A stretch of DNA of 64,000 nucleotides from Micromonospora sp. HNM0581 (GTDB lineage: Bacteria > Actinomycetota > Actinomycetes > Mycobacteriales > Micromonosporaceae): the NCBI RefSeq assembly GCF_012726175.1, contig NZ_JAASAD010000001.1, forward strand, positions 248,001 to 312,000, given 5' to 3'. The position numbers and the translations under genes were made by a program. The notes under the pieces were generated by a model. That model was given only the letters and a program-made list of their open reading frames with translations, did no database searches and was not told the DNA's origin. Positions 1 through 64,000 of this stretch are shown here, in pieces (the first letter of the stretch is position 1; each line of letters starts with the position of its first letter).

Positions 1-1
1 G

Positions 2-31
2 CTGCTGGCCGATCCGCTCGACGTCAACTGA
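2..31 (+). CDS. possible 3' end of an upstream gene
   Basis: The first bases read as an open frame ending LLADPLDVN and a TGA stop, in the same direction as the next two genes. Only nine residues are visible, so no family can be named. It is listed because the following 141 bases hold no other coding frame and because the gene may be co-directional with the DUF4142 protein. Confidence 0.3.
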   Translation: MLADPLDVN

Positions 32-172
32 CCTCCAGTTCCAGATTTCGCGAGCAGGTTTCGCCAACCGGTGAACTGTTCAGCCGCACCATCCGTACCT
101 GGATGCGGACGGCCAACGGGGAGGGACGTCCTTCGCTAACGATCGGTTCTCGTCCGAGGAGGCGCCGCAGAC

Positions 173-910
173 ATGGCACCGCTGGATTCCGCTCGTCGCC
201 GGCAGGGCAACCGGTCCCGTCGCTTGGCGGTGCTGCTCACCACGCTCGTCGCAGCACTCGTCACCATGCCTGGTGTGGCAGTTGCCGCGCCTGCCGCGCA
301 GCAACTCGCCGCCGCCGACCAGGCCCTGCTGGACGGGGTACGGCTAGCCGGTCTCTGGGAGATGCCGGCTGGGCAGATGGCCGCCGAGAAGGGCCAATCA
401 CAGGTCGTTCGTGAGGTCGGGGCCGAGATCGCCCGACAGCACGAGGAGCTCGACCGCATCACCGTCGATGCGGCCAACAAACTCGGGGCCGTTGTTCCCA
501 ATTCACCTACCGCTGAGCAGCAGGGCTGGCTCACCGAAATGAAGGACTCCAACGGCGCCCGCTTCGACCAGATCTTCGTCACCCGACTGCGGGTGGCCCA
601 CGGCAAGATCTTCCCGGTCATCGGCGCGGTCCGGGCCAGCACCCGCAACGAGGTCATCCGGGACCTGGCCAACTCGGCGAACAGCTTCGTCGGTGACCAC
701 ATGCGGATGCTGGAGGCCACCGGCCTCGTCCGCTACGCCGAGTTGCCGCCCGCCGCGCTGCCCGCCCCCGGCAACGACGGCCTGCTCGCCGCCGCGTCAG
801 CCAACACCGGCCCGCAGATCGGCGTCAGCAACACGCTCATCTGGGCGATCTTCATCGGCGCCCTCGGAACCGGCGGCTTCCTCACGTACCGCATGTTCCG
901 CCGCAACTGA
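173..910 (+). CDS. DUF4142 secreted/membrane-anchored protein
   Basis: A 245-residue protein with an N-terminal signal segment (about residues 18-40, ending AVAAPAA), a central helical DUF4142 region (about 45-185, with repeated conserved His/Glu as in RQHEELD and FVGDHMRML), and a C-terminal membrane segment (about 218-240) followed by a short basic tail. The ATG follows a GAGGAG ribosome site 12 bases upstream. DUF4142 proteins are exported ferritin-like helical proteins of unknown function. The copper gene starts 16 bases downstream, so the two are probably co-transcribed; a role in periplasmic metal or envelope stress is inference only. Confidence 0.85.
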   Translation: MAPLDSARRRQGNRSRRLAVLLTTLVAALVTMPGVAVAAPAAQQLAAADQALLDGVRLAGLWEMPAGQMAAEKGQSQVVREVGAEIARQHEELDRITVDAANKLGAVVPNSPTAEQQGWLTEMKDSNGARFDQIFVTRLRVAHGKIFPVIGAVRASTRNEVIRDLANSANSFVGDHMRMLEATGLVRYAELPPAALPAPGNDGLLAAASANTGPQIGVSNTLIWAIFIGALGTGGFLTYRMFRRN

Positions 911-926
911 CCGCCACACCCGACCG

Positions 927-2600
927 ATGACCCTCCGTACCCGAGCCGCCGCCCTGCTCGGGCTGACCCTCACCGCATTGTGCGCCGCCCTGGGCCCCAC
1001 CGGCCCAGCGGCGGCGCACGCAGTTGTGGTCACCACCACCCCGCAACGCGACGAGGTACTCGGGTACGCGCCGCGCGAGGTGCTCGTCACCTTCAACGAG
1101 AACGTCGGAGTCGTTCCCGGCCGGGTGCAGGTCCTCGCGCCCGACGGCAAACGGATCAACGTCGGCGAGCCCGAGGTCCGCAACGGCACGATCCGGATCG
1201 CACTACGGCCCTCAGATCGTCCGCTCGGCACCTACCTGGTCAGTTACCGGGTCATCTCGGCCGACAGTCACCCGGTCGCGGGCAGCTTCACCTTCGCCGC
1301 CGGAGCACCGTCGGCGACCCCTCCCGAGCCAGCTCTGGCAGAGTCCGAATCGCCGGCCAGCGTGCTGGTGCCGACCGCCAAGTACTTCGGCTATCTGGGT
1401 CTGCTCCTGGCCGTCGGCCCGCCGCTGCTCGCAGGCACCATGTGGCCCCGCCGACGCTCCCGACGGGGAGCGACCATCGTGGCGCTGGCCGGGCTCGGAC
1501 TGGTCGCCGCCGGCACGCTCGGCACCTGGGTGGGACAGGCGGCCCAGGTGGTCGGCGCGCCGGTGGGGCAGCTCACCCCCGCCGACCTGCGGGCAGTGGC
1601 GGACACCGACATCGGCGTGGTGTTGGCGGCCCGGTTGGCGCTGGTCGGGCTGGCCGCAGCCCTGTTACCCGCGGTGATGCGGGGATCCGGTGACCGTTCG
1701 TCGGCCGGTCGTCTCGTCGGCCGGCGAGTGAGCACCGGCGCCCTGGTGGTGACCGCTCTGGCCGGCTTCGTCACCTGGCCTCTGGCCGGGCATCCGGTCG
1801 CCTCGCCACTGCCCCCGGTGAGCATCGCGTTGGGCACCCTGCACGTCGCCGCGATGGCTGCCTGGCTGGGCGGGCTACTCGCGCTCGCCGCATTCCTGGT
1901 CCGAGGCACCCATGAGCGGGTACTCGCCCGGATCCTGCCGGCCTGGTCCCGGCTGGCCACGCTCGCGGTGGCCTGGCTCGTCGCCGCCGGCTTCGGTCAG
2001 GCCGTGATCGAAATCGGCCGCCCCTCGGCGTTGTCGGGCAGTACCTACGGCCGCCTGCTGCTGGCCAAGGCGATCCTGCTGGCCGGGGTGCTCGCGGTGG
2101 CGGCCGGGCAGCGCCGGCTGATCCGGCGCCGGATCGCGGCGCTCCGGCCCCGGCGGGTCGCCCGGGCCGCCGGCGTGGAACTGGCCGTGACCGCGGTGGT
2201 GCTGGCGCTGACCGCGGTGCTGGTACAGACGCCGCCAGGTCGGTCCGCCGGCACGGCGGCAGACGGGGTGACCAGGGAGGGCGTCGCGCAGTCGCTCACC
2301 ACCGACCTGTTCACCTTGCAGTTCGACATCTATCCGGCGGTCGCCGGGACCACGAACAGTCTGCACGCGTACGTCTACACCCCGCAGGCGAAGGAGTTGC
2401 CGGTGGCGGAGTGGACGGTCACCGCCGCCCTGCCGGAGGCCGGCATCGAGCCGATCACAGTCGACGTGTTCGCGTTGGAGCCGCACCACGGCAGCGCCGA
2501 GATCCACTTCCCGGTCGCCGGTGAGTGGACACTGCGGGTGAGCGCCCGGACGAGTGAGATCGACCGTTCCACCGCCACCACCACGGTGACCATCCGCTGA
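927..2600 (+). CDS. copper resistance protein, CopC-CopD fusion
   Basis: A 557-residue fusion. Residues 1-30 are a signal peptide; cleavage would leave His31 (HAVVVTTTP) at the mature N-terminus, the usual CopC Cu(II) ligand. CopC covers about 31-125, with the family's SADSHPVAG stretch near its end. From about 145 there are eight or so membrane segments of CopD, then an extracytoplasmic C-terminal domain (about 440-557). I chose ATG 927 because the longer frame upstream overlaps the DUF4142 gene out of frame and only this start gives a signal peptide. The family imports or buffers copper. No cupredoxin or regulator is adjacent. Confidence 0.9.
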   Translation: MTLRTRAAALLGLTLTALCAALGPTGPAAAHAVVVTTTPQRDEVLGYAPREVLVTFNENVGVVPGRVQVLAPDGKRINVGEPEVRNGTIRIALRPSDRPLGTYLVSYRVISADSHPVAGSFTFAAGAPSATPPEPALAESESPASVLVPTAKYFGYLGLLLAVGPPLLAGTMWPRRRSRRGATIVALAGLGLVAAGTLGTWVGQAAQVVGAPVGQLTPADLRAVADTDIGVVLAARLALVGLAAALLPAVMRGSGDRSSAGRLVGRRVSTGALVVTALAGFVTWPLAGHPVASPLPPVSIALGTLHVAAMAAWLGGLLALAAFLVRGTHERVLARILPAWSRLATLAVAWLVAAGFGQAVIEIGRPSALSGSTYGRLLLAKAILLAGVLAVAAGQRRLIRRRIAALRPRRVARAAGVELAVTAVVLALTAVLVQTPPGRSAGTAADGVTREGVAQSLTTDLFTLQFDIYPAVAGTTNSLHAYVYTPQAKELPVAEWTVTAALPEAGIEPITVDVFALEPHHGSAEIHFPVAGEWTLRVSARTSEIDRSTATTTVTIR

Positions 2601-2621
2601 CCTGACCAGCTCGCTGACACC

Positions 2622-2876
2622 TCAGCGGTCGACCTGGGTGAAGTCCCAGAAATGCGGCTGCCGGGCGAGCAGCATCACCGGCGGGTCGGGTAGTGGCTGC
2701 GGACTGCTGCGCCACTTGGAGATCACCACGACCCGGTGGTCGGTGGAGGAGAAGACCTCGCTGGACAGGTGCAACGGGTCGTGCGCGAACTCGGCCAGTG
2801 CACTGTCACAGACCCAGGTGATCAGGTCGGCCAGCGCGTACGGCTCCGCCCGCGCTTCCCACATCCGTACGATCAC
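2622..2876 (-). CDS. small conserved hypothetical protein
   Basis: An 84-residue soluble protein from a GTG start with a strong GAGGAGGA site. It ends with a proline- and aromatic-rich stretch (RQPHFWDFTQ). It lies 10 bases beyond the tsaD stop in the same direction and is likely the last gene of that operon. I do not recognise a domain; an alpha/beta ferredoxin-like monomer is possible from the pattern but unsupported. Tight spacing, a good ribosome site and codon use like its neighbours make it a real gene. Confidence 0.75.
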   Translation of the reverse strand: MIVRMWEARAEPYALADLITWVCDSALAEFAHDPLHLSSEVFSSTDHRVVVISKWRSSPQPLPDPPVMLLARQPHFWDFTQVDR

Positions 2877-2886
2877 GTCTTCCTCC

Positions 2887-3933
2887 TCAGACGCTGACAG
2901 TGGTCACCGGCATGGCTGAATCGGCGGGCAGGTCGAGTCGGCTCGGCGCGACACCCGAAGCGACCAGGTGCGCGCCGAGGGCCGCCACCATCGCGCCGTT
3001 GTCCGTGCACAGCCCCGGTCGGGGTACTCGAATCCGAATGCCGTGCCGGGCGGCCCGCTGCTCGGCCACCGCCCGCAACCGTGAGTTGGCCGCGACTCCC
3101 CCGCCGATCACCAGCGTCTGCACTCCCCGGTCACGGCAGGCGTCCAAGGCCTTGTCGACCAGCACGTCGCAGACCGCCTCCTGAAAGGACGCGGCGACGT
3201 CGGCGACCGGGACCGGCTCGCCGGCCCGCTGGCGGGCCTCCACCCACCGGGCCACCGCGGTTTTCAGCCCGGAGAACGAGAAGTCGTGGCGGTGCGCGGC
3301 GAGATCCTTGGCGGCGGTCAGGCCACGTGGGAAGGCGATCGCCGCCGGGTCACCGGCCCGCGCCTCCCGGTCGATGTACGGTCCACCGGGGAACGGCAGG
3401 CCGAGCAGCCGAGCCACTTTGTCGAACGCCTCGCCGGCCGCGTCGTCGATGGTGGCGCCCAGCGGGGTCACGCCCCGAGCCAGGTCGTCCACCAGCAGTA
3501 GCGACGAATGGCCGCCGGAGACCAGCAGTGCGATCGCCGGTTCGGACAGCGGACCGTGCTCCAGGGTGTCCACCGCGACGTGCGCGGCGAGATGGTTGAC
3601 ACCGTAGACCGGCTTCTCGGCGGCGACCGCGTACCCTTTCGCCGCAGCCACTCCGACGAGCAGCGCCCCGGCCAGGCCGGGCCCGGCGGTGACGGCTATC
3701 GCGTCCACGTCGACGAGCGTCACCCCCGCTTCGGTCAGCGCCCGCTGCATGGTCGGCACGATGGCCTCCAGGTGTGCCCGGCTGGCCACCTCCGGCACCA
3801 CCCCACCGAAGCGGGCGTGCTGGTCCACGCTGGATGCCAGCGCGTCGGCGAGCAGGGTGTGTCCGCGTACGACGCCGACACCGGTCTCGTCGCACGAGGT
3901 CTCGATGCCGAGGATCAAGGGTTCGTCAGCCAT
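2887..3933 (-). CDS. tsaD: tRNA N6-adenosine threonylcarbamoyltransferase
   Basis: Transfers threonylcarbamoyl from TC-AMP to A37 of ANN-decoding tRNAs, working with TsaB and TsaE, both encoded upstream here. At 348 residues it is of normal length. The metal site is visible as His114-xxx-His118 (in NHLAAH) and Asp311 (CTDNGAM); the ASKHA nucleotide-binding glycines are in LLVSGGHSS and [10 protein letters not shown]. The start lies 7 bases after the rimI stop, so translation is probably coupled. Nothing unusual in the sequence. Confidence 0.97.
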
Positions 3934-3940
3934 TGTTCGC

Positions 3941-4393
3941 TCAGTCCTGGGTACGCTGCATCACCAGCGCGTCGGTGTTGCTCGGTTGGTAGTAGCCACG
4001 CCGCACGCCGATCGGCTCGAAACCGTACGTGGCGTAGAGCCGCTGAGCCGGGGCGTTGTCGGCGGCGACCTCCAGCAGCACGTCCCGTACGCCGCGCCGA
4101 CCGGCCTCACCGAGCAGTTCCTCCAGCAGCAAGCGACCGATCCCCCGGCGCTGCGCGTCCCGCCGGACCGCGATGTTCTGCACCCATGCCTCGTCAGGCG
4201 GGGCGACGGCGAGCCCGGCGTAGCCGAGCACCGCGCCGTCGTCGTCGATGGCCACCCGGTAGTAGTGCCCGTGGGACAGCTCGTTCCAGAACATGGCCGC
4301 CGACCACTGCTCGACACCGAACAGATCAGCCTCGATCGTCAGCACCTCGTCGATGTGCCACCAGCGGAACCGGGCCGGCAGCGCCCGGCTCAC
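3941..4393 (-). CDS. rimI: ribosomal-protein-alanine N-acetyltransferase
   Basis: A 150-residue GNAT acetyltransferase. The acetyl-CoA loop is [10 protein letters not shown] (about residues 82-91), followed by the RimI-type [25 protein letters not shown] stretch, in which Asn and Tyr are the conserved residues. RimI acetylates the N-terminal alanine of ribosomal protein S18. The gene overlaps tsaB by four bases and sits between tsaB and tsaD, the usual actinobacterial order. Confidence 0.93.
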
Positions 4394-5067
4394 GGCAGCA
4401 CCGGCTTACGCGCGGTCGCGGCCACCGCATCGGGTCTGCGCAGGTAGAGCGGGGTAAGCGGATCAGAGGCCGCACCGGCCCGGACCTTCTCCGCGGCCAG
4501 GACAGCCAGCGCATGCGCATCCGGGTAGCGGGGTTCGGCCAGTAGCGGCAGACCCAGCACCTCGGCGTAGCGGTGGGCACCATCACCGACGGCGGCGGTC
4601 GCGCCCAACTCCCGGGCCCGGTCAGCGGCCACCGTGGGCATGCCGACCTCCGGCCCGACGACGCGTTCACCGGCGCCGCCGTACACCGCCCAGTAGATCT
4701 CCCGACGCCTCGCGTCGCTCGCCGCCAGCACCGGCGCACCGGTCACCGCCGGGTGACCGATGGCGTCCAACGAGCAGACACCGTACGCCGGGATGTCGAG
4801 CACCTGTCCCATGGTGGCGGCGGTGACCAGGCCCACCCGCAGCCCGGTGAACGGGCCGGGCCCGAGCCCGACGACGATCGCGGTCAGATCGACCGGCCGG
4901 GCGTCGACGTCGGCCAGCACCGTGTCCACCTGCGGGGCGAGCAGTTCGCCGTGCGCGCGGGCGTCGACGGTGCACCGGTGCGCCCGGGTGACGACCGCGT
5001 CCGCGGTGACCTCGACGAGCGCCGCGGTCACCGCCGGAGTCGAGCTGTCCACCACGAGTACGAGCAC
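4390..5067 (-). CDS. tsaB: tRNA threonylcarbamoyladenosine biosynthesis protein TsaB
   Basis: ASKHA-fold partner that dimerises with TsaD. It starts with VLVLVVDSSTPAVTAAL, the family's N-terminal strand, and contains VVGLGPGPFTGLRVGL, the most conserved TsaB motif. I chose GTG 5067 (225 residues) because a TTG 33 bases further upstream adds residues that no TsaB has. There is no clear ribosome site; instead TAGGCT lies eight bases upstream, which suggests a leaderless message. The end overlaps rimI by four bases. Confidence 0.93.
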   Translation of the reverse strand: MLVLVVDSSTPAVTAALVEVTADAVVTRAHRCTVDARAHGELLAPQVDTVLADVDARPVDLTAIVVGLGPGPFTGLRVGLVTAATMGQVLDIPAYGVCSLDAIGHPAVTGAPVLAASDARRREIYWAVYGGAGERVVGPEVGMPTVAADRARELGATAAVGDGAHRYAEVLGLPLLAEPRYPDAHALAVLAAEKVRAGAASDPLTPLYLRRPDAVAATARKPVLP

Positions 5068-5081
5068 GGTGAACCAGCCTA
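5068..5081 (-). promoter_or_regulatory. candidate -10 element, leaderless tsaB
   Basis: On the minus strand TAGGCT (5076-5081) is followed by eight bases and then the tsaB GTG. This is the TANNNT-plus-7 arrangement typical of leaderless actinobacterial genes. No convincing -35 hexamer is seen. Confidence 0.45.
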
Positions 5082-5127
5082 GCCGTACCCCGTCCGGCAA
5101 CGCCGCGCCGCATCCCGCAGAGGTGGC

Positions 5128-5829
5128 TCAACCAGCCGGGCGTTCCCAGTCGACGGTGGGCAGGCCCGCGTCGGCGAGCGCCTTGTTGGCCGCGCTGAAC
5201 GGGCGACTGCCGAGGAAACCGCGAGGATTCATCGGGCTGGGATGACCGGCCTCAAGGACCACATGCTGCGGACTGCCGACCAGCGCCGCCTTCTTCCGGG
5301 CATAACCACCCCAGAGCAGGAACACCACCCGTGACTCCAGCGCGTCGAGTGCCCGGATGGTCGCGTCGGTGAACTCCTCCCAGCCCTGGTTGGCGTGCGA
5401 CCCGGGCGAACCCTGCCGCACGGTCAGCACCGAGTTGAGCAACAGCACACCCTGCGCCGCCCAGCCGGCGAGGTTACCGCTGCGCGGCTTCGGCACGCCC
5501 AGATCCTCGCCCAGTTCCTTGAAGACGTTACGCAACGAGGGTGGCACGGCCACCCCCTCCCGCACGCTGAAGCTCAACCCGTGGGCCTGGCCGACCCGGT
5601 GGTAGGGGTCCTGGCCGAGAATCAGCACCCGGCAGGCCGACGGCGGGCACAGCCGGTAGGCCGTGAAGAGGTCCGCCACCGGCGGGAAGACCGTGGCGGT
5701 GGCGTACTCCCGGGCGACGAACTCGCTCAACGCAGCCGTACGGGCCGCGTCGAGATGAGGGCTGAGCACCGCCCGCCACTCGTCGGGAAGCAGCGCCAGC
5801 AGGTCGAGGGCGGGGGTGTCGTCGGGCAT
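5128..5829 (-). CDS. ung: uracil-DNA glycosylase, family 1
   Basis: Excises uracil from DNA. The 233-residue protein carries the catalytic motif GQDPYH (Asp74) and the C-terminal HPSP loop (in LEAGHPSPMNPRGFLGS). I chose ATG 5829 because a GAGAGG ribosome site lies correctly upstream; a TTG two codons earlier is less likely. It stands between tsaE and tsaB in a run otherwise devoted to tRNA modification and cell-wall genes, which is an insertion relative to the Streptomyces order. Confidence 0.96.
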   Translation of the reverse strand: MPDDTPALDLLALLPDEWRAVLSPHLDAARTAALSEFVAREYATATVFPPVADLFTAYRLCPPSACRVLILGQDPYHRVGQAHGLSFSVREGVAVPPSLRNVFKELGEDLGVPKPRSGNLAGWAAQGVLLLNSVLTVRQGSPGSHANQGWEEFTDATIRALDALESRVVFLLWGGYARKKAALVGSPQHVVLEAGHPSPMNPRGFLGSRPFSAANKALADAGLPTVDWERPAG

Positions 5830-5893
5830 CGGCAACCTCTCACCGGTAGGAACGCACGTCTGCGGGCACTGTAGGCACCGGGTACGACAGGGC

Positions 5894-6382
5894 TCAGCCC
5901 CGGGCGGGGAAGGTCACCAGGCGCTGCGCCCAGTCACCACCGACCGCCTCCAGTTCCGCTGTCCGGGTGTCGTCGTCGTGCCGATGCAGGCGGATCCGCA
6001 GGTGGGCGTCGGCCAGGTGCTCGACAAGTCCTTCACCCCACTCGACCACCGTCACCGACTCGTCGACCGACGCGTCCAGGTCGAGGTCGTCGATCTCAGC
6101 GCGGGGATCTCCCGCGTCGCTCAACCGGTACGCGTCGGCGTGCACGAGCGCCACCGCCCGCCCACCGGTCGGATCCGGGCGGTGCAGACGGGCGATCACG
6201 AAAGTCGGCGAGGTGACGTCACCGAGCACCCCCAGGCCGGCGCCGATCCCCCGGGTCAGCGCGGTCTTGCCGGCACCCAGCGGTCCGGTGAGCAATACCA
6301 GGTCACCGGCGCGCAGCAGTCCGGCCAGCCGCTGCCCGAAGGCGTACGTCTCTGCCACCGTCGGCAGCACGAACCCGGTCAC
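5894..6382 (-). CDS. tsaE: tRNA threonylcarbamoyladenosine biosynthesis ATPase TsaE
   Basis: A 162-residue P-loop ATPase that drives turnover of the TsaBD complex. The Walker A motif GPLGAGKT is at residues 33-40, followed by the family SPTF motif (DVTSPTFVI), HADAYRL and VVEWGEG. The GTG start overlaps the hydrolase stop by four bases. About 45 residues after the VVEWGEG motif form the usual C-terminal beta part. Confidence 0.95.
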   Translation of the reverse strand: MTGFVLPTVAETYAFGQRLAGLLRAGDLVLLTGPLGAGKTALTRGIGAGLGVLGDVTSPTFVIARLHRPDPTGGRAVALVHADAYRLSDAGDPRAEIDDLDLDASVDESVTVVEWGEGLVEHLADAHLRIRLHRHDDDTRTAELEAVGGDWAQRLVTFPARG

Positions 6383-7482
6383 GACCCGTCCCGACCACAG
6401 CTGCCGAGGAAACGGAGCAACGCCGCATTCACCTCCTCGGCATGCTCGAGCATCACCACGTGGCCGCTGTCCGGAACCCTGACGAACTCGGCGTGCGGCA
6501 GCCGTCGGACGATTTCCTCCGAATGGGTCATCGGTGTGATCATGTCCTTGTCGCCGACGATCACCAGCACCGGCGTGTTGACCAACGCGGCGAGTGCCGG
6601 GAACCGGGAGTGGGACGCCAGGGTACGCAGGTAGCGGGTCACCGTGTCGGCGGAGGTGCGCGAGTTCATCCGCTCCACGTACGACACCAGCGCGGGGCTC
6701 GGACGAGTGGTGCCGAACCCGTAGCGGCGGGTCAGCAGCCAGGCCACGTTGCCTGTCGAGCGGCGAGCCCTGTCGATCACCGCCCCGCCGTAGCGGGTGA
6801 CGTTGCCGGCCATGTAGAGCACCGGCGCGCCCACCCGGCCCAGCAGGGCCGGCGCGACCAGTTTCGTCTCGGCAAGCAGCCCGCCCGACGTGGCCATCAG
6901 CACGGTCCCCACCACCCGGTCACCGAACATCTCCGGGTACAGCTCGGCCAGAGCCATGATGGTCATGCCACCCATCGAGTGACCAACGAGCACGAGTGGC
7001 CCCGCCGGGGCAGCCTCGTCGATCACCCGGCGGAGGGTGCGGCCGAGTGCGGTCAGGTCGTACTCGCCGCTCTCCAGTCGACCCGAACGGCCGTGTCCCG
7101 GCTGGTCGTACGCGACGATTCGGTGTTCACCGCGTTCGGCGAGCAGTTTGCGCTGGAAGTGGAAGGTGCCCATGTCGAGGCAGAAGCCGTGCACCAGCAG
7201 CACGGTCGGGTGGCGCTCGACCGGCCGGGTCGGCTCGACCACCTCGACGTGGATGTCGGTACCGTCGGGCATCTCCAGCAGGTACGCCTCGTCGTACCGC
7301 TGATCGCCGAAGGCCTCCTCGGCGTACGGGTCGGTGGGGTCCGCCTTGAGTCGACGGACCAGGGCGCGTTCCGTGGCGACGCCGGCGGCCAGTCCGGCGG
7401 CGGCCACCCCGAGCGCCGCACCGACCAGGCCGGCTGCCTTCCCGGCGGTGGTCCGGGGTCGTGGAACGTGCCAGCCGGTCAT
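6379..7482 (-). CDS. membrane-anchored alpha/beta hydrolase
   Basis: A 367-residue protein with an N-terminal hydrophobic segment (about 15-38), probably a membrane anchor, then an alpha/beta hydrolase fold. Visible features are the oxyanion strand LLVHGFCLD, the nucleophile elbow GHSMGG (Ser169), the acid in VIVGDKD, and His in DSGHVVMLEH. It overlaps alr and tsaE by four bases each, so it belongs to this operon. The alr-hydrolase-tsaE order is common in actinobacteria, but no substrate is known; a lipid or cell-envelope ester is an inference from the anchor and location. Confidence 0.9.
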   Translation of the reverse strand: MTGWHVPRPRTTAGKAAGLVGAALGVAAAGLAAGVATERALVRRLKADPTDPYAEEAFGDQRYDEAYLLEMPDGTDIHVEVVEPTRPVERHPTVLLVHGFCLDMGTFHFQRKLLAERGEHRIVAYDQPGHGRSGRLESGEYDLTALGRTLRRVIDEAAPAGPLVLVGHSMGGMTIMALAELYPEMFGDRVVGTVLMATSGGLLAETKLVAPALLGRVGAPVLYMAGNVTRYGGAVIDRARRSTGNVAWLLTRRYGFGTTRPSPALVSYVERMNSRTSADTVTRYLRTLASHSRFPALAALVNTPVLVIVGDKDMITPMTHSEEIVRRLPHAEFVRVPDSGHVVMLEHAEEVNAALLRFLGSCGRDGS

Positions 7483-8597
7483 GTCCGATCGCCGTCGTAG
7501 ACACGGGGCACCCGGGTGCTGCCGAACCGGGTGACGATCTCGTAGTTGATGGTGCCGACCGCCTCGGCCCAGTCGTCGGCCGTGGGTTCACCGTCGGATC
7601 CGCTGCCGAACAGGACCGCCACGTCGCCGGCAGCCACCGCGTCGTCACCGCAGTCCAGCACGAACTGGTCCATACAAACCCGACCGGAGATGGTCCGGCG
7701 AACCCCGCCGAGCTGCACCGGACCGGTGTTCGAGGCGTGCCGGGGCACCCCGTCGGCGTAGCCGAGCGGCACCACGGCCAGATTCGCCGCGCGCCCGGTG
7801 GTGTAGGTGTGGCCGTAGGAGACACCCGCGCCGGCCGGCACCCGCTTGGTGAGCATCACCCGGGCACGGGCGGTCATCGCCGGCCGCAACCCGTACCCCC
7901 CACCGGTCACCGGGGAGAGGCCGTAGACTGCCAGCCCCGGTCGGACCAGGTCGAAGTGGGTGTCCGGCCGGGTCAACGTGGCCGCCGAGTTGGCCAGGTG
8001 CCGGTAGCGTGGACGCAGCCCGGCGCGCTCGACCATGGCCAGGCCCTCGTGGAAGACCGCAACCTGCCGATCGGTGGTGGGGTGACCGGGCAGGTCCGCG
8101 TACACGAAGTGGCTCCACACCCCGACCACCTCGACCAGCCCGTCGGCCTGCGCCTTGGCTGCGGCGTCGAGCAGCGTCGGCCAGTCGGCGACCGTCGCGC
8201 CACCCCGGGACAACCCGGTGTCGATCTTGAGGTGGAGGCGAGCGGGACGCCCGGCGGTCCGGGCCGCCGCCACCATCTCGTCGAGCTGCGGCAGACTCGC
8301 CACCCCCAGATCGACGCCGGCGGTCACTCCGGCGTGCAGCGGCAGACCCGGCGCGAGCAGCCAGGCAAGCACCGGTGCGTCGATCCCGGCCGCACGTAAC
8401 GCCAACGCCTCGTCCAGCGTGCAGACGCCAAGCCAGTCCGCCCCCGCGTCGAGCGCGGCGCGGGCCGACGGAACCATCCCGTGCCCGTAGCCGTCGCCCT
8501 TCACCACCGCCATCAGCTCCGCGCTGGTGCCGGCCCGCAGCCGGTCCACGTTCTCCCGGATCGCATCCAGGTCGACACGTACCTCGGCCTGCCACAT
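7479..8597 (-). CDS. alr: alanine racemase
   Basis: PLP enzyme making D-alanine for peptidoglycan. The PLP lysine is Lys33 in AVVKGDGYGHG; the opposing catalytic tyrosine is Tyr261 in GVSYGHTY. The C-terminal beta domain carries GRVCMDQF. I chose ATG 8597 (372 residues) because a longer frame adds 12 residues before the conserved start WQAEVRVDLDAI. TAGGGT lies exactly seven bases upstream of this ATG, so the message may be leaderless. Confidence 0.97.
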   Translation of the reverse strand: MWQAEVRVDLDAIRENVDRLRAGTSAELMAVVKGDGYGHGMVPSARAALDAGADWLGVCTLDEALALRAAGIDAPVLAWLLAPGLPLHAGVTAGVDLGVASLPQLDEMVAAARTAGRPARLHLKIDTGLSRGGATVADWPTLLDAAAKAQADGLVEVVGVWSHFVYADLPGHPTTDRQVAVFHEGLAMVERAGLRPRYRHLANSAATLTRPDTHFDLVRPGLAVYGLSPVTGGGYGLRPAMTARARVMLTKRVPAGAGVSYGHTYTTGRAANLAVVPLGYADGVPRHASNTGPVQLGGVRRTISGRVCMDQFVLDCGDDAVAAGDVAVLFGSGSDGEPTADDWAEAVGTINYEIVTRFGSTRVPRVYDGDRT

Positions 8598-8610
8598 GTC
8601 CCCCACCCTA
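8598..8610 (-). promoter_or_regulatory. candidate -10 element, leaderless alr
   Basis: TAGGGT (8605-8610, minus strand) stands seven bases before the alr ATG, as expected for transcription starting at or next to the A of the start codon. Confidence 0.5.
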
Positions 8611-8639
8611 CTTTCCACGCTGATCAGCACCACGGGTAC

Positions 8640-10109
8640 TCAGGACAGCCGGGCCAGCACCGGACGCAGCGCGACGGCGACATCCCGCGCGGTCACCGGG
8701 CCGCCCCGGGCGGCTTCCCGTCCCGCCAGCCCGTGCAGGAACGCCGCCGCGGCGGCGGCCCGCTCGGCCGGCAACCCCGCCGCGAGCAACGAACCAAGCA
8801 GGCCGGCCAACACGTCGCCGGTGCCACCGGTGGCCAGCGCGGGGGTGCCGGTCGGATTGGCGTACGCCCGCCCGTCCGGCGTTCCGACCACCGTGCGATC
8901 CCCCTTGAGCAGCACCACCGCGTTCATCCAGGCGGCCAGTCGGAGCGTGGCGGCGACCCGGTCGGCACCCGGCTCCTCCCCGCAGAGGCGGGTGAACTCG
9001 CGATCGTGCGGGGTGACAACGATCGGCGCGTCCCGCTGGCGGAGCTGGTCGGCGAGCGAACCGTCGACGAGCAGCGTCAGCGCGTCGGCGTCCAGCACCA
9101 CCGGCACCGGCGCGGCGAGCACGGTCCGCAGTTCGGCGGCGGCCCGCTCGTCGGTTCCCAGTCCCGACCCGCACACCCAGGCCTGCACCCGGCCGGCATC
9201 GGAGACCCGGCCGCTGGCGATCACCGAGGGGTGCTCGCGAACCACCTCGTCCCGGGCGCCTCCGGCGTAGCGGACCAGCCCGGACGGGCCGGCGAGCGCC
9301 CCGCCGACGGAGAGCACCGCCGCGCCCGGATACGTCGCGGAGCCGGTGGCCACCCCGACCACACCACGGGAGTACTTCTCCGATCCGGGGCCGAGCACCG
9401 GCCACCAGTCGGTCACGTCGGACCTTTCCACGACGTGCAGCGCGGGGCTGCCGCGCAGCCACGGTGCCAGCCCGATGTCGACGAGTTCCACCTCGCCGGC
9501 CAGCGCGGCGGCGGGGCCGACCGCCAGGGCCGGCTTCAACGCGCCGAAGGCCACCGTCACGTCGGCGTGCACCGCGTTCGGGCGACCGGCCGGCGTCAAC
9601 GGCACCGCCCCGGTGTCCACCGCGACGCCGCTCGGCACGTCCACCGCCACCACCGTCGTCCGCTGGCCGTCGCGCCCCCGGCGCCGTAGCAGACTCCCCG
9701 CCGTCTGCTCCGCGGTCTCCCGGAGACCACCGTGGCCGCCGATACCGACGATCCCGTCGAGCACCACGTCGACCACGGCTGGCGGTCGCGGCACGACCCG
9801 TCCTCCGGCTGCGCGCAGCGCCGCCAGTCCTTCGCTGTGGGCCCGCCCCGGAGTGAGCAGCAGCGCCGACACATCGGCGCCGCGCCGGGCGAGCCGGGCG
9901 CCGGCGTACAGGGCGTCGCCGCCGTTGTCACCGGAGCCGACCAACAGCAGCACCGGTGCGGCGTACACCCCGCCCCGGTCGGCGAGCAGCAGCGCACAAC
10001 GGCGGGCCAGCCCGGCGGCGGCACGCTGCATCAGCGTGCCGGGCGGCACGGTGGCCATCAGGGCGGCCTCCGCCGCGCGGACGTCCGCGACCCGCCAGAC
10101 CGGTCTCAT
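8640..10109 (-). CDS. nnrE-nnrD: bifunctional NAD(P)H-hydrate epimerase / ADP-dependent dehydratase
   Basis: Repairs damaged NAD(P)H hydrates. The 489-residue fusion has the epimerase first (about 1-215, with LLVGSGDNGGDALYAGARL and VAVDVPSGV) and the kinase-like dehydratase second (about 225-489, with LDADALTLL, VVTPHDREF and the catalytic GGTGDVLAG). The stop lies 42 bases before the alr start on the same strand. An ACCCTA (TAGGGT on the minus strand, 10140-10145) may be the -10, giving a leader of about 24 bases. Confidence 0.96.
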   Translation of the reverse strand: MRPVWRVADVRAAEAALMATVPPGTLMQRAAAGLARRCALLLADRGGVYAAPVLLLVGSGDNGGDALYAGARLARRGADVSALLLTPGRAHSEGLAALRAAGGRVVPRPPAVVDVVLDGIVGIGGHGGLRETAEQTAGSLLRRRGRDGQRTTVVAVDVPSGVAVDTGAVPLTPAGRPNAVHADVTVAFGALKPALAVGPAAALAGEVELVDIGLAPWLRGSPALHVVERSDVTDWWPVLGPGSEKYSRGVVGVATGSATYPGAAVLSVGGALAGPSGLVRYAGGARDEVVREHPSVIASGRVSDAGRVQAWVCGSGLGTDERAAAELRTVLAAPVPVVLDADALTLLVDGSLADQLRQRDAPIVVTPHDREFTRLCGEEPGADRVAATLRLAAWMNAVVLLKGDRTVVGTPDGRAYANPTGTPALATGGTGDVLAGLLGSLLAAGLPAERAAAAAAFLHGLAGREAARGGPVTARDVAVALRPVLARLS

Positions 10110-10192
10110 CCCGCACCCCGCTCCCCGATCACCTGACCAACCCTACCGGCGTCGGGGCCGCAAGATAGCCGTCGTGTGCACGTCCGGCAATG

Positions 10193-10238
10193 CCTGTGGA
10201 CGAACCACGGGTACGCCCCCCGGGTGGTTGTCCACAGG
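10193..10238. promoter_or_regulatory. pair of inverted DnaA boxes in an inverted repeat
   Basis: TTGTCCACA at 10228-10236 is an exact match to the actinobacterial DnaA box, and TGTGGACGA at 10195-10203 is a second box (TCGTCCACA) on the other strand. They lie in an inverted repeat, CCTGTGGACgAACCAC (10193-10208) against GTGGTTGTCCACAGG (10224-10238), with one bulged base. The site lies between divergent nnrE-nnrD and the WXG-like gene. The box matches are direct observation; DnaA control or titration is inference. Confidence 0.55.
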
Positions 10239-10305
10239 GCACTGTCGTCGGCATCGTCACCGCCTAGCGTCGTCGGGGTCGTACTGATGCCACGCGGGAG
10301 GATCG

Positions 10306-10602
10306 ATGGCCGAGGAGACATTGGCAGTACGGCCGGAGCTTCTGCACCGGGTCGGGCGGTCGCTCGATGGCACCGGGCACCGGCTGGCACACGGTATGGC
10401 TGGTGGACGGGGGCTTGGCGCACCGGCCCGGGAATGGTCGACGGCGCGGGCGCTCGCCGGCCTGGAAGCGGCTGTGCACGCCTGGTCGGGTCGGCTCGCT
10501 GCGCGGGTCGCGGAGACCGGCGACGCGGTACGCGCCGCCGCCGCGGCGTACGAGTCGGTGGACGCCAGGGCCGCCGCCCGGCTCTCCGCCGTGCCCCGGT
10601 GA
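10306..10602 (+). CDS. WXG100-like small helical protein, candidate type VII substrate
   Basis: A 98-residue alpha-helical protein with no signal peptide. It has a central W-S-G turn (Trp60-Gly62, in HAWSGRL) and, 20 residues later, YESVD (Tyr82-Asp86), which fits the YxxxD/E export signal of type VII (ESX) substrates. Length and layout match WXG100 proteins. The ATG follows GGAGG. It overlaps the next gene by four bases (GTGA), so the two products are made together. No secretion machinery is encoded in the window, so export is inference. Confidence 0.75.
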   Translation: MAEETLAVRPELLHRVGRSLDGTGHRLAHGMAGGRGLGAPAREWSTARALAGLEAAVHAWSGRLAARVAETGDAVRAAAAAYESVDARAAARLSAVPR

Positions 10603-12197
10603 GCGCAGCAGGGGTGGTCGGGTACGCCCAGCTCTCCATGGCCGACCCGGCAGCCTGGCGGGCCACGGGTTCGGCCTGGGCGAGCCTGGCGGGGGTCGCC
10701 GAGCGGCGGTCCAGTGAACTCACCGACGATGCCGCCGACCTGCGCGCCGCGTGGTCCGGCAGTGCCGCCGAGTCCGCCGACTCTCGCCTGGCCCGGCTGC
10801 GCGGCGAGTTGGTCGCGCTGGTTCCGGCCGCGATCGAGACCGATCAGGTGCTCGCCGAGTTCGCCGCGCGGCTGGTGGCCGCGCGGGCCCAGCTGGCGGC
10901 GGCCGTGGCGTTGGCCGCCGCCACCGGAGTGCTCATCGACCGCCGGGGCGGCGTACGCGCCGATCCCGTCCGGATGCAGACCGACCGCACCGGGACTGCG
11001 GTGGCCCAGGTGGCCACCGCCCTGCGGGAGGCCCTCGTTCTGGCAGCCACGGCCGACGGGGAGGCCACGGCACGCCTCGCCCGTCTGGCTGAGGACGCCG
11101 GAACGGGCTGGACGGCCCAGCCACCGTCGTACCGTCCACCGGCACCAGGCGAGCCAGCCCTGGTGCGACGCTGGTGGGCCGGGCTCACGCCGGCTGAACG
11201 CCGCTGGCTGGTGGTGCACGAGCCGGAGCTGACCGGCCGACTCGACGGGATACCAGCCGATGCCCGTGACCAGGCCAACCGGCTGCTGCTCGTGGCCCGG
11301 CGAGCGGCACTGGTCGAACGGTGGGAGCAGTTGCTGGCCCGGGTGCCGCGGGGCCCGTTGGAGCTGGCCGGGCTACGTGGCGTCGAGGCCGCGATGTCCG
11401 GGCTGGACGCTCTCGTCGCCCGGCTGGAGTCGTCCCAGCAACCACGGGCCTACCTGCTGGGCCTGGACGTCGCAGAGGAGGGACGGGCCGTGGTGGCATT
11501 GGGTAACCCGGACCGGGCCACGGATGTCCTCACCTACGTGCCGGGAATGACGGCCGGGCTCGACGACGCCACCGGTGAGCTGGGCCGGGCGCATCGGGTG
11601 TTGACCCGTTGCGCGGAACTGGCCCCGGATGCGCAGACCTCGGCGGTGCTCTGGCTGGACTACGACGCCCCGGATTTCCTGCACGAGGCGGCCTGGGACG
11701 GGCAGGCTCGCGCAGCCGGGGAGTCACTGCACCGGTTCCAGGAGGGGTTACGGGCCACCCACGAGGGCCCGCCGGCCCGGCAGACCGTGCTCGGGCACAG
11801 CTACGGTTCGCTCGTGGTCGGGACCACCGCCCGCGATCACGGCCTCGCCGCCGACGCGCTGGTCTTCGTCGGCTCACCCGGGGTCGGCGTGGCGCACGCG
11901 GCCGACCTCGGTCTGCCGCCCGGGCAGGTGTGGGCCAGCAGCGCACCGGACGATGTCATCCGACTGACCCGCCCACCGGACGAACTCGCCCTGCGGGCGG
12001 CGCTCGGTGCCTCGCCGGTCGGCGCGATCGCCGGTTGGCTGGCCGGGCCGAGCGACGAACTGTGGTTCGGGCGCGACCCGGCCGGGCCGGGCTTCGGAGG
12101 TCGTACGTTCCCCAGCGGCCGGTACGGCCACACCGGCTACTGGCATCCGGACAATCCGGCGCTGGACGGCATGGCGCGGGTGGTTCTGGGTCGGTGA
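10599..12197 (+). CDS. WXG-like/DUF1023 alpha/beta hydrolase
   Basis: A 532-residue protein from a GTG that overlaps the WXG-like gene. The first ~170 residues are helical and carry their own W-S-G turn (Trp52-Gly54, in RAAWSGSA). A DUF1023 hydrolase follows (about 270-460) with the nucleophile elbow GHSYGS (Ser401) and a C-terminal His in FPSGRYGHTGYWHPDNPAL. DUF1023 proteins are actinobacterial enzymes of unknown substrate. The paired W-S-G proteins suggest a heterodimer, possibly secreted. The gene ends 11 bases before the convergent glmS stop with no terminator between them. Confidence 0.85.
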   Translation: MSAAGVVGYAQLSMADPAAWRATGSAWASLAGVAERRSSELTDDAADLRAAWSGSAAESADSRLARLRGELVALVPAAIETDQVLAEFAARLVAARAQLAAAVALAAATGVLIDRRGGVRADPVRMQTDRTGTAVAQVATALREALVLAATADGEATARLARLAEDAGTGWTAQPPSYRPPAPGEPALVRRWWAGLTPAERRWLVVHEPELTGRLDGIPADARDQANRLLLVARRAALVERWEQLLARVPRGPLELAGLRGVEAAMSGLDALVARLESSQQPRAYLLGLDVAEEGRAVVALGNPDRATDVLTYVPGMTAGLDDATGELGRAHRVLTRCAELAPDAQTSAVLWLDYDAPDFLHEAAWDGQARAAGESLHRFQEGLRATHEGPPARQTVLGHSYGSLVVGTTARDHGLAADALVFVGSPGVGVAHAADLGLPPGQVWASSAPDDVIRLTRPPDELALRAALGASPVGAIAGWLAGPSDELWFGRDPAGPGFGGRTFPSGRYGHTGYWHPDNPALDGMARVVLGR

Positions 12198-12208
12198 CCG
12201 GCTGCCGG

Positions 12209-14122
12209 CTACTCCACGGTGACGGACTTGGCGAGGTTACGTGGCTGGTCCACGTCGTGTCCCCGGGCGGCGGCGATCTCGGCCGCGAACACCTGCAACG
12301 GCACCGTCGTCACCAGCGGCGCGAGCAGCGTCGGCGTACGCGGCACGTGGATCAGGTGGTCGGCGTAGCGGACCACCGACTCGTCACCCTCCTCGGCGAT
12401 GACGATGGTGCGGGCGCCGCGTGCGCGTACCTCCTGGATGTTGGAGACGACCTTGTCGTGCAGCATGCCCCGGCCGACCGGAGAGGGGACGATGCAGATC
12501 ACCGGGGTGCCCTCGTCGATCAGCGAGATCGGGCCGTGCTTGAGCTCACCCGCGGCGAAGCCCTCGGCGTGCATGTACGCCAGCTCCTTGAGCTTCAGCG
12601 CACCCTCCAACGCCACCGGGTAGCCGACGTGCCGGCCGATGAACAACACCGTCGACTCGGTGCGCAGCTCGCGGGCCAGCTCGCGGACCGGCTCGATCCG
12701 CCCGAGCAGCTCGCGCAGCTTGTCCGGCACCTGGTGAAGCTGGTCGACCACGGCCGCCACCTCGTCGGCGTACTTGACGCCACGCACCTGCGCCAGGTGC
12801 AGGCCGATGAGGTAGCAGGCGATCACCTGGGTGAGGAACGCCTTGGTGGAGGCCACCGCGATCTCCGGGCCGCCGTGGGTGTAGAGCACCGCGTCGGACT
12901 CCCGGGGGATGGTGGAGCCGTTGGTGTTGCAGATGGCCAGCACCCGGGCCTTCTGCTCCTTGGCGTGCCGCAGCGCCATCAGGGTGTCCATGGTCTCGCC
13001 GGACTGCGAGATCACCACGATCAGGGTGGACCGGTCGAGCACCGGGTCGCGGTAGCGGAACTCGCTGGCCAGCTCCACCTCGCAGGGGATCCGCGTCCAG
13101 TGCTCGATGGCGTACTTGGCCACCATTCCGGCGTGGTAGGACGTCCCACAGGCGACGATGAAGATCTTGTCGACGTCGCGCAGATCCTGGTCGCTGAGCC
13201 GAACCTCGTCGAGCATGATCTCGCCGGTCTCGGTCAGCCGCCCGAGCAGCGTGTCGGCGACGGCCTGCGGCTGCTCCTCGATCTCCTTGAGCATGAACCA
13301 GTCGTAGCCGCCCTTCTCGGCGGCCGAGGAGTCCCAGTCGATGTGGAAGTCCTTGCCGGTGGCCGGCTGCCCCTCGAAGTCGGTGATCTCGATGCTCTCG
13401 CCGGTGATCAGCACGATCTGGTCCTGACCCAGCTCGACAGCGTCCCGGGTGTGCTCGATGAACGCGGCGACGTCGCTGGCGAGGTAGTTCTCCCCGTCGC
13501 CGCGACCGACGACCAGGGGTGAGTTTCGGCGCGCACCGACCACCGCGCCGGGAACCGCCGAGTCGACGGCGAGCAACGTGAAGGCGCCCTCCAGCCGTTG
13601 GCAGACCACCCGCATGGCCGCGGTCAGCAGCTGCGGCCCGTCCGGCTGGCCCGCCGCACGCAGGTCGGCCAGTGCCGCGGAGAGCAGGTGGGCGGCACAC
13701 TCGGTGTCGGTGTCGCTGGTGAAGGCGACGCCCTCCTCCTCCAGTTCGGCACGAAGTTTGGCGAAGTTCTCGATGATGCCGTTGTGGATCACCGCGACCC
13801 GCCCGTCGGGCGACAGGTGCGGATGGGCGTTGCGGTCCGTGGGGCCGCCGTGGGTGGCCCACCGGGTGTGTCCGATGCCCGTGGTGCCGTCGCCGATGCC
13901 GATCGGACTGGCGCCGCAGCCGGCCGGATCCTCGGCGGCCCGCTCGGAGAGCACCTTCTCCAGGTTTGCCAGCTTGCCGGCCTTCTTCTCGGTCAGCAGC
14001 TCCCCGTCGCAGACGACGGCGACCCCGGCCGAGTCGTAGCCGCGGTACTCCAGCCGCCGCAAGCCGTCGAGCACGATACCGAGCGCCGGTCGGGCACCGG
14101 CGTAACCCACGATTCCACACAT
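12209..14122 (-). CDS. glmS: glutamine-fructose-6-phosphate aminotransferase
   Basis: First step of UDP-GlcNAc synthesis. A 637-residue enzyme: N-terminal glutaminase with Cys2 as nucleophile (MCGIVGYAG), then two SIS isomerase domains (CGTSYHAG, SQSGETMDT, STKAFLTQ). The last residues DQPRNLAKSVTVE are the family's conserved tail. TAGGCT stands seven bases before the ATG, so the gene is probably leaderless. No glmS ribozyme is possible in such an arrangement and none is seen. Confidence 0.98.
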   Translation of the reverse strand: MCGIVGYAGARPALGIVLDGLRRLEYRGYDSAGVAVVCDGELLTEKKAGKLANLEKVLSERAAEDPAGCGASPIGIGDGTTGIGHTRWATHGGPTDRNAHPHLSPDGRVAVIHNGIIENFAKLRAELEEEGVAFTSDTDTECAAHLLSAALADLRAAGQPDGPQLLTAAMRVVCQRLEGAFTLLAVDSAVPGAVVGARRNSPLVVGRGDGENYLASDVAAFIEHTRDAVELGQDQIVLITGESIEITDFEGQPATGKDFHIDWDSSAAEKGGYDWFMLKEIEEQPQAVADTLLGRLTETGEIMLDEVRLSDQDLRDVDKIFIVACGTSYHAGMVAKYAIEHWTRIPCEVELASEFRYRDPVLDRSTLIVVISQSGETMDTLMALRHAKEQKARVLAICNTNGSTIPRESDAVLYTHGGPEIAVASTKAFLTQVIACYLIGLHLAQVRGVKYADEVAAVVDQLHQVPDKLRELLGRIEPVRELARELRTESTVLFIGRHVGYPVALEGALKLKELAYMHAEGFAAGELKHGPISLIDEGTPVICIVPSPVGRGMLHDKVVSNIQEVRARGARTIVIAEEGDESVVRYADHLIHVPRTPTLLAPLVTTVPLQVFAAEIAAARGHDVDQPRNLAKSVTVE

Positions 14123-14135
14123 GGGTCGCAGCCTA
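14123..14135 (-). promoter_or_regulatory. candidate -10 element, leaderless glmS
   Basis: TAGGCT (14130-14135, minus strand) lies seven bases upstream of the glmS ATG. It is back to back with the similar element of the divergent aminotransferase gene at 14267-14272. Confidence 0.5.
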
Positions 14136-14266
14136 ACCCAGCATCACTCACGACGCCTGCTCGAAAGCGGGGTAAACAATCAGTCCACCTGATCGATTCG
14201 GTGATGGCGATCATCGGCACGACAAAGCACGCACCCGAGTGCGAGCGGGTCGGAAGATCGCACCCG

Positions 14267-14279
14267 TAACCTGTCGAAC
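14267..14279 (+). promoter_or_regulatory. candidate -10 element, leaderless aminotransferase
   Basis: TAACCT (14267-14272) is followed by seven bases and the GTG at 14280. No Shine-Dalgarno sequence is present in between, which supports leaderless translation. Confidence 0.5.
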
Positions 14280-15500
14280 GTGACGAGCAGCGATGTCGAC
14301 CCGTTGGTGACCCGGATGCGCCCGTTCGGGACGACGATCTTCGCCGAGATGTCATCCCTCGCGGTACGTACCGGCGCGGTGAATCTCGGGCAGGGGTTCC
14401 CGGACACCGACGGCCCGCCCGAGATGCTCACCGCCGCGGCGCAGGCTCTGGCCGCCGGGCGCAACCAGTACCCACCCGGCCCCGGCATCCCCGAACTACG
14501 GGCAGCGCTGGCGGCACACCAACGCCGCTTCTGGGGTCTGGAGTACGACCCGGACAGCGAGGTGGTCGTGACCGCCGGTGCCACCGAGGCCGTCACCGCA
14601 GCCATGCTCGCCCTCTGCGAACCCGGCGACGAGGTGGTCTGCTTCGAGCCGTACTACGACTCGTACGCCGCCTCGATCGCCCTGGCCGGCGCAGTCCGGC
14701 GACCGGTGACGCTACGCCCCGGCTCCGACGGGCGGTACGCGTACGACCCGGACGAGCTGCGGGCCGCCTTCGGTGCGCGTACCCGGCTGGTGCTGCTGAA
14801 CTCACCGCACAACCCGACCGGCAAGGTGTTCACCCCGGACGAGCTGACCTTTGTCGCGCAGCTGTGCCAGGAGCACGACGCGTACGCGATCACCGACGAG
14901 GTGTATGAGCATCTGGCCTTCACCGACGCCGTCAGCGGGCACGTACCGCTGGCCACGCTGCCCGGAATGCGCGAGCGCACGCTGCGGATCTCCTCGGCCG
15001 GCAAAACCTTCTCCTGCACCGGCTGGAAGGTGGGTTGGGCCAGCGGGCCGGCGCAGCTGGTGTCGGCGGTACTGCGAGTCAAGCAGTTCCTCACCTTCGT
15101 CAACGCCGCACCCCTGCAACCGGCGGTGGCGGTGGCGCTCGCCCTACCCGACGACTACTTCACCGCCTTCCGGGCCGGTCTGCAGACCCGTCGTGACCAA
15201 CTGGTCGGCGGTTTGACCGCAGCCGGGTTCGACGTGCTCAACCCGGAGGGCACGTACTTCGTCACCGCCGACATCACCGCCCTCGGTGGCACCGACGGCG
15301 TCGACTTCTGTCGTGCCCTACCTGAGCTGGCCGGCGTGGTCGCAGTACCCACCCAGGTCTTCTACGATGATCCCGCGGCCGGTCGCCGACTGATCCGCTT
15401 CGCCTTCTGCAAACGCCCCGACGTGCTGACCGAAGCGGTGAACCGCCTGCACCGGCTGCCCGATTTCCGCCGGTCGACGCCACCGCGGTCCGAAGTTTAG
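14280..15500 (+). CDS. PLP-dependent aminotransferase, DapC/methionine aminotransferase type
   Basis: A 406-residue class I/II fold-type I aminotransferase. Motifs: NLGQGFPDTDGP near the start, NQYPPGPG, NSPHNPTG, ITDEVYEHL, and the PLP lysine in SSAGKTFSCTGW. It resembles the mycobacterial protein assigned as N-succinyldiaminopimelate aminotransferase (DapC, Rv0858c) along its whole length, but this group also includes kynurenine/methionine aminotransferases, so the substrate is unsettled. It stands alone, divergent from glmS. Confidence 0.88.
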   Translation: MTSSDVDPLVTRMRPFGTTIFAEMSSLAVRTGAVNLGQGFPDTDGPPEMLTAAAQALAAGRNQYPPGPGIPELRAALAAHQRRFWGLEYDPDSEVVVTAGATEAVTAAMLALCEPGDEVVCFEPYYDSYAASIALAGAVRRPVTLRPGSDGRYAYDPDELRAAFGARTRLVLLNSPHNPTGKVFTPDELTFVAQLCQEHDAYAITDEVYEHLAFTDAVSGHVPLATLPGMRERTLRISSAGKTFSCTGWKVGWASGPAQLVSAVLRVKQFLTFVNAAPLQPAVAVALALPDDYFTAFRAGLQTRRDQLVGGLTAAGFDVLNPEGTYFVTADITALGGTDGVDFCRALPELAGVVAVPTQVFYDDPAAGRRLIRFAFCKRPDVLTEAVNRLHRLPDFRRSTPPRSEV

Positions 15501-15527
15501 GCCGGTACGCACAGCCTCCGTCTTCGC

Positions 15528-16880
15528 TCAGGCGGGGCTGGCGGTTCGAACGTGGGCGGCGATGCGCTCGGCTACCTCCCGGGCCGTCTGCTCGGTGGCG
15601 GCCTCGACCATCACCCGGACCAGTGGCTCGGTGCCGGACGGGCGCAGCAGCACGCGACCAGCCTCGCCCAGCTCGGCCTCGGCCCGCTCGACCTCGGCGC
15701 GGACCACCGGTGCGGCGGCGCCGACGGTACGGTCCCCGACCGGCACGTTGATCAGAACCTGCGGCAGCCTGGTCACCACGCTGGCGAGGTCCGCCAGGGG
15801 GCGGCCGGTGGCCGCGATCCGAGCCATCAGGTGCAGCCCGGTGAGGACCCCGTCGCCGGTGGTCGCGTACGCCGGCATGACGATGTGTCCGCTCTGCTCG
15901 CCGCCCAGGGCGAGCCCGGAGGCGCGCAGTTCCTCGAGCACGTACCGGTCACCGACCTTGGTCTCGACCAGCCGGATGCCCTCGGCGGACATGGCCAGAC
16001 GCAGACCGAGGTTGCTCATCACGGTGGCGACCAGGGTGTCACCGGTCAGTGTGCCGGCCTCCCGCATGGCCAGCGCCAGGATCGCCATGACCTGATCGCC
16101 GTCGACCTCCTCACCGTCGGCGCTCACCGCCACGCACCTGTCGGCGTCACCGTCGTGCGCGATGCCGAGATGCGCCCCGTGCTCCACCACCGCCTGACGC
16201 AGTGCCTCGATGTGGTTGGAGCCGCACTCGTCGTTGATGTTGAGCCCGTCCGGCTCGGCGTTGATCGCGATGACCTCGGCACCGGCCTCCCGGTAGACCG
16301 CCGGGGCCACCTCGGCGGCGGCGCCGTTGGCGCAGTCGACCACGACTTTGATCCCGTCCAGGCGGTGCGGCGCGGTCCCGGCGACGTGCTGCACATAGTG
16401 ACTCGCGCCGTCGAGCAGGTCGTGCACCCGGCCCACCCCCGCGCCGATTGGGCGCTCCCAGGCGGTGGTGGCGTTGGCCTCGATGGCCGCCTCGATCCGC
16501 ATTTCGATCTCGTCGGGCAGCTTGTGCCCACCCGCGGCGAACAACTTGATGCCGTTGTCTGGCATCGGGTTGTGCGAGGCCGACAGCATGACCCCGAGGT
16601 CCGCCTTGGCCTCGGCAGTGAGGAACGCCACCGCCGGGGTGGGTAGCACACCCACCCGGATCACCGTCGCGCCGGCGCTGGTCAGCCCGGCCACGACGGC
16701 GGCCTCGAGCATCTCGCCGCTGGCTCGGGTGTCCCGCCCCACCACTGCCAGAGGCGCGCGGCCACGGTCCGACTCGGCGAGGGTGTGTGCCGCCGCGATG
16801 GCCACCGAGAGCGCCAACTCCGGCGTCAGGTCGGCGTTCGCCCGCCCGCGTACACCGTCCGTGCCGAACAACCGGCCCAT
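15528..16880 (-). CDS. glmM: phosphoglucosamine mutase
   Basis: Converts glucosamine-6-P to glucosamine-1-P for UDP-GlcNAc. The 450-residue enzyme has the phosphoserine loop [12 protein letters not shown] (Ser102), the metal loop DGDADR, the sugar loop GEQSGH and the phosphate site RPSGTEP. I chose ATG 16880 ([11 protein letters not shown]) because GGAGGT stands eight bases upstream; the open frame extends 57 bases further without homology. A strong hairpin separates it from rpsI upstream. Confidence 0.97.
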
Positions 16881-16941
16881 ACCCACCAACCTCCGATGAA
16901 CTGCCGATACAGGAAACGTGCCTTGTCGTGAGGCCACGGAA

Positions 16942-16984
16942 ACGGCCGGTCCACCTCCCCGTCGAGGGGAGGCGGACCGGCCGT
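16942..16984. terminator. strong hairpin between rpsI and glmM
   Basis: Arms ACGGCCGGTCC-a-CCTCCCC and GGGGAGG-c-GGACCGGCCGT with a five-base loop GTCGA: 18 paired positions and one mismatch. It lies 29 bases beyond the rpsI stop and 61 bases before the glmM start. There is no U-tract, as is usual in this group, so it may terminate fully or partly. Confidence 0.75.
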
Positions 16985-17013
16985 CCGTCAGAAGTACAAG
17001 GTGCGGCTGGAGA

Positions 17014-17478
17014 TCAGCGCTTCGAGTACTGGGGAGCCTTACGGGCCTTCTTGAGGCCGTACTTCTTGCTCTCCTTGACCCGGGCGTCCCGGGTCAGGAA
17101 ACCGGCCTTCTTCAGGGCCGGCCGGTCGTCGGGCTCGCTGACGATCAGCGCCCGGGCGATGGCCAGCCGCAGTGCGCCGGCCTGGCCGGTGGTGCCACCA
17201 CCGCGCAGGTTGGCGATGACATCGAACGCCTCGGGCTTCTCGGCGGTGACCAGCGGATCCTTGATCAGCTGCTGGTGCACCTTGCTCGGGAAGTACGCCT
17301 CCAGGTCACGCCCGTTGCAGGTGATCTTGCCGGTACCCGGCACGATGCGCACCCGGACGATGGCCTCCTTGCGCCGACCCACGGTCTGGATCGGGCGGTC
17401 ACCACGAGGCGCGCGCGCGACGGGCGCCGGCGCCTCGGTGGCCTCGGGGGCGACCTCGGTGACGGTGATGTCGGTCAT
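17014..17478 (-). CDS. rpsI: 30S ribosomal protein S9
   Basis: A 154-residue S9 with a variable acidic/alanine-rich N-terminal extension (about 1-28) before the core [13 protein letters not shown], then [19 protein letters not shown] and the essential C-terminal [12 protein letters not shown] that reaches the P-site tRNA. ATG 17478 was chosen over an upstream codon because GAAGGAAG precedes it. It lies 20 bases after rplM, its usual partner. Confidence 0.98.
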
Positions 17479-17498
17479 GCTGCTTCCTTCGCCCGCGC

Positions 17499-17942
17499 TC
17501 ACTGCGCGATCTGCTTGATCTCGAACGGCACCGGCTGCTGCGCGGTGTGCGGGTGCTCGGCACCGGCGTAGACCTTCAGCTTCTTGATGAGCTGACGGCC
17601 GAGCTTGTTGTGCGGGAGCATCCCCTTCACCGCCAGCTCGATGGCCCGCTCGGGGCGCTTGGCCAACAGCTCCTCGTATCCGACCTGCTTGAGGCCACCC
17701 GGGTAACCGGAGTGCCGGTAAGCGATCTTCTGCTGGCGCTTGTTGCCGGTCAGCGCGACCTTGCCCGCGTTCACGACGACGACGAAGTCGCCCGTGTCGA
17801 CGTGCGGCGCGAAAGTCGGCTTGTGCTTGCCCCGCAGCAGCGTGGCGGCGTGGGTGGCCAGGCGGCCCAGCACGACATCAGAGGCGTCGATGACGTGCCA
17901 CTGACGCTCGATCTCACCCGGCTTCGGGCTGTACGTACGCAC
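17499..17942 (-). CDS. rplM: 50S ribosomal protein L13
   Basis: A 147-residue L13 starting [20 protein letters not shown], with the signature [19 protein letters not shown]. The GTG at 17942 is preceded by AAGGTAGA; the open frame runs 111 bases further upstream but without L13 similarity. Transcribed with rpsI. In Streptomyces rplM follows truA closely; here truA is about 33 kb away. Confidence 0.98.
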
Positions 17943-18151
17943 AGGTCTACCTTGTCTCGTCGTCGGTCTGGGGTCGCGCGCCGAGGTGACCAGGACAACC
18001 CAGCCGGACCAGCGCGCACGAACGACCAAGCGTACCTCAGGCGGCACGCCCACAGATGTCGTACAACAGCAGGCAACGATACCCGCAGCCCCACCGGCCG
18101 GTCAAAACGGGGTCCGATCGGCGGGGCGCACGGAGGCCGGCATGACGGCCG

Positions 18152-19519
18152 TCACACCCCGGCGCGCGCCATCTGACTGCCGGGACGCAGGTACGCGACC
18201 CAGGTGATCACGAGCAGCGCCAGGAAGAATCCGACGTAGAAGCGCAGCGCCGGCTGGATGCCACCGTAGGTCGACCGGGCCCAGGCGTAACAGATCGGCA
18301 CCAGGAAGCCACCGAAGGCACCGACCGCGGAGATTATGCCCAGGGCACCGGCGGCCTGCCGGCGCATCGCCAGCATCACCTCCGGCGTGCCGCCCCTTTC
18401 CTCGCCCTTGATCTGGAAGATCCGGCTGATCATCCGGTAGGTCGAACCGTTACCGACGCCGGTAGCCACGAAGAGCAGCAGGAACGCACCGAAGAACAGA
18501 CCCATGTCGCGCTGCTCGACCGACCAGAGCGCGCCCAGGGCACCGACCGCCATCAGCACGAAACTCGCCACCGTGACCCGGGCCCCGCCGACGAGGTCGG
18601 AGAGACGGCCACCGAACGGCCGGCAGAGCGAACCCACCCCCGCACCGAGGAACGCCCAGGCCAGCGCGACGTCCGGCCGCCCGAAAACCGAGTTCAGCAG
18701 GGTGGGAAAGGCCGCCGAGTAGCCGATGAACGAGCCGAAGGTGCCGATGTACAGCAGCGACATGATCCAGGTGTCGTGGTGCCGCAGCGACGACCAGACC
18801 GGCCGCACGTCGGCCTTCGCCTCGACCAGGTTGTCCATGAACAGGTACGCACAGACCGCCGCGATCACCGCCAACGGGATGTACATCAGGCCGGCTCTGG
18901 CCAGCGCGAGTCCACCGCCCAACACGATCACCTGGGGCACCACGAACTGCACGACGGCCACCCCGATGTTGCCACCGGCGGCGTTGAGCCCCAACGCCCA
19001 CCCTTTCTCCCGCTCGGGATAGAAGAACGAGATGTTGGCCATGCTCGAGGCGAAGTTGCCCCCGCCGAACCCGGCCGTGGCAGCGATCAGCAACAGCGGC
19101 ACGAAGCCGATCTCCGGATGCTCGACCGCCCAGGCCAGGCCCGCGCAGGGCACGATCAGCAACAGCGCGGAGATGACCGTCCAGTTACGACCGCCGAAGA
19201 TCGGTACGGCGAAGGTGTACGGCAGCCGCAGCAGGGCGCCGACACCGCTCGGCACGGCGGTCAGCCAGAGCGCCTGACTGGTGGTGAGCCCCCAGCCGGC
19301 GTCGCCGAGGCGGACGACGACGATGCTCCAGAGCAGCCACACCGAGAAGCCGATGTGCTCGGCGAAGATCGACCAGATGAGGTTGCGTTTGGCGACGCCG
19401 CGGCCTGTCCGCAGCCAGAAGCCCGGATCCTCCGGTGCCCAGTGCCCGATCCACCGCCCCGGTCGGCGGTCCAGGCTCTCTTCTTCGCTTACCGTCGGCT
19501 GCTCGCTCGTGGTGGTCAT
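18152..19519 (-). CDS. narK: nitrate/nitrite transporter, NarK type
   Basis: A 455-residue major facilitator with about 12 membrane segments. It carries both nitrate signature regions, GFGGGNFASSMANISFFYP (about 149-167) and GVGNGSTYRMISR, plus the substrate-binding arginines in GALLRLPYTF and LCRPFGGRLSD. Divergent from nasC, so it supplies the nitrate reductase and/or exports nitrite. TAGCTT lies seven bases before the ATG (leaderless layout), and a weak GlnR-like pair (GTTAC-n6-GTTCG, 19543-19558 on +) overlaps its expected -35 region. Confidence 0.95.
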   Translation of the reverse strand: MTTTSEQPTVSEEESLDRRPGRWIGHWAPEDPGFWLRTGRGVAKRNLIWSIFAEHIGFSVWLLWSIVVVRLGDAGWGLTTSQALWLTAVPSGVGALLRLPYTFAVPIFGGRNWTVISALLLIVPCAGLAWAVEHPEIGFVPLLLIAATAGFGGGNFASSMANISFFYPEREKGWALGLNAAGGNIGVAVVQFVVPQVIVLGGGLALARAGLMYIPLAVIAAVCAYLFMDNLVEAKADVRPVWSSLRHHDTWIMSLLYIGTFGSFIGYSAAFPTLLNSVFGRPDVALAWAFLGAGVGSLCRPFGGRLSDLVGGARVTVASFVLMAVGALGALWSVEQRDMGLFFGAFLLLFVATGVGNGSTYRMISRIFQIKGEERGGTPEVMLAMRRQAAGALGIISAVGAFGGFLVPICYAWARSTYGGIQPALRFYVGFFLALLVITWVAYLRPGSQMARAGV

Positions 19520-19532
19520 GCCGCCGAAGCTA
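19520..19532 (-). promoter_or_regulatory. candidate -10 element, leaderless narK
   Basis: TAGCTT (19527-19532, minus strand) stands seven bases before the narK ATG. There is no ribosome site in between. Confidence 0.45.
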
Positions 19533-19743
19533 TGGAGCCGCCGTTACCGCGGCGTTCGCCGTTCGGGTCGGCCCGGCAACGGGGATCGCACCACGCGTCG
19601 ACGACGGCGGTGAGGAGCGGGCCGGCTCGGGCCTGGCGGCCGTTCTCCCCGACCGGGCGGCAGCCTTCCACGATTCAGGATCGACGTTCCACATTGCAGA
19701 CCTCGCGAACCGTCCCCCAGCCGACGTGCGGTGTGAACGGCTC

Positions 19744-19781
19744 TTGACAGGACCGAAACAAACGGGACGCGGACCGGAAAC
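19744..19781 (+). promoter_or_regulatory. GlnR binding box (four half-sites)
   Basis: TTGAC-n6-GAAAC-n6-GACGC-n6-GAAAC at 19744-19748, 19755-19759, 19766-19770 and 19777-19781. Spacing is exactly 11 bases and the pattern matches the actinobacterial GlnR consensus gTnAC-n6-GaAAC repeated twice. Its centre lies about 43 bases before the nasC ATG, a normal activator position if the message starts near the ATG. GlnR is the global nitrogen regulator, known to activate nitrate genes in Streptomyces and mycobacteria. Confidence 0.8.
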
Positions 19782-19805
19782 TGCCCAACGGCACGCTTTG
19801 CCGAC

Positions 19806-21974
19806 ATGACAGACGGTGCACGGCCGGCGACGCGACCGGGGCCCACGCCCCGGGAGGTGGCGACCCACTGCCCGTACTGCGCCCTCCAGTGCGGAATGGT
19901 CCTCCGGGAGGAGGACGGCACGGTCGGTGTGCTGCCCCGCCAGTTTCCCACCAACCGGGGCGGGCTGTGCCAGAAGGGCTGGACCTCAGCGGAACTGCTC
20001 AGCCATCCGGAACGGCTGACCAGCCCCATGCTGCGCGACCCGGCCAGCGGTCAACTGCATCCGGCCAGCTGGGACGCCGCACTCGACCGGATCGCCGCCG
20101 GACTTCGCGACGTACAGGAGCGGCACGGCCGCGACGCGGTCGCCGTCTTCGGCGGGGGCGGGCTCACCAACGAGAAGGCGTACGCGTTGGGCCGGTTCGC
20201 GCGGGTGGCCCTGCGTACCAGGCACATCGACTACAACGGACGATTCTGCATGTCCTCCGCCGCGGCCGCCGGCACACGCGCCTTCGGGGTGGACCGGGGA
20301 CTACCGTTCCCGCTCTCCGACCTGGGTCGGGCGGACACCCTGCTGCTTGTCGGCGCGAACCCGGCGGAGACCATGCCGCCGCTGGTGCGGTGGCTGGCCG
20401 AACAACGGGAGCGCGGCGGCAAACTGATCGTGATCGACCCCCGAGTCACCGCCACCACCCGGCAGGCCGACCTGCACCTGCAACCACTGCCCGGCACCGA
20501 CCTGGCGGTGGCCAACGCGCTTCTGCACATCGCTGTGACCGAGGGGTACGTCGACGATGCCTACGTCGCCGCCCGCACCACCGGTTTCACCGCCGTACGA
20601 CGCACCGTCGCGGGCTGGTGGCCTGCGCGTGCCGAGGCCCTCTCCGGCGTACCCGTCGCCGACCTGGAGGAGGCCGCGCGAGCCCTCGGCACCGCCGAGC
20701 GGGCGATCATCCTCACCGCACGCGGCGCGGAACAGCACGCCAAGGGCGTCGACACCGTCACCGGCTTCGTCAACCTCGCCCTCGCCCTCGGTCTGCCCGG
20801 CCGCATCGGCTCCGGGTACGGCTGCCTCACCGGGCAGGGCAACGGGCAGGGCGGTCGGGAGCACGGGCAGAAGGCCGACCAGCTCCCCGGGTACCGCAAG
20901 ATCGACGACATGGCGGCCCGCGCCCACGTCGCGCAGGTCTGGGGGGTACCCGCCGACGAGCTACCCGGGCCGGGCGTGCCGGCGTACCAGCTACTCGACT
21001 CCCTCGGTACCGAGCAGGGGCCGCGGGCGCTGCTGGTCTTCGGCTCGAACCCGGTGGTGTCCGCACCCCGCGCCGCCCGGGTCGAGGGCCGCCTCCGCGA
21101 CCTCGACCTGCTCGTCGTCGCCGACTTCCTGCTCTCCGAGACGGCGGCGCTCGCCGACGTGGTGCTGCCCACCGCCCAGTGGGCCGAGGAGGACGGCACG
21201 ATGACCAACCTGGAGGGGCGGGTGCTCCGCCGTCGGGCGCTCCGTCCGCCCCCGGCCGGCGTCCGTACCGACCTGGAGATCCTGGCCGCCCTCTCCGCCC
21301 GGCTACGCGGAACACCCACACGCCGGACGGTGCCGGGCGACGGCACCGCCCCGGCAGCTGTCGAACCGTCGGGCGAGGTGGAGGCGGCGGACCCGCGCGT
21401 GGTCTTCGCCGAGCTGCGCCGGGCCTCGGCGGGCGGCATCGCCGACTACAACGGGATCAGCTGGGAGCGGATCGACACCGCCGACGGTGTCTTCTGGCCG
21501 TGCCCGGACGACGAGGGGCCCGACTCCCCCCGACTCTTCGCCGAACGCTTCGCCACCGTCGACGGGCTGGCCCGGTTCCACCCGGTGGAGCACCGGCCGG
21601 CGGCCGAGGAGGTCTGCGCCGACTACCCGCTGCACTTCACCACCGGCCGGGTACTCGCGCAGTACCAGTCCGGCACCCAGACACGCCGGGTCGCCGCGCT
21701 ACGTCGGGCCGCTCCCGAGGCGTTCGTGGAACTGCATCCGGACCTCGCCGAACGGCTGGGCGTCACCGACGGCGAGCCGGTGCGGGTGCTGTCCCGGCGC
21801 GGTGAGTTCCAGGCACCGGCCCGGTTGAGCCCGGGTATCCGCCCGGACACCGTCTTCGCGCCGTTCCACTGGGGTGGACGGGCGCGGGCGAACTCCGTCA
21901 CCAACGACGCCGTCGACCCGGTCTCCGGGATGCCGGAATTCAAGATCTGTGCGGTACGGGTGGAGCGGGCATGA
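19806..21974 (+). CDS. nasC: assimilatory nitrate reductase catalytic subunit
   Basis: A 722-residue molybdopterin enzyme. An N-terminal [4Fe-4S] is bound by Cys22, Cys25, Cys29 and Cys55 (HCPYCALQCG...GGLCQKGW); the molybdenum ligand is Cys148 in GRFCMSSAAA; the bis-MGD region includes GANPAET, SGYGCLTGQGNGQGG and a C-terminal molydopterin-binding domain (about 600-722). No signal peptide, so it is cytoplasmic and assimilatory. The stop overlaps the next gene by four bases (ATGA), which encodes its likely electron donor. Confidence 0.94.
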   Translation: MTDGARPATRPGPTPREVATHCPYCALQCGMVLREEDGTVGVLPRQFPTNRGGLCQKGWTSAELLSHPERLTSPMLRDPASGQLHPASWDAALDRIAAGLRDVQERHGRDAVAVFGGGGLTNEKAYALGRFARVALRTRHIDYNGRFCMSSAAAAGTRAFGVDRGLPFPLSDLGRADTLLLVGANPAETMPPLVRWLAEQRERGGKLIVIDPRVTATTRQADLHLQPLPGTDLAVANALLHIAVTEGYVDDAYVAARTTGFTAVRRTVAGWWPARAEALSGVPVADLEEAARALGTAERAIILTARGAEQHAKGVDTVTGFVNLALALGLPGRIGSGYGCLTGQGNGQGGREHGQKADQLPGYRKIDDMAARAHVAQVWGVPADELPGPGVPAYQLLDSLGTEQGPRALLVFGSNPVVSAPRAARVEGRLRDLDLLVVADFLLSETAALADVVLPTAQWAEEDGTMTNLEGRVLRRRALRPPPAGVRTDLEILAALSARLRGTPTRRTVPGDGTAPAAVEPSGEVEAADPRVVFAELRRASAGGIADYNGISWERIDTADGVFWPCPDDEGPDSPRLFAERFATVDGLARFHPVEHRPAAEEVCADYPLHFTTGRVLAQYQSGTQTRRVAALRRAAPEAFVELHPDLAERLGVTDGEPVRVLSRRGEFQAPARLSPGIRPDTVFAPFHWGGRARANSVTNDAVDPVSGMPEFKICAVRVERA

Positions 21975-23416
21975 CCGGGCACAGCGAGCGGATCGTGGTG
22001 GTCGGCAACGGGATGGCCGGCGCCCGGGTGGCGGCGGAACTGCACGCCCGCGGCGAGGACCTGAAGGTCACCGTGCTCGGCGCGGAACCGCATCCCGCGT
22101 ACAACCGGATCATGCTGTCCACGCTGCTCGCTGGAAAGATCGGCGAGCCGGACGTGGAACTGGCGGAGGTCGCCGGGCGCGGTGTCGACCTGCGTACCGG
22201 GTTGGCCGTCACGGCGATCGACCGGGCCGCCAGGCTGGTGCGCACCGCCGACGGTGACCGGATCCCCTACGACCATCTGGTCCTCGCCACCGGCAGCCGG
22301 GCAGTGGTGCCGGCACTGACCGGGCTCGACCCCGGTCACCTACCGGAGCGGGTGATCCCGTTCCGCACCCTCGACGACTGCCGACGCATCGTCACCCTCG
22401 CCTCGACCGCCCGGCGTGCCCTGGTACTCGGCGGCGGGCTGCTCGGCTTGGAGGCGGCCCGCGGACTGGCTCTCCGAGGGCTCGACGTGGGCGTGGTGCA
22501 CCGCATTCCGTACCTCATGGACCGTCAGCTCGACCCGGCCGCCGGAGCGGTGCTCGCCGGCACGCTCACCGGGCTCGGTGTGACCACCCACCTGGCAGTG
22601 GAGCCGACCGCCGTCCGCGTCGACACCACAGGGGTACGGCTGGACCTCTCCGACGGCCGTTCGCTCGATGCCGACCTGCTGGTGCTCGCCTGTGGCGTAC
22701 GCCCCGACACCGCCCTGGCCACGGCAGCCGGCCTGGCCGTGCAGCGGGGGGTACTCGTCGACGACCGGCTACGTACCAGCGACCGGCGGATCTCCGCGAT
22801 CGGTGACTGCGCCCAACACGACGGTACGCTCACCGGGCTGGTGGCGCCGGCCTGGGCACAGGCGCAGGTGGTGGCCCAGCTGGTGACCGGGCAGGACCCA
22901 CAGGCCCGGTACCGGCCACGACCGGTGGTCACCCGACTCAAGGCGGCTGGTATCGATCTCGCCGCGATGGGTGACCCGGCTGGCGGCCCCGGCGAGGAAC
23001 TGACGTTCACCGATCCGACTCGGGGCACGTATGCCCGGTTGCGCATCCACGACGGCCGGTTGGCCGCCGCGATCCTGCTCGGCGACAACCCGTCGGTGGG
23101 CACGGTGATCCAGCTGTTCGACCGGGGCCAGCCGGTGCCCACCGACCGGCGGGCACTACTGCTCGGCAGAGCCGTCGGCGGGGCCGTCGCCGCACCGGCG
23201 GCGTCACCGGCGCTGATGCCGGACGCGGCCACGGTCTGCCAGTGCAACACGGTGAGCAAGGGTGATCTCGTCCGCTGCTGGCGGGACGGAGCCCGCACGA
23301 TCGACGCCGTGGTCGCCGGTACCCGGGCCGGCACCGGCTGCGGCGGATGCCGCGACGCGGTCGCCGGCATCGTCGACTGGTTGTCCAGAACGGATCCCGT
23401 GGAGGTGGGGCGATGA
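21971..23416 (+). CDS. nasB: FAD/NAD(P)H oxidoreductase with BFD-like [2Fe-2S] tail, nitrate reductase electron-transfer subunit
   Basis: A 481-residue pyridine nucleotide-disulfide-type reductase: FAD site VVVGNGMAGARV (about 8-20), NAD site VLGGGLLGLEAARGL (about 155), FAD site ISAIGDCAQ, and a C-terminal BFD-like domain with Cys in CQCNTVSKGDL and GTGCGGC. It resembles the N-terminal half of the NirB encoded next, so it is probably a duplicate adapted to pass NAD(P)H electrons to NasC. Overlaps both neighbours by four bases. The symbol follows the Bacillus/Klebsiella usage and is inferred. Confidence 0.82.
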   Translation: MTGHSERIVVVGNGMAGARVAAELHARGEDLKVTVLGAEPHPAYNRIMLSTLLAGKIGEPDVELAEVAGRGVDLRTGLAVTAIDRAARLVRTADGDRIPYDHLVLATGSRAVVPALTGLDPGHLPERVIPFRTLDDCRRIVTLASTARRALVLGGGLLGLEAARGLALRGLDVGVVHRIPYLMDRQLDPAAGAVLAGTLTGLGVTTHLAVEPTAVRVDTTGVRLDLSDGRSLDADLLVLACGVRPDTALATAAGLAVQRGVLVDDRLRTSDRRISAIGDCAQHDGTLTGLVAPAWAQAQVVAQLVTGQDPQARYRPRPVVTRLKAAGIDLAAMGDPAGGPGEELTFTDPTRGTYARLRIHDGRLAAAILLGDNPSVGTVIQLFDRGQPVPTDRRALLLGRAVGGAVAAPAASPALMPDAATVCQCNTVSKGDLVRCWRDGARTIDAVVAGTRAGTGCGGCRDAVAGIVDWLSRTDPVEVGR

Positions 23417-25935
23417 CCGGCGGCAACGTGGTCGTCATCGGCAACGGCATGGTCGGCCAGCGGTTCGTGGACGCGCTGCGGGCCCGCGACGCACAACGAC
23501 GATGGCGGGTCACGGTGCTCGCCGAGGAGAGCCGGCCGGCGTACGACCGGGTGCGGCTCTCGGCGTACTTCGACGGCGCCGACGAGCAGGACCTGAACCT
23601 GCACACCCCACACGACGGGGTGGAGTTGCGACTCGGCGAGCCGGCCACCGTCGTGGACCGGAGCCGCCAGGTGGTGACCACAACCCGCGGTGCGTACCCG
23701 TACGACGTTCTGGTGTTCGCCACCGGGTCGTACCCGTTCGTGCCACCGGTGCCGGGAGCGGACCTGACCGGTGTCTTCGTCTACCGGACCCTCGACGACC
23801 TCGCCGCGATCCGCCGGTATGCGGAGGACCGACGTACCGGTGCGGTGATCGGGGGCGGGCTGCTCGGGTTGGAGGCGGCAAACGCGTTGCGTCTGCTCGG
23901 GTTGACCACGAGCGTGGTGGAGTTCGCCCCACGGCTGATGCCGGTGCAGGTGGACACCGCCGGTGGCGCGATGCTGCGCCGCTACGTCGAGGACCTCGAC
24001 GTGACCTGCCACCTCGGTGTGGCGACGACGGCGCTGCGGCCCGACACGGACGGCTCGGTGACCGCCCTGGAACTCGCCGACGGCGCGGTGCTCGACACCG
24101 ACCTGGTGGTGGTGGCCGCGGGCATCCGGCCCCGCGACGATCTGGCCCGGGTCGCCGGACTCGACGTCGGTCCACGCGGCGGGGTCCTGGTCGACACCAC
24201 CTGCCGGAGCACGGACGAACGGATCTACGCGATCGGCGAGTGTGCAGCGGTCGACGGCACCTGCTACGGCCTGGTCGCCCCCGGCTACGCGATGGCCGAG
24301 GTGGTGGCCGACCGACTGGTCGGCGGTTCCGCGACCTTCCCCGGTGCGGACACCGCCACCAAGCTCAAACTGCTCGGCGTCGACGTCGCCTCGTTCGGTG
24401 ACGCGCACGGGACGGAGCCCGGCTGCCTGGACGTCACCTGGACCGATCCGGCCGCCCGGGTGTACGCCAAGCTGGTCCTCTCTGACGACGCCTCGACGCT
24501 GCTCGGCGGAGTGCTCGTCGGTGACGCCAGCGCCTACCCCACGCTGCGGGCGAGTGTCGGCGGGCCGCTACCGGCCGCGCCGCTGGCGCTGCTCGTCGGC
24601 GACGACGCGGTGGGCGCCACCGCCGGCACCCTGCCCGCGACCGCCCAGGTCTGCTCCTGCAACGCGGTGACCAGGGCGGACATCGACACCGCGATCGCGG
24701 ACGGTTGCGCGGACGTGGCCGCCCTGAAGGCGTGCACCCGGGCCGGGACGAGCTGCGGCTCCTGCGTGCCGATGCTCAAACAGTTGCTCGACGCGGCCGG
24801 CGTCGTCCAGTCGAAGGCACTCTGCGAGCACTTCGACGTCAGCCGGCAGGAGCTGTTCGACATCGTCCGGGTACGCGGCATCCGGACGTTCTCCCGGCTG
24901 ATCGCCGAGCACGGTCGGGGGCGGGGCTGCGACATCTGCAAGCCGGTGGTCGCCTCGATCCTCGCTTCGCTCGGCAACGGCCATATCCTCGACGGCGAGC
25001 AGGCCTCGTTGCAGGACACCAACGACCACTTCCTGGCGAACCTGCAACGTGACGGCAGCTACTCGGTGGTGCCCCGGATCCCGGGTGGGGAGATCACCCC
25101 GGAGAAGCTCATCGTCATCGGCGAGGTGGCCCGGGACTTCAACCTCTACACGAAGATCACCGGTGGGCAGCGGATCGACCTCTTCGGTGCCCGGGTGGAT
25201 CAGCTACCGCAGATCTGGCGTCGGCTGGTGGACGCCGGTTTCGAGTCCGGGCACGCGTACGGCAAGGCACTGCGTACGGTGAAGTCCTGCGTCGGCTCCA
25301 CCTGGTGCCGCTACGGGGTGCAGGATTCGGTCGGTCTGGCTGTCGCCCTCGAGCTGCGCTATCGGGGTCTGCGTGCCCCGCACAAAATCAAGTCTGCGGT
25401 CTCCGGCTGCGCCCGGGAATGCGCCGAGGCCCGCAGCAAGGACTTCGGCATCATCGCCACGGAGACCGGCTGGAACCTCTACCTCGGTGGCAACGGCGGC
25501 TTCCGGCCCCGGCACGCCGATCTGTTCGCCACCGACCTGTCCACCGAGACGCTCGTCACGCTCATCGACAGGTTCCTGATGTACTACGTCCGCACCGCCG
25601 ACCGGCTGCAACGTACCGCCGCCTGGATCGAAGCGATGGACGGTGGCCTGGACCATCTCCGTGCGGTGATCGTCGACGACTCTCTCGGTCTCTGCGCCGA
25701 ACTCGACGACGCGATGGCCCGGCACGTGGTGTCCTACTCGGACGAGTGGCGCGACGTCCTGGCCGACGCGGACCGGCTGCGCCGGTTCACCTCGTTCGTC
25801 AACGCGCCGGAGATTCCCGACCCGTCGATCACCTTCGTCACCGAACGCGGACAACCCGTCCCGGTCGGCGGGCATTCGTCCGACACGCAGGGCCGGCAAC
25901 CGGTCACGCTCGGCCTGCCGGAGGTACGTCGATGA
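23413..25935 (+). CDS. nirB: NAD(P)H nitrite reductase large subunit
   Basis: An 840-residue enzyme reducing nitrite to ammonium. Order: FAD/NAD domain (about 1-400; VVVIGNGMVGQR, GGGLLGLEAA), two BFD-like [2Fe-2S] regions (CSCNAVTRAD...TSCGSC, and GRGCDICKP), then the siroheme/[4Fe-4S] reductase with cluster cysteines Cys626, Cys632, Cys666 and Cys670 (SCVGSTWC, SGCAREC). Start ATG 23413 overlaps the previous gene by four bases. It carries all expected ligands. Confidence 0.96.
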   Translation: MTGGNVVVIGNGMVGQRFVDALRARDAQRRWRVTVLAEESRPAYDRVRLSAYFDGADEQDLNLHTPHDGVELRLGEPATVVDRSRQVVTTTRGAYPYDVLVFATGSYPFVPPVPGADLTGVFVYRTLDDLAAIRRYAEDRRTGAVIGGGLLGLEAANALRLLGLTTSVVEFAPRLMPVQVDTAGGAMLRRYVEDLDVTCHLGVATTALRPDTDGSVTALELADGAVLDTDLVVVAAGIRPRDDLARVAGLDVGPRGGVLVDTTCRSTDERIYAIGECAAVDGTCYGLVAPGYAMAEVVADRLVGGSATFPGADTATKLKLLGVDVASFGDAHGTEPGCLDVTWTDPAARVYAKLVLSDDASTLLGGVLVGDASAYPTLRASVGGPLPAAPLALLVGDDAVGATAGTLPATAQVCSCNAVTRADIDTAIADGCADVAALKACTRAGTSCGSCVPMLKQLLDAAGVVQSKALCEHFDVSRQELFDIVRVRGIRTFSRLIAEHGRGRGCDICKPVVASILASLGNGHILDGEQASLQDTNDHFLANLQRDGSYSVVPRIPGGEITPEKLIVIGEVARDFNLYTKITGGQRIDLFGARVDQLPQIWRRLVDAGFESGHAYGKALRTVKSCVGSTWCRYGVQDSVGLAVALELRYRGLRAPHKIKSAVSGCARECAEARSKDFGIIATETGWNLYLGGNGGFRPRHADLFATDLSTETLVTLIDRFLMYYVRTADRLQRTAAWIEAMDGGLDHLRAVIVDDSLGLCAELDDAMARHVVSYSDEWRDVLADADRLRRFTSFVNAPEIPDPSITFVTERGQPVPVGGHSSDTQGRQPVTLGLPEVRR

Positions 25936-26279
25936 CCGCCGCTACGGCACTGGACTGGGTCACCGTCTGCCCCTTCGATCGCCTGGACCCGGACCGGGGC
26001 GTCGCCGCCCTCGTCGCCGGGGTACAGGTGGCCATCTTCCGGACCGCGGACGGTCTGTACGCGATCGACAACCTCGACCCGGTCTCCGGGGCGTACGTGC
26101 TCTCCCGCGGCATCGTGGGCAGCCGGGGCGAGGTGCCGACGGTCGCGTCGCCGCTGCACAAGCAGGTGTACGACCTGCGCACGGGGGACTGTCTCGACCT
26201 GCCGGGCGTATGCGTAGCCCGGCACCAGGCCCGTTGCCACAACGGCATGGTCGAGGTGCGGCTGCGACAGGAGGGCTGA
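25932..26279 (+). CDS. nirD: nitrite reductase small subunit
   Basis: A 115-residue Rieske-fold protein (WVTVCPFDRLDPDRGVAALV at the start, SPLHKQVYDLRTG near the end). The CxH and CxxH cluster ligands of true Rieske proteins are absent, which is normal for NirD. It partners NirB. ATGA overlap with nirB upstream and a one-base TGATG overlap with the next gene downstream. Confidence 0.93.
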   Translation: MTAATALDWVTVCPFDRLDPDRGVAALVAGVQVAIFRTADGLYAIDNLDPVSGAYVLSRGIVGSRGEVPTVASPLHKQVYDLRTGDCLDLPGVCVARHQARCHNGMVEVRLRQEG

Positions 26280-27367
26280 TGCGCGAGGAACTGGCCGGCT
26301 TCACCATCGGGGTGACCGCCGACCGGCGGCGGGACGAACTCGCCGCGCTGCTCCAACGGCGGGGCGCACGGGTGGTGCTCGCACCCGCCCTGCGGATCGT
26401 GCCGCTCGCGGACGACACCGAACTACGCGAAGCCACCCGGGCCTGCCTGGAACAGCCGCCCGACATCCTGATGGCGAACACCGGTATCGGGATGCGTGGC
26501 TGGCTGGAGGCCGCCGAGGGTTGGGGACTCGCCGAGCCGCTACGCGGGGTCCTCGGTGACGCCTACGTGGTGGCCCGGGGCCCCAAGGCCCGCGGCGCGA
26601 TCCGGGCGGCCGGCCTGTACGACCAGTGGTCACCGGCCTCGGAGAGCTGCGACGAGGTGGTCAACCACCTCCGTCAGCGGGGCGTGGCCGGTCAGGTGAT
26701 CGCCATGCAGCTGCACGGCGAGCGGCAACCGGAGTGCACCCGTGCGCTGGAGGAGGCCGGCGCCACCGTCATCGAGATTCCGGTCTACCGCTGGGCCCCA
26801 CCGACCGACCCGGCGCCGCTACACCGGCTCGTCGACCTGGTGGCGGGGCGGCTCGTCGACGCCGTCACCTTCACCTCGGCCCCAGCGGTGGAGGCGTTGC
26901 TGCGGGCCTCCGGCGATCGTACGGAGGCGGTGCTGGACGCGCTGCGCGGTGACGTGCTGGCCAGTTGCGTCGGCCATGTCACCGCCGAGCCGTTGGTTCG
27001 ACGTGGGGTGCCGGTGAGCGCGCCGAGTCGGGCCCGCCTCGGCGCGCTGGTGCGCACCATCGTCGACGAACTACCCCGCCGTACGGTGACCATCAAGGTC
27101 GCCGGGCACCTGCTCACTCTGCGCGGCCACGCGGCGGTCGTCGACGGTGAGCTGCGGCCTCTGGCCCCGGCGCCGATGGCGGTGCTGCGGGCACTGGCGC
27201 AGGCGCCGGGCCGGGTGCTGTCGCGGACCGCCCTGTTGCGGACGTTGCCACGTGGGGCCGACGAGCACGCGGTGGAGATGGCGGTGGCCCGGCTGCGGGC
27301 CGGGCTGAAGGCTCCACGCGTCATCCAGACGGTGGTCAAACGGGGTTACCGCCTCCGCGTCGACTGA
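26279..27367 (+). CDS. nnaR: HemD-like/winged-helix regulator, NnaR type
   Basis: A 362-residue two-domain protein. Residues about 1-255 have the uroporphyrinogen-III synthase fold (GFTIGVTADRRRDEL, VDAVTFTSAPAVEALL, SCVGHVTAEPL); about 260-362 form an OmpR-type winged helix (LTPAPMAVL-like region, RVLSRTALLR, VEMAVARLRAGL, VIQTVVKRGYRL). In Streptomyces and mycobacteria this architecture is NnaR, which works with GlnR to activate nitrate/nitrite genes. It is the last gene of the nas-nir operon, preceded by AGGAGG. It is more likely a regulator than a haem or siroheme enzyme. Confidence 0.85.
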   Translation: MREELAGFTIGVTADRRRDELAALLQRRGARVVLAPALRIVPLADDTELREATRACLEQPPDILMANTGIGMRGWLEAAEGWGLAEPLRGVLGDAYVVARGPKARGAIRAAGLYDQWSPASESCDEVVNHLRQRGVAGQVIAMQLHGERQPECTRALEEAGATVIEIPVYRWAPPTDPAPLHRLVDLVAGRLVDAVTFTSAPAVEALLRASGDRTEAVLDALRGDVLASCVGHVTAEPLVRRGVPVSAPSRARLGALVRTIVDELPRRTVTIKVAGHLLTLRGHAAVVDGELRPLAPAPMAVLRALAQAPGRVLSRTALLRTLPRGADEHAVEMAVARLRAGLKAPRVIQTVVKRGYRLRVD

Positions 27368-27418
27368 CGAACGCGCAGCGCAGCGCCACGCCGGGCACAT
27401 CCGGCACGACGACATGGA

Positions 27419-27458
27419 TGTCCCGCCGACCGGGCCGGGCGGCCGGGCCAGCGGGACA
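27419..27458. terminator. bidirectional hairpin between nnaR and cvnD
   Basis: TGTCCCGC (27419-27426) and GCGGGACA (27451-27458) form a perfect eight-base stem around a 24-base GC-rich region that can fold further. It lies between convergent genes, 51 bases past nnaR and 10 bases past the cvnD stop. Confidence 0.55.
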
Positions 27459-27468
27459 CCGCCGTGGA

Positions 27469-28092
27469 TCAGCCGACCGGGGTCGGGAAGCCACGGTCGT
27501 GTTCGGCCTGGAGTCGCGCCATCGCGTGTTCGACGACCGTCACCATGACCTGTTTGACCGACTCACGCTGCCGAGCGTCGGTCATCACAAGTGGCACGTC
27601 CGGCGAGATGGCCAATGCCTCCCGCACCTCGTCCAACTCGTACTGGGGTGCGCCGTCGAATCGGTTGAGCGCCACCACGTACGGCAACTTGCGGTTCTCG
27701 AAGTAGTCCAGCGGGGCGAACGCGTCGGTGATCCGGCGGGTGTCCACCAGCACCGCAGCGCCCACCGCGCCTCGGATGATCTCGTCCCACATGAACCAGA
27801 ACCGGGTCTGCCCAGGCGTACCGAAGAGGTACAGGATCAAATCCTGCGCCATGGTGATTCGGCCGAAGTCCATGGCGACCGTGGTGGTCTCCTTGCCCGG
27901 CACCTTGGACGGGTCGTCGATGCCGACTCCCGCCGCGGTCATCACCGCCTCGGTGGTCAGCGGTGTGATCTCGGAGATCGCACCGACAAGCGTGGTCTTG
28001 CCCACACCGAAGCCACCCGCGACGACGATCTTCGCGGAGATGATTCCCCGGCTCTGGCGGGCCCCGGCGGGGTCATAGCTCGCGAAGTCCAC
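27469..28092 (-). CDS. cvnD: conservon small GTPase (CvnD type)
   Basis: A 207-residue Ras-like GTP-binding protein (MglA/CvnD group). G1 is GGFGVGKTT (about 26-34), G3 is GTPGQTRF, and G4 is LNRFD. It is the last gene of the four-gene conservon. Its GTG start lies inside the 3' end of the DUF742 gene (20-base overlap). Such GTPases act on the cytoplasmic side with the roadblock protein, downstream of the CvnA kinase. Confidence 0.93.
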   Translation of the reverse strand: MDFASYDPAGARQSRGIISAKIVVAGGFGVGKTTLVGAISEITPLTTEAVMTAAGVGIDDPSKVPGKETTTVAMDFGRITMAQDLILYLFGTPGQTRFWFMWDEIIRGAVGAAVLVDTRRITDAFAPLDYFENRKLPYVVALNRFDGAPQYELDEVREALAISPDVPLVMTDARQRESVKQVMVTVVEHAMARLQAEHDRGFPTPVG

Positions 28093-28435
28093 TCAGCACC
28101 CTTCCCAGCATTTCCATCCGCTCCTCGTAACCTGTGGCGGGAGCAGCCGTCTGTAGCGTCAGCAGGCCTTCGGTCACCATGTCGGCGACCAGCACCCGAG
28201 CGACACCCAGCGGTAGCCGGGTGTACGCGGCGATCTCCGCCAGCGACTCGGGTCGACCCTCGCAGACCATGGCGATGCGATGCTTGTCGTGCCCGGCGAA
28301 GCGTGATTCGGCGATCTGCGTGGGGCTGGCCACCAACACCGCTTCCAGGGCGATGTCCTGCAACGGTTCGGTCCTGCCCCGGGTGACCGCGTACGGCCGC
28401 ACCAACGCACCCCGTGGGTCACGCTGTCGATCCAT
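28073..28435 (-). CDS. cvnC: DUF742 protein (CvnC type)
   Basis: A 120-residue DUF742 protein: VRPYAVTRGRTEP at the N-terminus and a winged-helix-like core with LPLGVARVLVADMVTEGLL. It is the conserved third member of actinobacterial conservons. It starts 42 bases after cvnB and runs into cvnD. Biochemical role unknown. Confidence 0.93.
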   Translation of the reverse strand: MDRQRDPRGALVRPYAVTRGRTEPLQDIALEAVLVASPTQIAESRFAGHDKHRIAMVCEGRPESLAEIAAYTRLPLGVARVLVADMVTEGLLTLQTAAPATGYEERMEMLGRVLSGLREL

Positions 28436-28477
28436 CCGCGGTCACCTCCTCCGCATTCCGCCGGTCCGATGCACCCG

Positions 28478-28885
28478 TTACGACCGCACCGCGTCCCGGG
28501 GCAGCGGCACCAGCGCCGCACCGACCCGTTCCACGAGCAGCGCCATCTCGTAGCCCACCTGACCGACGTCGCAGCTACGCGCCGCGAGCACCGCCATGGA
28601 GGAGCCGTCACTGATGGACATCAGAAACAGATAGCCACTGTCCATCTCAATCACTGTCTGCAACACCCCGCCGGCGCTGAACATCCGTGCGGCACCCTCG
28701 GTCAGGCTCACCACGCCGGAGGTGATCGCGGCGAGCTGATCCGCCCGGTCCGCCGGCAGGTCCCGGGAGGAGGCGAGTAGCAGCCCGTCCGCGGAAACCG
28801 CCACCACGTGGGCGATACCTGCCACACTGTCGGCGAAGTTGCTGAGCAGCCAACCCATGTCCTGTATGGCCGCTGGCCTGTTCAT
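28478..28885 (-). CDS. cvnB: roadblock/LC7 protein (CvnB type)
   Basis: A 135-residue roadblock/LC7 domain protein (MGWLLSNFADSVAGIAHVVAVSADGLLLASS, then a GYLFLMSISDGSSMAVLA strand pair). It probably regulates the CvnD GTPase. Its ATG overlaps the cvnA stop by four bases, so kinase and roadblock are translationally coupled. Confidence 0.93.
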   Translation of the reverse strand: MNRPAAIQDMGWLLSNFADSVAGIAHVVAVSADGLLLASSRDLPADRADQLAAITSGVVSLTEGAARMFSAGGVLQTVIEMDSGYLFLMSISDGSSMAVLAARSCDVGQVGYEMALLVERVGAALVPLPRDAVRS

Positions 28886-31800
28886 CGGCTCGTCTCCTTG
28901 GTCGAGGTGCTGTTCTGACTCGCTCCGGCCGTCCGTCCACGCTGGACGCCTCGGTGGTACGCCGACAGCAGACCGCGTACTTCGTCAGGGGTCCGACGGC
29001 CGTGCTCACGCCCGCCGCGCGGCTCGATACCACCGGGCACGAGCTGCGCCTGGGGCACCCGCTTGGGCAGCCCCGACCGGGTCGTACCGGCGGGGGTGGG
29101 TTCGGCCGCCTGGTTGGCCCGCGACCAGCCCTCGTCGGCCGCCGTCCGCCAGGCCTCGCCCCGCGGCTGGCCGGTTCCGGGCTGGTCGGAGGGCTGCGGC
29201 GCGGAACTCGGTGGCGGCGTGGGTGAGGTCGGCGGCGCGCTCGACACCGGGCCAGCTGTGCTGGTGGCCGAGGAATTGTACGACGGCGGCGCGGGTGTCG
29301 CGGCGGCGGCCGCACCCGGTGTGCGGGTCGGCAACGTGCTACGTCCCTTGGTGGGCTCGACAGGCGGCGCCGGTCGTGGGGCGGCAGCAGCAGACGCCTG
29401 CGGAGCAGGATCGTCGAACTGTGGCCGACTGAAGATCGTGGTGACGTCGTTCCCGTGTGACCGGAACCAGACGGCCTCCATCTCCCGGAAGATCGGCGCT
29501 TCGGAGGACTGCTCCGGCGGCACCGTGATCGGGCGCGTGGGGGGTGGCGCGGTGGCAGCCAGGCTGGCACCCAGCCCACGGAAACCCGAACCGTCGAAGT
29601 CGCCACCACCGGAACGCTGCTCGGCACCCGGGGCGAATCCCGTCGGCGCGGCACCCGCCGCCCCCGCGACCGGTCCCACCGGCAGGCCGGGCGCGGTGTG
29701 CTGACTGCGATCGCCGGTACTCCGGTTCGGCAGCGGACTGAGGGTGGGCTGCGCGACCGTCGGCGTACCAACGTTGAATCCGTTGAAGGCAGGCGACGGA
29801 GTACGGTTCGGCGGCGGGTCAGCGGGTGCCGGGACGGGGGTCGGAGCCGGGGTCGGAGCCGGCCACGGCGTGCCCGAGTCGGTGCCGTTGTGCCACCCGT
29901 TCACGAGAGTCGCCGTGTTGCCACGCCCCGTGGCCCCGGCCGAATCGTTGTGTCCGGCCGTCGGGAGCGGCGCCTGCTCTACCGCGAGGGGTTGCCTGGG
30001 CCGGGTGATCGCTTGGTCACGACCGCGCAGGCTGGGCAACACGACGGTGGCGGCGGGCAGGGTGACCTGCGCCACGGTACCGCCCTCGACATTGCGGCGC
30101 AGTTCGACCCGGATGTCGTGACGGGCGGCGAGTCGGCTGACCACCGCCAGACCCATCAGGCGGAACGCCGCGACGTCGACCGCGGATGGCGCGGCGAGCC
30201 TTCGGTTGAGCGAGTCCAGCTGCTCATCGGAGAGGCCGAGTCCACGGTCCTCGATCTGGATGAGCACATAGTCCCGGATGCGTCGTCCGTCGGCCACCAC
30301 CGTGGTGTTGGGTGGTGAGAAGCGGGTGGCGTTGTCGAGCAGCTCGGCCACCAGCCGCACCACGTCGTTTACCGCGTGTGCCGCCACGGACACGTCCGTG
30401 TCGACCGTACCGAACTCGATCCGGTTGTAGAGCTCCACCTCGGACTGCGCGGCCCGCAGCACATCGACCATCAGAGCGTCGTCTCGGCGTGGCACAGCCG
30501 AGTCCGCGCCGGCGAGCACGAGGAGGTTCTCGTCGTTTCGGCGCATCCGGGTGGCGAGGTGGTCGAGCTCGAAGAGCTGTGCGAGACGCTTCGGATCCTC
30601 TTCGCCACGCTCGATGGCGTCCAGCTCGCCGATCATGCGATCGACCAGGGTCTGACTGCGTCGGGCCAGGTTGAGGAACATCGCCGAGACGCTGGAACGC
30701 AGGGCCGCCTGTTCGGCCGCGACCCGGACCGCCTCCCGGTGTACGACGTTGAACGCCGAGGCGACCTGACCGACCTCGTCACGGTTGTTGAGCTGGATCG
30801 GGTCTCGTACCTCACGGACGATCTCGTCGACGCTGCCGTCGCTGACGTTGCCCATTCCCTGGAGTCGACGCACCGCCTCCGGCAGGTCGTGGTTCGCCAC
30901 GGAGAGCGCACCCTCCCGCAGCCGGCGCAGGGAGTGGTTCAGTGAGCGGGCCAGCACCACCGCCAGGGACACCGCGATGATCAGGGTGAGCAGCACCAGC
31001 GTCGTTTCGACGACGGCCTGCCGGATGACGTCCGCGCGGGCCTGCTCGGCCTGGTCGAGCAGGCGGTTCTGCAACTCGACCTCCGCCCAGCGCATCAGCT
31101 CGTTCACCGCCCCGATCGCGGCCGTGGCCTCCTGGGCGGTGAACGGTGCACGCTGGTTCACCGACCGGCTGATGTCGGTGGCGATCCGGTCGGCCAGCAC
31201 CACCGCGTCACCGGAAACGGTGCTCTCGACCAACGCACGCTGCACGGGGTCGGCAGCGAGCGAGAAGGCCACCAGCGCCTCCTGCTGGCCGGTGAGGGTG
31301 GTCACGAACGCGGAGAACTGCTCGCTGTCCAGTCGGCCGCCGCTGAGTGCGGTGTAGGCGACCGCTTCCTCCTCCGCGACTGCCGCCTTCGCGCGGGTGA
31401 AGGCGGCGACCGCCCGGCGGCTGTCGCCGAGTTCCTCGTCGCCCGGCAGCTGGGCCAGCCCGTCACCGTAGGCGACCAGGTCGTTGAGGACCACGCCGTA
31501 GCGCAGCGCCGCCTCGGCGACCTCCATCTGCTGGCGGGCCAACACCTCCTGCCGGGTGCCGTCGAGGGTGTCCAGGTGCGCGTCGATGGTCGCGAGCCGG
31601 TCGCGGATCGCCGTGGGCACCTCACCGACCTCGGCCCGCTCCGCGCGGTACTCGTCGATCCGCTGCTGGGTCTGGCGGACCCGCAGGTTGTACGCGTCTG
31701 CCCGCTGTTGCGGTGCGGCGAGGTAGGCCGCCGCCGCCATGCGTTCGGCGTGCAGATCGTTCGTCAGTGCACTGACGTTGAGGGACAGCGCGGTGAGTGC

Positions 31801-32001
31801 GCGGGACTGACTCGCGTCGTAGGCACCCTCACCGACAGCGACCAGGCGGACCGTGGCCAGCGCGATGACGGCGGCCACGGGTACCACCAGAATCAGTGCC
31901 AGCTTGGATCGGATGCGGGCGTCACGCAGTCGGGGCAGCCGACCGTTGCTCTTCTGGGCGGTGTCACCACTGGCGGGCAGGGTCGTCGGTCCGGTGCTCA
32001 C
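28882..32001 (-). CDS. cvnA: conservon sensor histidine kinase with nitrate/nitrite-type sensor region
   Basis: A 1039-residue membrane kinase. TM1 at about 33-53; an extracytoplasmic all-helical sensor region (about 54-330) of the kind annotated as NIT (nitrate- and nitrite-sensing); TM2 at about 332-354; HAMP-like linker; H-box FELDHLATRMRR with His near 480; ATPase N-box LLDNATRFSPP near 553 and DRGLGLS near 585. The last ~340 residues are Pro/Ala/Thr-rich and look disordered. GTG 32001 was chosen because GGAGG stands seven bases upstream; the frame continues 147 bases beyond. The nitrate assimilation operon ends just beyond cvnD. Confidence 0.9.
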   Translation of the reverse strand: MSTGPTTLPASGDTAQKSNGRLPRLRDARIRSKLALILVVPVAAVIALATVRLVAVGEGAYDASQSRALTALSLNVSALTNDLHAERMAAAAYLAAPQQRADAYNLRVRQTQQRIDEYRAERAEVGEVPTAIRDRLATIDAHLDTLDGTRQEVLARQQMEVAEAALRYGVVLNDLVAYGDGLAQLPGDEELGDSRRAVAAFTRAKAAVAEEEAVAYTALSGGRLDSEQFSAFVTTLTGQQEALVAFSLAADPVQRALVESTVSGDAVVLADRIATDISRSVNQRAPFTAQEATAAIGAVNELMRWAEVELQNRLLDQAEQARADVIRQAVVETTLVLLTLIIAVSLAVVLARSLNHSLRRLREGALSVANHDLPEAVRRLQGMGNVSDGSVDEIVREVRDPIQLNNRDEVGQVASAFNVVHREAVRVAAEQAALRSSVSAMFLNLARRSQTLVDRMIGELDAIERGEEDPKRLAQLFELDHLATRMRRNDENLLVLAGADSAVPRRDDALMVDVLRAAQSEVELYNRIEFGTVDTDVSVAAHAVNDVVRLVAELLDNATRFSPPNTTVVADGRRIRDYVLIQIEDRGLGLSDEQLDSLNRRLAAPSAVDVAAFRLMGLAVVSRLAARHDIRVELRRNVEGGTVAQVTLPAATVVLPSLRGRDQAITRPRQPLAVEQAPLPTAGHNDSAGATGRGNTATLVNGWHNGTDSGTPWPAPTPAPTPVPAPADPPPNRTPSPAFNGFNVGTPTVAQPTLSPLPNRSTGDRSQHTAPGLPVGPVAGAAGAAPTGFAPGAEQRSGGGDFDGSGFRGLGASLAATAPPPTRPITVPPEQSSEAPIFREMEAVWFRSHGNDVTTIFSRPQFDDPAPQASAAAAPRPAPPVEPTKGRSTLPTRTPGAAAAATPAPPSYNSSATSTAGPVSSAPPTSPTPPPSSAPQPSDQPGTGQPRGEAWRTAADEGWSRANQAAEPTPAGTTRSGLPKRVPQAQLVPGGIEPRGGREHGRRTPDEVRGLLSAYHRGVQRGRTAGASQNSTSTKETSR

Positions 32002-32447
32002 GACATCGCCTCCGTCGTTTTCTTCCCGCCAGAACTGCCGACTCGCGCGCCAAGCGACGGCCGGCGCCATGCGCGGCACGGCCGCGATTTCATCAGACGT
32101 GATCGTGTTTGGGAAGCCGCAGGAGGGCAGGAAACGGTCGGACGGCACGCTACTCGTGATCCGGTCAACTAATACCTACATTTCCACAGCGCCCCTGAAC
32201 AGGGCTTGTAACTCCGAGGTGGCCACCCATGTCGCCACAGTGAGCATCTGAAAACATTTGGTCACACCAACATGTGGGATCGGTGTCCCGAAACGCCTTC
32301 GCTGGCCCCGCTTGACCGCAGCGCCCGGCATTGGCAAGGTTTTGCAGGCTTCGCGCACACGGTACGGCAGAGCCGTCTCATTATGCACAGTGGACGGATG
32401 AGCCGCCGGTGACCGGGCCCCGCCCGTGCCGTATCAGGAGGATCGAG
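32002..32447. other. 446-base intergenic region with an inverted repeat
   Basis: Divergent spacer between cvnA (-) and the binding lipoprotein (+). It holds an imperfect inverted repeat at 32254-32275 (ACAT-TTGGT-CAC-ACCAA-c-ATGT) and a small hairpin CCCTG-AA-CAGGG at 32193-32204. It is locally poorer in GC than its surroundings. I could not identify convincing -35/-10 pairs for either gene and saw no small ORF with a ribosome site. Confidence 0.4.
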
Positions 32448-33629
32448 TTGACCCCCTTCCGCTCCGCGACCGCCACGGCGCTCGTGTCGACCCTGCTCGC
32501 CACCACCCTCGTCGGGTGTCAGTTCAGCGAGGACGAGCAGGACACAAGCCCGATCGTGATCGCCGCCGACCTGGAACTCTCCGGTGCCTCAGCCGGGTTC
32601 GGCAAGGTCTACCGGCAGGCCCTGGAACTGAAGGTCGAGCAGTTGAACGCCTCTGGCGCACTCAACGGCCGCTCGGTCGAACTATTACTGAAGGACAATC
32701 GGTCCGACGCCAGCGAGTCGCTGCGGAACATCGTCGACTTCAGCAACGACAAGCGGGTCACCGCCATCATCATGGGCGGTTGCAACGAATGCGCGGTCGG
32801 CGCGGTACGCACCGTGAATGAGAACCAGATCCCGACCGTCGCTCTTGCCGCCGCCGGCGCGGTGGTGGACCCGGTCGCGGAGCGTCGCTACATGTTCAAG
32901 CTGGCCCCCAACGCCGAGGACAACGCCGGGGCCCTGACGGCCGAACTGCGACGCCGCAACATCGACACGGTCGGCCTCCTGCGCAGCAACGACGACTACG
33001 GCAAGGAGGGTTCCTCCGCCCTGCGCAGCGAGTTCAGGAAGGTCGGCATCCAGATCCTGGCCGAGTCCGCCGCCCGCAACACCGACACGGAACTGGACGG
33101 GCAGATCAGCACGTTGACCGACGTCAACCCCGACGCCCTGGTCTTCTGGACCCCCCCGGAGCAGGCGATGCTCGCTGCCAGCGCGGTCGAGCGGGCCGAC
33201 TACACCGGAGCCCTGTTCCTCGACGCCTCGGCCGCGGGTGACCTCTTCCTCGGCACTGCCGCGAAGTCGGCGGAACGGGCCACCCTGGTCTTCACCCAGA
33301 CGATGGTCATCGACGACGTCATCGCGACCACCCCCGCCAAGGCCGCCCGCCGTCAGTGGTTCCAGGACTACACCGCCCGGTACGGCGGCTACCACGGCTC
33401 CGCCTCGTTCGCCGCGGACGCCGTCCAGCTCATCGCCGACGCGGAGCTGCGGGCCGGCGGAGTCGCCGGTGAGGTCGACCGGGACCTTCTCCGCGACGTG
33501 CTGGAGACGTCCCAGATGGACGGCCTGTCCGGTCCGATCCGGATGACGCCGGACAACCACTCAGGGCTGATGCCGCAGGCGCTGACCACCCTGATCGCCC
33601 GGAACGGGCGGTGGCGCCTGGCCGGCTGA
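32448..33629 (+). CDS. ABC-type branched-chain amino-acid-like substrate-binding lipoprotein
   Basis: A 393-residue periplasmic-binding protein of the LivJ type. TTG 32448 is preceded by AGGAGG and opens a lipoprotein signal with lipobox LVGC (Cys24). The mature part has two lobes (IVIAADLELSGASAGFGK at the start, VGLLRSNDDYGKEG in the middle). No permease or ATPase genes of this family adjoin it, so it may feed a remote transporter or act as a sensor, perhaps for the neighbouring conservon. A strong terminator follows. Confidence 0.85.
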   Translation: MTPFRSATATALVSTLLATTLVGCQFSEDEQDTSPIVIAADLELSGASAGFGKVYRQALELKVEQLNASGALNGRSVELLLKDNRSDASESLRNIVDFSNDKRVTAIIMGGCNECAVGAVRTVNENQIPTVALAAAGAVVDPVAERRYMFKLAPNAEDNAGALTAELRRRNIDTVGLLRSNDDYGKEGSSALRSEFRKVGIQILAESAARNTDTELDGQISTLTDVNPDALVFWTPPEQAMLAASAVERADYTGALFLDASAAGDLFLGTAAKSAERATLVFTQTMVIDDVIATTPAKAARRQWFQDYTARYGGYHGSASFAADAVQLIADAELRAGGVAGEVDRDLLRDVLETSQMDGLSGPIRMTPDNHSGLMPQALTTLIARNGRWRLAG

Positions 33630-33646
33630 GCCGGTCGAGCGGGTCC

Positions 33647-33688
33647 ACGACCGTCGGGAGACCTTCAAACGGGTCTCCCGACGGTCGT
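33647..33688. terminator. bidirectional terminator
   Basis: A perfect 17-base stem, ACGACCGTCGGGAGACC (33647-33663) against GGTCTCCCGACGGTCGT (33672-33688), with an eight-base loop. It lies between the convergent lipoprotein and ABC permease genes and touches the permease stop. Confidence 0.85.
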
Positions 33689-34549
33689 TCAACGGCTCGA
33701 GGTGGTCTCCCGCAACCAGGGCAGGCTGCGCCGTTCGAGCAGGACCAGCGCGGTGTAGAGCAGGATGCTGACCAGGGCGACCAGGATGATCGCAGCCCAC
33801 GCGGTGGCGGTGTCGCCGATGCCGGCGTACTGCTGGATCACGTAGCCCAGGCCGCCCTCACCTGCCTGGAACTCCCCGATCACCGCGCCGATCGCGGCCA
33901 GCGGCATGGCGACCTTCAGGCCCACGAAGATCTGCGGCAGGGCGGCCGGGAAGCGGACCTTGCGGAACGCCTGCCACCGGGAGGCGTTCCACGACCGGAC
34001 CAGCTCGGCCAGTTCGGCCGCGGTGGTGGTCAGCCCGGTGACGGTGGACAGCACGATCGGGAAGAAGCAGAGCAGGAAGACCATGGTGAGGATCGGCTTC
34101 TGGCCCCAGCCGAGCGCCACCACGAGCAGCGGGCCCAGAGTGATCTTCGGAACGGCGTTCACCGCGACGAGCAGCGGGGTGAACATCCGCTCGACCGTCC
34201 GCGAGGCCGCCAGGGCCAGGCCGATCAGCACGCCGGCCACCGCGGAGAGGGCGAAACCGACCAGGATCTCGCCGGTGGTCGCGGCGGTGTGCTCCAGCAG
34301 CCTGGCGGGCCGTTCGGAGAACGCGGCGAGAACGTCACCGGGCGGCGGCAAAGCGGCCGGGTGGATCAGCTCCAGCCGGGCCACCAGCCACCAGAGACCA
34401 AGCGCGACCAGCAGCCCGGACGCGGGCAACAGCGCAGCGGCGGTACCCGAGCGCAGGTCGCCTGTTCGCCATCGTCGGCCACGCGATACCCCGGGGGGCG
34501 GCTCGGGTACGAGCGTCGCCTCCGGCTGCCGGGGGCGGACGTCGGTCAT
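33689..34549 (-). CDS. ABC transporter permease, taurine/thiamine-precursor type
   Basis: A 286-residue inner-membrane permease with about six membrane segments and the EAA loop (ELVRSWNASRWQAFRKVRFPAALPQIFVGLK region; key Ala and Gly conserved). ATG 34549 follows AGGAGG. It belongs with the binding protein upstream and, across a divergent promoter, the ATPase at 35942. The family includes ThiX, SsuC and TauC. The very strong hairpin upstream of it probably lowers its level relative to the binding protein. Confidence 0.9.
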   Translation of the reverse strand: MTDVRPRQPEATLVPEPPPGVSRGRRWRTGDLRSGTAAALLPASGLLVALGLWWLVARLELIHPAALPPPGDVLAAFSERPARLLEHTAATTGEILVGFALSAVAGVLIGLALAASRTVERMFTPLLVAVNAVPKITLGPLLVVALGWGQKPILTMVFLLCFFPIVLSTVTGLTTTAAELAELVRSWNASRWQAFRKVRFPAALPQIFVGLKVAMPLAAIGAVIGEFQAGEGGLGYVIQQYAGIGDTATAWAAIILVALVSILLYTALVLLERRSLPWLRETTSSR

Positions 34550-34593
34550 CGGATCCTCCTGCGAATCGGAGCTGTCGAACAGTCGGGGAAGCG

Positions 34594-34629
34594 AGGTACG
34601 CCGCACCGCGACTGCGGTGCGGCGTACCT
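34594..34629 (-). terminator. perfect 16-base intercistronic hairpin
   Basis: AGGTACGCCGCACCGC (34594-34609) pairs perfectly with GCGGTGCGGCGTACCT (34614-34629) around a GACT tetraloop. It sits 19 bases after the binding-protein stop and 33 bases before the permease ribosome site. No U-tract follows, so mRNA stabilisation of the upstream gene or partial termination is likely. Confidence 0.7.
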
Positions 34630-34648
34630 GTGCGGTGCCGAGACCGCG

Positions 34649-35674
34649 TCAGGCCTTCGGCGCCAGGTTGAAGTCGATGATCTGCTCCGGGGTGAGGTCC
34701 GACTTGAGCGCACCGGCACCACGCAGGATCGCGATGCTCTTGGCGACCCGGCCACTGTCCAACGTGCCCAGCGCGGTGCCGGAGTTGTTGGACCGGACGT
34801 ACCCGGCCATCAGCTGCAGCTCGGCAGCCGCAGCGGCGGTGTTGACCGCCTCGGCGTTCTTGGCCAGGATCTCGGCTGCGCCCTGCGGGTCCGCCAGAGC
34901 GTCCTCCATGCCCTTGAGCAGCGCCTCGGAGAACCGCTTGACCTGCTCCGGCTTCTCGCTGGCGTACTGCTTCGAGGTGACCAGCACGTTGCCGTACAGG
35001 TCCTGCATCACGTTGCTGTAGGGCAGCAGAACGGCCTTCTTCTTGGTCACCGCCTCGATGGTCGGCTGGCCCACGACGAACTGACCGATGCCGTCGACCG
35101 TGCCGGAGGCCAGCGTGCCCATCAGGGTCTGCGCCTCGCCGTTGACCCACTTCACCTTGTCGTAGTCGATGCCGGCCATTCGCGCGTACGTCGGGAAGAG
35201 GTTGCGGACCACCGAGCCGGGGGTGTCCGCGAGAGTCTTGCCCTCCAGGTCCTTCGGGGTGGTGATGCCCGTCCCTTCGACCGTGGCGATGGCGGCCATG
35301 GTGCGCTGCTGGATCGCGGCCACCACCACGAAGTCCTTGGCCTCACCGTTGCCCAGCTGGAGCAGCCCGCCGGTCAGGTCGATCGGGCCGAACTGCGCCT
35401 GCCCACCAACCACCGTCTGGATGACCGAGCCGGTGCCCTGCCCGGGCTTGATCTCTACGTCGAAGCCGGCGTCCTTGAAGTAGCCCTTCTCCTTGGCCAC
35501 CCAGGCGTACGCGTCGCGCCCGAAGTTGCCGAACGAGGTGAGATAGGTCACCTGCTCCAGCGCGGCGCCGACATCGTTGCCGTCGGCGTCGTCCGAGCCG
35601 CTACTGCACGCGGAGACCAGGGCGAGCGCGGTGGCCATCGTGGCCGCGGCGACCGTACGGGTCAGCCTTCTCAT
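34649..35674 (-). CDS. ABC transporter substrate-binding lipoprotein, NMT1/THI5-like
   Basis: A 341-residue lipoprotein (lipobox VSAC, Cys23) of the NMT1/ThiY/SsuA fold: VTYLTSFGNFGRDAYAWVAKEKGYF, then GGQAQFGPIDLTGG and the hinge strand. The fold binds pyrimidine thiamine precursors, riboflavin, alkanesulfonates or nitrate in different members; the ligand cannot be read from sequence. It is first in a two-gene operon with the permease, divergent from the ATPase-LLM-cupin operon. No TPP riboswitch is present in its leader. Confidence 0.88.
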   Translation of the reverse strand: MRRLTRTVAAATMATALALVSACSSGSDDADGNDVGAALEQVTYLTSFGNFGRDAYAWVAKEKGYFKDAGFDVEIKPGQGTGSVIQTVVGGQAQFGPIDLTGGLLQLGNGEAKDFVVVAAIQQRTMAAIATVEGTGITTPKDLEGKTLADTPGSVVRNLFPTYARMAGIDYDKVKWVNGEAQTLMGTLASGTVDGIGQFVVGQPTIEAVTKKKAVLLPYSNVMQDLYGNVLVTSKQYASEKPEQVKRFSEALLKGMEDALADPQGAAEILAKNAEAVNTAAAAAELQLMAGYVRSNNSGTALGTLDSGRVAKSIAILRGAGALKSDLTPEQIIDFNLAPKA

Positions 35675-35941
35675 CAGTGCACCTTGTCCTTTCCAACCGG
35701 GGCGTCGGGCCTCCGGGAGGGAGTTGTGGGAGGCGGCGCCGGCAGCCGGGTGGAAGCCGACACCGCGTATGGAGGGGGACTCTCGCGGGCACAGCGTACG
35801 AGAACCTCACCTTTGCGACGCCAGGCGTACCGGGTTGCGGAACGGATACAAAGTGATGTCCACCCCGGACGGTGCGATACAGGGCGGAAGCCGATAGCCT
35901 TTCCCAGTTCCTGACTTTCCACTCAGGGAGGCTTGTCGGCG

Positions 35942-36724
35942 ATGATCCGACTCTCCGAGGTGTCGCGTACCTTCGACGGCCGCACCGGCCGGGTCGAGGC
36001 GTTGCGGGGCATCGACCTCGACGTCGCCGAAGGCGAGTTCGTCGCGGTACTCGGCCGCTCCGGGTGCGGCAAGTCCACCCTGCTACGGCTGATCTCCGGT
36101 CTGATTCCGGTCAGCTCCGGCGAGGTCGCTGTCGCCGGAAAACCGGTCACCGGGCCGCGCCGGGACATCGCCATGCTGTTCCAGCGGCCGGCCCTGCTCC
36201 CCTGGCGCAGCGTCCTGGACAACGTCCTGCTGCCCGTAGAGATCTTCGGCTGGAAACGGGCCGCCCACCGCGACCGGGCCCGGGACCTCCTCGACGTAGC
36301 CGGGTTGTCCGGCTTCGAGAAGCGGCTGCCGCACGAACTCTCCGGCGGCATGCAGCAGCGGGTCTCCCTGTGCCGGTCACTGATCGGTGACCCCCGGGTC
36401 ATGCTGATGGACGAACCCTTCTCCGCACTCGACGCGCTCACCCGCGAGGAACTCTCCGGCGAACTCCAGCGGGTCCACATGCGCAACGGGGCGACCGTCG
36501 TCTTCGTCACCCACTCCATCGACGAGGCGGTACTTCTCGCCGACCGGGTGGTGGTGCTCAGCCCCCGCCCCGGCCGTGTCCGCAAGGTCGTCGAGGTGAC
36601 CATTCCCCGGCCACGCAGCCTGGGCCGTAACGCCCACCTGGCAGACGTCGCCCGGGTCAGTGCCGACCTGCACGAACTGCTGATGGAACGCGAACAGGCG
36701 GCAGCCGGCACGGAGGGACGATGA
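35942..36724 (+). CDS. ABC transporter ATP-binding protein, taurine/nitrate/sulfonate type
   Basis: A 260-residue ATPase with Walker A GRSGCGKST (about 40-48), Q-loop FQRPALLPW, signature LSGGMQQR, Walker B VMLMDEPFSALD and the switch His in FVTHSID. GGAGG lies ten bases before ATG 35942; an upstream TTG would overlap that site and is rejected. It overlaps the LLM gene by four bases. It is the natural ATPase for the permease at 33689. Confidence 0.93.
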   Translation: MIRLSEVSRTFDGRTGRVEALRGIDLDVAEGEFVAVLGRSGCGKSTLLRLISGLIPVSSGEVAVAGKPVTGPRRDIAMLFQRPALLPWRSVLDNVLLPVEIFGWKRAAHRDRARDLLDVAGLSGFEKRLPHELSGGMQQRVSLCRSLIGDPRVMLMDEPFSALDALTREELSGELQRVHMRNGATVVFVTHSIDEAVLLADRVVVLSPRPGRVRKVVEVTIPRPRSLGRNAHLADVARVSADLHELLMEREQAAAGTEGR

Positions 36725-37677
36725 GCATGCGGGTGGCCGTATTCACGGAGCCGCACCGCGGAGCCACCTACGACGACCAGCTCCGCTTCGCCCAACTCGC
36801 CGAGCAGGGCGGCTTCGACGGGTTCCTCCGAGCCGACCACTACCAGGCCATGGGCGACGAACCGGCGCCGCCCGGCCCGACCGACGCCTGGCTCACCCTG
36901 GCGGCGCTCGCCCGGGAGACCAGCCGGATCCGGCTGGGCACCCTGGTCACCTCGGCGACGTTCCGGCTACCCGGCCCGCTGGCGGTGATGGTGGCCCAGG
37001 TCGACCAGATGAGTGGCGGTCGGGTCGAGCTGGGCATCGGAGCCGGCTGGTACGCCCGGGAGCACACCTCGTACGGCATCCCGTTTCCCGGCACCACCAC
37101 GCGCTTCGACCGGCTGACCGAACAACTCGAAGTGATCACCGGCCTGTGGCGGACCCCGTCCGGCGAGACGTTCAACTACGTCGGTGACCACTACCGGCTC
37201 ACCGACTGCCCGGCCCTGCCCAAACCGGTGCAGACCCCGGGTCCCCCGGTGATCGTCGGTGGGCGGGGCCCCAAGCGCACCCCGGAGCTCGCCGCCCGGT
37301 ACGCCGACGAATTCAACGTGCCCTTCACCAGCGTCGACCAGGCCCGCGAGGCGTACGAACGGGTCGAGGAGGCAGGTCAGCGGGTCGACCGCGCCGGCAC
37401 CGGGCGTCCACCGTTGACGCTCTCCGCCGGCATTGTGGTGGCGATCGGACGTACCGACAGCGAGGCTCGACGGCGAGCCGCCCCGCTGCACGTCAAGAGC
37501 GCCCTGCCGCCCGAGGACCCGGTGGTCGGCTCACCACGGCAGCTTGTCGACCGGATCGGCGAGTTCGCGGCGATCGGCACCTCCCGGGTGCATCTGCGCC
37601 TGATCGACCTCACCGATCTGGACCACCTGGAGCTGATCGCCGCCGAGGTACTCCCCCAGCTGGACGGGACCCGATGA
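36721..37677 (+). CDS. LLM-class F420-dependent oxidoreductase
   Basis: A 318-residue luciferase-like TIM barrel. Typical signs are the N-terminal strand FTEPHRGATYDDQL, the QMSGGRVELGIGAGW motif, HTSYGIPFP, and VIVGGRGPKRTPELAARYADEFN. Such enzymes use F420 (common in actinobacteria) or FMN. Being translationally coupled to an uptake ATPase and a cupin, it probably acts on the imported compound, as SsuD does for sulfonates; the substrate is unknown. Confidence 0.88.
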   Translation: MSMRVAVFTEPHRGATYDDQLRFAQLAEQGGFDGFLRADHYQAMGDEPAPPGPTDAWLTLAALARETSRIRLGTLVTSATFRLPGPLAVMVAQVDQMSGGRVELGIGAGWYAREHTSYGIPFPGTTTRFDRLTEQLEVITGLWRTPSGETFNYVGDHYRLTDCPALPKPVQTPGPPVIVGGRGPKRTPELAARYADEFNVPFTSVDQAREAYERVEEAGQRVDRAGTGRPPLTLSAGIVVAIGRTDSEARRRAAPLHVKSALPPEDPVVGSPRQLVDRIGEFAAIGTSRVHLRLIDLTDLDHLELIAAEVLPQLDGTR

Positions 37678-38003
37678 TCGAGACACCGCCCGACGCTCCC
37701 ACGCCCGGCTCCGACGACGTACTCGGCCCGGTGGGACAGGAGATCGTCTTCGAGAACGACCGGGTACGGGTCTGGCACATCCGGCTGGAGCCCGGTGAAC
37801 GGCAGCCGCTGCACCGGCACGATCACCCCTATCTGGTGGTGGCCGTCCAGGGCGCGAAGAACGTCGTGCAGACGGTCGACGGCACACGGATCGACGCCGA
37901 TGAGCCCACCGGCGGGGTGGTCTTTCGTGACCCCGGCGCGGTGCACATGCTCACCAACGTCGGCGACACGACATACCTGGCCCGGCTGGTCGAGCTCAAG
38001 TAG
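37674..38003 (+). CDS. small cupin-domain protein
   Basis: A 109-residue single cupin. The metal motif is in GERQPLHRHDHPYLVVAVQG (two His and a Glu/Gln expected), and the second motif carries FRDPGAVHMLTNVG with His. It overlaps the LLM gene by four bases and ends the operon. Such cupins can be dioxygenases, isomerases or ligand sensors. Confidence 0.85.
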   Translation: MIETPPDAPTPGSDDVLGPVGQEIVFENDRVRVWHIRLEPGERQPLHRHDHPYLVVAVQGAKNVVQTVDGTRIDADEPTGGVVFRDPGAVHMLTNVGDTTYLARLVELK

Positions 38004-38068
38004 ACCCACCACGAGCAGGTCGTACGTCCGTACACGGCGTGCCGGTGGCGATCGGTGGCGGCTGACCG

Positions 38069-38081
38069 TAACGTGCCGGTC
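38069..38081 (+). promoter_or_regulatory. candidate -10 element, leaderless membrane protein
   Basis: TAACGT (38069-38074) is followed by seven bases and ATG 38082. No ribosome site is present, and the previous gene stops 78 bases upstream. Confidence 0.45.
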
Positions 38082-39923
38082 ATGGCCCATCGGACATCGA
38101 GCCGACTCCTGTTCACCGCCTTCGGCGTCAGCCTGCTGGCCGGCGCCGGTCAGCTCGGCCTCGCCTTCGGCTTCGGCATCGTCCGGCTCACCGGAAGCTT
38201 CACCGGCGAGAGCGTCAACCAGTGGCCGGCTCAGCTCGTCTGGGCCGGTTGGTTCGCCGCGAACGCCGCCGTGATCGGTGCTGTGCTCACCGAGCGGGTG
38301 ACCCGACCAGGCGGGCAACTCGGCGGCACCGCGCGGCAACTGGCCGTCGCGGGCTGCGCTGCCGCGGGCGCGACGATCGTGGCGCCCCTCTGCATGCAGC
38401 CGGCCCGCAACGCCGAACTCATCTCGGTCGACCCGGTCTGGGCCGTGGCCATCTGCGCGGGACTCGGCGCGGTGGTCGGTGCCGGTGCCGCGCTGGCCGT
38501 GTTGGTCCGGCCCCCGTTCGCCTGGAACATCGCAGCGGTGGCCGCGGTGGTCTGGCTCCTCGCTCTGCTGTCTGTGATTCCGTCCCTGGGGGCGAGCGGA
38601 CCGCTGACCCCGGTACGCCTCGGTGTCCTGGAACCAGCCTGGCTCGCCACCGGCACCGCGCAGCAACTGGCCCTGCTGATCCTGCCGTTGGTGTGTCTAC
38701 TGGCCGGCGCGGCGACCGCCGCGGTGGCTCGGCGGCGTGGGCTTCCCCCGATGATCAGCGGACCCAGCGGGGTCGCCGGGCCGGTGCTCGTGGCTTTCGC
38801 CTACCTGGCCGCCGGTCCGGGTGACACGAGCGACCGCTACCAGTTGACCCCCTACTACGCCGCGCTGATCGCGGTGGTGGTAGGCGCGCTCGGGTCCGCC
38901 GCCGCAGCACTGCTGCCCACGACTGCCTCCGACCGGGTGGCGCCCACCGGTGGCACCGTCATCGAGCCGACCGCCATTCTGCAACCGTTGCCGGCGACCC
39001 CTGCGTTACCCGCTTCGGTCGCAGACTCCGCCGACCCGACGGTCACCCCGCCGCAGCCGGTCGTCGTTGTCGACGACAGCACCGAGACCGACCGGTCGGC
39101 TGGCTCACCGCCACACTGGCACTGGCCGGTCGCGCTCTCCGACCCGTCCACCGCCACGGTCGCATCCGGCGCTGACGGTGCCGGCCCTGCTGACGCCGAA
39201 GCCACAGGCGTCGACGATGCCGAAAACCAGCCGGCGGCGGAGAGTGACGGGCATTACGGGTCGGCGATGGAGCCGGCGACGGTGGGCGACGGCGGCGACC
39301 TGCCTCCGGCCGAACCCACCACGGTGGCCCCCGCTCCGCCCCTCACCCCCGCCGGCAGGGCCCCGACGCCCCGCCGTACCCAAACATCCCGGGCACCGGA
39401 CCCGTCAGCGGCCCCGCCGCCCGCCACCCCACCGGCACAGGCCGCCCCAGCGCCAACGGATGGGGCCGAAGGTCGATCGGCGGTGGAAGGGGTACCCGAG
39501 ACGTCACCACGGCCACGACAACGGCTCGCACTGCCCGACCTCGGTGGGGCACCGGCTGGGCCTGTGGCACCCGAATCGCCCGGCATCGCGGCGGCACTGC
39601 CGGAGACCCCGGAGGTCTCCATCGAAACGGCAGCCGCCGCCCGTGATCTCACGGCCGCCTTCACGAAGCCACCCGCCGTCCGGACCGAGGACGTCCAGCC
39701 GGACGGCGACGCGGAGAAGAGCCGACGCGGGCTGTTCCGACGCGGCAGATCCAGGTCTGCGGAGCAGGCCGCCGACGAGCAGGACGAACCGTTACCGGCC
39801 CAGGACGAGGAGTACGTCGACTGGGTCACCGGGCTCAGCCGGCCACTCGACGACGACGATCCCTCGCCACCGAAGGAACCACGCCGTTCCCTGCGGTCGA
39901 CCGGTCGGCATCACCGGCACTGA
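38082..39923 (+). CDS. multi-span membrane protein with proline-rich cytoplasmic tail
   Basis: A 613-residue protein of no recognised family. Residues about 8-285 hold roughly eight hydrophobic segments; the rest (about 290-613) is rich in Pro, Ala, Thr and acidic residues, has no sign of a fold until a basic RRGLFRRGRSRS stretch, and ends with an acidic EEYVDWVTGLSRPLDDD. The tail's conserved-looking end suggests a partner-binding motif. Codon use is like its neighbours. ATG 38082 was chosen because it has a TANNNT-plus-7 leader. Confidence 0.75.
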   Translation: MAHRTSSRLLFTAFGVSLLAGAGQLGLAFGFGIVRLTGSFTGESVNQWPAQLVWAGWFAANAAVIGAVLTERVTRPGGQLGGTARQLAVAGCAAAGATIVAPLCMQPARNAELISVDPVWAVAICAGLGAVVGAGAALAVLVRPPFAWNIAAVAAVVWLLALLSVIPSLGASGPLTPVRLGVLEPAWLATGTAQQLALLILPLVCLLAGAATAAVARRRGLPPMISGPSGVAGPVLVAFAYLAAGPGDTSDRYQLTPYYAALIAVVVGALGSAAAALLPTTASDRVAPTGGTVIEPTAILQPLPATPALPASVADSADPTVTPPQPVVVVDDSTETDRSAGSPPHWHWPVALSDPSTATVASGADGAGPADAEATGVDDAENQPAAESDGHYGSAMEPATVGDGGDLPPAEPTTVAPAPPLTPAGRAPTPRRTQTSRAPDPSAAPPPATPPAQAAPAPTDGAEGRSAVEGVPETSPRPRQRLALPDLGGAPAGPVAPESPGIAAALPETPEVSIETAAAARDLTAAFTKPPAVRTEDVQPDGDAEKSRRGLFRRGRSRSAEQAADEQDEPLPAQDEEYVDWVTGLSRPLDDDDPSPPKEPRRSLRSTGRHHRH

Positions 39924-40012
39924 GTCACCGCCCGGTGCACCAGCGGCGGGCGACCCTCCCACACCTCACGGCGAATTCATCTCGAGTAGCCGCCAGGGAG
40001 ATCAGAAGTCAA

Positions 40013-40060
40013 GCGCCCTATGTCTGGCTGACATGATCATGTCGCTCAGACATAGGGCGC
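40013..40060. repeat. 48-base nested palindrome between convergent genes
   Basis: Outer arms GCGCCCTATGTCTG (40013-40026) and CAGACATAGGGCGC (40047-40060) are perfect; the centre is the palindrome ACATGATCATGT (40031-40042). Only three position pairs fail. The site also reads as two direct TGTC-n5-GACA units (40021-40033, 40040-40052) around TGATCA. It lies between the membrane-protein gene and thiC, 30 bases from the thiC stop, so it may be a bidirectional terminator, but the symmetry also suits a protein-binding site. Confidence 0.8.
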
Positions 40061-40090
40061 CGAGGGTTAACGTGGCCTCCGCCCGTCCGG

Positions 40091-44276
<4,186 letters not shown>

Positions 44277-44286
<10 letters not shown>

Positions 44287-45464
44287 GAGTCGTCCTCCGT
44301 CGACAGCCGAAAGTTGGGGCGGGTAGCGCTGCCGACGCCGGCCGGACCGACGAACCGGTCCGGCCGGAACGGCGCGAGCAGCGGGTCGGGGCTGCCGACG
44401 CCGGTGACCAGATCGGTGATCAGGTCAGCGGTGACCGGTGCAAGCACGATCCCGTGGCGGTGGTGACCGGCGGCCACCAGCACGCCCGGGTGCCCCGGCA
44501 GCGGGCCGAGGATCGGGGCATTGTCCGGTGTGCCCGGACGCAGCCCCGCCCGCGTCTCCACCAGGTCGTACTCGGCGATCTCGGGCAGCAGGTCGACGGC
44601 TGCCCGCAGCAGCCGCAGCACCGCTCCGGCGGAGACCTCCAGGTCGGAGCGCTCCTCGACGGTCGCTCCGACGACCACCTCGCCACTGTCGCGGGGCACC
44701 AGGTAGACCTGCTCCCCGTCGGCGTACCCCCGGATCACGTGCCGGAAGCCTGGCGGCCCGCCGTCGGGTGCGCGCAGTCGCAACACCTGTCCCTTCACCG
44801 GACGGACCGGCAGCCCGGTCAGGGCCGCGGTGCCGCAGCCGGCGGCGACAACTGTCACGGCGGCCGTGACCTCGGACAGCCGACGCACCGGCTCGGCGAC
44901 CAGCCTGGCTCCCGCCCGTTCCGCCGCCAGCCGTAGTGCCGGCACCAGCCGGCGTGGATCGACCTGATGGTCGGTGGCGGCGAGCGCGCCGCCACGTATC
45001 CGCGGTGCCAGCGCCGGCTCGCGTTCGCGCAGCTGCGACGGGCGCAGTGGCGTCACCGGCAACCCCAACTCCTGCTGGTACGCCCAGAGCCGACGCGTCT
45101 GCGCGAGGTCGTCGGCGGTCAGACCGACCATCAGGGTGCCTTCGGTGCGGTAGCCGATGTCGCTGCCGACCGCCTCGCCCAGCTCGGCGGCGAACCCCGG
45201 CCAGCGCCCGGCCGACTCGGTGAGTAGGCCGGTCAGTTCCCGCTCACCGAAGTACGCCTCGGCGACCGGCGCCAGCATCCCGGCGGCGACGTGCGAGGCA
45301 CCCGACCCGGGTGCCGGGTCGTGCACGGCCACCCGCAGCCCGCGTGTCGCGCACCGCCAGGCGACCGCCCATCCGATCGGTCCACCCCCGACCACCGCCA
45401 CATCCGGTGCAAGGGAGGACCCTCTGTCGACGCTTCCGGTGGCGGCGGGGCCCCCGGCTAACAC
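44277..45464 (-). CDS. thiO: glycine oxidase
   Basis: A 395-residue FAD amine oxidase producing the glycine imine for ThiG. The FAD site is VAVVGGGPIGWAVAWRC (about 23-39); later parts include GMLAPVAEA, GYRTEGTLMVG, VVGATVEERS and the C-terminal HRHGIVLAPVTADLI. The start is uncertain: GTG 45464 overlaps the thiE stop and is preferred, but a GTG inside DVAVV would also keep the FAD motif. Confidence 0.93.
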
Positions 45465-46084
45465 GAAAGGCCCCGTAGCAGCTGGGCGGCGGCGTACGCG
45501 GGGTCGCCGGCCCCGGATAGCGCACCGACCACCGCCACCCCGTGCGCGCCGGCGGCCCGCAACTCGGGTACGTCCGTCGCCGTCACCCCGCCGATGGCGA
45601 CAACCGGTACCCCGACCGCCTCGACCACCGCTCGGACACCGGCCACGCCGATCGGCGGTGGTAACCCGTCCTTGGTGACGGTGGTGCGGCACGGCCCCAC
45701 GCCCAGGTAACTCGCTCCGGCGGTGGCCGCCGCCAACGCGGTTGCCGGTTCCCGCGCGGTGGCGCCCAGTACCGCCGCCGGGCCGAGCACCTGCCGGGCC
45801 GCCGCCACGGGTAGATCGTCGGCACCGACGTGGCCACCGGCGGCGCCGGTGGCCAGTGCCACATGCAGTCGGTCGTTGACCAGGCAGGGCACTCCGTACG
45901 GCGTGCAGAGGGCCAGCACCTGCCGGGTCAGCTCGTACGCCTGACGGTCGGTGGCCTCGTCCTCGACGCGGACCTGCACCACCAACTCGGTGCGTGCCAC
46001 CGGCAGTACGGCACGCAGCACGGCGAGGGTGTCCCGCCCCGGTCGGGTGTCGGTGATCAGGTGCAGTCGTCCCAGGGACGGCAC
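45458..46084 (-). CDS. thiE: thiamine-phosphate synthase
   Basis: A 208-residue enzyme joining HMP-PP and the thiazole phosphate. It has LHLITD at the start, VQVRVED, CLVNDRLHVALATGAAGGHVGADD, GATAREP, YLGVGPCRTTVTKDG and VVAIGGVTATDV, so the pyrophosphate and metal residues are in place. The GTG 46084 is preceded by GGAGGAGAG, which lies next to the 3' strand of the riboswitch, so ligand binding could hide it. First gene of the operon. Confidence 0.95.
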   Translation of the reverse strand: MPSLGRLHLITDTRPGRDTLAVLRAVLPVARTELVVQVRVEDEATDRQAYELTRQVLALCTPYGVPCLVNDRLHVALATGAAGGHVGADDLPVAAARQVLGPAAVLGATAREPATALAAATAGASYLGVGPCRTTVTKDGLPPPIGVAGVRAVVEAVGVPVVAIGGVTATDVPELRAAGAHGVAVVGALSGAGDPAYAAAQLLRGLSC

Positions 46085-46091
46085 GGCAACT

Positions 46092-46188
46092 CTCCTCCCT
46101 GCGCCGGCATTACCCGGATCAGGTTCGACGGTCGGGGGCTCACAGCCCCCCTCTCAGCCCGGTCGACCGGGCTCCCGTGGGTCACTTG
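46092..46188 (-). promoter_or_regulatory. TPP riboswitch (THI element)
   Basis: On the minus strand the conserved core GGGCTGAGAGGGGGG (with CTGAGA) is followed by a GC hairpin and CCTGATCCGGGTAATGCC, then GCGCAGGGAGGAG. These are the two universal parts of the TPP aptamer (pyrimidine sensor CUGAGA; CCUGAUC...GGUAAUGCC). The 3' closing strand is next to the thiE ribosome site. Termini are approximate. Confidence 0.95.
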
Positions 46189-46194
46189 GGTGCC

Positions 46195-46223
46195 ACCGTA
46201 CGGCACATCGCGCGGCCTGCCAA
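46195..46223 (-). promoter_or_regulatory. thi operon promoter
   Basis: On the minus strand TTGGCA (46218-46223) and TACGGT (46195-46200) are separated by exactly 17 bases. The expected start point near 46188 is the beginning of the riboswitch. This is the clearest housekeeping-sigma promoter in the window. Confidence 0.75.
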
Positions 46224-46328
46224 GACGCTGGGCAGCACAGGGCGCGGCGCGACTGGTGCGGTGGCCAGGAGCCTCTGCGGCGCGGTGCCGGGCCGACGCG
46301 GCCGGGTGAAGGTTTCCGCGCACCGCCC

Positions 46329-47288
46329 CTAGCGGTCGAGGACCGCCCGGAGGGCCTTGAGGTCGGTGTCGGTTGGTTGCCAGGCGCCTGCCTCGGCGTT
46401 GGCGCGCACCTGTTCCGGTGTGGTGGCACCGGCGATGACGGAGGTGACTGCCGGCTGGGCGGCGAGCCCACCGATCGCCACGTGCAGCATCGGCACCTGC
46501 CGTTGCGCGGCGTACGCCTCGATGCCCTCGATGGTGTCCCAGTCGGCGGCGGCGAGCCGTTGCGCGTACCGGCCGCCACCGGACAGGCGGCTGCCGGCGG
46601 GTGGTGCCTCACCCCGCTTGTACTTGCCGGTGAGCAGCCCGTTGGCCAGCGGGAAGAACGGCAGCATGCCCAACCCGAACCGGTCGCAGGCCGGCAGCAC
46701 CTCGATCTCGGCATCCCGGTTGAGCAGGCTGTAGTGGTTCTGCGCGCTGACGAACCGGGCGAAGCCCCGGGTCTTCGCCGTCCAGTCGGCGTCGGCGATC
46801 TGCCAGCCGGCGAAGTTGGAGTTGCCGAGGTACCGCACCTTGCCGGCGCGGACCAGATCGTCCAGGGCGGACAGCGTCTCGTCGATCGGGGTCCCCGGGT
46901 CCGGCTCGTGGAACTGGTACAGGTCGATGTGGTCGGTGTCCAGTCGACGCAGTGACGCCTCGACCGCCCTGATCACGTACCGCCGCGAGCCCCGCACCCC
47001 GAAGTCGCGTCCGTTGCTGCCGGCCATCGACATGCCGAACTTGGTGGCCAGCACCACCTCGTCGCGGCGGCCCTTGAGGGCCGCACCGAGTTGCGCCTCC
47101 GACGCGCCGTGGGGCTCGCCGTAGATGTCGGCGGTGTCGAAGAAGTTGATGCCGGCGTCGAGGGCCGCGTCGACCACCGCGCGGGTGCCGTCCGGGTCGA
47201 GTTTGCGGCCGAAGTTGTTGCAGCCGATCCCCACGACGGACACCACGAGCCCGGAGTCGCCCAACCGGCGATAGGTCATCTCACTCAC
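46329..47288 (-). CDS. aldo/keto reductase
   Basis: A 319-residue TIM-barrel NADPH reductase of the YghZ/Kv-beta-like group. The catalytic set is visible: Asp and Tyr in FFDTADIYG, Lys in LATKFGM, and His in LYQFHEPDP; the NADPH end includes VIAGATTPEQVRAN. The GTG start has TAGGGT six bases upstream (leaderless type); an in-frame ATG lies three codons later. Substrate unknown; it is upstream of, but not part of, the thi transcript. Confidence 0.93.
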   Translation of the reverse strand: MSEMTYRRLGDSGLVVSVVGIGCNNFGRKLDPDGTRAVVDAALDAGINFFDTADIYGEPHGASEAQLGAALKGRRDEVVLATKFGMSMAGSNGRDFGVRGSRRYVIRAVEASLRRLDTDHIDLYQFHEPDPGTPIDETLSALDDLVRAGKVRYLGNSNFAGWQIADADWTAKTRGFARFVSAQNHYSLLNRDAEIEVLPACDRFGLGMLPFFPLANGLLTGKYKRGEAPPAGSRLSGGGRYAQRLAAADWDTIEGIEAYAAQRQVPMLHVAIGGLAAQPAVTSVIAGATTPEQVRANAEAGAWQPTDTDLKALRAVLDR

Positions 47289-47300
47289 CAGGTCACCCTA
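47289..47300 (-). promoter_or_regulatory. candidate -10 element, leaderless aldo/keto reductase
   Basis: TAGGGT (47295-47300, minus strand) is six bases before the GTG at 47288. Spacing is one base shorter than in the other leaderless candidates here. Confidence 0.4.
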
Positions 47301-47338
47301 TGTCGCCTCGTAGGCCGGTCGCAGGGGCCCGGGGCCAG

Positions 47339-49018
47339 CTAGGCCACGTCCCAGACCGGCTCGTCGGTTTCGACCACTTCGCCGTCGCCCCGGAACAGCA
47401 GGAACCGGTCGAAGGTGCGGGTGAACCAGCGGTCGTGGGTGACCGCCACCACCGTGCCGGAGAATGCGGTGAGTCCGGTTTCCAACGCCTCGGCCGAGGC
47501 CAGGTCGAGGTTGTCGGTGGGCTCGTCGAGCAGCAGCATGGTCGCACCGGACAGTTCCAGCAGCAGCACCAGAAAGCGGGCCTGCTGCCCTCCGGAGAGG
47601 GTGCCGAAGCGCTGGTCGCCCTGCCCGGCCAGTTCGTACCGGGAAAGCGCCGCCATCGCCGCATGCCGGTCCATGCCGGTCCGGTGCTCGTCGCCCCGCC
47701 AGAGGATCTCCACGAGGGTCCGCGTCATCAGCTCGGGTCGGTCGTGGGTTTGCGAGAAGTGTCCTGGGCGTACCCGCGCGCCGAGCCGGGCCGTTCCGTC
47801 GTGCGCCACCGGCGCAAGCGCCGCCGCGGCATCGACGGGGCCGTTGGCCGGGTCCGGATCTGTTCCACCGCGGGCCAGCAGGCGTAGGAAGTGGGACTTG
47901 CCGGTGCCGTTGGCACCCAGCACCGCGAGGCGGTCGCCGTACCACAACTCCAGGTCGAAGGGGTAGGTCAGGCCGTCCAGTTCCAGCTGCTCGCAGATCA
48001 GTGCGCGCTTGCCGGTCCGGCCGCCGGCCAGCCGCATCCGGATGTCCTGCTCCTTCGGCGGTACGGGTGGTGGCCCGGCCTCCTCGAACTTGCGCAGCCG
48101 GGTCTGTGCCGCCTGGTACCGCGAGGCCATGCCGGAGTTGTACGCGGCTTTCTGCTTGTACATCAACATCAGCTCGCGCAGCTTCTGGTGCTCCTCGTCC
48201 CACCGTTTGCGCTGCTCGTCGAGACGGTCGTGCCTCGATACACGCGCCGCGTGCCAGCTGGCGAAGCCACCCGGGTGCACCCAGGCGCTGCCGCCCTCCA
48301 CCGCGACCACCCGATCGGCGGTGTGTGCCAGCAGTTCCCGGTCGTGCGAGACGTAGAGCACCGACTTGGTCGACTCCCGCAGCCGCGCCTCCAGCCAACG
48401 TTTGCCGGGCACGTCGAGGAAGTTGTCCGGTTCGTCGAGCAGCAGCACCTCGTCGGGGCCGCGCAGCAGCAACTCCAGCGCGAAGCGCTTCTGCTGACCG
48501 CCGGAGAGGGTCCGGACCAGGCGCTGGCGGGCGGCGTCCCAGGGCAGGTCCAGGACGATGGTGGCGACGGTGTCGAAGAGCACCTCGGCGTCGTACCCGC
48601 CGGTCTCGCCCCAGGCGGCCAACGCGTCGGCGTACGCCAGTTGGGCCTTGCCTGCGGCGGTGCTGTACTTGCCACGCAGTTCGGCGTCGCGCATGGCCGC
48701 CTCGGTCTCGGCGAGCCGGCGTCCGGCGTCGCGCAGCGCGGGCGGCGCCAGCGACAGGGCGAGGTCAGCGAGCGTCGACTCGTCACCGATCATGCCGATG
48801 AACTGGCGCATCACGCCCAGCCCACCGGTACGCGCGATCGCGCCGGTGTGCACCGGCAGGTCACCGGCGACCATCCGCAGTAGCGTCGTCTTGCCGGCAC
48901 CGTTCGGCCCGACAAGCGCCACCTTGGCGCCCTCACCGACCCGGAACGACACCTCGGCGAAGAGTTCCCGCCCGTCCGGCAGGACATGCCCGACCGCCGC
49001 CACGTCCACGTATCCCAC
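47339..49018 (-). CDS. ABC-F family ATPase
   Basis: A 559-residue soluble protein with two ABC domains. First: Walker A GPNGAGKTT (37-45), LSGGQQKRF, LLLDEPDNFLD. Second: GANGTGKS, LSGGQQARF, LLLDEPTDNLD. The linker (about 250-320) is charged and helical, as needed to reach the ribosomal P/E site. ABC-F proteins rescue or protect ribosomes; some give antibiotic resistance. No membrane segments. GTG start with a weak AGGA site. Confidence 0.93.
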   Translation of the reverse strand: MGYVDVAAVGHVLPDGRELFAEVSFRVGEGAKVALVGPNGAGKTTLLRMVAGDLPVHTGAIARTGGLGVMRQFIGMIGDESTLADLALSLAPPALRDAGRRLAETEAAMRDAELRGKYSTAAGKAQLAYADALAAWGETGGYDAEVLFDTVATIVLDLPWDAARQRLVRTLSGGQQKRFALELLLRGPDEVLLLDEPDNFLDVPGKRWLEARLRESTKSVLYVSHDRELLAHTADRVVAVEGGSAWVHPGGFASWHAARVSRHDRLDEQRKRWDEEHQKLRELMLMYKQKAAYNSGMASRYQAAQTRLRKFEEAGPPPVPPKEQDIRMRLAGGRTGKRALICEQLELDGLTYPFDLELWYGDRLAVLGANGTGKSHFLRLLARGGTDPDPANGPVDAAAALAPVAHDGTARLGARVRPGHFSQTHDRPELMTRTLVEILWRGDEHRTGMDRHAAMAALSRYELAGQGDQRFGTLSGGQQARFLVLLLELSGATMLLLDEPTDNLDLASAEALETGLTAFSGTVVAVTHDRWFTRTFDRFLLFRGDGEVVETDEPVWDVA

Positions 49019-49065
49019 GGGGGCATCCTGCCCGAGCCGGCCCGGCGGGCCAACTGTTTACCCGG

Positions 49066-49680
49066 TCAGGGGGTGACGCGCAACACCCGGAACCCTTTCT
49101 GGCTGGCGTGTCGTGCCACCTGCCAGCCCTGCCCGACCAGCCAGCTCTGCAACGAGTCGCCGCCCAGGTGGCGGGCCACCACCAGCCAGGCCACCCCGTC
49201 CGGCGTGAGCCGGGGCAGCCAGTGCAACAGCATCCGGTGCAGTTCGTCCTTGCCTATCCGGATCGGCGGGTTGGACCAGATCTGTGCGAAGCGGAGATCG
49301 TCGGGTACCTCCTCGGGGGCCGTCACCCGCACCCGCTCGGACAGACCGAGCCGGGTTGCGTTGCCGACGGTCAGCTGCCGGGCCCGCTCGTTCACGTCGA
49401 CCGCCCAGATCGTGGCCGTGGGTGCGACGTTGCCGAGCACGCAGGTGATCGCTCCGAATCCGCAGCCGAGGTCGAGCAGGTCACCGGCGGTCGTGGTAAC
49501 CGGTAGGTCGGCCTTGCGCAGCAGCACGGCGGTGCCGGGGTCGAGGCGGCTGGCCGAGAAGACTCCGGACGCCGAGGTGAGGGTGTAGTCACTCCCGGCG
49601 ACGGTGAACTGCACCTCGCGCGCTTGAGCTGGCGTGTTCGGCTCGGCGGTGAAGTAGTGGTCCCCGGTCACGTGGGTCAT
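49066..49680 (-). CDS. class I SAM methyltransferase, RsmC-like
   Basis: A 204-residue methyltransferase with the SAM motif LLDLGCGFGAITCVL (about 67-81), acidic AVDVNERA, and the catalytic NPPIRIGK motif of the RsmC/RlmG (guanine-N2) group. It is about half the length of E. coli RsmC, as is normal for the single-domain actinobacterial form. ATG 49680 begins the region of homology; the frame stays open far upstream only by chance. It is divergent from the next gene. Confidence 0.88.
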   Translation of the reverse strand: MTHVTGDHYFTAEPNTPAQAREVQFTVAGSDYTLTSASGVFSASRLDPGTAVLLRKADLPVTTTAGDLLDLGCGFGAITCVLGNVAPTATIWAVDVNERARQLTVGNATRLGLSERVRVTAPEEVPDDLRFAQIWSNPPIRIGKDELHRMLLHWLPRLTPDGVAWLVVARHLGGDSLQSWLVGQGWQVARHASQKGFRVLRVTP

Positions 49681-49773
49681 TCTCGCACCGGGTGCGGATC
49701 GGACCGAAGGTGCGCCGACTGCGGTGGTTCCGACACGTCCATCAACTACGTTTCCCAGCGAAATACCCACTAA

Positions 49774-49794
49774 AGGGATAAAAATCCCTACTCT
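49774..49794 (+). promoter_or_regulatory. candidate promoter and overlapping operator
   Basis: TACTCT (49789-49794) lies seven bases before ATG 49802. Immediately upstream, AGGGAT-AAAA-ATCCCT (49774-49789) is a perfect inverted repeat that shares one base with the -10. A regulator bound there would block the promoter. The area is unusually AT-rich for this genome. Confidence 0.5.
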
Positions 49795-49801
49795 GGTCGA
49801 C

Positions 49802-50923
49802 ATGGTGTATCGGTACGACTCCGATGAGGACGCATACGTCCCGTACCGGGACGACGAGCCCGAGAACAGCTCGCCCCCGCCCAGCCCACCCCCGGCCGGG
49901 CCGTCCCCGTCGCGCTTCCCCACCCCGTCACTGGCCCGCCCGAACCAGATCCTGCTGCCGTCGTCGGCACCGCCACGCGGCGTCTCCCCCGCCACGAAAC
50001 CGCAGAACCCGGCACCACCACGCAGCGACCCAGCCCCGGCCGCCCACGAGGAACCGACACCGGCCAGCGTAGCGACACCGGCCGGCGTAGCCGCGACGCC
50101 GGAGGCACGCGTCACGCCTGGCGTACCTCGGCCACGTCGGGTCGGCGGACGCACGTGGCAGATCCTTATCGGTGGTGCTGCGGCACTGGTACTGCTCGCC
50201 CTCTGCGGTCTCACCGCCGCCACGCTGCTGGACGGTCGAACCCTGACCGGGCAGCAGGCCGGGTCCACCGCCGCGCCGGACACCGCAGGCGGGTCGGCGA
50301 CCGCCGAGGCCAGCGAGCTCGACTCCCGGGACACCGACCAGGCTCCACTCACCGCCCGCGAGGTGTTCCCTGCCAGCACGTTGGCCCTCGGCGACGGCGG
50401 AAACGGCTACGAGGTGCTCCGCACCCAGTCCAGTGACACCTGCACGGTGGCCGCCACCGGCGAGGTTTCGGAACTGCTGGTTCGGCTCGGCTGCAATCAG
50501 GTCGTCCGGGCCACCCTCCGCACACCGGACGGGGACCACCTGGTCACCACGGGGCTGTTCAACCTCACCGACCGGTCCAGCGCCGAGCGGGCCCGGGACC
50601 GGATCCGCCAGTTGCTGGACGAGCGGCAGGGCCGTTTCCGCGGCATGTCGGCGGGAGACGACACCGATGCTGTCACCACCGCACCGGCCCGGGTCGGCTG
50701 GCAGGTACGCGGCCACTACATCGCCTACGCGCTGGTCACCCGTACCGACGGTGCCACCATTCGCTCCGGTGACACCGGCGTACGCGAGATCCTCTTCGAC
50801 ATGCTCGAACAGCACCTCAACCAGAGCGTGCTGGGGCGGCGTGCCGCAGGGGGGACGGCCAGCCAGCCGACCGGAAGCCCCGCCGACGACACCGGTGCTC
50901 AGAACGGGTCCACCGCGGACTGA
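49802..50923 (+). CDS. single-pass membrane protein with proline-rich N-terminus, hypothetical
   Basis: A 373-residue protein, no family recognised. It opens with MVYRYDSDEDAYVPYRDDE, then a Pro/Ala-rich stretch (to about 115), one membrane segment (about 120-142) and an extracytoplasmic part (about 143-373) with two cysteines (TCTVAAT, RLGCNQ) that could form a disulfide, and strands resembling a small globular domain (VRATLRTPDGDHLVTTGLFNL). The layout resembles membrane-anchored envelope proteins. Leaderless-type start. Confidence 0.8.
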   Translation: MVYRYDSDEDAYVPYRDDEPENSSPPPSPPPAGPSPSRFPTPSLARPNQILLPSSAPPRGVSPATKPQNPAPPRSDPAPAAHEEPTPASVATPAGVAATPEARVTPGVPRPRRVGGRTWQILIGGAAALVLLALCGLTAATLLDGRTLTGQQAGSTAAPDTAGGSATAEASELDSRDTDQAPLTAREVFPASTLALGDGGNGYEVLRTQSSDTCTVAATGEVSELLVRLGCNQVVRATLRTPDGDHLVTTGLFNLTDRSSAERARDRIRQLLDERQGRFRGMSAGDDTDAVTTAPARVGWQVRGHYIAYALVTRTDGATIRSGDTGVREILFDMLEQHLNQSVLGRRAAGGTASQPTGSPADDTGAQNGSTAD

Positions 50924-50954
50924 CCGACCCACGACGGCGGGCGGGCCCGGCGGT

Positions 50955-51785
50955 TCAGCTGTCGACAGGCACCCGTAGCCGTCTGGTCGCCTCAGCCCGG
51001 ATCGCATAGTCGGTGGGATCGTCGGGGTAGCCGACCGCCACCAGGGTCAACCCGTGCGCCGGTGCCACCGTCACCTCGCTGGCCCGCTGCTGACGGGACA
51101 GCAGATCGACCGGCCACCGCACCGGCCGTCGACCGTCACCGGCGACCAACATGGCGCCAACCAGGCTACGGACCATCGCCTGGCAGAACGCGTCGGCCTG
51201 GACGGTGGCGACCAAAATCCCGTCGACGTCCCGCCGCCACTCCAGTCTGGTCACCTCCCGCAGCGTGGTGGCGTTCTCCTTGCGGCGGCAGTACGCGGCG
51301 AAGTCGTGCTCTCCCACCAGTCCAGCCGCCGCAGCGGTGAGCCGGTCGAGGTCCAGCGACCTCGGCCAGGCCAGGATCTCGTGTCGACGTAACGGCTCGC
51401 AGCCCCACCGCTCATCCGTGACCCGGTACTCGTAACGCCGGAACGTCGCCGAGAACCGGGCATCGAAGGTGAGCGGCACCGAACGTATCGCCCGGACCCG
51501 CACATCGGTCGGCAGCAGCCGGGCCAGCCGACGCAGCAACCGCCCCTCGTACGCCTGCCAGACGTCGACGGGCAGATCCAGGTGGCAGACCTGCCCGCTG
51601 GCATGCACCCCCGCGTCGGTGCGGCCGGCGACGGTCAGCCCGGTTGCGACACCGCCGCCGAGCACCAGATCCAGTGTTTCGACGAGCACCCCCGCGACCG
51701 TTCGCCGCTGCGGCTGGACGGCCCAGCCGGAGAAGGCCGTGCCGTCGTACGCGACGTCAAGTCGCAACCGGGTGCGCTCGCCCAC
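50955..51785 (-). CDS. truA: tRNA pseudouridine(38-40) synthase
   Basis: A 276-residue TruA: LRLDVAYDGTAFSGWAVQPQ at the start, catalytic Asp in AGRTDAGVHA, FDARFSATFRRYEYRV, and ADAFCQAMVRSLVGAML. GTG 51785 is preceded by AGGAGGT. It follows rplQ but a strong hairpin lies between them. In Streptomyces rplM-rpsI come next; here unrelated genes do. Confidence 0.97.
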   Translation of the reverse strand: MGERTRLRLDVAYDGTAFSGWAVQPQRRTVAGVLVETLDLVLGGGVATGLTVAGRTDAGVHASGQVCHLDLPVDVWQAYEGRLLRRLARLLPTDVRVRAIRSVPLTFDARFSATFRRYEYRVTDERWGCEPLRRHEILAWPRSLDLDRLTAAAAGLVGEHDFAAYCRRKENATTLREVTRLEWRRDVDGILVATVQADAFCQAMVRSLVGAMLVAGDGRRPVRWPVDLLSRQQRASEVTVAPAHGLTLVAVGYPDDPTDYAIRAEATRRLRVPVDS

Positions 51786-51808
51786 CGTGGTACCTCCTAG
51801 ACGAATCA

Positions 51809-51841
51809 GGCCCGGCATCCCCGTGATGGGGATGCCGGGCC
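51809..51841 (-). terminator. hairpin between rplQ and truA
   Basis: GGCCCGGCATCCCC (51809-51822) and GGGGATGCCGGGCC (51828-51841): a perfect 14-base stem with a five-base loop, 36 bases after rplQ and 12 bases before the truA ribosome site. Confidence 0.8.
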
Positions 51842-51877
51842 CGACAAACGGCCTCAGGCCTGCCTCACCGGCCTTGG

Positions 51878-52438
51878 TCAGGCCTTGCCTTCCTCGGTGG
51901 CCAGGTCGCTGTCCCCGCGGGCGGCGGCGGTGTCACCGGAAGCCGACTGCGGCGGCTCGGCGTCCTGGTCCGCCGGACGCGACTCGGGCGCCTCGTCGGC
52001 CGGGGCCAACGCCTCGACCTTGTCCTGCTGGGCGGCCTTACGACCAGCGGTCTTCTTGTTCGCCTTCGGCTCGGCGACCTGAAGCTCCTCGACCAGCTCG
52101 ATGATCGCCATCGGGGCGGCGTCACCCTTACGCGGACCGGTCTTCACGATCCGGGTGTAGCCGCCGTTGCGGTTGGCGTACCGAGGCGCGATCTGGTCGA
52201 ACAGGGCGTAGACCACGTCCTTGTCCTTGACCACGGTCAGCACCCGTCGGCGCGACGCGAGGTCGCCCCGCTTGGCCTTGGTGATCAGCTGCTCGGCGAG
52301 CGGTCGCAGCCGCCGAGCCTTGGTCTCGGTGGTCTGGATCTTGCCGTGCTGGAACAGCGCGGTGGCCAGGTTGGCCAGCATCAGCCGCTCGTGCGCGGGG
52401 CTGCCGCCGAGGCGGGGGCCCTTGGTGGGCGTGGGCAT
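51878..52438 (-). CDS. rplQ: 50S ribosomal protein L17
   Basis: An L17 core (residues 1-118: [53 protein letters not shown]) followed by a 68-residue Ala/Glu/Asp-rich tail, making 186 residues. Such tails are common in actinobacteria and poorly conserved. Last gene of the alpha operon before the terminator. Confidence 0.98.
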
Positions 52439-52472
52439 GCTTGGTGCTCCTCAGGTGTGGCGGCAGCGCGGA

Positions 52473-53495
52473 CTAGAGCTGCTCGGTCTCGCGGTAGTCG
52501 TCGGTGTCGTAGTCCGCCTCGCCGAAGGCGTCCACGACGTTCGCCGGGTCGAAGTTCGGAGCCGAGTCCTTCAGCCCGAGACCCATCCCGGCGAGCTTCA
52601 TCTTGACCTCGTCGATCGACTTCTGACCGAAGTTCCTTATATCGAGGAGGTCGGCCTCGGTACGCCCTATCAGCTCACCGACGGAGTTGATGCCCTCGCG
52701 CTTGAGGCAGTTGTAGGAGCGGACGGTCAGGTCCAGTTCCTCGATCGGCAGGGCGAGGTCCGCCGCCAGCTGCGCGTCCTGCGGTGACGGGCCGATGTCG
52801 ATCCCCTCGGCCGTCTCGTCCAGCTCACGGGCCAGCCCGAACAGCTCCACGAGCGTCGAACCGGCCGAAGCCAGGGCAGTACGGGGTCCCATCGACGGCT
52901 TGGTCTCGACGTCGATGATCAGCCGATCGAAGTCCGTCCGCTGCTCGACCCGGGTCGCCTCGACGCGGTAGGTCACCTTGAGCACCGGGGAGTAGATCGA
53001 GTCGACCGGGATCCGCCCGATCTCCGCGCCGGCCTGCTTGTTCTGTGCCGCCGTGACGTAACCGCGGCCCCGCTCGACGGTCAACTCCATGTCGAGCCGG
53101 CCCTTGCCGTTGAGGGTGGCCAGCTTCAGGTCCAGGTTGTGCACCGAGACACCGGCCGGAGGCTGGATGTCACCGGCGGTCACGTCGCCCGGGCCCTGCT
53201 TACGCAGGTACATGCTTACCGGCTCGTCGTGCTCGGAGCTGACGCAGAGCTCCTTGATGTTCATGACGAGCTCGACCACGTCCTCCTTGACCCCGGGGAT
53301 CGTGGTGAACTCGTGCAGCACTCCGTCGATCTTGATCGAGGTGACGGCCGCGCCCGGGATCGACGACAGCAGCGTGCGCCGCAGCGAGTTGCCCAGGGTG
53401 TAGCCGAAGCCCGGCTCCAGCGGCTCGATGGTGAACCGGGAGCGGGTCTCGTTGATCGACTCCTCGGAGAGGGTCGGTCGCTGGCTGATGAGCAT
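52473..53495 (-). CDS. rpoA: DNA-directed RNA polymerase subunit alpha
   Basis: A 340-residue alpha subunit. The N-terminal assembly domain ([30 protein letters not shown]) is followed by a short linker and the C-terminal domain ([35 protein letters not shown]). ATG 53495 follows a purine-rich AAGAGAAGAGAAG site. A hairpin separates it from rpsD. Confidence 0.98.
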
Positions 53496-53552
53496 GTCTT
53501 CTCTTCTCTTCCGGGGCGCCCGCCATATGACGCCCACGACACAAACTGTTCC

Positions 53553-53582
53553 GGTGGCCCACCCCGCCGGGGGCGGGCCACC
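53553..53582 (-). terminator. hairpin between rpsD and rpoA
   Basis: GGTGGCCC (53553-53560) pairs with GGGCCACC (53575-53582), with a second CCCC/GGGG stem inside. On the minus strand AACAGTTTGTG follows, fairly AT-rich for this genome, so partial termination before rpoA is possible. Confidence 0.6.
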
Positions 53583-53593
53583 GCAACGAGCCC

Positions 53594-54220
53594 CTACTTG
53601 GAGTAGAGCTCGACGATCAGCTGCTCCTGGACCTGGGTGTCGATGACCTGCCGGGCCGGCAGCGAGTGCACCAGGACCTTCATCTGGCTGGGGATCGCCT
53701 CCAGCCACGCCGGTACGGTCTTGGAGCCGGCCTCGGCCTGGGCCACGATGAACGGGGTGAGCTCCTTGCTCTTGACCCGGACCTCGATGATGTCGTGCTC
53801 CTTGACGCGGTACGACGGAATGTCGACCTTCTTGCCGTTCACCGTGAAGTGACCGTGCTTGACCAGCTGACGGGCCATGTCCCGGGACTTGGCGTAGCCG
53901 GCCCGGTAGACCACGTTGTCCAGCCGCGACTCGAGGATCTGCAGCAGCACCTCACCCGTCTTGGCCTTCTTACTCACGGCTTCCTCGTAGTAGCCGCGGA
54001 ACTGCTTCTCAAGCACGCCGTAGACGCGGCGGGCCTTCTGCTTCTCACGGAGCTGGAGCAGGTACTCCGTCTCCTTCGTGCGGCCGCGGCCGTGCTGCCC
54101 GGGCGGGAACGGCCGGGACTCGAACGGGCACTTCGGACCATCGCACTTGCTGCCCTTGAGGAACAGCTTCATCTTCTCCCGCCGGCAACGGCGGCAGTCG
54201 GCACCGGTGTAACGAGCCAT
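53594..54220 (-). CDS. rpsD: 30S ribosomal protein S4
   Basis: A 208-residue S4, zinc-binding (C+) type with four N-terminal cysteines (DCRRCRRE...GSKCDGPKC). The S4 RNA-binding domain is [28 protein letters not shown]4 represses the alpha operon in other bacteria; no leader structure of that type was recognised here. Confidence 0.98.
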
Positions 54221-54233
54221 CTCTCTCTACCTC

Positions 54234-54641
54234 TCAGACCCGACGACGCTTCGGCGGACGGCACCCGTTGTGCGGCTGCGGGGTGACGTCGGAGATCTGC
54301 CCGACCTCGAGGCCCACGGCCTGCAGCGAACGGATGGCGGTTTCCCGGCCCGAGCCGGGGCCCTTGACGAACACGTCGACCTTGCGCATGCCGTGCTCCA
54401 TGGCCCGGCGCGCGGCGGCCTCGGCGGCCAGCTGCGCGGCGAACGGAGTCGACTTGCGGGAGCCCTTGAAACCAACCTGGCCGGACGAGGCCCAGGAGAT
54501 GACGGCACCAGTCGGATCGGTGATCGAGACGATGGTGTTGTTGAAGGTGCTCTTGATGTGCGCCTGCCCGTGGGCGACGTTCTTGCGTTCCTTGCGCCGG
54601 ACCTTCTTGACAGCGGCTCCGGCACGAGCCTTCGGTGGCAT
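54234..54641 (-). CDS. rpsK: 30S ribosomal protein S11
   Basis: A 135-residue S11: [52 protein letters not shown] and the C-terminal [16 protein letters not shown] 54641 (MPPKARAG) is the usual actinobacterial start, with AGGAG 13 bases away. Confidence 0.98.
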
Positions 54642-54760
54642 AAGTCTGTGCGCTCCTGAATGGGTTCTGGCTTCTCGCCCCGTTGATTTCGTAGACACCG
54701 GTTCCGGTAGGAGTCCGGCCTACCTTGACGGAGAACGACCAGAAATTCCGGTTGAAAGAA

Positions 54761-55141
54761 CTACTTCTTGCCGGGCTTCTTCTTGCCGGCGACGGTCCGC
54801 TTCGGGCCCTTGCGGGTCCGGGCGTTGGTCTTGGTCCGCTGGCCACGCACGGGCAGGCCCCGGCGGTGCCGGATGCCGGCGTAGCAGCCGATCTCGACCT
54901 TGCGGCGGATGTCAGCGGCGACCTCGCGGCGCAGGTCGCCTTCAACCTTGAAGTTGGCCTCGATGTGGTTGCGGAGCTGGACCAGCTCCTCGTCCGTGAG
55001 GTCTCGGACGCGCTTGTCCGGCGAGATGCCGGTGGCGCTGAGCGTCTCCAGGGCGCGGGTGCGACCCACGCCGAAGATGTAGGTGAGCGCGATCTCCATC
55101 CGCTTCTCGCGGGGAAGGTCGACGCCGACTAGACGTGCCAT
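54761..55141 (-). CDS. rpsM: 30S ribosomal protein S13
   Basis: A 126-residue S13: [22 protein letters not shown] at the start, [22 protein letters not shown] RNA-binding motif, and the lysine-rich C-terminus. ATG 55141 preceded by GAGGAG. The frame is open upstream for 195 bases without homology. Confidence 0.98.
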
Positions 55142-55355
55142 GTGCGGGCGTACTCCTCGTGGTGTGCTGGCGAAGGTGTGGACCCGCCCCACCCCGCTAC
55201 CGGCCGTCCCTGTACTGCCGACGCAGATGACGTCGGCGACCGGGATCGGTCGTTGCCCGAGCGGGCCCCGGCCTTCGACCGGGGGTCGACCACGAACAGG
55301 TACGCACTGCGCACCATCCGCGGCTGGGACGAGCATGTGAAATGTGCGGGCTGGT

Positions 55356-55469
55356 TCAGCCCTGGCGCTGCTTGTGGCGCGGGTCGGTGCAGATGACCAT
55401 GACCCGGCCGTGCCGGCGGATCACCCGGCACTTGTTGCAGATCCTCTTGACGCTCGGCTTGACCTTCAC
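55356..55469 (-). CDS. rpmJ: 50S ribosomal protein L36
   Basis: A 37-residue L36 ([19 protein letters not shown], ending DPRHKQRQG) starting at GTG 55469, preceded by GGAAGTAAGG. The zinc ligands are Cys-x2-Cys, a third Cys and His (C+ form). It lies between infA and rpsM, as usual. Confidence 0.97.
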
Positions 55470-55561
55470 GGTTGCCTTACTTCCCATCTGGCCCGGCGCC
55501 ACGAGGCGCGACACCGGACGTCGAAGACGGACACGGGACGTTTCCCGGGCCGCCGTCAGGC

Positions 55562-55783
55562 TTACTTGTAGCGGTAGACGATGCGCCCGCGGGTCAGGTC
55601 GTACGGCGAAAGCTCCACGACGACCCGATCCTCCGGCAGGATGCGGATGTAGTGCTGCCGCATCTTGCCGCTGATGTGAGCCAGCACCTTGTGGCCGTTG
55701 GCAAGCTCCACGCGGAACATGGCGTTCGGCAAGGGCTCGATGACCCGACCTTCGATCTCGATGGCTCCGTCTTTTTTCGGCAT
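55562..55783 (-). CDS. infA: translation initiation factor IF-1
   Basis: A 73-residue S1/OB-fold protein: [64 protein letters not shown]. It starts a new block of the operon after the DUF1707 gene; GGAGG is only two bases from the ATG. Confidence 0.98.
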
Positions 55784-56013
55784 GTCCTCCGCTGTCCTGA
55801 CGTCGGTTGCTCCGGACGGCCCACAACGTCTTACACGGGGTGCTTGACCAAGATCAGGCTTCCCGCGCCAGCCGCGGCTCCGCGGCCCGCCGAAGCGCTG
55901 GCGGGCATGGCAGAGTGGACGCTGTGCGCCGATCCGAAAGTGTACGCCCGCCAGCACGTCACCGCCAAACCGACCGGCCAGCTGGGCACAACCGGGTGTC
56001 AGAAACGGGACTT

Positions 56014-56499
56014 TCAGCCCAAATCACCACGGTTGCGGGGCCACCCTGGTTCGCTCGTCTCCACCCCGGCGTCGTCGCGGATGCCACCGTCGCCGTCGGC
56101 CACTCGCCCTTCCCCCGTGCCCCCCTCGGCCGCCCGCCCCGCCACGCTGCCACCACCGGCCGCCAGTGACGTGACAGCCCAGACGGCCACCACGATGCCC
56201 ACCGCCCTCAACCACGGTTTCCAGACCTTGACCAGCCAGCGCACGGCCATTCCACGTCCGGCCTCGGCGGGCACCGCCTCGCCCCCGCTGCGAGGTGTCG
56301 GCAACACCACGCCGGAAGGCGCCGGCAGGTCACTGACGAGGGCATCCAGGTCGGCGTACGTGCGAGCGGCATAGGTCTGCTGCAACCGGTCGTCGTACTC
56401 GTGCAGGTCGAGTCGACCCTCGTCGAGGGCGACCCGGAGCTGTTCGGCGACAGCCTGCCGGTCGACGTCCGCTGCCCGCATCACGTCCCGCTCGTCCAT
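56014..56499 (-). CDS. DUF1707 domain membrane protein
   Basis: A 161-residue protein with an N-terminal DUF1707 domain (about 5-57: [44 protein letters not shown]), a short linker, one membrane segment (about 95-115) and a Gly-rich C-terminal tail. DUF1707 proteins are actinobacterial and of unknown function. It interrupts the ribosomal superoperon between map and infA. An ATG four codons upstream is an alternative start. Confidence 0.85.
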
Positions 56500-56556
56500 G
56501 CCGGCAAGCATGCCACCGCACGGCCAGCATCGGATGCCGACCGACCCCGGTGACGC

Positions 56557-56580
56557 GGCCTCGGCGCCTCCGTCGAGGCC
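56557..56580 (-). terminator. hairpin after map
   Basis: GGCCTCG (56557-56563) and CGAGGCC (56574-56580) form a seven-base stem only five bases beyond the map stop, before the DUF1707 gene. Confidence 0.5.
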
Positions 56581-56585
56581 CGCGC

Positions 56586-57437
56586 CTATCCAGCCGACGT
56601 GTTGCTCGGCTGGCGTGCGGTGACCAGGTCGCCCAGGCGGGCCCGGCCCCCGTCAGCAGCGGTCAGCACCCACACACCGTCGGGCAGCAGGGCCATGGTG
56701 TGCTCGACGTGCGCGGCTCGCGAACCGTCACGGGTCACGACGGTCCAGCCGTCGGCGAGTTCCGCCGTACGCGGCGAACCCATGGTGATCATCGGCTCGA
56801 TGGCCAGTGCCAGCCCCGGCACCAATCGTGGCCCCTTGCCCGGCCGCCCGTGGTTGAGCACGTGCGGATCCTGATGCATCTCGGTACCGATGCCGTGGCC
56901 GCCGTAGCCGTCGACGATGCCGTACCGTCCGGCCTTGCGCACCGCGCGTTCCACCGCATGCGAGATGTCGGTCAGCCGACCCCTGCCGCTGGCCGCGCCA
57001 CGCGCGGCCGCCGCGATCCCGGCCCACATCGCGTCCTCGGTGACCTCGGCCATCCGCAGCAGCGCCGGATCGACCTCACCCACGCCGACCGTGATCGCCG
57101 CATCACCGTGCCACCCGTCGAGCACCGCACCGCAGTCGATCGAGATCAGGTCACCGTCGGCGAGAACCTGCTTCGGTGAAGGGATCGCGTGCACGATCTG
57201 CTCGTTCACCGACGAGCAGATCGACGCCGGGAAACCGTGGTAGCCCTTGAACGACGGTGCCGCTCCCGCCTCGCGGATCGTCGTCTCGGCGATCGCGTCC
57301 AGGTCTGCGGTGCTCACGCCAGGGGCGATCGCCTCCCGCATCCGGCGAAGCGCCGACGCGACCACGAGGCCCGCGGCACGCATCTTCTCGATCTGCTCTG
57401 GAGTCTTCAGCTGGATGTCCAGCTGGGGACGACGCAT
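56586..57437 (-). CDS. map: methionine aminopeptidase, type I
   Basis: A 283-residue enzyme removing initiator methionine. Metal ligands are seen in [18 protein letters not shown] (two Asp), [15 protein letters not shown] (His) and [18 protein letters not shown] (two Glu). The N-terminal [18 protein letters not shown] region is standard. It follows adk after a hairpin. Some actinobacteria have two map genes; only this one is in the window. Confidence 0.97.
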
Positions 57438-57462
57438 GAAGGCGCAACCTTTCGTTACCGAA

Positions 57463-57493
57463 ACAGCGGGATACGCCCGGCGTACCCCGCTGT
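57463..57493 (-). terminator. hairpin between adk and map
   Basis: ACAGCGGG-a-TACG (57463-57475) pairs with CGTA-c-CCCGCTGT (57481-57493): 12 pairs, one mismatch, five-base loop. It ends 26 bases before the map ATG and may attenuate or protect transcripts. Confidence 0.6.
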
Positions 57494-57525
57494 CAGCACT
57501 CTATCCGGCGGGAAGCCGGGCGACC

Positions 57526-58179
57526 TCAGCCCCCGTAGGAACGGAGGGCATCGATGGCGCGGACCGTGACGTCCTCCACCGGGCCGGTGGCGTCGATGCC
57601 GACCAGTTTGCCCTGCGCGCCGTAGTAGTCCACGAGCGGCGCGGTCTTCTCGGCGTACTCCCGCAGCCGGGCTGCGATGGTCTCCGGCTTGTCGTCGTCC
57701 CGCTGGAACAACTCCGCGCCACACCGGTCGCAGATGCCCTCCCGGCTCGTCGAATCGAACTCGACGTGCCAGATCTTACCGCAGCCCCGGCAGGTACGCC
57801 GACCGGAGAGCCGCCGGATCACCTCGTCGTCGTCGACAACGAGTTCGAGCACGATGTCCAGAGCGGTGCCGAGATCGGCGAGGAGCTTGTCCAGTGCGGC
57901 GGCCTGCGGGGTGGTACGCGGAAACCCGTCGAGCAGGAAACCCTCGGCAGCATCCGGCTCGGCGAGCCGATCCCGCACCATGTTGATGGTCACCTCGTCC
58001 GGCACGAGCTTGCCAGCGTCCATGTACCGCTTGGCCTCGACGCCGAGCGGGGTGCCCTGCGACACGTTCGCCCGGAAGATGTCGCCGGTCGAGATCTTCG
58101 GCACGGACAGGTGCGCGGCAATGAACTCCGCCTGTGTGCCCTTGCCCGCACCCGGCGGGCCAACCAGAACCAGTCTCAT
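57526..58179 (-). CDS. adk: adenylate kinase
   Basis: A 217-residue long-lid adenylate kinase. P-loop [10 protein letters not shown] (7-16), AMP-binding DGFPRT, and a zinc lid with CRGCG and CDRCG. It starts directly after the secY stop (TAG then ATG, no gap), so it is translationally coupled. Confidence 0.98.
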
Positions 58180-59502
58180 CTACCGCAGGAACCCTTCGTA
58201 GTTCCGCTGCATCAGTTGGCTCTCGATCTGCTTGCTCGTCTCGAGAGCCACACCGACCATGATCAGCACTGCGGTACCACCGAACGGGAAGTTGAGGTAC
58301 TGCTGCCGGTCCAGCCAGATGAAGAAGAAGTTCGGCAGGATCGAGATGATCGCGAGGTACAGCGCACCCGGCAGGGTGATGCGGCTAAGGATGAAGTCCA
58401 GGTAGTCGGCGGTCGGCTTACCGGGACGGATGCCCGGCACGAAGCCGCCGTACTTCTTCATGTTGTCCGCGACCTCGGTCGGGTTGAACGTGATCGAGAC
58501 GTAGAAGTACGTGAAGAAGATGATCAGCAGGAAGTAGACCGCGATGTAGATCGGGCTGGTCGGGTCCACCAGGTTGTTCTGAATCCACGCCTGGGTCTTG
58601 CCCGGGTCGTTCTGGTCGAAGAACTGCAACGCCAGCTGCGGAAGGTAGAGCAGCGACGAACCGAAGATGACCGGGATCACACCCGCCTGGTTGACCTTCA
58701 GCGGGATGTAGGTCGAGGTGCCGCCGTACATCCGCCGGCCGATCATGCGCTTGGCGTACTGCACCGGGATGCGGCGCTGCGCCTGCTCGATGAAGGTGAC
58801 CGCCGTGATGACCACCAGGACCAGCGCGATCACGAGCAGGAACTTCCACCAACCCTGGCTCTCCTTGATCCGCCAGCCCTCGCTGGGAAGCCGGGCCGCG
58901 ATCGAGGTGAAGATCAGCACAGACATGCCGTTGCCGACGCCGCGGTCGGTGATCAGCTCACCGAGCCACATGACCATGCCGGTGCCGGCGGTCATCGTCA
59001 TCACCAGGATGGACAGGGTCAACCAGTCCGGGATGCCGGTGCCGGTCGGGATGATCTCCTCGTTGCACTGGTTGTTGAACAGCTGCCCGGAGCGGGCCAG
59101 TGCCACGAACGCCGAGGCCTGCAGGATGCCCAGCCCCAGCGTCAGGTAGCGGGTGTACTGGGTGATCTTCGCCTGGCCGGCCTGACCCTCCTTACGGAGC
59201 TGCTCCAGCCGGGGAATGACCACCGTCAGCAGCTGCAGGATGATCGACGCGGTGATGTACGGCATGATGCCCAACGCGAAGATCGACAGCTGCAGCAGCG
59301 CGCCGCCGGAGAAGAGATCGAGCAGGTTCAATACGCCAGTGGAGCCCTCGATGGCCTCCAGGCACTTCTGTACGTTGCCGTACGAGACACCCGGGCTGGG
59401 TACGGTGGCGCCGAGCCGGTAGATCGCGATGATGCCGACCGTGAACAGCAGCTTCTTACGCAGGTCAGGCGTACGGAACGCACTGAGAAAGGCGGACAGC
59501 AA
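58180..59502 (-). CDS. secY: protein translocase subunit SecY
   Basis: A 440-residue ten-span translocase pore: LLSAFLSAFRTPDLRKKLLFT at the start, GIMPYITASIILQLL (TM2), and the C-terminal KQIESQLMQRNYEGFLR. TTG 59502 is preceded by AGGAGGAG and matches the normal SecY start; the frame is open 78 bases further upstream. A hairpin lies between rplO and this gene, so it may have its own promoter. Confidence 0.96.
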   Translation of the reverse strand: MLSAFLSAFRTPDLRKKLLFTVGIIAIYRLGATVPSPGVSYGNVQKCLEAIEGSTGVLNLLDLFSGGALLQLSIFALGIMPYITASIILQLLTVVIPRLEQLRKEGQAGQAKITQYTRYLTLGLGILQASAFVALARSGQLFNNQCNEEIIPTGTGIPDWLTLSILVMTMTAGTGMVMWLGELITDRGVGNGMSVLIFTSIAARLPSEGWRIKESQGWWKFLLVIALVLVVITAVTFIEQAQRRIPVQYAKRMIGRRMYGGTSTYIPLKVNQAGVIPVIFGSSLLYLPQLALQFFDQNDPGKTQAWIQNNLVDPTSPIYIAVYFLLIIFFTYFYVSITFNPTEVADNMKKYGGFVPGIRPGKPTADYLDFILSRITLPGALYLAIISILPNFFFIWLDRQQYLNFPFGGTAVLIMVGVALETSKQIESQLMQRNYEGFLR

Positions 59503-59687
59503 CTTCTCCTCCTGCGCGAGGCGGGCCGCCGGTCGTCCCTGGCGGGTCGGGGTGGGTCCGGGCAAGCGCCCGATATCCATGGCTGGGAAGGGACTCTAAC
59601 AGCCCGATCCCGGTCCGGGCAGATGTGCCCGGCTACATAAACCGGATCCGATGTTACCGGGCGCACAGGCCCGCAGTAGACCATGGT

Positions 59688-59715
59688 GCCCGCCAGTTGG
59701 AGTCAACTGGCGGGC
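59688..59715 (-). terminator. hairpin between rplO and secY
   Basis: GCCCGCCAGTTG (59688-59699) and CAACTGGCGGGC (59704-59715): a perfect 12-base stem with a GAGT tetraloop, 18 bases after the rplO stop. It divides the ribosomal genes from secY-adk-map. Confidence 0.75.
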
Positions 59716-59733
59716 GCCATCGATGAAACTGCA

Positions 59734-60177
59734 CTACAGCTCGGTGACCGAGCCACCAGCGGCTGTGATCTTCTCCTTGGCGGACGCGCTGAACGCGTGC
59801 GCGGAAACCTGGAGCGCCACCCCACCGAGGTCCCCGGTGCCGAGGACCTTCACCGGCTGTCCCTTGCGGACCGCGCCGGCCTCGACCAGTTCGGTCGGGC
59901 CGACCTGGCCACCGTTGGGGAACAGCTCGGCCAGGCGGTCCAGGTTCACGACCTGGAAGACCACCTTGAACTTGTTCTTGAAGCCCTTCAGCTTCGGCAG
60001 GCGCATGTGGATGGGCATCTGCCCACCCTCGAACGCCGCCGAGATGTTCTTCCGGGCCTTCGAACCCTTGGTACCGCGACCGGCGGTCTTGCCCTTGGAG
60101 CCCTCACCGCGACCCACGCGGGTCTTCGCGGTCTTGGCACCCGGCGCCGGACGCAGGTGATGGACCTTGATCGTCAT
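59734..60177 (-). CDS. rplO: 50S ribosomal protein L15
   Basis: A 147-residue L15: [27 protein letters not shown], the Gly/Lys-rich N-terminal arm, and [21 protein letters not shown] overlaps the rpmD stop by one base (TAATG). Confidence 0.98.
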
Positions 60178-60359
60178 TACTCGACCTCCTCGACCTTCAC
60201 GAGGTGGTTGACCGTGAAGATCATGCCGCGGATCTCGGGCCGGTCCTCCTTGACCACCACGTCATTGATCCGCTTGAGACCGAGCGACCGCAGCGACTCG
60301 CGCTGGTTGTGCTTGGTCCCGATGTCGGAACGGACCTGGGTGACCTTGAGACGTGCCAT
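60177..60359 (-). CDS. rpmD: 50S ribosomal protein L30
   Basis: A 60-residue L30 ([20 protein letters not shown]..., [20 protein letters not shown]). Its ATG overlaps the rpsE stop by one base (TGATG). Confidence 0.98.
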
Positions 60360-60973
60360 CAGGACGCCACCTCCGCCCGTGAGGCCAGCATGGCCGCCGG
60401 CGCGACATCCTCGACCGGCAGGCCACGCCGAGCAGCCACGGCCTCCGGGGACTCCAGCCCCTTCAGCGCGGCCACGGTGGCGTGCACGATGTTGATCGGG
60501 TTCGACGAGCCGAGGCTCTTGGAGAGCACGTCGTGGATACCCGCGCACTCCAGCACGGCACGAACCGGACCACCGGCGATGACACCCGTACCGGCCGACG
60601 CCGGCTTGAGCAGCACCACTCCGGCGGCGTCCTCGCCCTGCACCGGGTGCGGGATGGAGGAGGCGATCCGCGGCACCTTGAAGAAGTGCTTCTTGGCCTC
60701 CTCGACACCCTTGGCAATCGCCGCAGGCACCTCCTTGGCCTTCCCGTAACCCACGCCGACCGTGCCGTCGCCGTCGCCCACGATCACCAGGGCGGTGAAG
60801 CTGAAGCGACGACCGCCCTTCACGACCTTGGCGACGCGGTTGATCGCGACGACCCGCTCGAGGTGCGGGGTCTTCTCGGCGGGCGCGTTTCCGCGGCCGC
60901 CCTCACGGCGGTTGTCGCGGCGACCACCCTCGTTGCCACCGGACCCGCCGCCACGGCGCTGTTGACCTGGCAT
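60359..60973 (-). CDS. rpsE: 30S ribosomal protein S5
   Basis: A 204-residue S5 with an N-terminal Gly/Arg-rich extension (about 1-34) before the core ([62 protein letters not shown]). ATG 60973 fixed by the usual MPGQQRRGG start. Confidence 0.98.
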
Positions 60974-61007
60974 CAGCAGCCTTCCTTCTCTCTCGTGACG
61001 GGGACTG

Positions 61008-61397
61008 TCAGAACTCGAGCCCGGCTTCGCGGGCGGCGTCGGCGAGCGCGGCGACCCGCCCCGCGTACCGGTTGCCGCCGCGGTCGAAGACGACCTTGGA
61101 GATGCCCGCGGCCTTGGCCCGCTCGGCCAGCAGGGTGCCGACCTTGCCAGCCAGGGCGCTCTTGTCGCCCTCCGTACCGCGCAGCGAGGCGTCCAGGGTC
61201 GAGGCCGACGCCAAGGTGTGACCCTTGGTGTCGTCCACGACCTGGGCGACGATGTGCCGCAACGAACGGGTGACCACGAGACGGGGACGCGCGGCGGTGC
61301 CGCTGACGTTCTTGCGCACTCGGAAGTGCCGCCGCGCCCGCCCGACGGCACGCTTGGCGGCGACGCCGCGGCGGCGCTTGAGCAGCGTGGCGCTCAC
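61008..61397 (-). CDS. rplR: 50S ribosomal protein L18
   Basis: A 129-residue L18 ([44 protein letters not shown]). It binds 5S rRNA. GTG start overlaps rplF by four bases. Confidence 0.98.
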
Positions 61398-61936
61398 TTC
61401 TTACCTGCCTTTCCGGCCTTACGACGAATCACTTCGCCCTGGTACTTCACGCCCTTGCCCTTGTAGGGCTCCGGCGGGCGGATCTTCCGGATGTTAGCGG
61501 CGACCTCACCGACGAGCTGCTTGTCGATGCCGGCCACGTGGAACAGCGTCGGCCGCTCCACCGTGAAGGTGATGCCCTCGGGGGCCTGCACCTGCACCGG
61601 GTGCGAGAACCCGAGCGCGAACTCCAGGTCCTTGCCCTTGGCGGTGACCCGGTAACCGGTGCCGGCGATCTCCAGGCTCTTACGGTAGCCCTCGGTCACC
61701 CCGACGATCATGTTGGCGACCAGGGTACGGCTGAGGCCGTGCAGCTCCTTGGCCTTACGCTCGTCGTTCGGGCGGTTGACGCTCAGCTGCCCGTCCTCGA
61801 CCCGCTCGATGGTGATCGGCTCGGCCAGAGTATGTGACAGCTCACCCTTGGGGCCCTTGACCTTGACGGTCCGGCCGTCGATCGTCACGTCGACACCGGA
61901 CGGCACCGGGATCGACTTACGTCCAATACGCGACAT
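61394..61936 (-). CDS. rplF: 50S ribosomal protein L6
   Basis: A 180-residue L6 ([33 protein letters not shown], and the C-terminal signature [17 protein letters not shown]). Overlaps rplR by four bases. A GC-rich spacer with a repeated motif separates it from rpsH. Confidence 0.98.
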
Positions 61937-61953
61937 TATCGATCATTTCCTTC

Positions 61954-62000
61954 GTTCGCGACTGCGGGGCTCCGCTGCGCTGCGCTCCTCGCGCTCACGG
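61954..62000 (-). repeat. GAGCG-rich spacer repeat, copy 1
   Basis: The spacer between rpsH and rplF contains, on the minus strand, GTGAGCGCGAGGAGCGCAGC followed by GCAGCGGAGCC. The same GTGAGCG-GAG-GGAGCG theme recurs in the rplX-rplN spacer (63644-63665). Neither is coding. Confidence 0.5.
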
Positions 62001-62010
62001 CACGCCTCCG

Positions 62011-62418
62011 TTACCAGACGAAGGCGAGGACTTCCCCGCCAACGCTCCGCTTGCGGGCCTGCCGGTCGGTCAGCAGTCCCTGGGACGTCGAAATGATCGC
62101 CACGCCCAGCCCACCGAGCACCCGGGGGAGCCCGTCCGACTTGGCGTACACCCGCAGACCGGGCTTGGAGACGCGCTTGATACCGGCCAGACTCCGCTCC
62201 CGGTTCTGGCCGTACTTCAGCTCGACGACCAGTCGCTTGCCGACGGCACCCTCCTCGGGCTCCTCGACCGACCAGGTGGCGATGTATCCCTCGGACTTGA
62301 GGACCTCGGCGATGTTCGCCTTGATCTTCGAGTACGGCATCGTCACCCGGTCGTGGTACGCCTGGTTGGCGTTACGCAGACGCGTGAGCATGTCTGCGAT
62401 CGGGTCGGTCATCGTCAT
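62011..62418 (-). CDS. rpsH: 30S ribosomal protein S8
   Basis: A 135-residue S8 ([64 protein letters not shown]). S8 can repress the spc operon in other bacteria; no such mRNA site was identified here. Confidence 0.98.
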
Positions 62419-62514
62419 GAAAACTCGTCAACCTTTCTCGCCGGGGTTCCCGCGACACGCGCAGGCCTACGGCGAAGAGACAGTCCAGCTGACGCGCCGC
62501 AGCGCGCTGGGCTA

Positions 62515-62700
62515 TTACCAGGAAGCCTTGGACACGCCGGGCAGCTCACCGCGGTGGGCCATCTCCCGGATACACACCCGGCAGAGCCCGAACTTGCGGT
62601 AGACCGCCTTCGGACGCCCGCACCGCTGGCAGCGGGTGTACGCGCGAACCGAGAACTTCGGCTTCGCGGCCGCTTTGAGGATCAGCGCCTTCTTGGCCAT
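62515..62700 (-). CDS. rpsN: 30S ribosomal protein S14, zinc-binding type
   Basis: A 61-residue S14 type Z. Zinc cysteines CQRCG and CRVCIRE; C-terminal [11 protein letters not shown]. It starts one base after the rplE stop region. The short C+ type is the primary S14 of actinobacteria. Confidence 0.98.
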
Positions 62701-62701
62701 C

Positions 62702-63271
62702 TCAGTTCTCCTTGAACGGGAAGCCCAGGAGCTTCAGCAGCGCCCGGCCCTCGTCGTCGGTCGTGGCGGTCGTGACCACCGTGATGTCCATGCCCCGCTG
62801 GCGATCGATCTTGTCCTGGTCGATCTCGTGGAACACCGACTGCTCGGTCAGCCCGAACGTGTAGTTGCCGTGCCCGTCGAGCTTGCGCCCGTCCAGGCCG
62901 CGGAAGTCACGGATACGCGGCAGCGCGATCGACAGCAGCCGGTCCAGGAACTCCCACATCCGGTCGCCGCGCAGGGTCACCTTCGCGCCGATCGGCATGC
63001 CCTCCCGCAGCTTGAACTGCGCGATGGACTTCGTCGCCCGCCGGACCTGCGGCTTCTGGCCGGTGATGGTGGCCAAGTCGCGGACCGCCCCGTCGATGAG
63101 CTTGGCGTCCCGGGCAGCCTCGCCCACGCCCATGTTCACGACGATCTTGACCAGCCGCGGCACCTGCATCGGGTTGCCGTACTCGTACTTCTCGCGCAGC
63201 TGGGCGATGATCTCGTTGCGGTACCGCTCCTTGAGGCGCGGCATCGTCTTGGTCTCGGTAGCCGTGGTCAT
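62702..63271 (-). CDS. rplE: 50S ribosomal protein L5
   Basis: A 189-residue L5 ([62 protein letters not shown]). ATG 63271 overlaps the rplX stop (TGATG); a GTG one codon earlier is possible. Confidence 0.98.
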
Positions 63272-63585
63272 CACAGGTCCTTACCGGTGCTACGCGCGAT
63301 GCGAACCTTCTGGCCGTTCTCGTCGAAGCGGTAACCGACACGGGTCGGCTTACCGTCGGAGTCCACGACCATCACGTTCGAGACGTGGATCGGAGCCTCC
63401 TGGGTGACGATGCCACCGGTCTTGGCGCCACGCTGGGTGGTGCTGATGCGGGTGTGCTTCTTGATCCGGTTCACGCCCTCGACCAGGACCTTGTCCTGCC
63501 GTGGGTAGGCCGCGATGACCTTGCCCTTGGCACCCTTGTCCTTACCGGCGATGACGACGACCGTGTCGCCCTTCTTCACCTTCAT
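63271..63585 (-). CDS. rplX: 50S ribosomal protein L24
   Basis: A 104-residue L24 with the KOW start [21 protein letters not shown] and [15 protein letters not shown] 63585 is preceded by GGGAGG. Overlaps rplE by one base. Confidence 0.98.
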
Positions 63586-63643
63586 GCCTGCGCCTCCCTG
63601 CGGTCGGCGCGCGCCTGAAGCTTGCACCTACTGAGCCTGCTGG

Positions 63644-63665
63644 TTCGCTCGCTCCGCTCGCTCAC
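63644..63665 (-). repeat. GAGCG-rich spacer repeat, copy 2
   Basis: On the minus strand GTGAGCGAGCGGAGCGAGCG, ending GAA, lies two bases after the rplN stop. It resembles the rpsH-rplF spacer motif and is itself a near-tandem of GAGCGAGCG. Confidence 0.5.
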
Positions 63666-63667
63666 GG

Positions 63668-64000
63668 TCACAACACCTCCGGCGCGAGAGAGATGATCTT
63701 CATGAACCGCTTGTCCCGCAGCTCACGGCCGACCGGGCCGAAGATACGGGTACCGCGCGGGTCCCCGCCGTCCTTGATGATGACAGCGGCATTCTCGTCG
63801 AAGCGGATGTACGAGCCGTCCGGACGCCGCTTCTCCTTGGCGGTGCGGACGACAACAGCCTTGACCACGTCGCCCTTCTTCACACCGGCGCCCGGGATCG
63901 CGTCCTTGACGGTGGCCACGATGACGTCGCCGATGCTCGCGTAGCGCCGACCGGAGCCACCGAGAACCCGGATGCACAGGATCTCCCGGGCACCCGTGTT
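63668..64000 (-). CDS. rplN: 50S ribosomal protein L14, 5' end outside the window
   Basis: 110 residues are present, from [19 protein letters not shown] to the stop, including [29 protein letters not shown] and the C-terminal [13 protein letters not shown]14 is normally 122 residues, so about 12 N-terminal residues lie beyond base 64000. Confidence 0.98.

What the first reader, a model, noticed from the sequence alone, without database searches (positions are those of the whole stretch)
10306..12197. Overlapping WXG100-like and WXG/DUF1023 hydrolase genes: a candidate type VII secreted enzyme pair
The 98-residue protein has a Trp-Ser-Gly turn (60-62) and YESVD (82-86), fitting the YxxxD/E ESX export signal. 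The 532-residue partner, translated through a GTGA overlap, has its own Trp-Ser-Gly turn at 52-54 in a helical N-terminus and a DUF1023 hydrolase with GHSYGS (Ser401). This looks like a chaperone-effector heterodimer, set between cell-wall genes (nnrED/alr and glmS). The motifs are seen; secretion and any cell-envelope substrate are inferred.
Basis: partly seen in the sequence, partly recalled or inferred. Interest (0 to 1): 0.62.

Follow-up and report, generated by a model that had tools for sequence, protein, structure and literature searches.

The report
Candidate type VII-exported lipase-like enzyme pair
Two overlapping genes beside cell-wall genes in Micromonospora look like a small export partner and a lipase-like enzyme for the type VII secretion machine; relatives elsewhere often carry a third, lipoprotein gene that this core-genome version lacks, which may mean a former antibacterial weapon turned into a resident enzyme.

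Summary
ORF A (10306-10602, 98 aa) and ORF B (10599-12197, 532 aa) overlap by GTGA, and the motifs are present. One correction: A's Trp-Ser-Gly (60-62) lies inside helix 2; the turn is at about 34-44, beside invariant W44. A's Y82xxxD86 and B's W52-x-G54 and Ser401-Asp452-His511 are invariant in 30 of 30 orthologues. A is EspC/WXG100-like; B is a WXG hairpin joined to a DUF1023 (Abhydrolase_8) hydrolase. The pair lies between nnrED and glmS in many Micromonosporaceae. The ESX link rests on relatives: some unlinked copies of B lie beside EccC or mycosin, more often than expected, and an EspC-like gene precedes 23 of 44 distant B genes. Behind 24 of those 44 stands a lipoprotein gene (4 of 105 control ORFs), as in M. 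abscessus prophage toxin cassettes. No such gene was found in 88 of 88 glmS/nnrED-linked loci. Best reading: a T7SS/ESX-exported envelope esterase or lipase pair, vertically inherited, derived from an effector plus immunity-lipoprotein cassette. Export, dimer and substrate are untested. A new variant of a known kind, of moderate interest.

The parts
10296..10301 (+). Shine-Dalgarno-like GGGAGG ahead of ORF A
   Evidence: read directly from the sequence
10306..10602 (+). ORF A, 98-aa EspC/WXG100-like helical hairpin, proposed export partner of B
   Evidence: PF10824 E 6.8e-4, 20.5 bits, below the 23.5 cut-off; model with two helices 10-33 and 45-94, pLDDT 89.6; Foldseek rows EsxA, EsxB, PE25, E 0.06 and above
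10435..10437 (+). codon of Trp44 of A, at the hairpin turn, invariant in 30 of 30 orthologues
10483..10491 (+). WSG 60-62 of A: inside helix 2, not a turn; W in 30 of 30, G in 19 of 30
10549..10563 (+). YESVD (82-86) of A, YxxxD/E export-signal motif
   Evidence: Y82 and D86 invariant in 30 of 30; motif as described in PMC3935865 (passages)
10599..12197 (+). ORF B, 532-aa WXG hairpin + helical linker + DUF1023 alpha/beta hydrolase
   Evidence: PF06259 117 bits; model pLDDT 88.4, pTM 0.87
10599..10602 (+). GTGA start/stop overlap of A and B (likely translational coupling)
   Evidence: in-frame overlap start in 30 of 30 loci
10623..11105 (+). N-terminal helical domain of B (residues 9-169): hairpin 17-51 / WSG turn / 55-109, small beta hairpin 111-121, helix 128-169
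   Evidence: weak PF06013 match 15-87, E 0.014
10752..10760 (+). WSG 52-54 of B, at the predicted turn; W and G invariant in 30 of 30
11466..11969 (+). Abhydrolase_8 core (residues 290-457)
11793..11810 (+). GHSYGS nucleophile elbow, Ser401
   Evidence: invariant in 30 of 30; S401 invariant in 49 aligned B homologues
11952..11954 (+). Asp452 codon, probable catalytic acid
   Evidence: invariant in 49 aligned homologues and 30 of 30
12129..12131 (+). His511 codon, probable catalytic base
   Evidence: invariant in 49 aligned homologues and 30 of 30
8640..10109 (-). flanking nnrED (NAD(P)HX epimerase/dehydratase), divergent
   Evidence: PF01256, PF03853
12209..14122 (-). flanking glmS, convergent; its end lies 11 bases past B, so there is no room for the lipoprotein gene of related cassettes

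Best explanation
A and B are a bicistronic type VII (ESX) substrate pair. A is an EspC/WXG100-like hairpin that carries the YxxxD export motif. B carries the WXG hairpin that would dock with A and a DUF1023 serine hydrolase (Ser401-Asp452-His511) as cargo. The two would be made together by translational coupling, form a hairpin-to-hairpin heterodimer, and leave the cell through one of the genome's ESX machines, which are encoded on other contigs. Outside the membrane B would cleave an ester in lipid or an envelope polymer. The glmS-linked pair descends from a broader actinobacterial cassette (EspC-like partner, WXG-hydrolase effector, lipoprotein that probably restrains the hydrolase). It has no lipoprotein gene beside it and is inherited vertically in most of the genus, so it is more likely a resident envelope-remodelling esterase or lipase than a toxin. 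Shown: genes, motifs, conservation, predicted single-chain folds, linkage of some relatives to ESX genes and to the lipoprotein family, absence of that gene beside B here. Inferred: dimer, export, substrate, change of role.
For: Conserved A-B pair with the key residues invariant. Predicted A fold resembles EsxA, EsxB and PE25; B has a WXG hairpin plus a lipase/cutinase-like hydrolase domain (Z about 13.5-15 over residues 280-532). 36 of 45 A homologues (26 of them Micromonospora orthologues) match EspC (PF10824) at E<=0.1; 11 of 49 B homologues match WXG100, 5 PPE, 1 EspB_PPE, 1 T7SS_signal at E<=0.01. In nine Micromonosporaceae genomes with two or more B matches, 6 of 33 listed B genes lie within 5 kb of EccC (0.27 expected); four of the nine had been picked after a mycosin neighbour was seen, and the other five alone give 3 of 13 against 0.09 expected. 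Four unlinked copies, one clade, are followed by a mycosin over its curated cut-off. In G178 an A-B-lipoprotein set follows directly on an EccC match, its A found only weakly (E 0.002). The window's genome has 3 full EccC, 4 mycosins over cut-off and 5 WXG100 over cut-off. Lipoprotein gene behind 24 of 44 distant B genes against 4 of 105 control ORFs; C-family neighbour in 0 of 88 linked loci. The linked B form one side of a branch (33 of 33 rows, support 81; 98 for 31 of them).
Against: No secretion, binding or activity data. The pair is not near an ESX locus in its own genome. A's EspC match and B's WXG matches stay below curated cut-offs. The heterodimer could not be modelled. Most unlinked B copies are not near EccC: 27 of 33 are farther than 5 kb or on another contig. 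Co-occurrence of PF06259 with EccC (EccC in 32 of 45 genomes with a strong PF06259 match, in 15 of 103 without) is not corrected for phylogeny; 13 of 45 show no EccC at E<=1e-100, and some PF06259 proteins have no WXG part. An A-like gene was not found by the profile for 21 of 44 distant B genes and for 2 of 17 glmS-linked ones; no control for A was run, and 9 of the 23 finds had been built into the profile (they were found first with the narrower one). In 2 of 61 genus members (G015, G043) the best match is only an unlinked cassette, so the linked pair is dispensable or missing there. Of 66 unlinked rows 30 also show neither C-family nor lipobox neighbour, and C presence needs 17 changes on the tree, so its absence alone is weak proof of a changed role. 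The lipoprotein's inhibitory role is inferred.
Confidence: 0.55

Rival explanations
1. B is still an antibacterial type VII lipase toxin, like TslA of Staphylococcus aureus; self-protection comes from elsewhere, or the enzyme is harmless until delivered.
For: Closest arrangement found in print is a T7SS lipase with an immunity lipoprotein (PMC10730906, passages). M. abscessus prophage genes 9-10-11 (WXG protein, polymorphic toxin matching B residues 185-532 at 33%, LppA lipoprotein) have the same order and such sets are described as PT-Imm/PEST cassettes (PMC8092301, PMC10654092, passages). A C-like gene elsewhere in the window's genome is not excluded: the C profile gave only short or weak matches there (best E 0.005, mostly the signal-peptide part), but its power is poor: of the 8 C genes known in G178, G125 and G082 it found 2 in full and 1 in part.
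Against: No C-family neighbour in 88 of 88 linked loci. One PF06259 gene in this genome, one clade of linked copies and purifying selection on B are unlike a polymorphic toxin.
Confidence: 0.22
2. B is an intracellular esterase whose helical N-terminus and small partner A merely resemble ESX proteins; no export occurs.
For: No ESX genes in the window by the profiles used; sub-cut-off WXG and EspC scores; glmS and nnrED products are cytosolic enzymes (general knowledge).
Against: Invariant YxxxD and WXG, EsxA/PE25-like fold of A, EccC- and mycosin-adjacent relatives, lipoprotein partners in relatives.
Confidence: 0.13
3. A and B are a decaying remnant of a lost effector cassette.
For: The third gene is missing beside B; 2 of 61 genus members show no linked pair; two of eight close pairs give dN/dS 0.77-0.87 for A.
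Against: Open frames, invariant triad and dN/dS 0.16-0.35 for B across close pairs; retention at the same place in other genera of the family.
Confidence: 0.04

Closest known systems
PT-Imm / PEST cassettes of Mycobacterium abscessus prophages
   Same: Small WXG partner, WXG-headed large protein, lipoprotein in that order; prophi102-2 gene 10 aligns to B residues 185-532 (33%); gene order
   Different: Mobile, prophage-borne and with an immunity gene; the window pair is chromosomal, at one place across the family, with no third gene. DUF1023 has no occurrence in PMC8092301 ('duf' 0) and 'hydrolase' none in PMC10654092
TslA-TilA-TlaA lipase toxin of Staphylococcus aureus (PMC10730906, passages)
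   Same: T7SS substrate with Ser-Asp-His lipase domain, small helical partners, and an immunity lipoprotein in its locus
   Different: Reverse domain order, Bacillota T7SS, two partners; no sequence relation tested here; the window pair has no lipoprotein gene
EspC / CFP-10 / PE25 class partners (PF10824, PF06013, PE)
   Same: About 100 aa, helical hairpin, YxxxD/E at the end of helix 2, bicistronic
   Different: A has no WXG at the turn and scores below the PF10824 cut-off
Abhydrolase_8 / DUF1023 (PF06259)
   Same: B is well over the cut-off and has the full triad
   Different: No activity for the family is given in the passages seen
Tox-ABhydrolase3 of Zhang et al. 2012 (PMC3482391, passages)
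   Same: alpha/beta hydrolase toxin class with a GHSxG motif, listed with T7SS (WXG) delivery
   Different: Whether it equals DUF1023 was not stated in the passages seen and not tested

Membership tests
WXG100/EspC-type ESX substrate partner (ORF A) | about 100-residue two-helix hairpin | tested here: met
   (predicted)
WXG100/EspC-type ESX substrate partner (ORF A) | WXG at the hairpin turn | tested here: not met
   W44 near the turn has no +2 Gly (WST); WSG60-62 is mid-helix
WXG100/EspC-type ESX substrate partner (ORF A) | YxxxD/E near the end of helix 2 | tested here: met
   Y82 and D86 in 30 of 30
WXG100/EspC-type ESX substrate partner (ORF A) | score over the curated Pfam cut-off | tested here: not met
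   PF10824 20.5 against 23.5 bits
WXG100/EspC-type ESX substrate partner (ORF A) | ESX-dependent export | not testable with these tools
   needs secretome of an EccC mutant
WXG-headed ESX effector (ORF B) | N-terminal helix-WXG-helix | tested here: met
   turn at 52-54, W and G in 30 of 30
WXG-headed ESX effector (ORF B) | score over the WXG100 cut-off | tested here: not met
   16.1 against 27.3 bits; 16.1 against 44.85
WXG-headed ESX effector (ORF B) | relatives encoded in ESX loci | tested here: met
   for some: 6 of 33 within 5 kb of EccC, 3 of 13 in the five genomes not pre-selected; four next to mycosin
Abhydrolase_8 / DUF1023 | profile score over cut-off | tested here: met
   117.4 against 20.5 bits
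Abhydrolase_8 / DUF1023 | Ser-Asp-His triad | tested here: met
   S401, D452, H511 invariant in 49 aligned sequences; roles inferred from the fold
PT-Imm / PEST cassette | immunity gene directly behind the large protein | tested here: not met
   no C-family hit in 88 of 88 linked loci, ORFs starting -60 to +150 bases from B's stop
PT-Imm / PEST cassette | located in a prophage | tested here: not met
   between nnrED and glmS, with household neighbours
PT-Imm / PEST cassette | toxicity relieved by the third gene | not testable with these tools
   bench assay
TslA-like T7SS lipase toxin | lipase domain first, helical export domain last | tested here: not met
   B has the helical domain first

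The most novel reading that the evidence does not exclude
The glmS-linked pair is an antibacterial-type ESX lipase effector that lost its immunity lipoprotein once, in an ancestor of many Micromonosporaceae, and became a housekeeping enzyme exported by type VII secretion to remodel the envelope of bacteria without a mycomembrane; more broadly, DUF1023 is the catalytic head of a large, uncharacterised actinobacterial ESX effector-lipoprotein cassette family.
Probability: 0.35. Interest if true: 0.68.

Novelty: new variant of a known kind. Interest (0 to 1): 0.5.

Why it matters
DUF1023 (PF06259) has no stated function in the passages found here. Linking it to EspC-like partners, ESX machinery and a dedicated lipoprotein family gives a testable function for many actinobacterial genes. 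The glmS-linked form would be a clean case for asking what ESX secretion does in ordinary soil actinomycetes, where its role is largely open (my judgement).

Tried and rejected
Sequence search of the PDB with A and B found no credible relative (best E 0.46 and 1.3). NCBIfam found nothing for A. Paper searches: DUF1023 with WXG100 0 papers; DUF1023 4 papers, of which I saw passages of two and only the listing of the other two; related accessions (listing only); Rv3439c 5 papers (listing only), tried on a recalled hunch that this glmS-region gene of M. tuberculosis is a relative; the relation was not tested and is not used. Searches gave background, including TslA; no title or abstract start in their listings tells of an EspC-DUF1023-lipoprotein cassette. 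PMC4791881 (passages) reports ESX-4 clusters in Micromonosporales.

Looking for glmS or nnrED in the 40 loci L065-L104 (44 B copies, mostly about 3 kb on either side) gave none, so the cell-wall neighbourhood is not general. The idea that A's WSG60-62 is the hairpin turn was rejected. The idea that the lipoprotein gene merely moved elsewhere in the genome was not supported but not excluded, the profile being weak. Foldseek's top rows for B had low whole-chain TM (0.18-0.30) because only residues about 280-532 align. The N-terminal domain alone was not folded, so no claim is made that it has or lacks a known fold. Pfam put no family on the lipoproteins beyond weak single matches (12 scanned, best E 0.008). 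Of the 8 C-family rows without a lipobox, L104 and L173 have short signal peptides by eye, leaving 6. One search set its 15 rows out of L006-L035 to 'no C' without scanning and flagged one linked row by a lipobox; one search then scanned 30 + 40 + 18 loci: no C-family hit, and the one lipobox-like ORF (L166) overlaps glmS on the other strand. The 88 loci overlap in species, and in one (L155) nnrED but not glmS was seen. The count uses the 33 B matches that one search listed for nine genomes (one more of G344 was not listed).
Full report
What is there. ORF A (10306-10602, 98 aa) and ORF B (10599-12197, 532 aa) lie on the + strand and overlap by GTGA. B's frame stays open upstream to 10176, but the GTG at 10599 is supported: an in-frame [AGT]TGA start at A's stop, open through B, exists in 30 of 30 loci. 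On the left lie nnrED, alr, an alpha/beta hydrolase and the tsaE-UDG-tsaB-rimI-tsaD genes on the - strand; on the right glmS (-), an aminotransferase (+), glmM, rpsI, rplM (-) (gene names are the usual ones for those Pfam families). glmS ends 11 bases past B. The window's genome belongs with Micromonospora (its nearest named relatives are Micromonospora, Verrucosispora and one unclassified Micromonosporaceae). It holds three full EccC, five WXG100 over cut-off and four mycosins over cut-off, none in this window, and one PF06259 gene.

Reality of the pair. Of 101 genomes searched with B, 82 have a match, among them all 61 of the genus. In 2 of those 61 (G015, G043) the best match is about 50% identical and is an unlinked cassette (L096, L097). 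The 30 best loci all have A, B and glmS in place, and 29 have nnrED. Of 40 named loci, all 40 have glmS, 29 have A and 28 nnrED; the 11 without A have B at or within 190 bases of a contig end. In the wider family 91 of 121 genomes have a match at E<=1e-20 and 30 have none. Of 42 B genes in 40 loci fetched from that list, 17 have glmS in the stretch; 15 of the 17 have a detectable A and none a lipobox ORF behind (in L161 and L162 glmS is near but not directly behind B, and in L156, L157 and L165 it starts 600-930 bases on). Within the 30 closest loci A has 13 invariant residues of 98 (V8, L13, L20, W44, L50, E54, W60, L64, Y82, D86, R88, R92, R98), and B 169 (one of them the start Met, set by the script), among them W52, G54, S401, D452, H511. 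dN/dS for B is 0.16-0.35 over 8 pairs; for A it is 0.23-0.40 in 6 pairs and 0.77-0.87 in 2 pairs with low dS.

Anatomy. AlphaFold gives A as helices 10-33 and 45-94 (pLDDT 89.6, pTM 0.74). Foldseek's best rows are EsxA, EsxB and other WXG100 chains, with PE25 below, at probabilities near 1 but E values of 0.06 and above. Y82-x3-D86-x2-A89-x3-L93 fits the extended HxxxD/ExxhxxxH pattern of Poulsen et al. 2014 (PMC3935865, passages). B (pLDDT 88.4, pTM 0.87) has helix 17-51, the WSG turn 52-54, helix 55-109, a small beta hairpin 111-121, helix 128-169, a helical linker, and a hydrolase domain from 284. That domain aligns with Bacillus lipase A, cutinases and carboxylesterases (Z 13.5-15.3, rmsd 2.6-4.1 A over 165-197 residues in most of the 50 rows), a shared fold only. 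Across 49 B homologues S401, D452 and H511 are among 15 invariant residues. Neither N-terminus looks like a Sec signal (by eye).

Link to ESX. Scans of the aligned homologues matched EspC in 36 of 45 A (26 of the 45 are Micromonospora orthologues) and, of 49 B, WXG100 in 11, PPE in 5, EspB_PPE in 1 and T7SS_signal in 1. In 148 class genomes 45 have a strong PF06259 match (E<1e-10), 47 have EccC, 32 both (Fisher 3e-11, not corrected for phylogeny; 13 have PF06259 without EccC). In nine Micromonosporaceae genomes with two or more B matches, 6 of 33 listed B genes lie within 5 kb of an EccC where 0.27 are expected, and 7 within 10 kb (0.48 expected); 26 are farther or on another contig. Four of the nine (G248, G286, G323, G245) were picked after I had seen a mycosin beside B; the other five alone give 3 of 13 against 0.09 expected. 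Four unlinked copies (L180, L183, L185, L186), which form one clade and may be one event, are followed by a protein over the cut-off of T7SS mycosin. In G178 an A-like gene (weak, E 0.002), B and a lipoprotein gene follow directly on an EccC match (L068). On one plasmid a B relative follows a gene annotated 'type VII secretion target'.

A third gene. Behind 24 of 44 distant B genes (L065-L104) stands a 163-223 aa lipoprotein gene, with a 4-base overlap in 14 of the 24, by a lipobox rule that fires behind 4 of 105 usable control ORFs (of 136) from the same loci. An A-like gene was found by profile before 23 of the 44; 10 of these had been found with the narrower first profile and 9 of those went into the second, so they match it by construction; no control was run for A. 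Twelve of the 24 lipoproteins align with three invariant cysteines (C23 lipidation, C71, C157). A profile of them also finds relatives without a signal peptide behind some B genes (six after discounting two with short signals). A partner found on either side of the membrane fits a B-binding restraint better than a transport lipoprotein; this is inference. M. abscessus prophage prophi102-2 shows the same order: WXG motif protein, polymorphic toxin protein (33% to B 185-532), LppA lipoprotein. PMC8092301 and PMC10654092 describe such PT-Imm or PEST cassettes, some with lipoprotein immunity and a PE25/PPE41-like predicted dimer (passages). S. aureus TslA shows that a T7SS lipase can be held by an immunity lipoprotein, TilA (PMC10730906, passages).

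What differs here. None of 88 linked loci (87 with glmS seen, L155 with nnrED only) has a C-family ORF starting within -60 to +150 bases of B's stop; one lipobox-like ORF overlaps glmS on the other strand. On a 99-row tree of the hydrolase part the 33 linked rows are one side of a branch (support 81; 98 for 31 of them), next to unlinked cassettes of the same family (midpoint root, quick method). Overall 32 of 66 unlinked rows have a C-family neighbour, 4 a lipobox only and 30 neither, and C presence needs 17 changes, so loss of C is common and is not by itself proof of a new role. In the window's own genome the C profile finds only weak, mostly signal-peptide matches (best E 0.005); its power is poor, since of 8 C genes known in G178, G125 and G082 it found 2 in full, 1 in part and missed 5, while finding two new full ones.

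Conclusion. The pair is very probably a type VII substrate partner and effector (my estimate 0.75). That it is a resident envelope esterase or lipase derived from an effector-immunity cassette is the best single reading (0.55 for the whole chain). The toxin rival stays open (0.22).

Noticed in passing
L069 (G092:C1:4620000-4639500), ORF at 5803-18682 of the reverse strand: A 4292-aa open frame with five stretches matching B's hydrolase part lies about 8-15 kb from an EccC and follows a weakly EspC-like ORF (E 0.001): a multi-hydrolase giant.
   Followed up: partly
L085 and L087 (G086, G095): Besides a full cassette, a second B copy of 365-371 aa without the WXG part stands beside a C-family protein without a signal peptide: a cytosolic-looking enzyme and partner.
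   Followed up: partly
L184 (G286:C1:588000-596000): A divergent short B copy is followed by an alanine racemase gene (TIGR00492 over cut-off), echoing the alr neighbourhood of the window.
   Followed up: no
L066 (G178:C1:3397000-3407500): Two near-identical B-lipoprotein units in tandem; the A-like gene was found only before the first.
   Followed up: no
G178:C1:2217097-2218103 (within L067): Two C-family lipoprotein-like frames stand one after the other behind a B gene, as if the partner gene had been duplicated.
   Followed up: no
window 6379-7482 (-): Another alpha/beta hydrolase gene (Abhydrolase_1) sits between alr and tsaE, near B; a different Pfam family.
   Followed up: no
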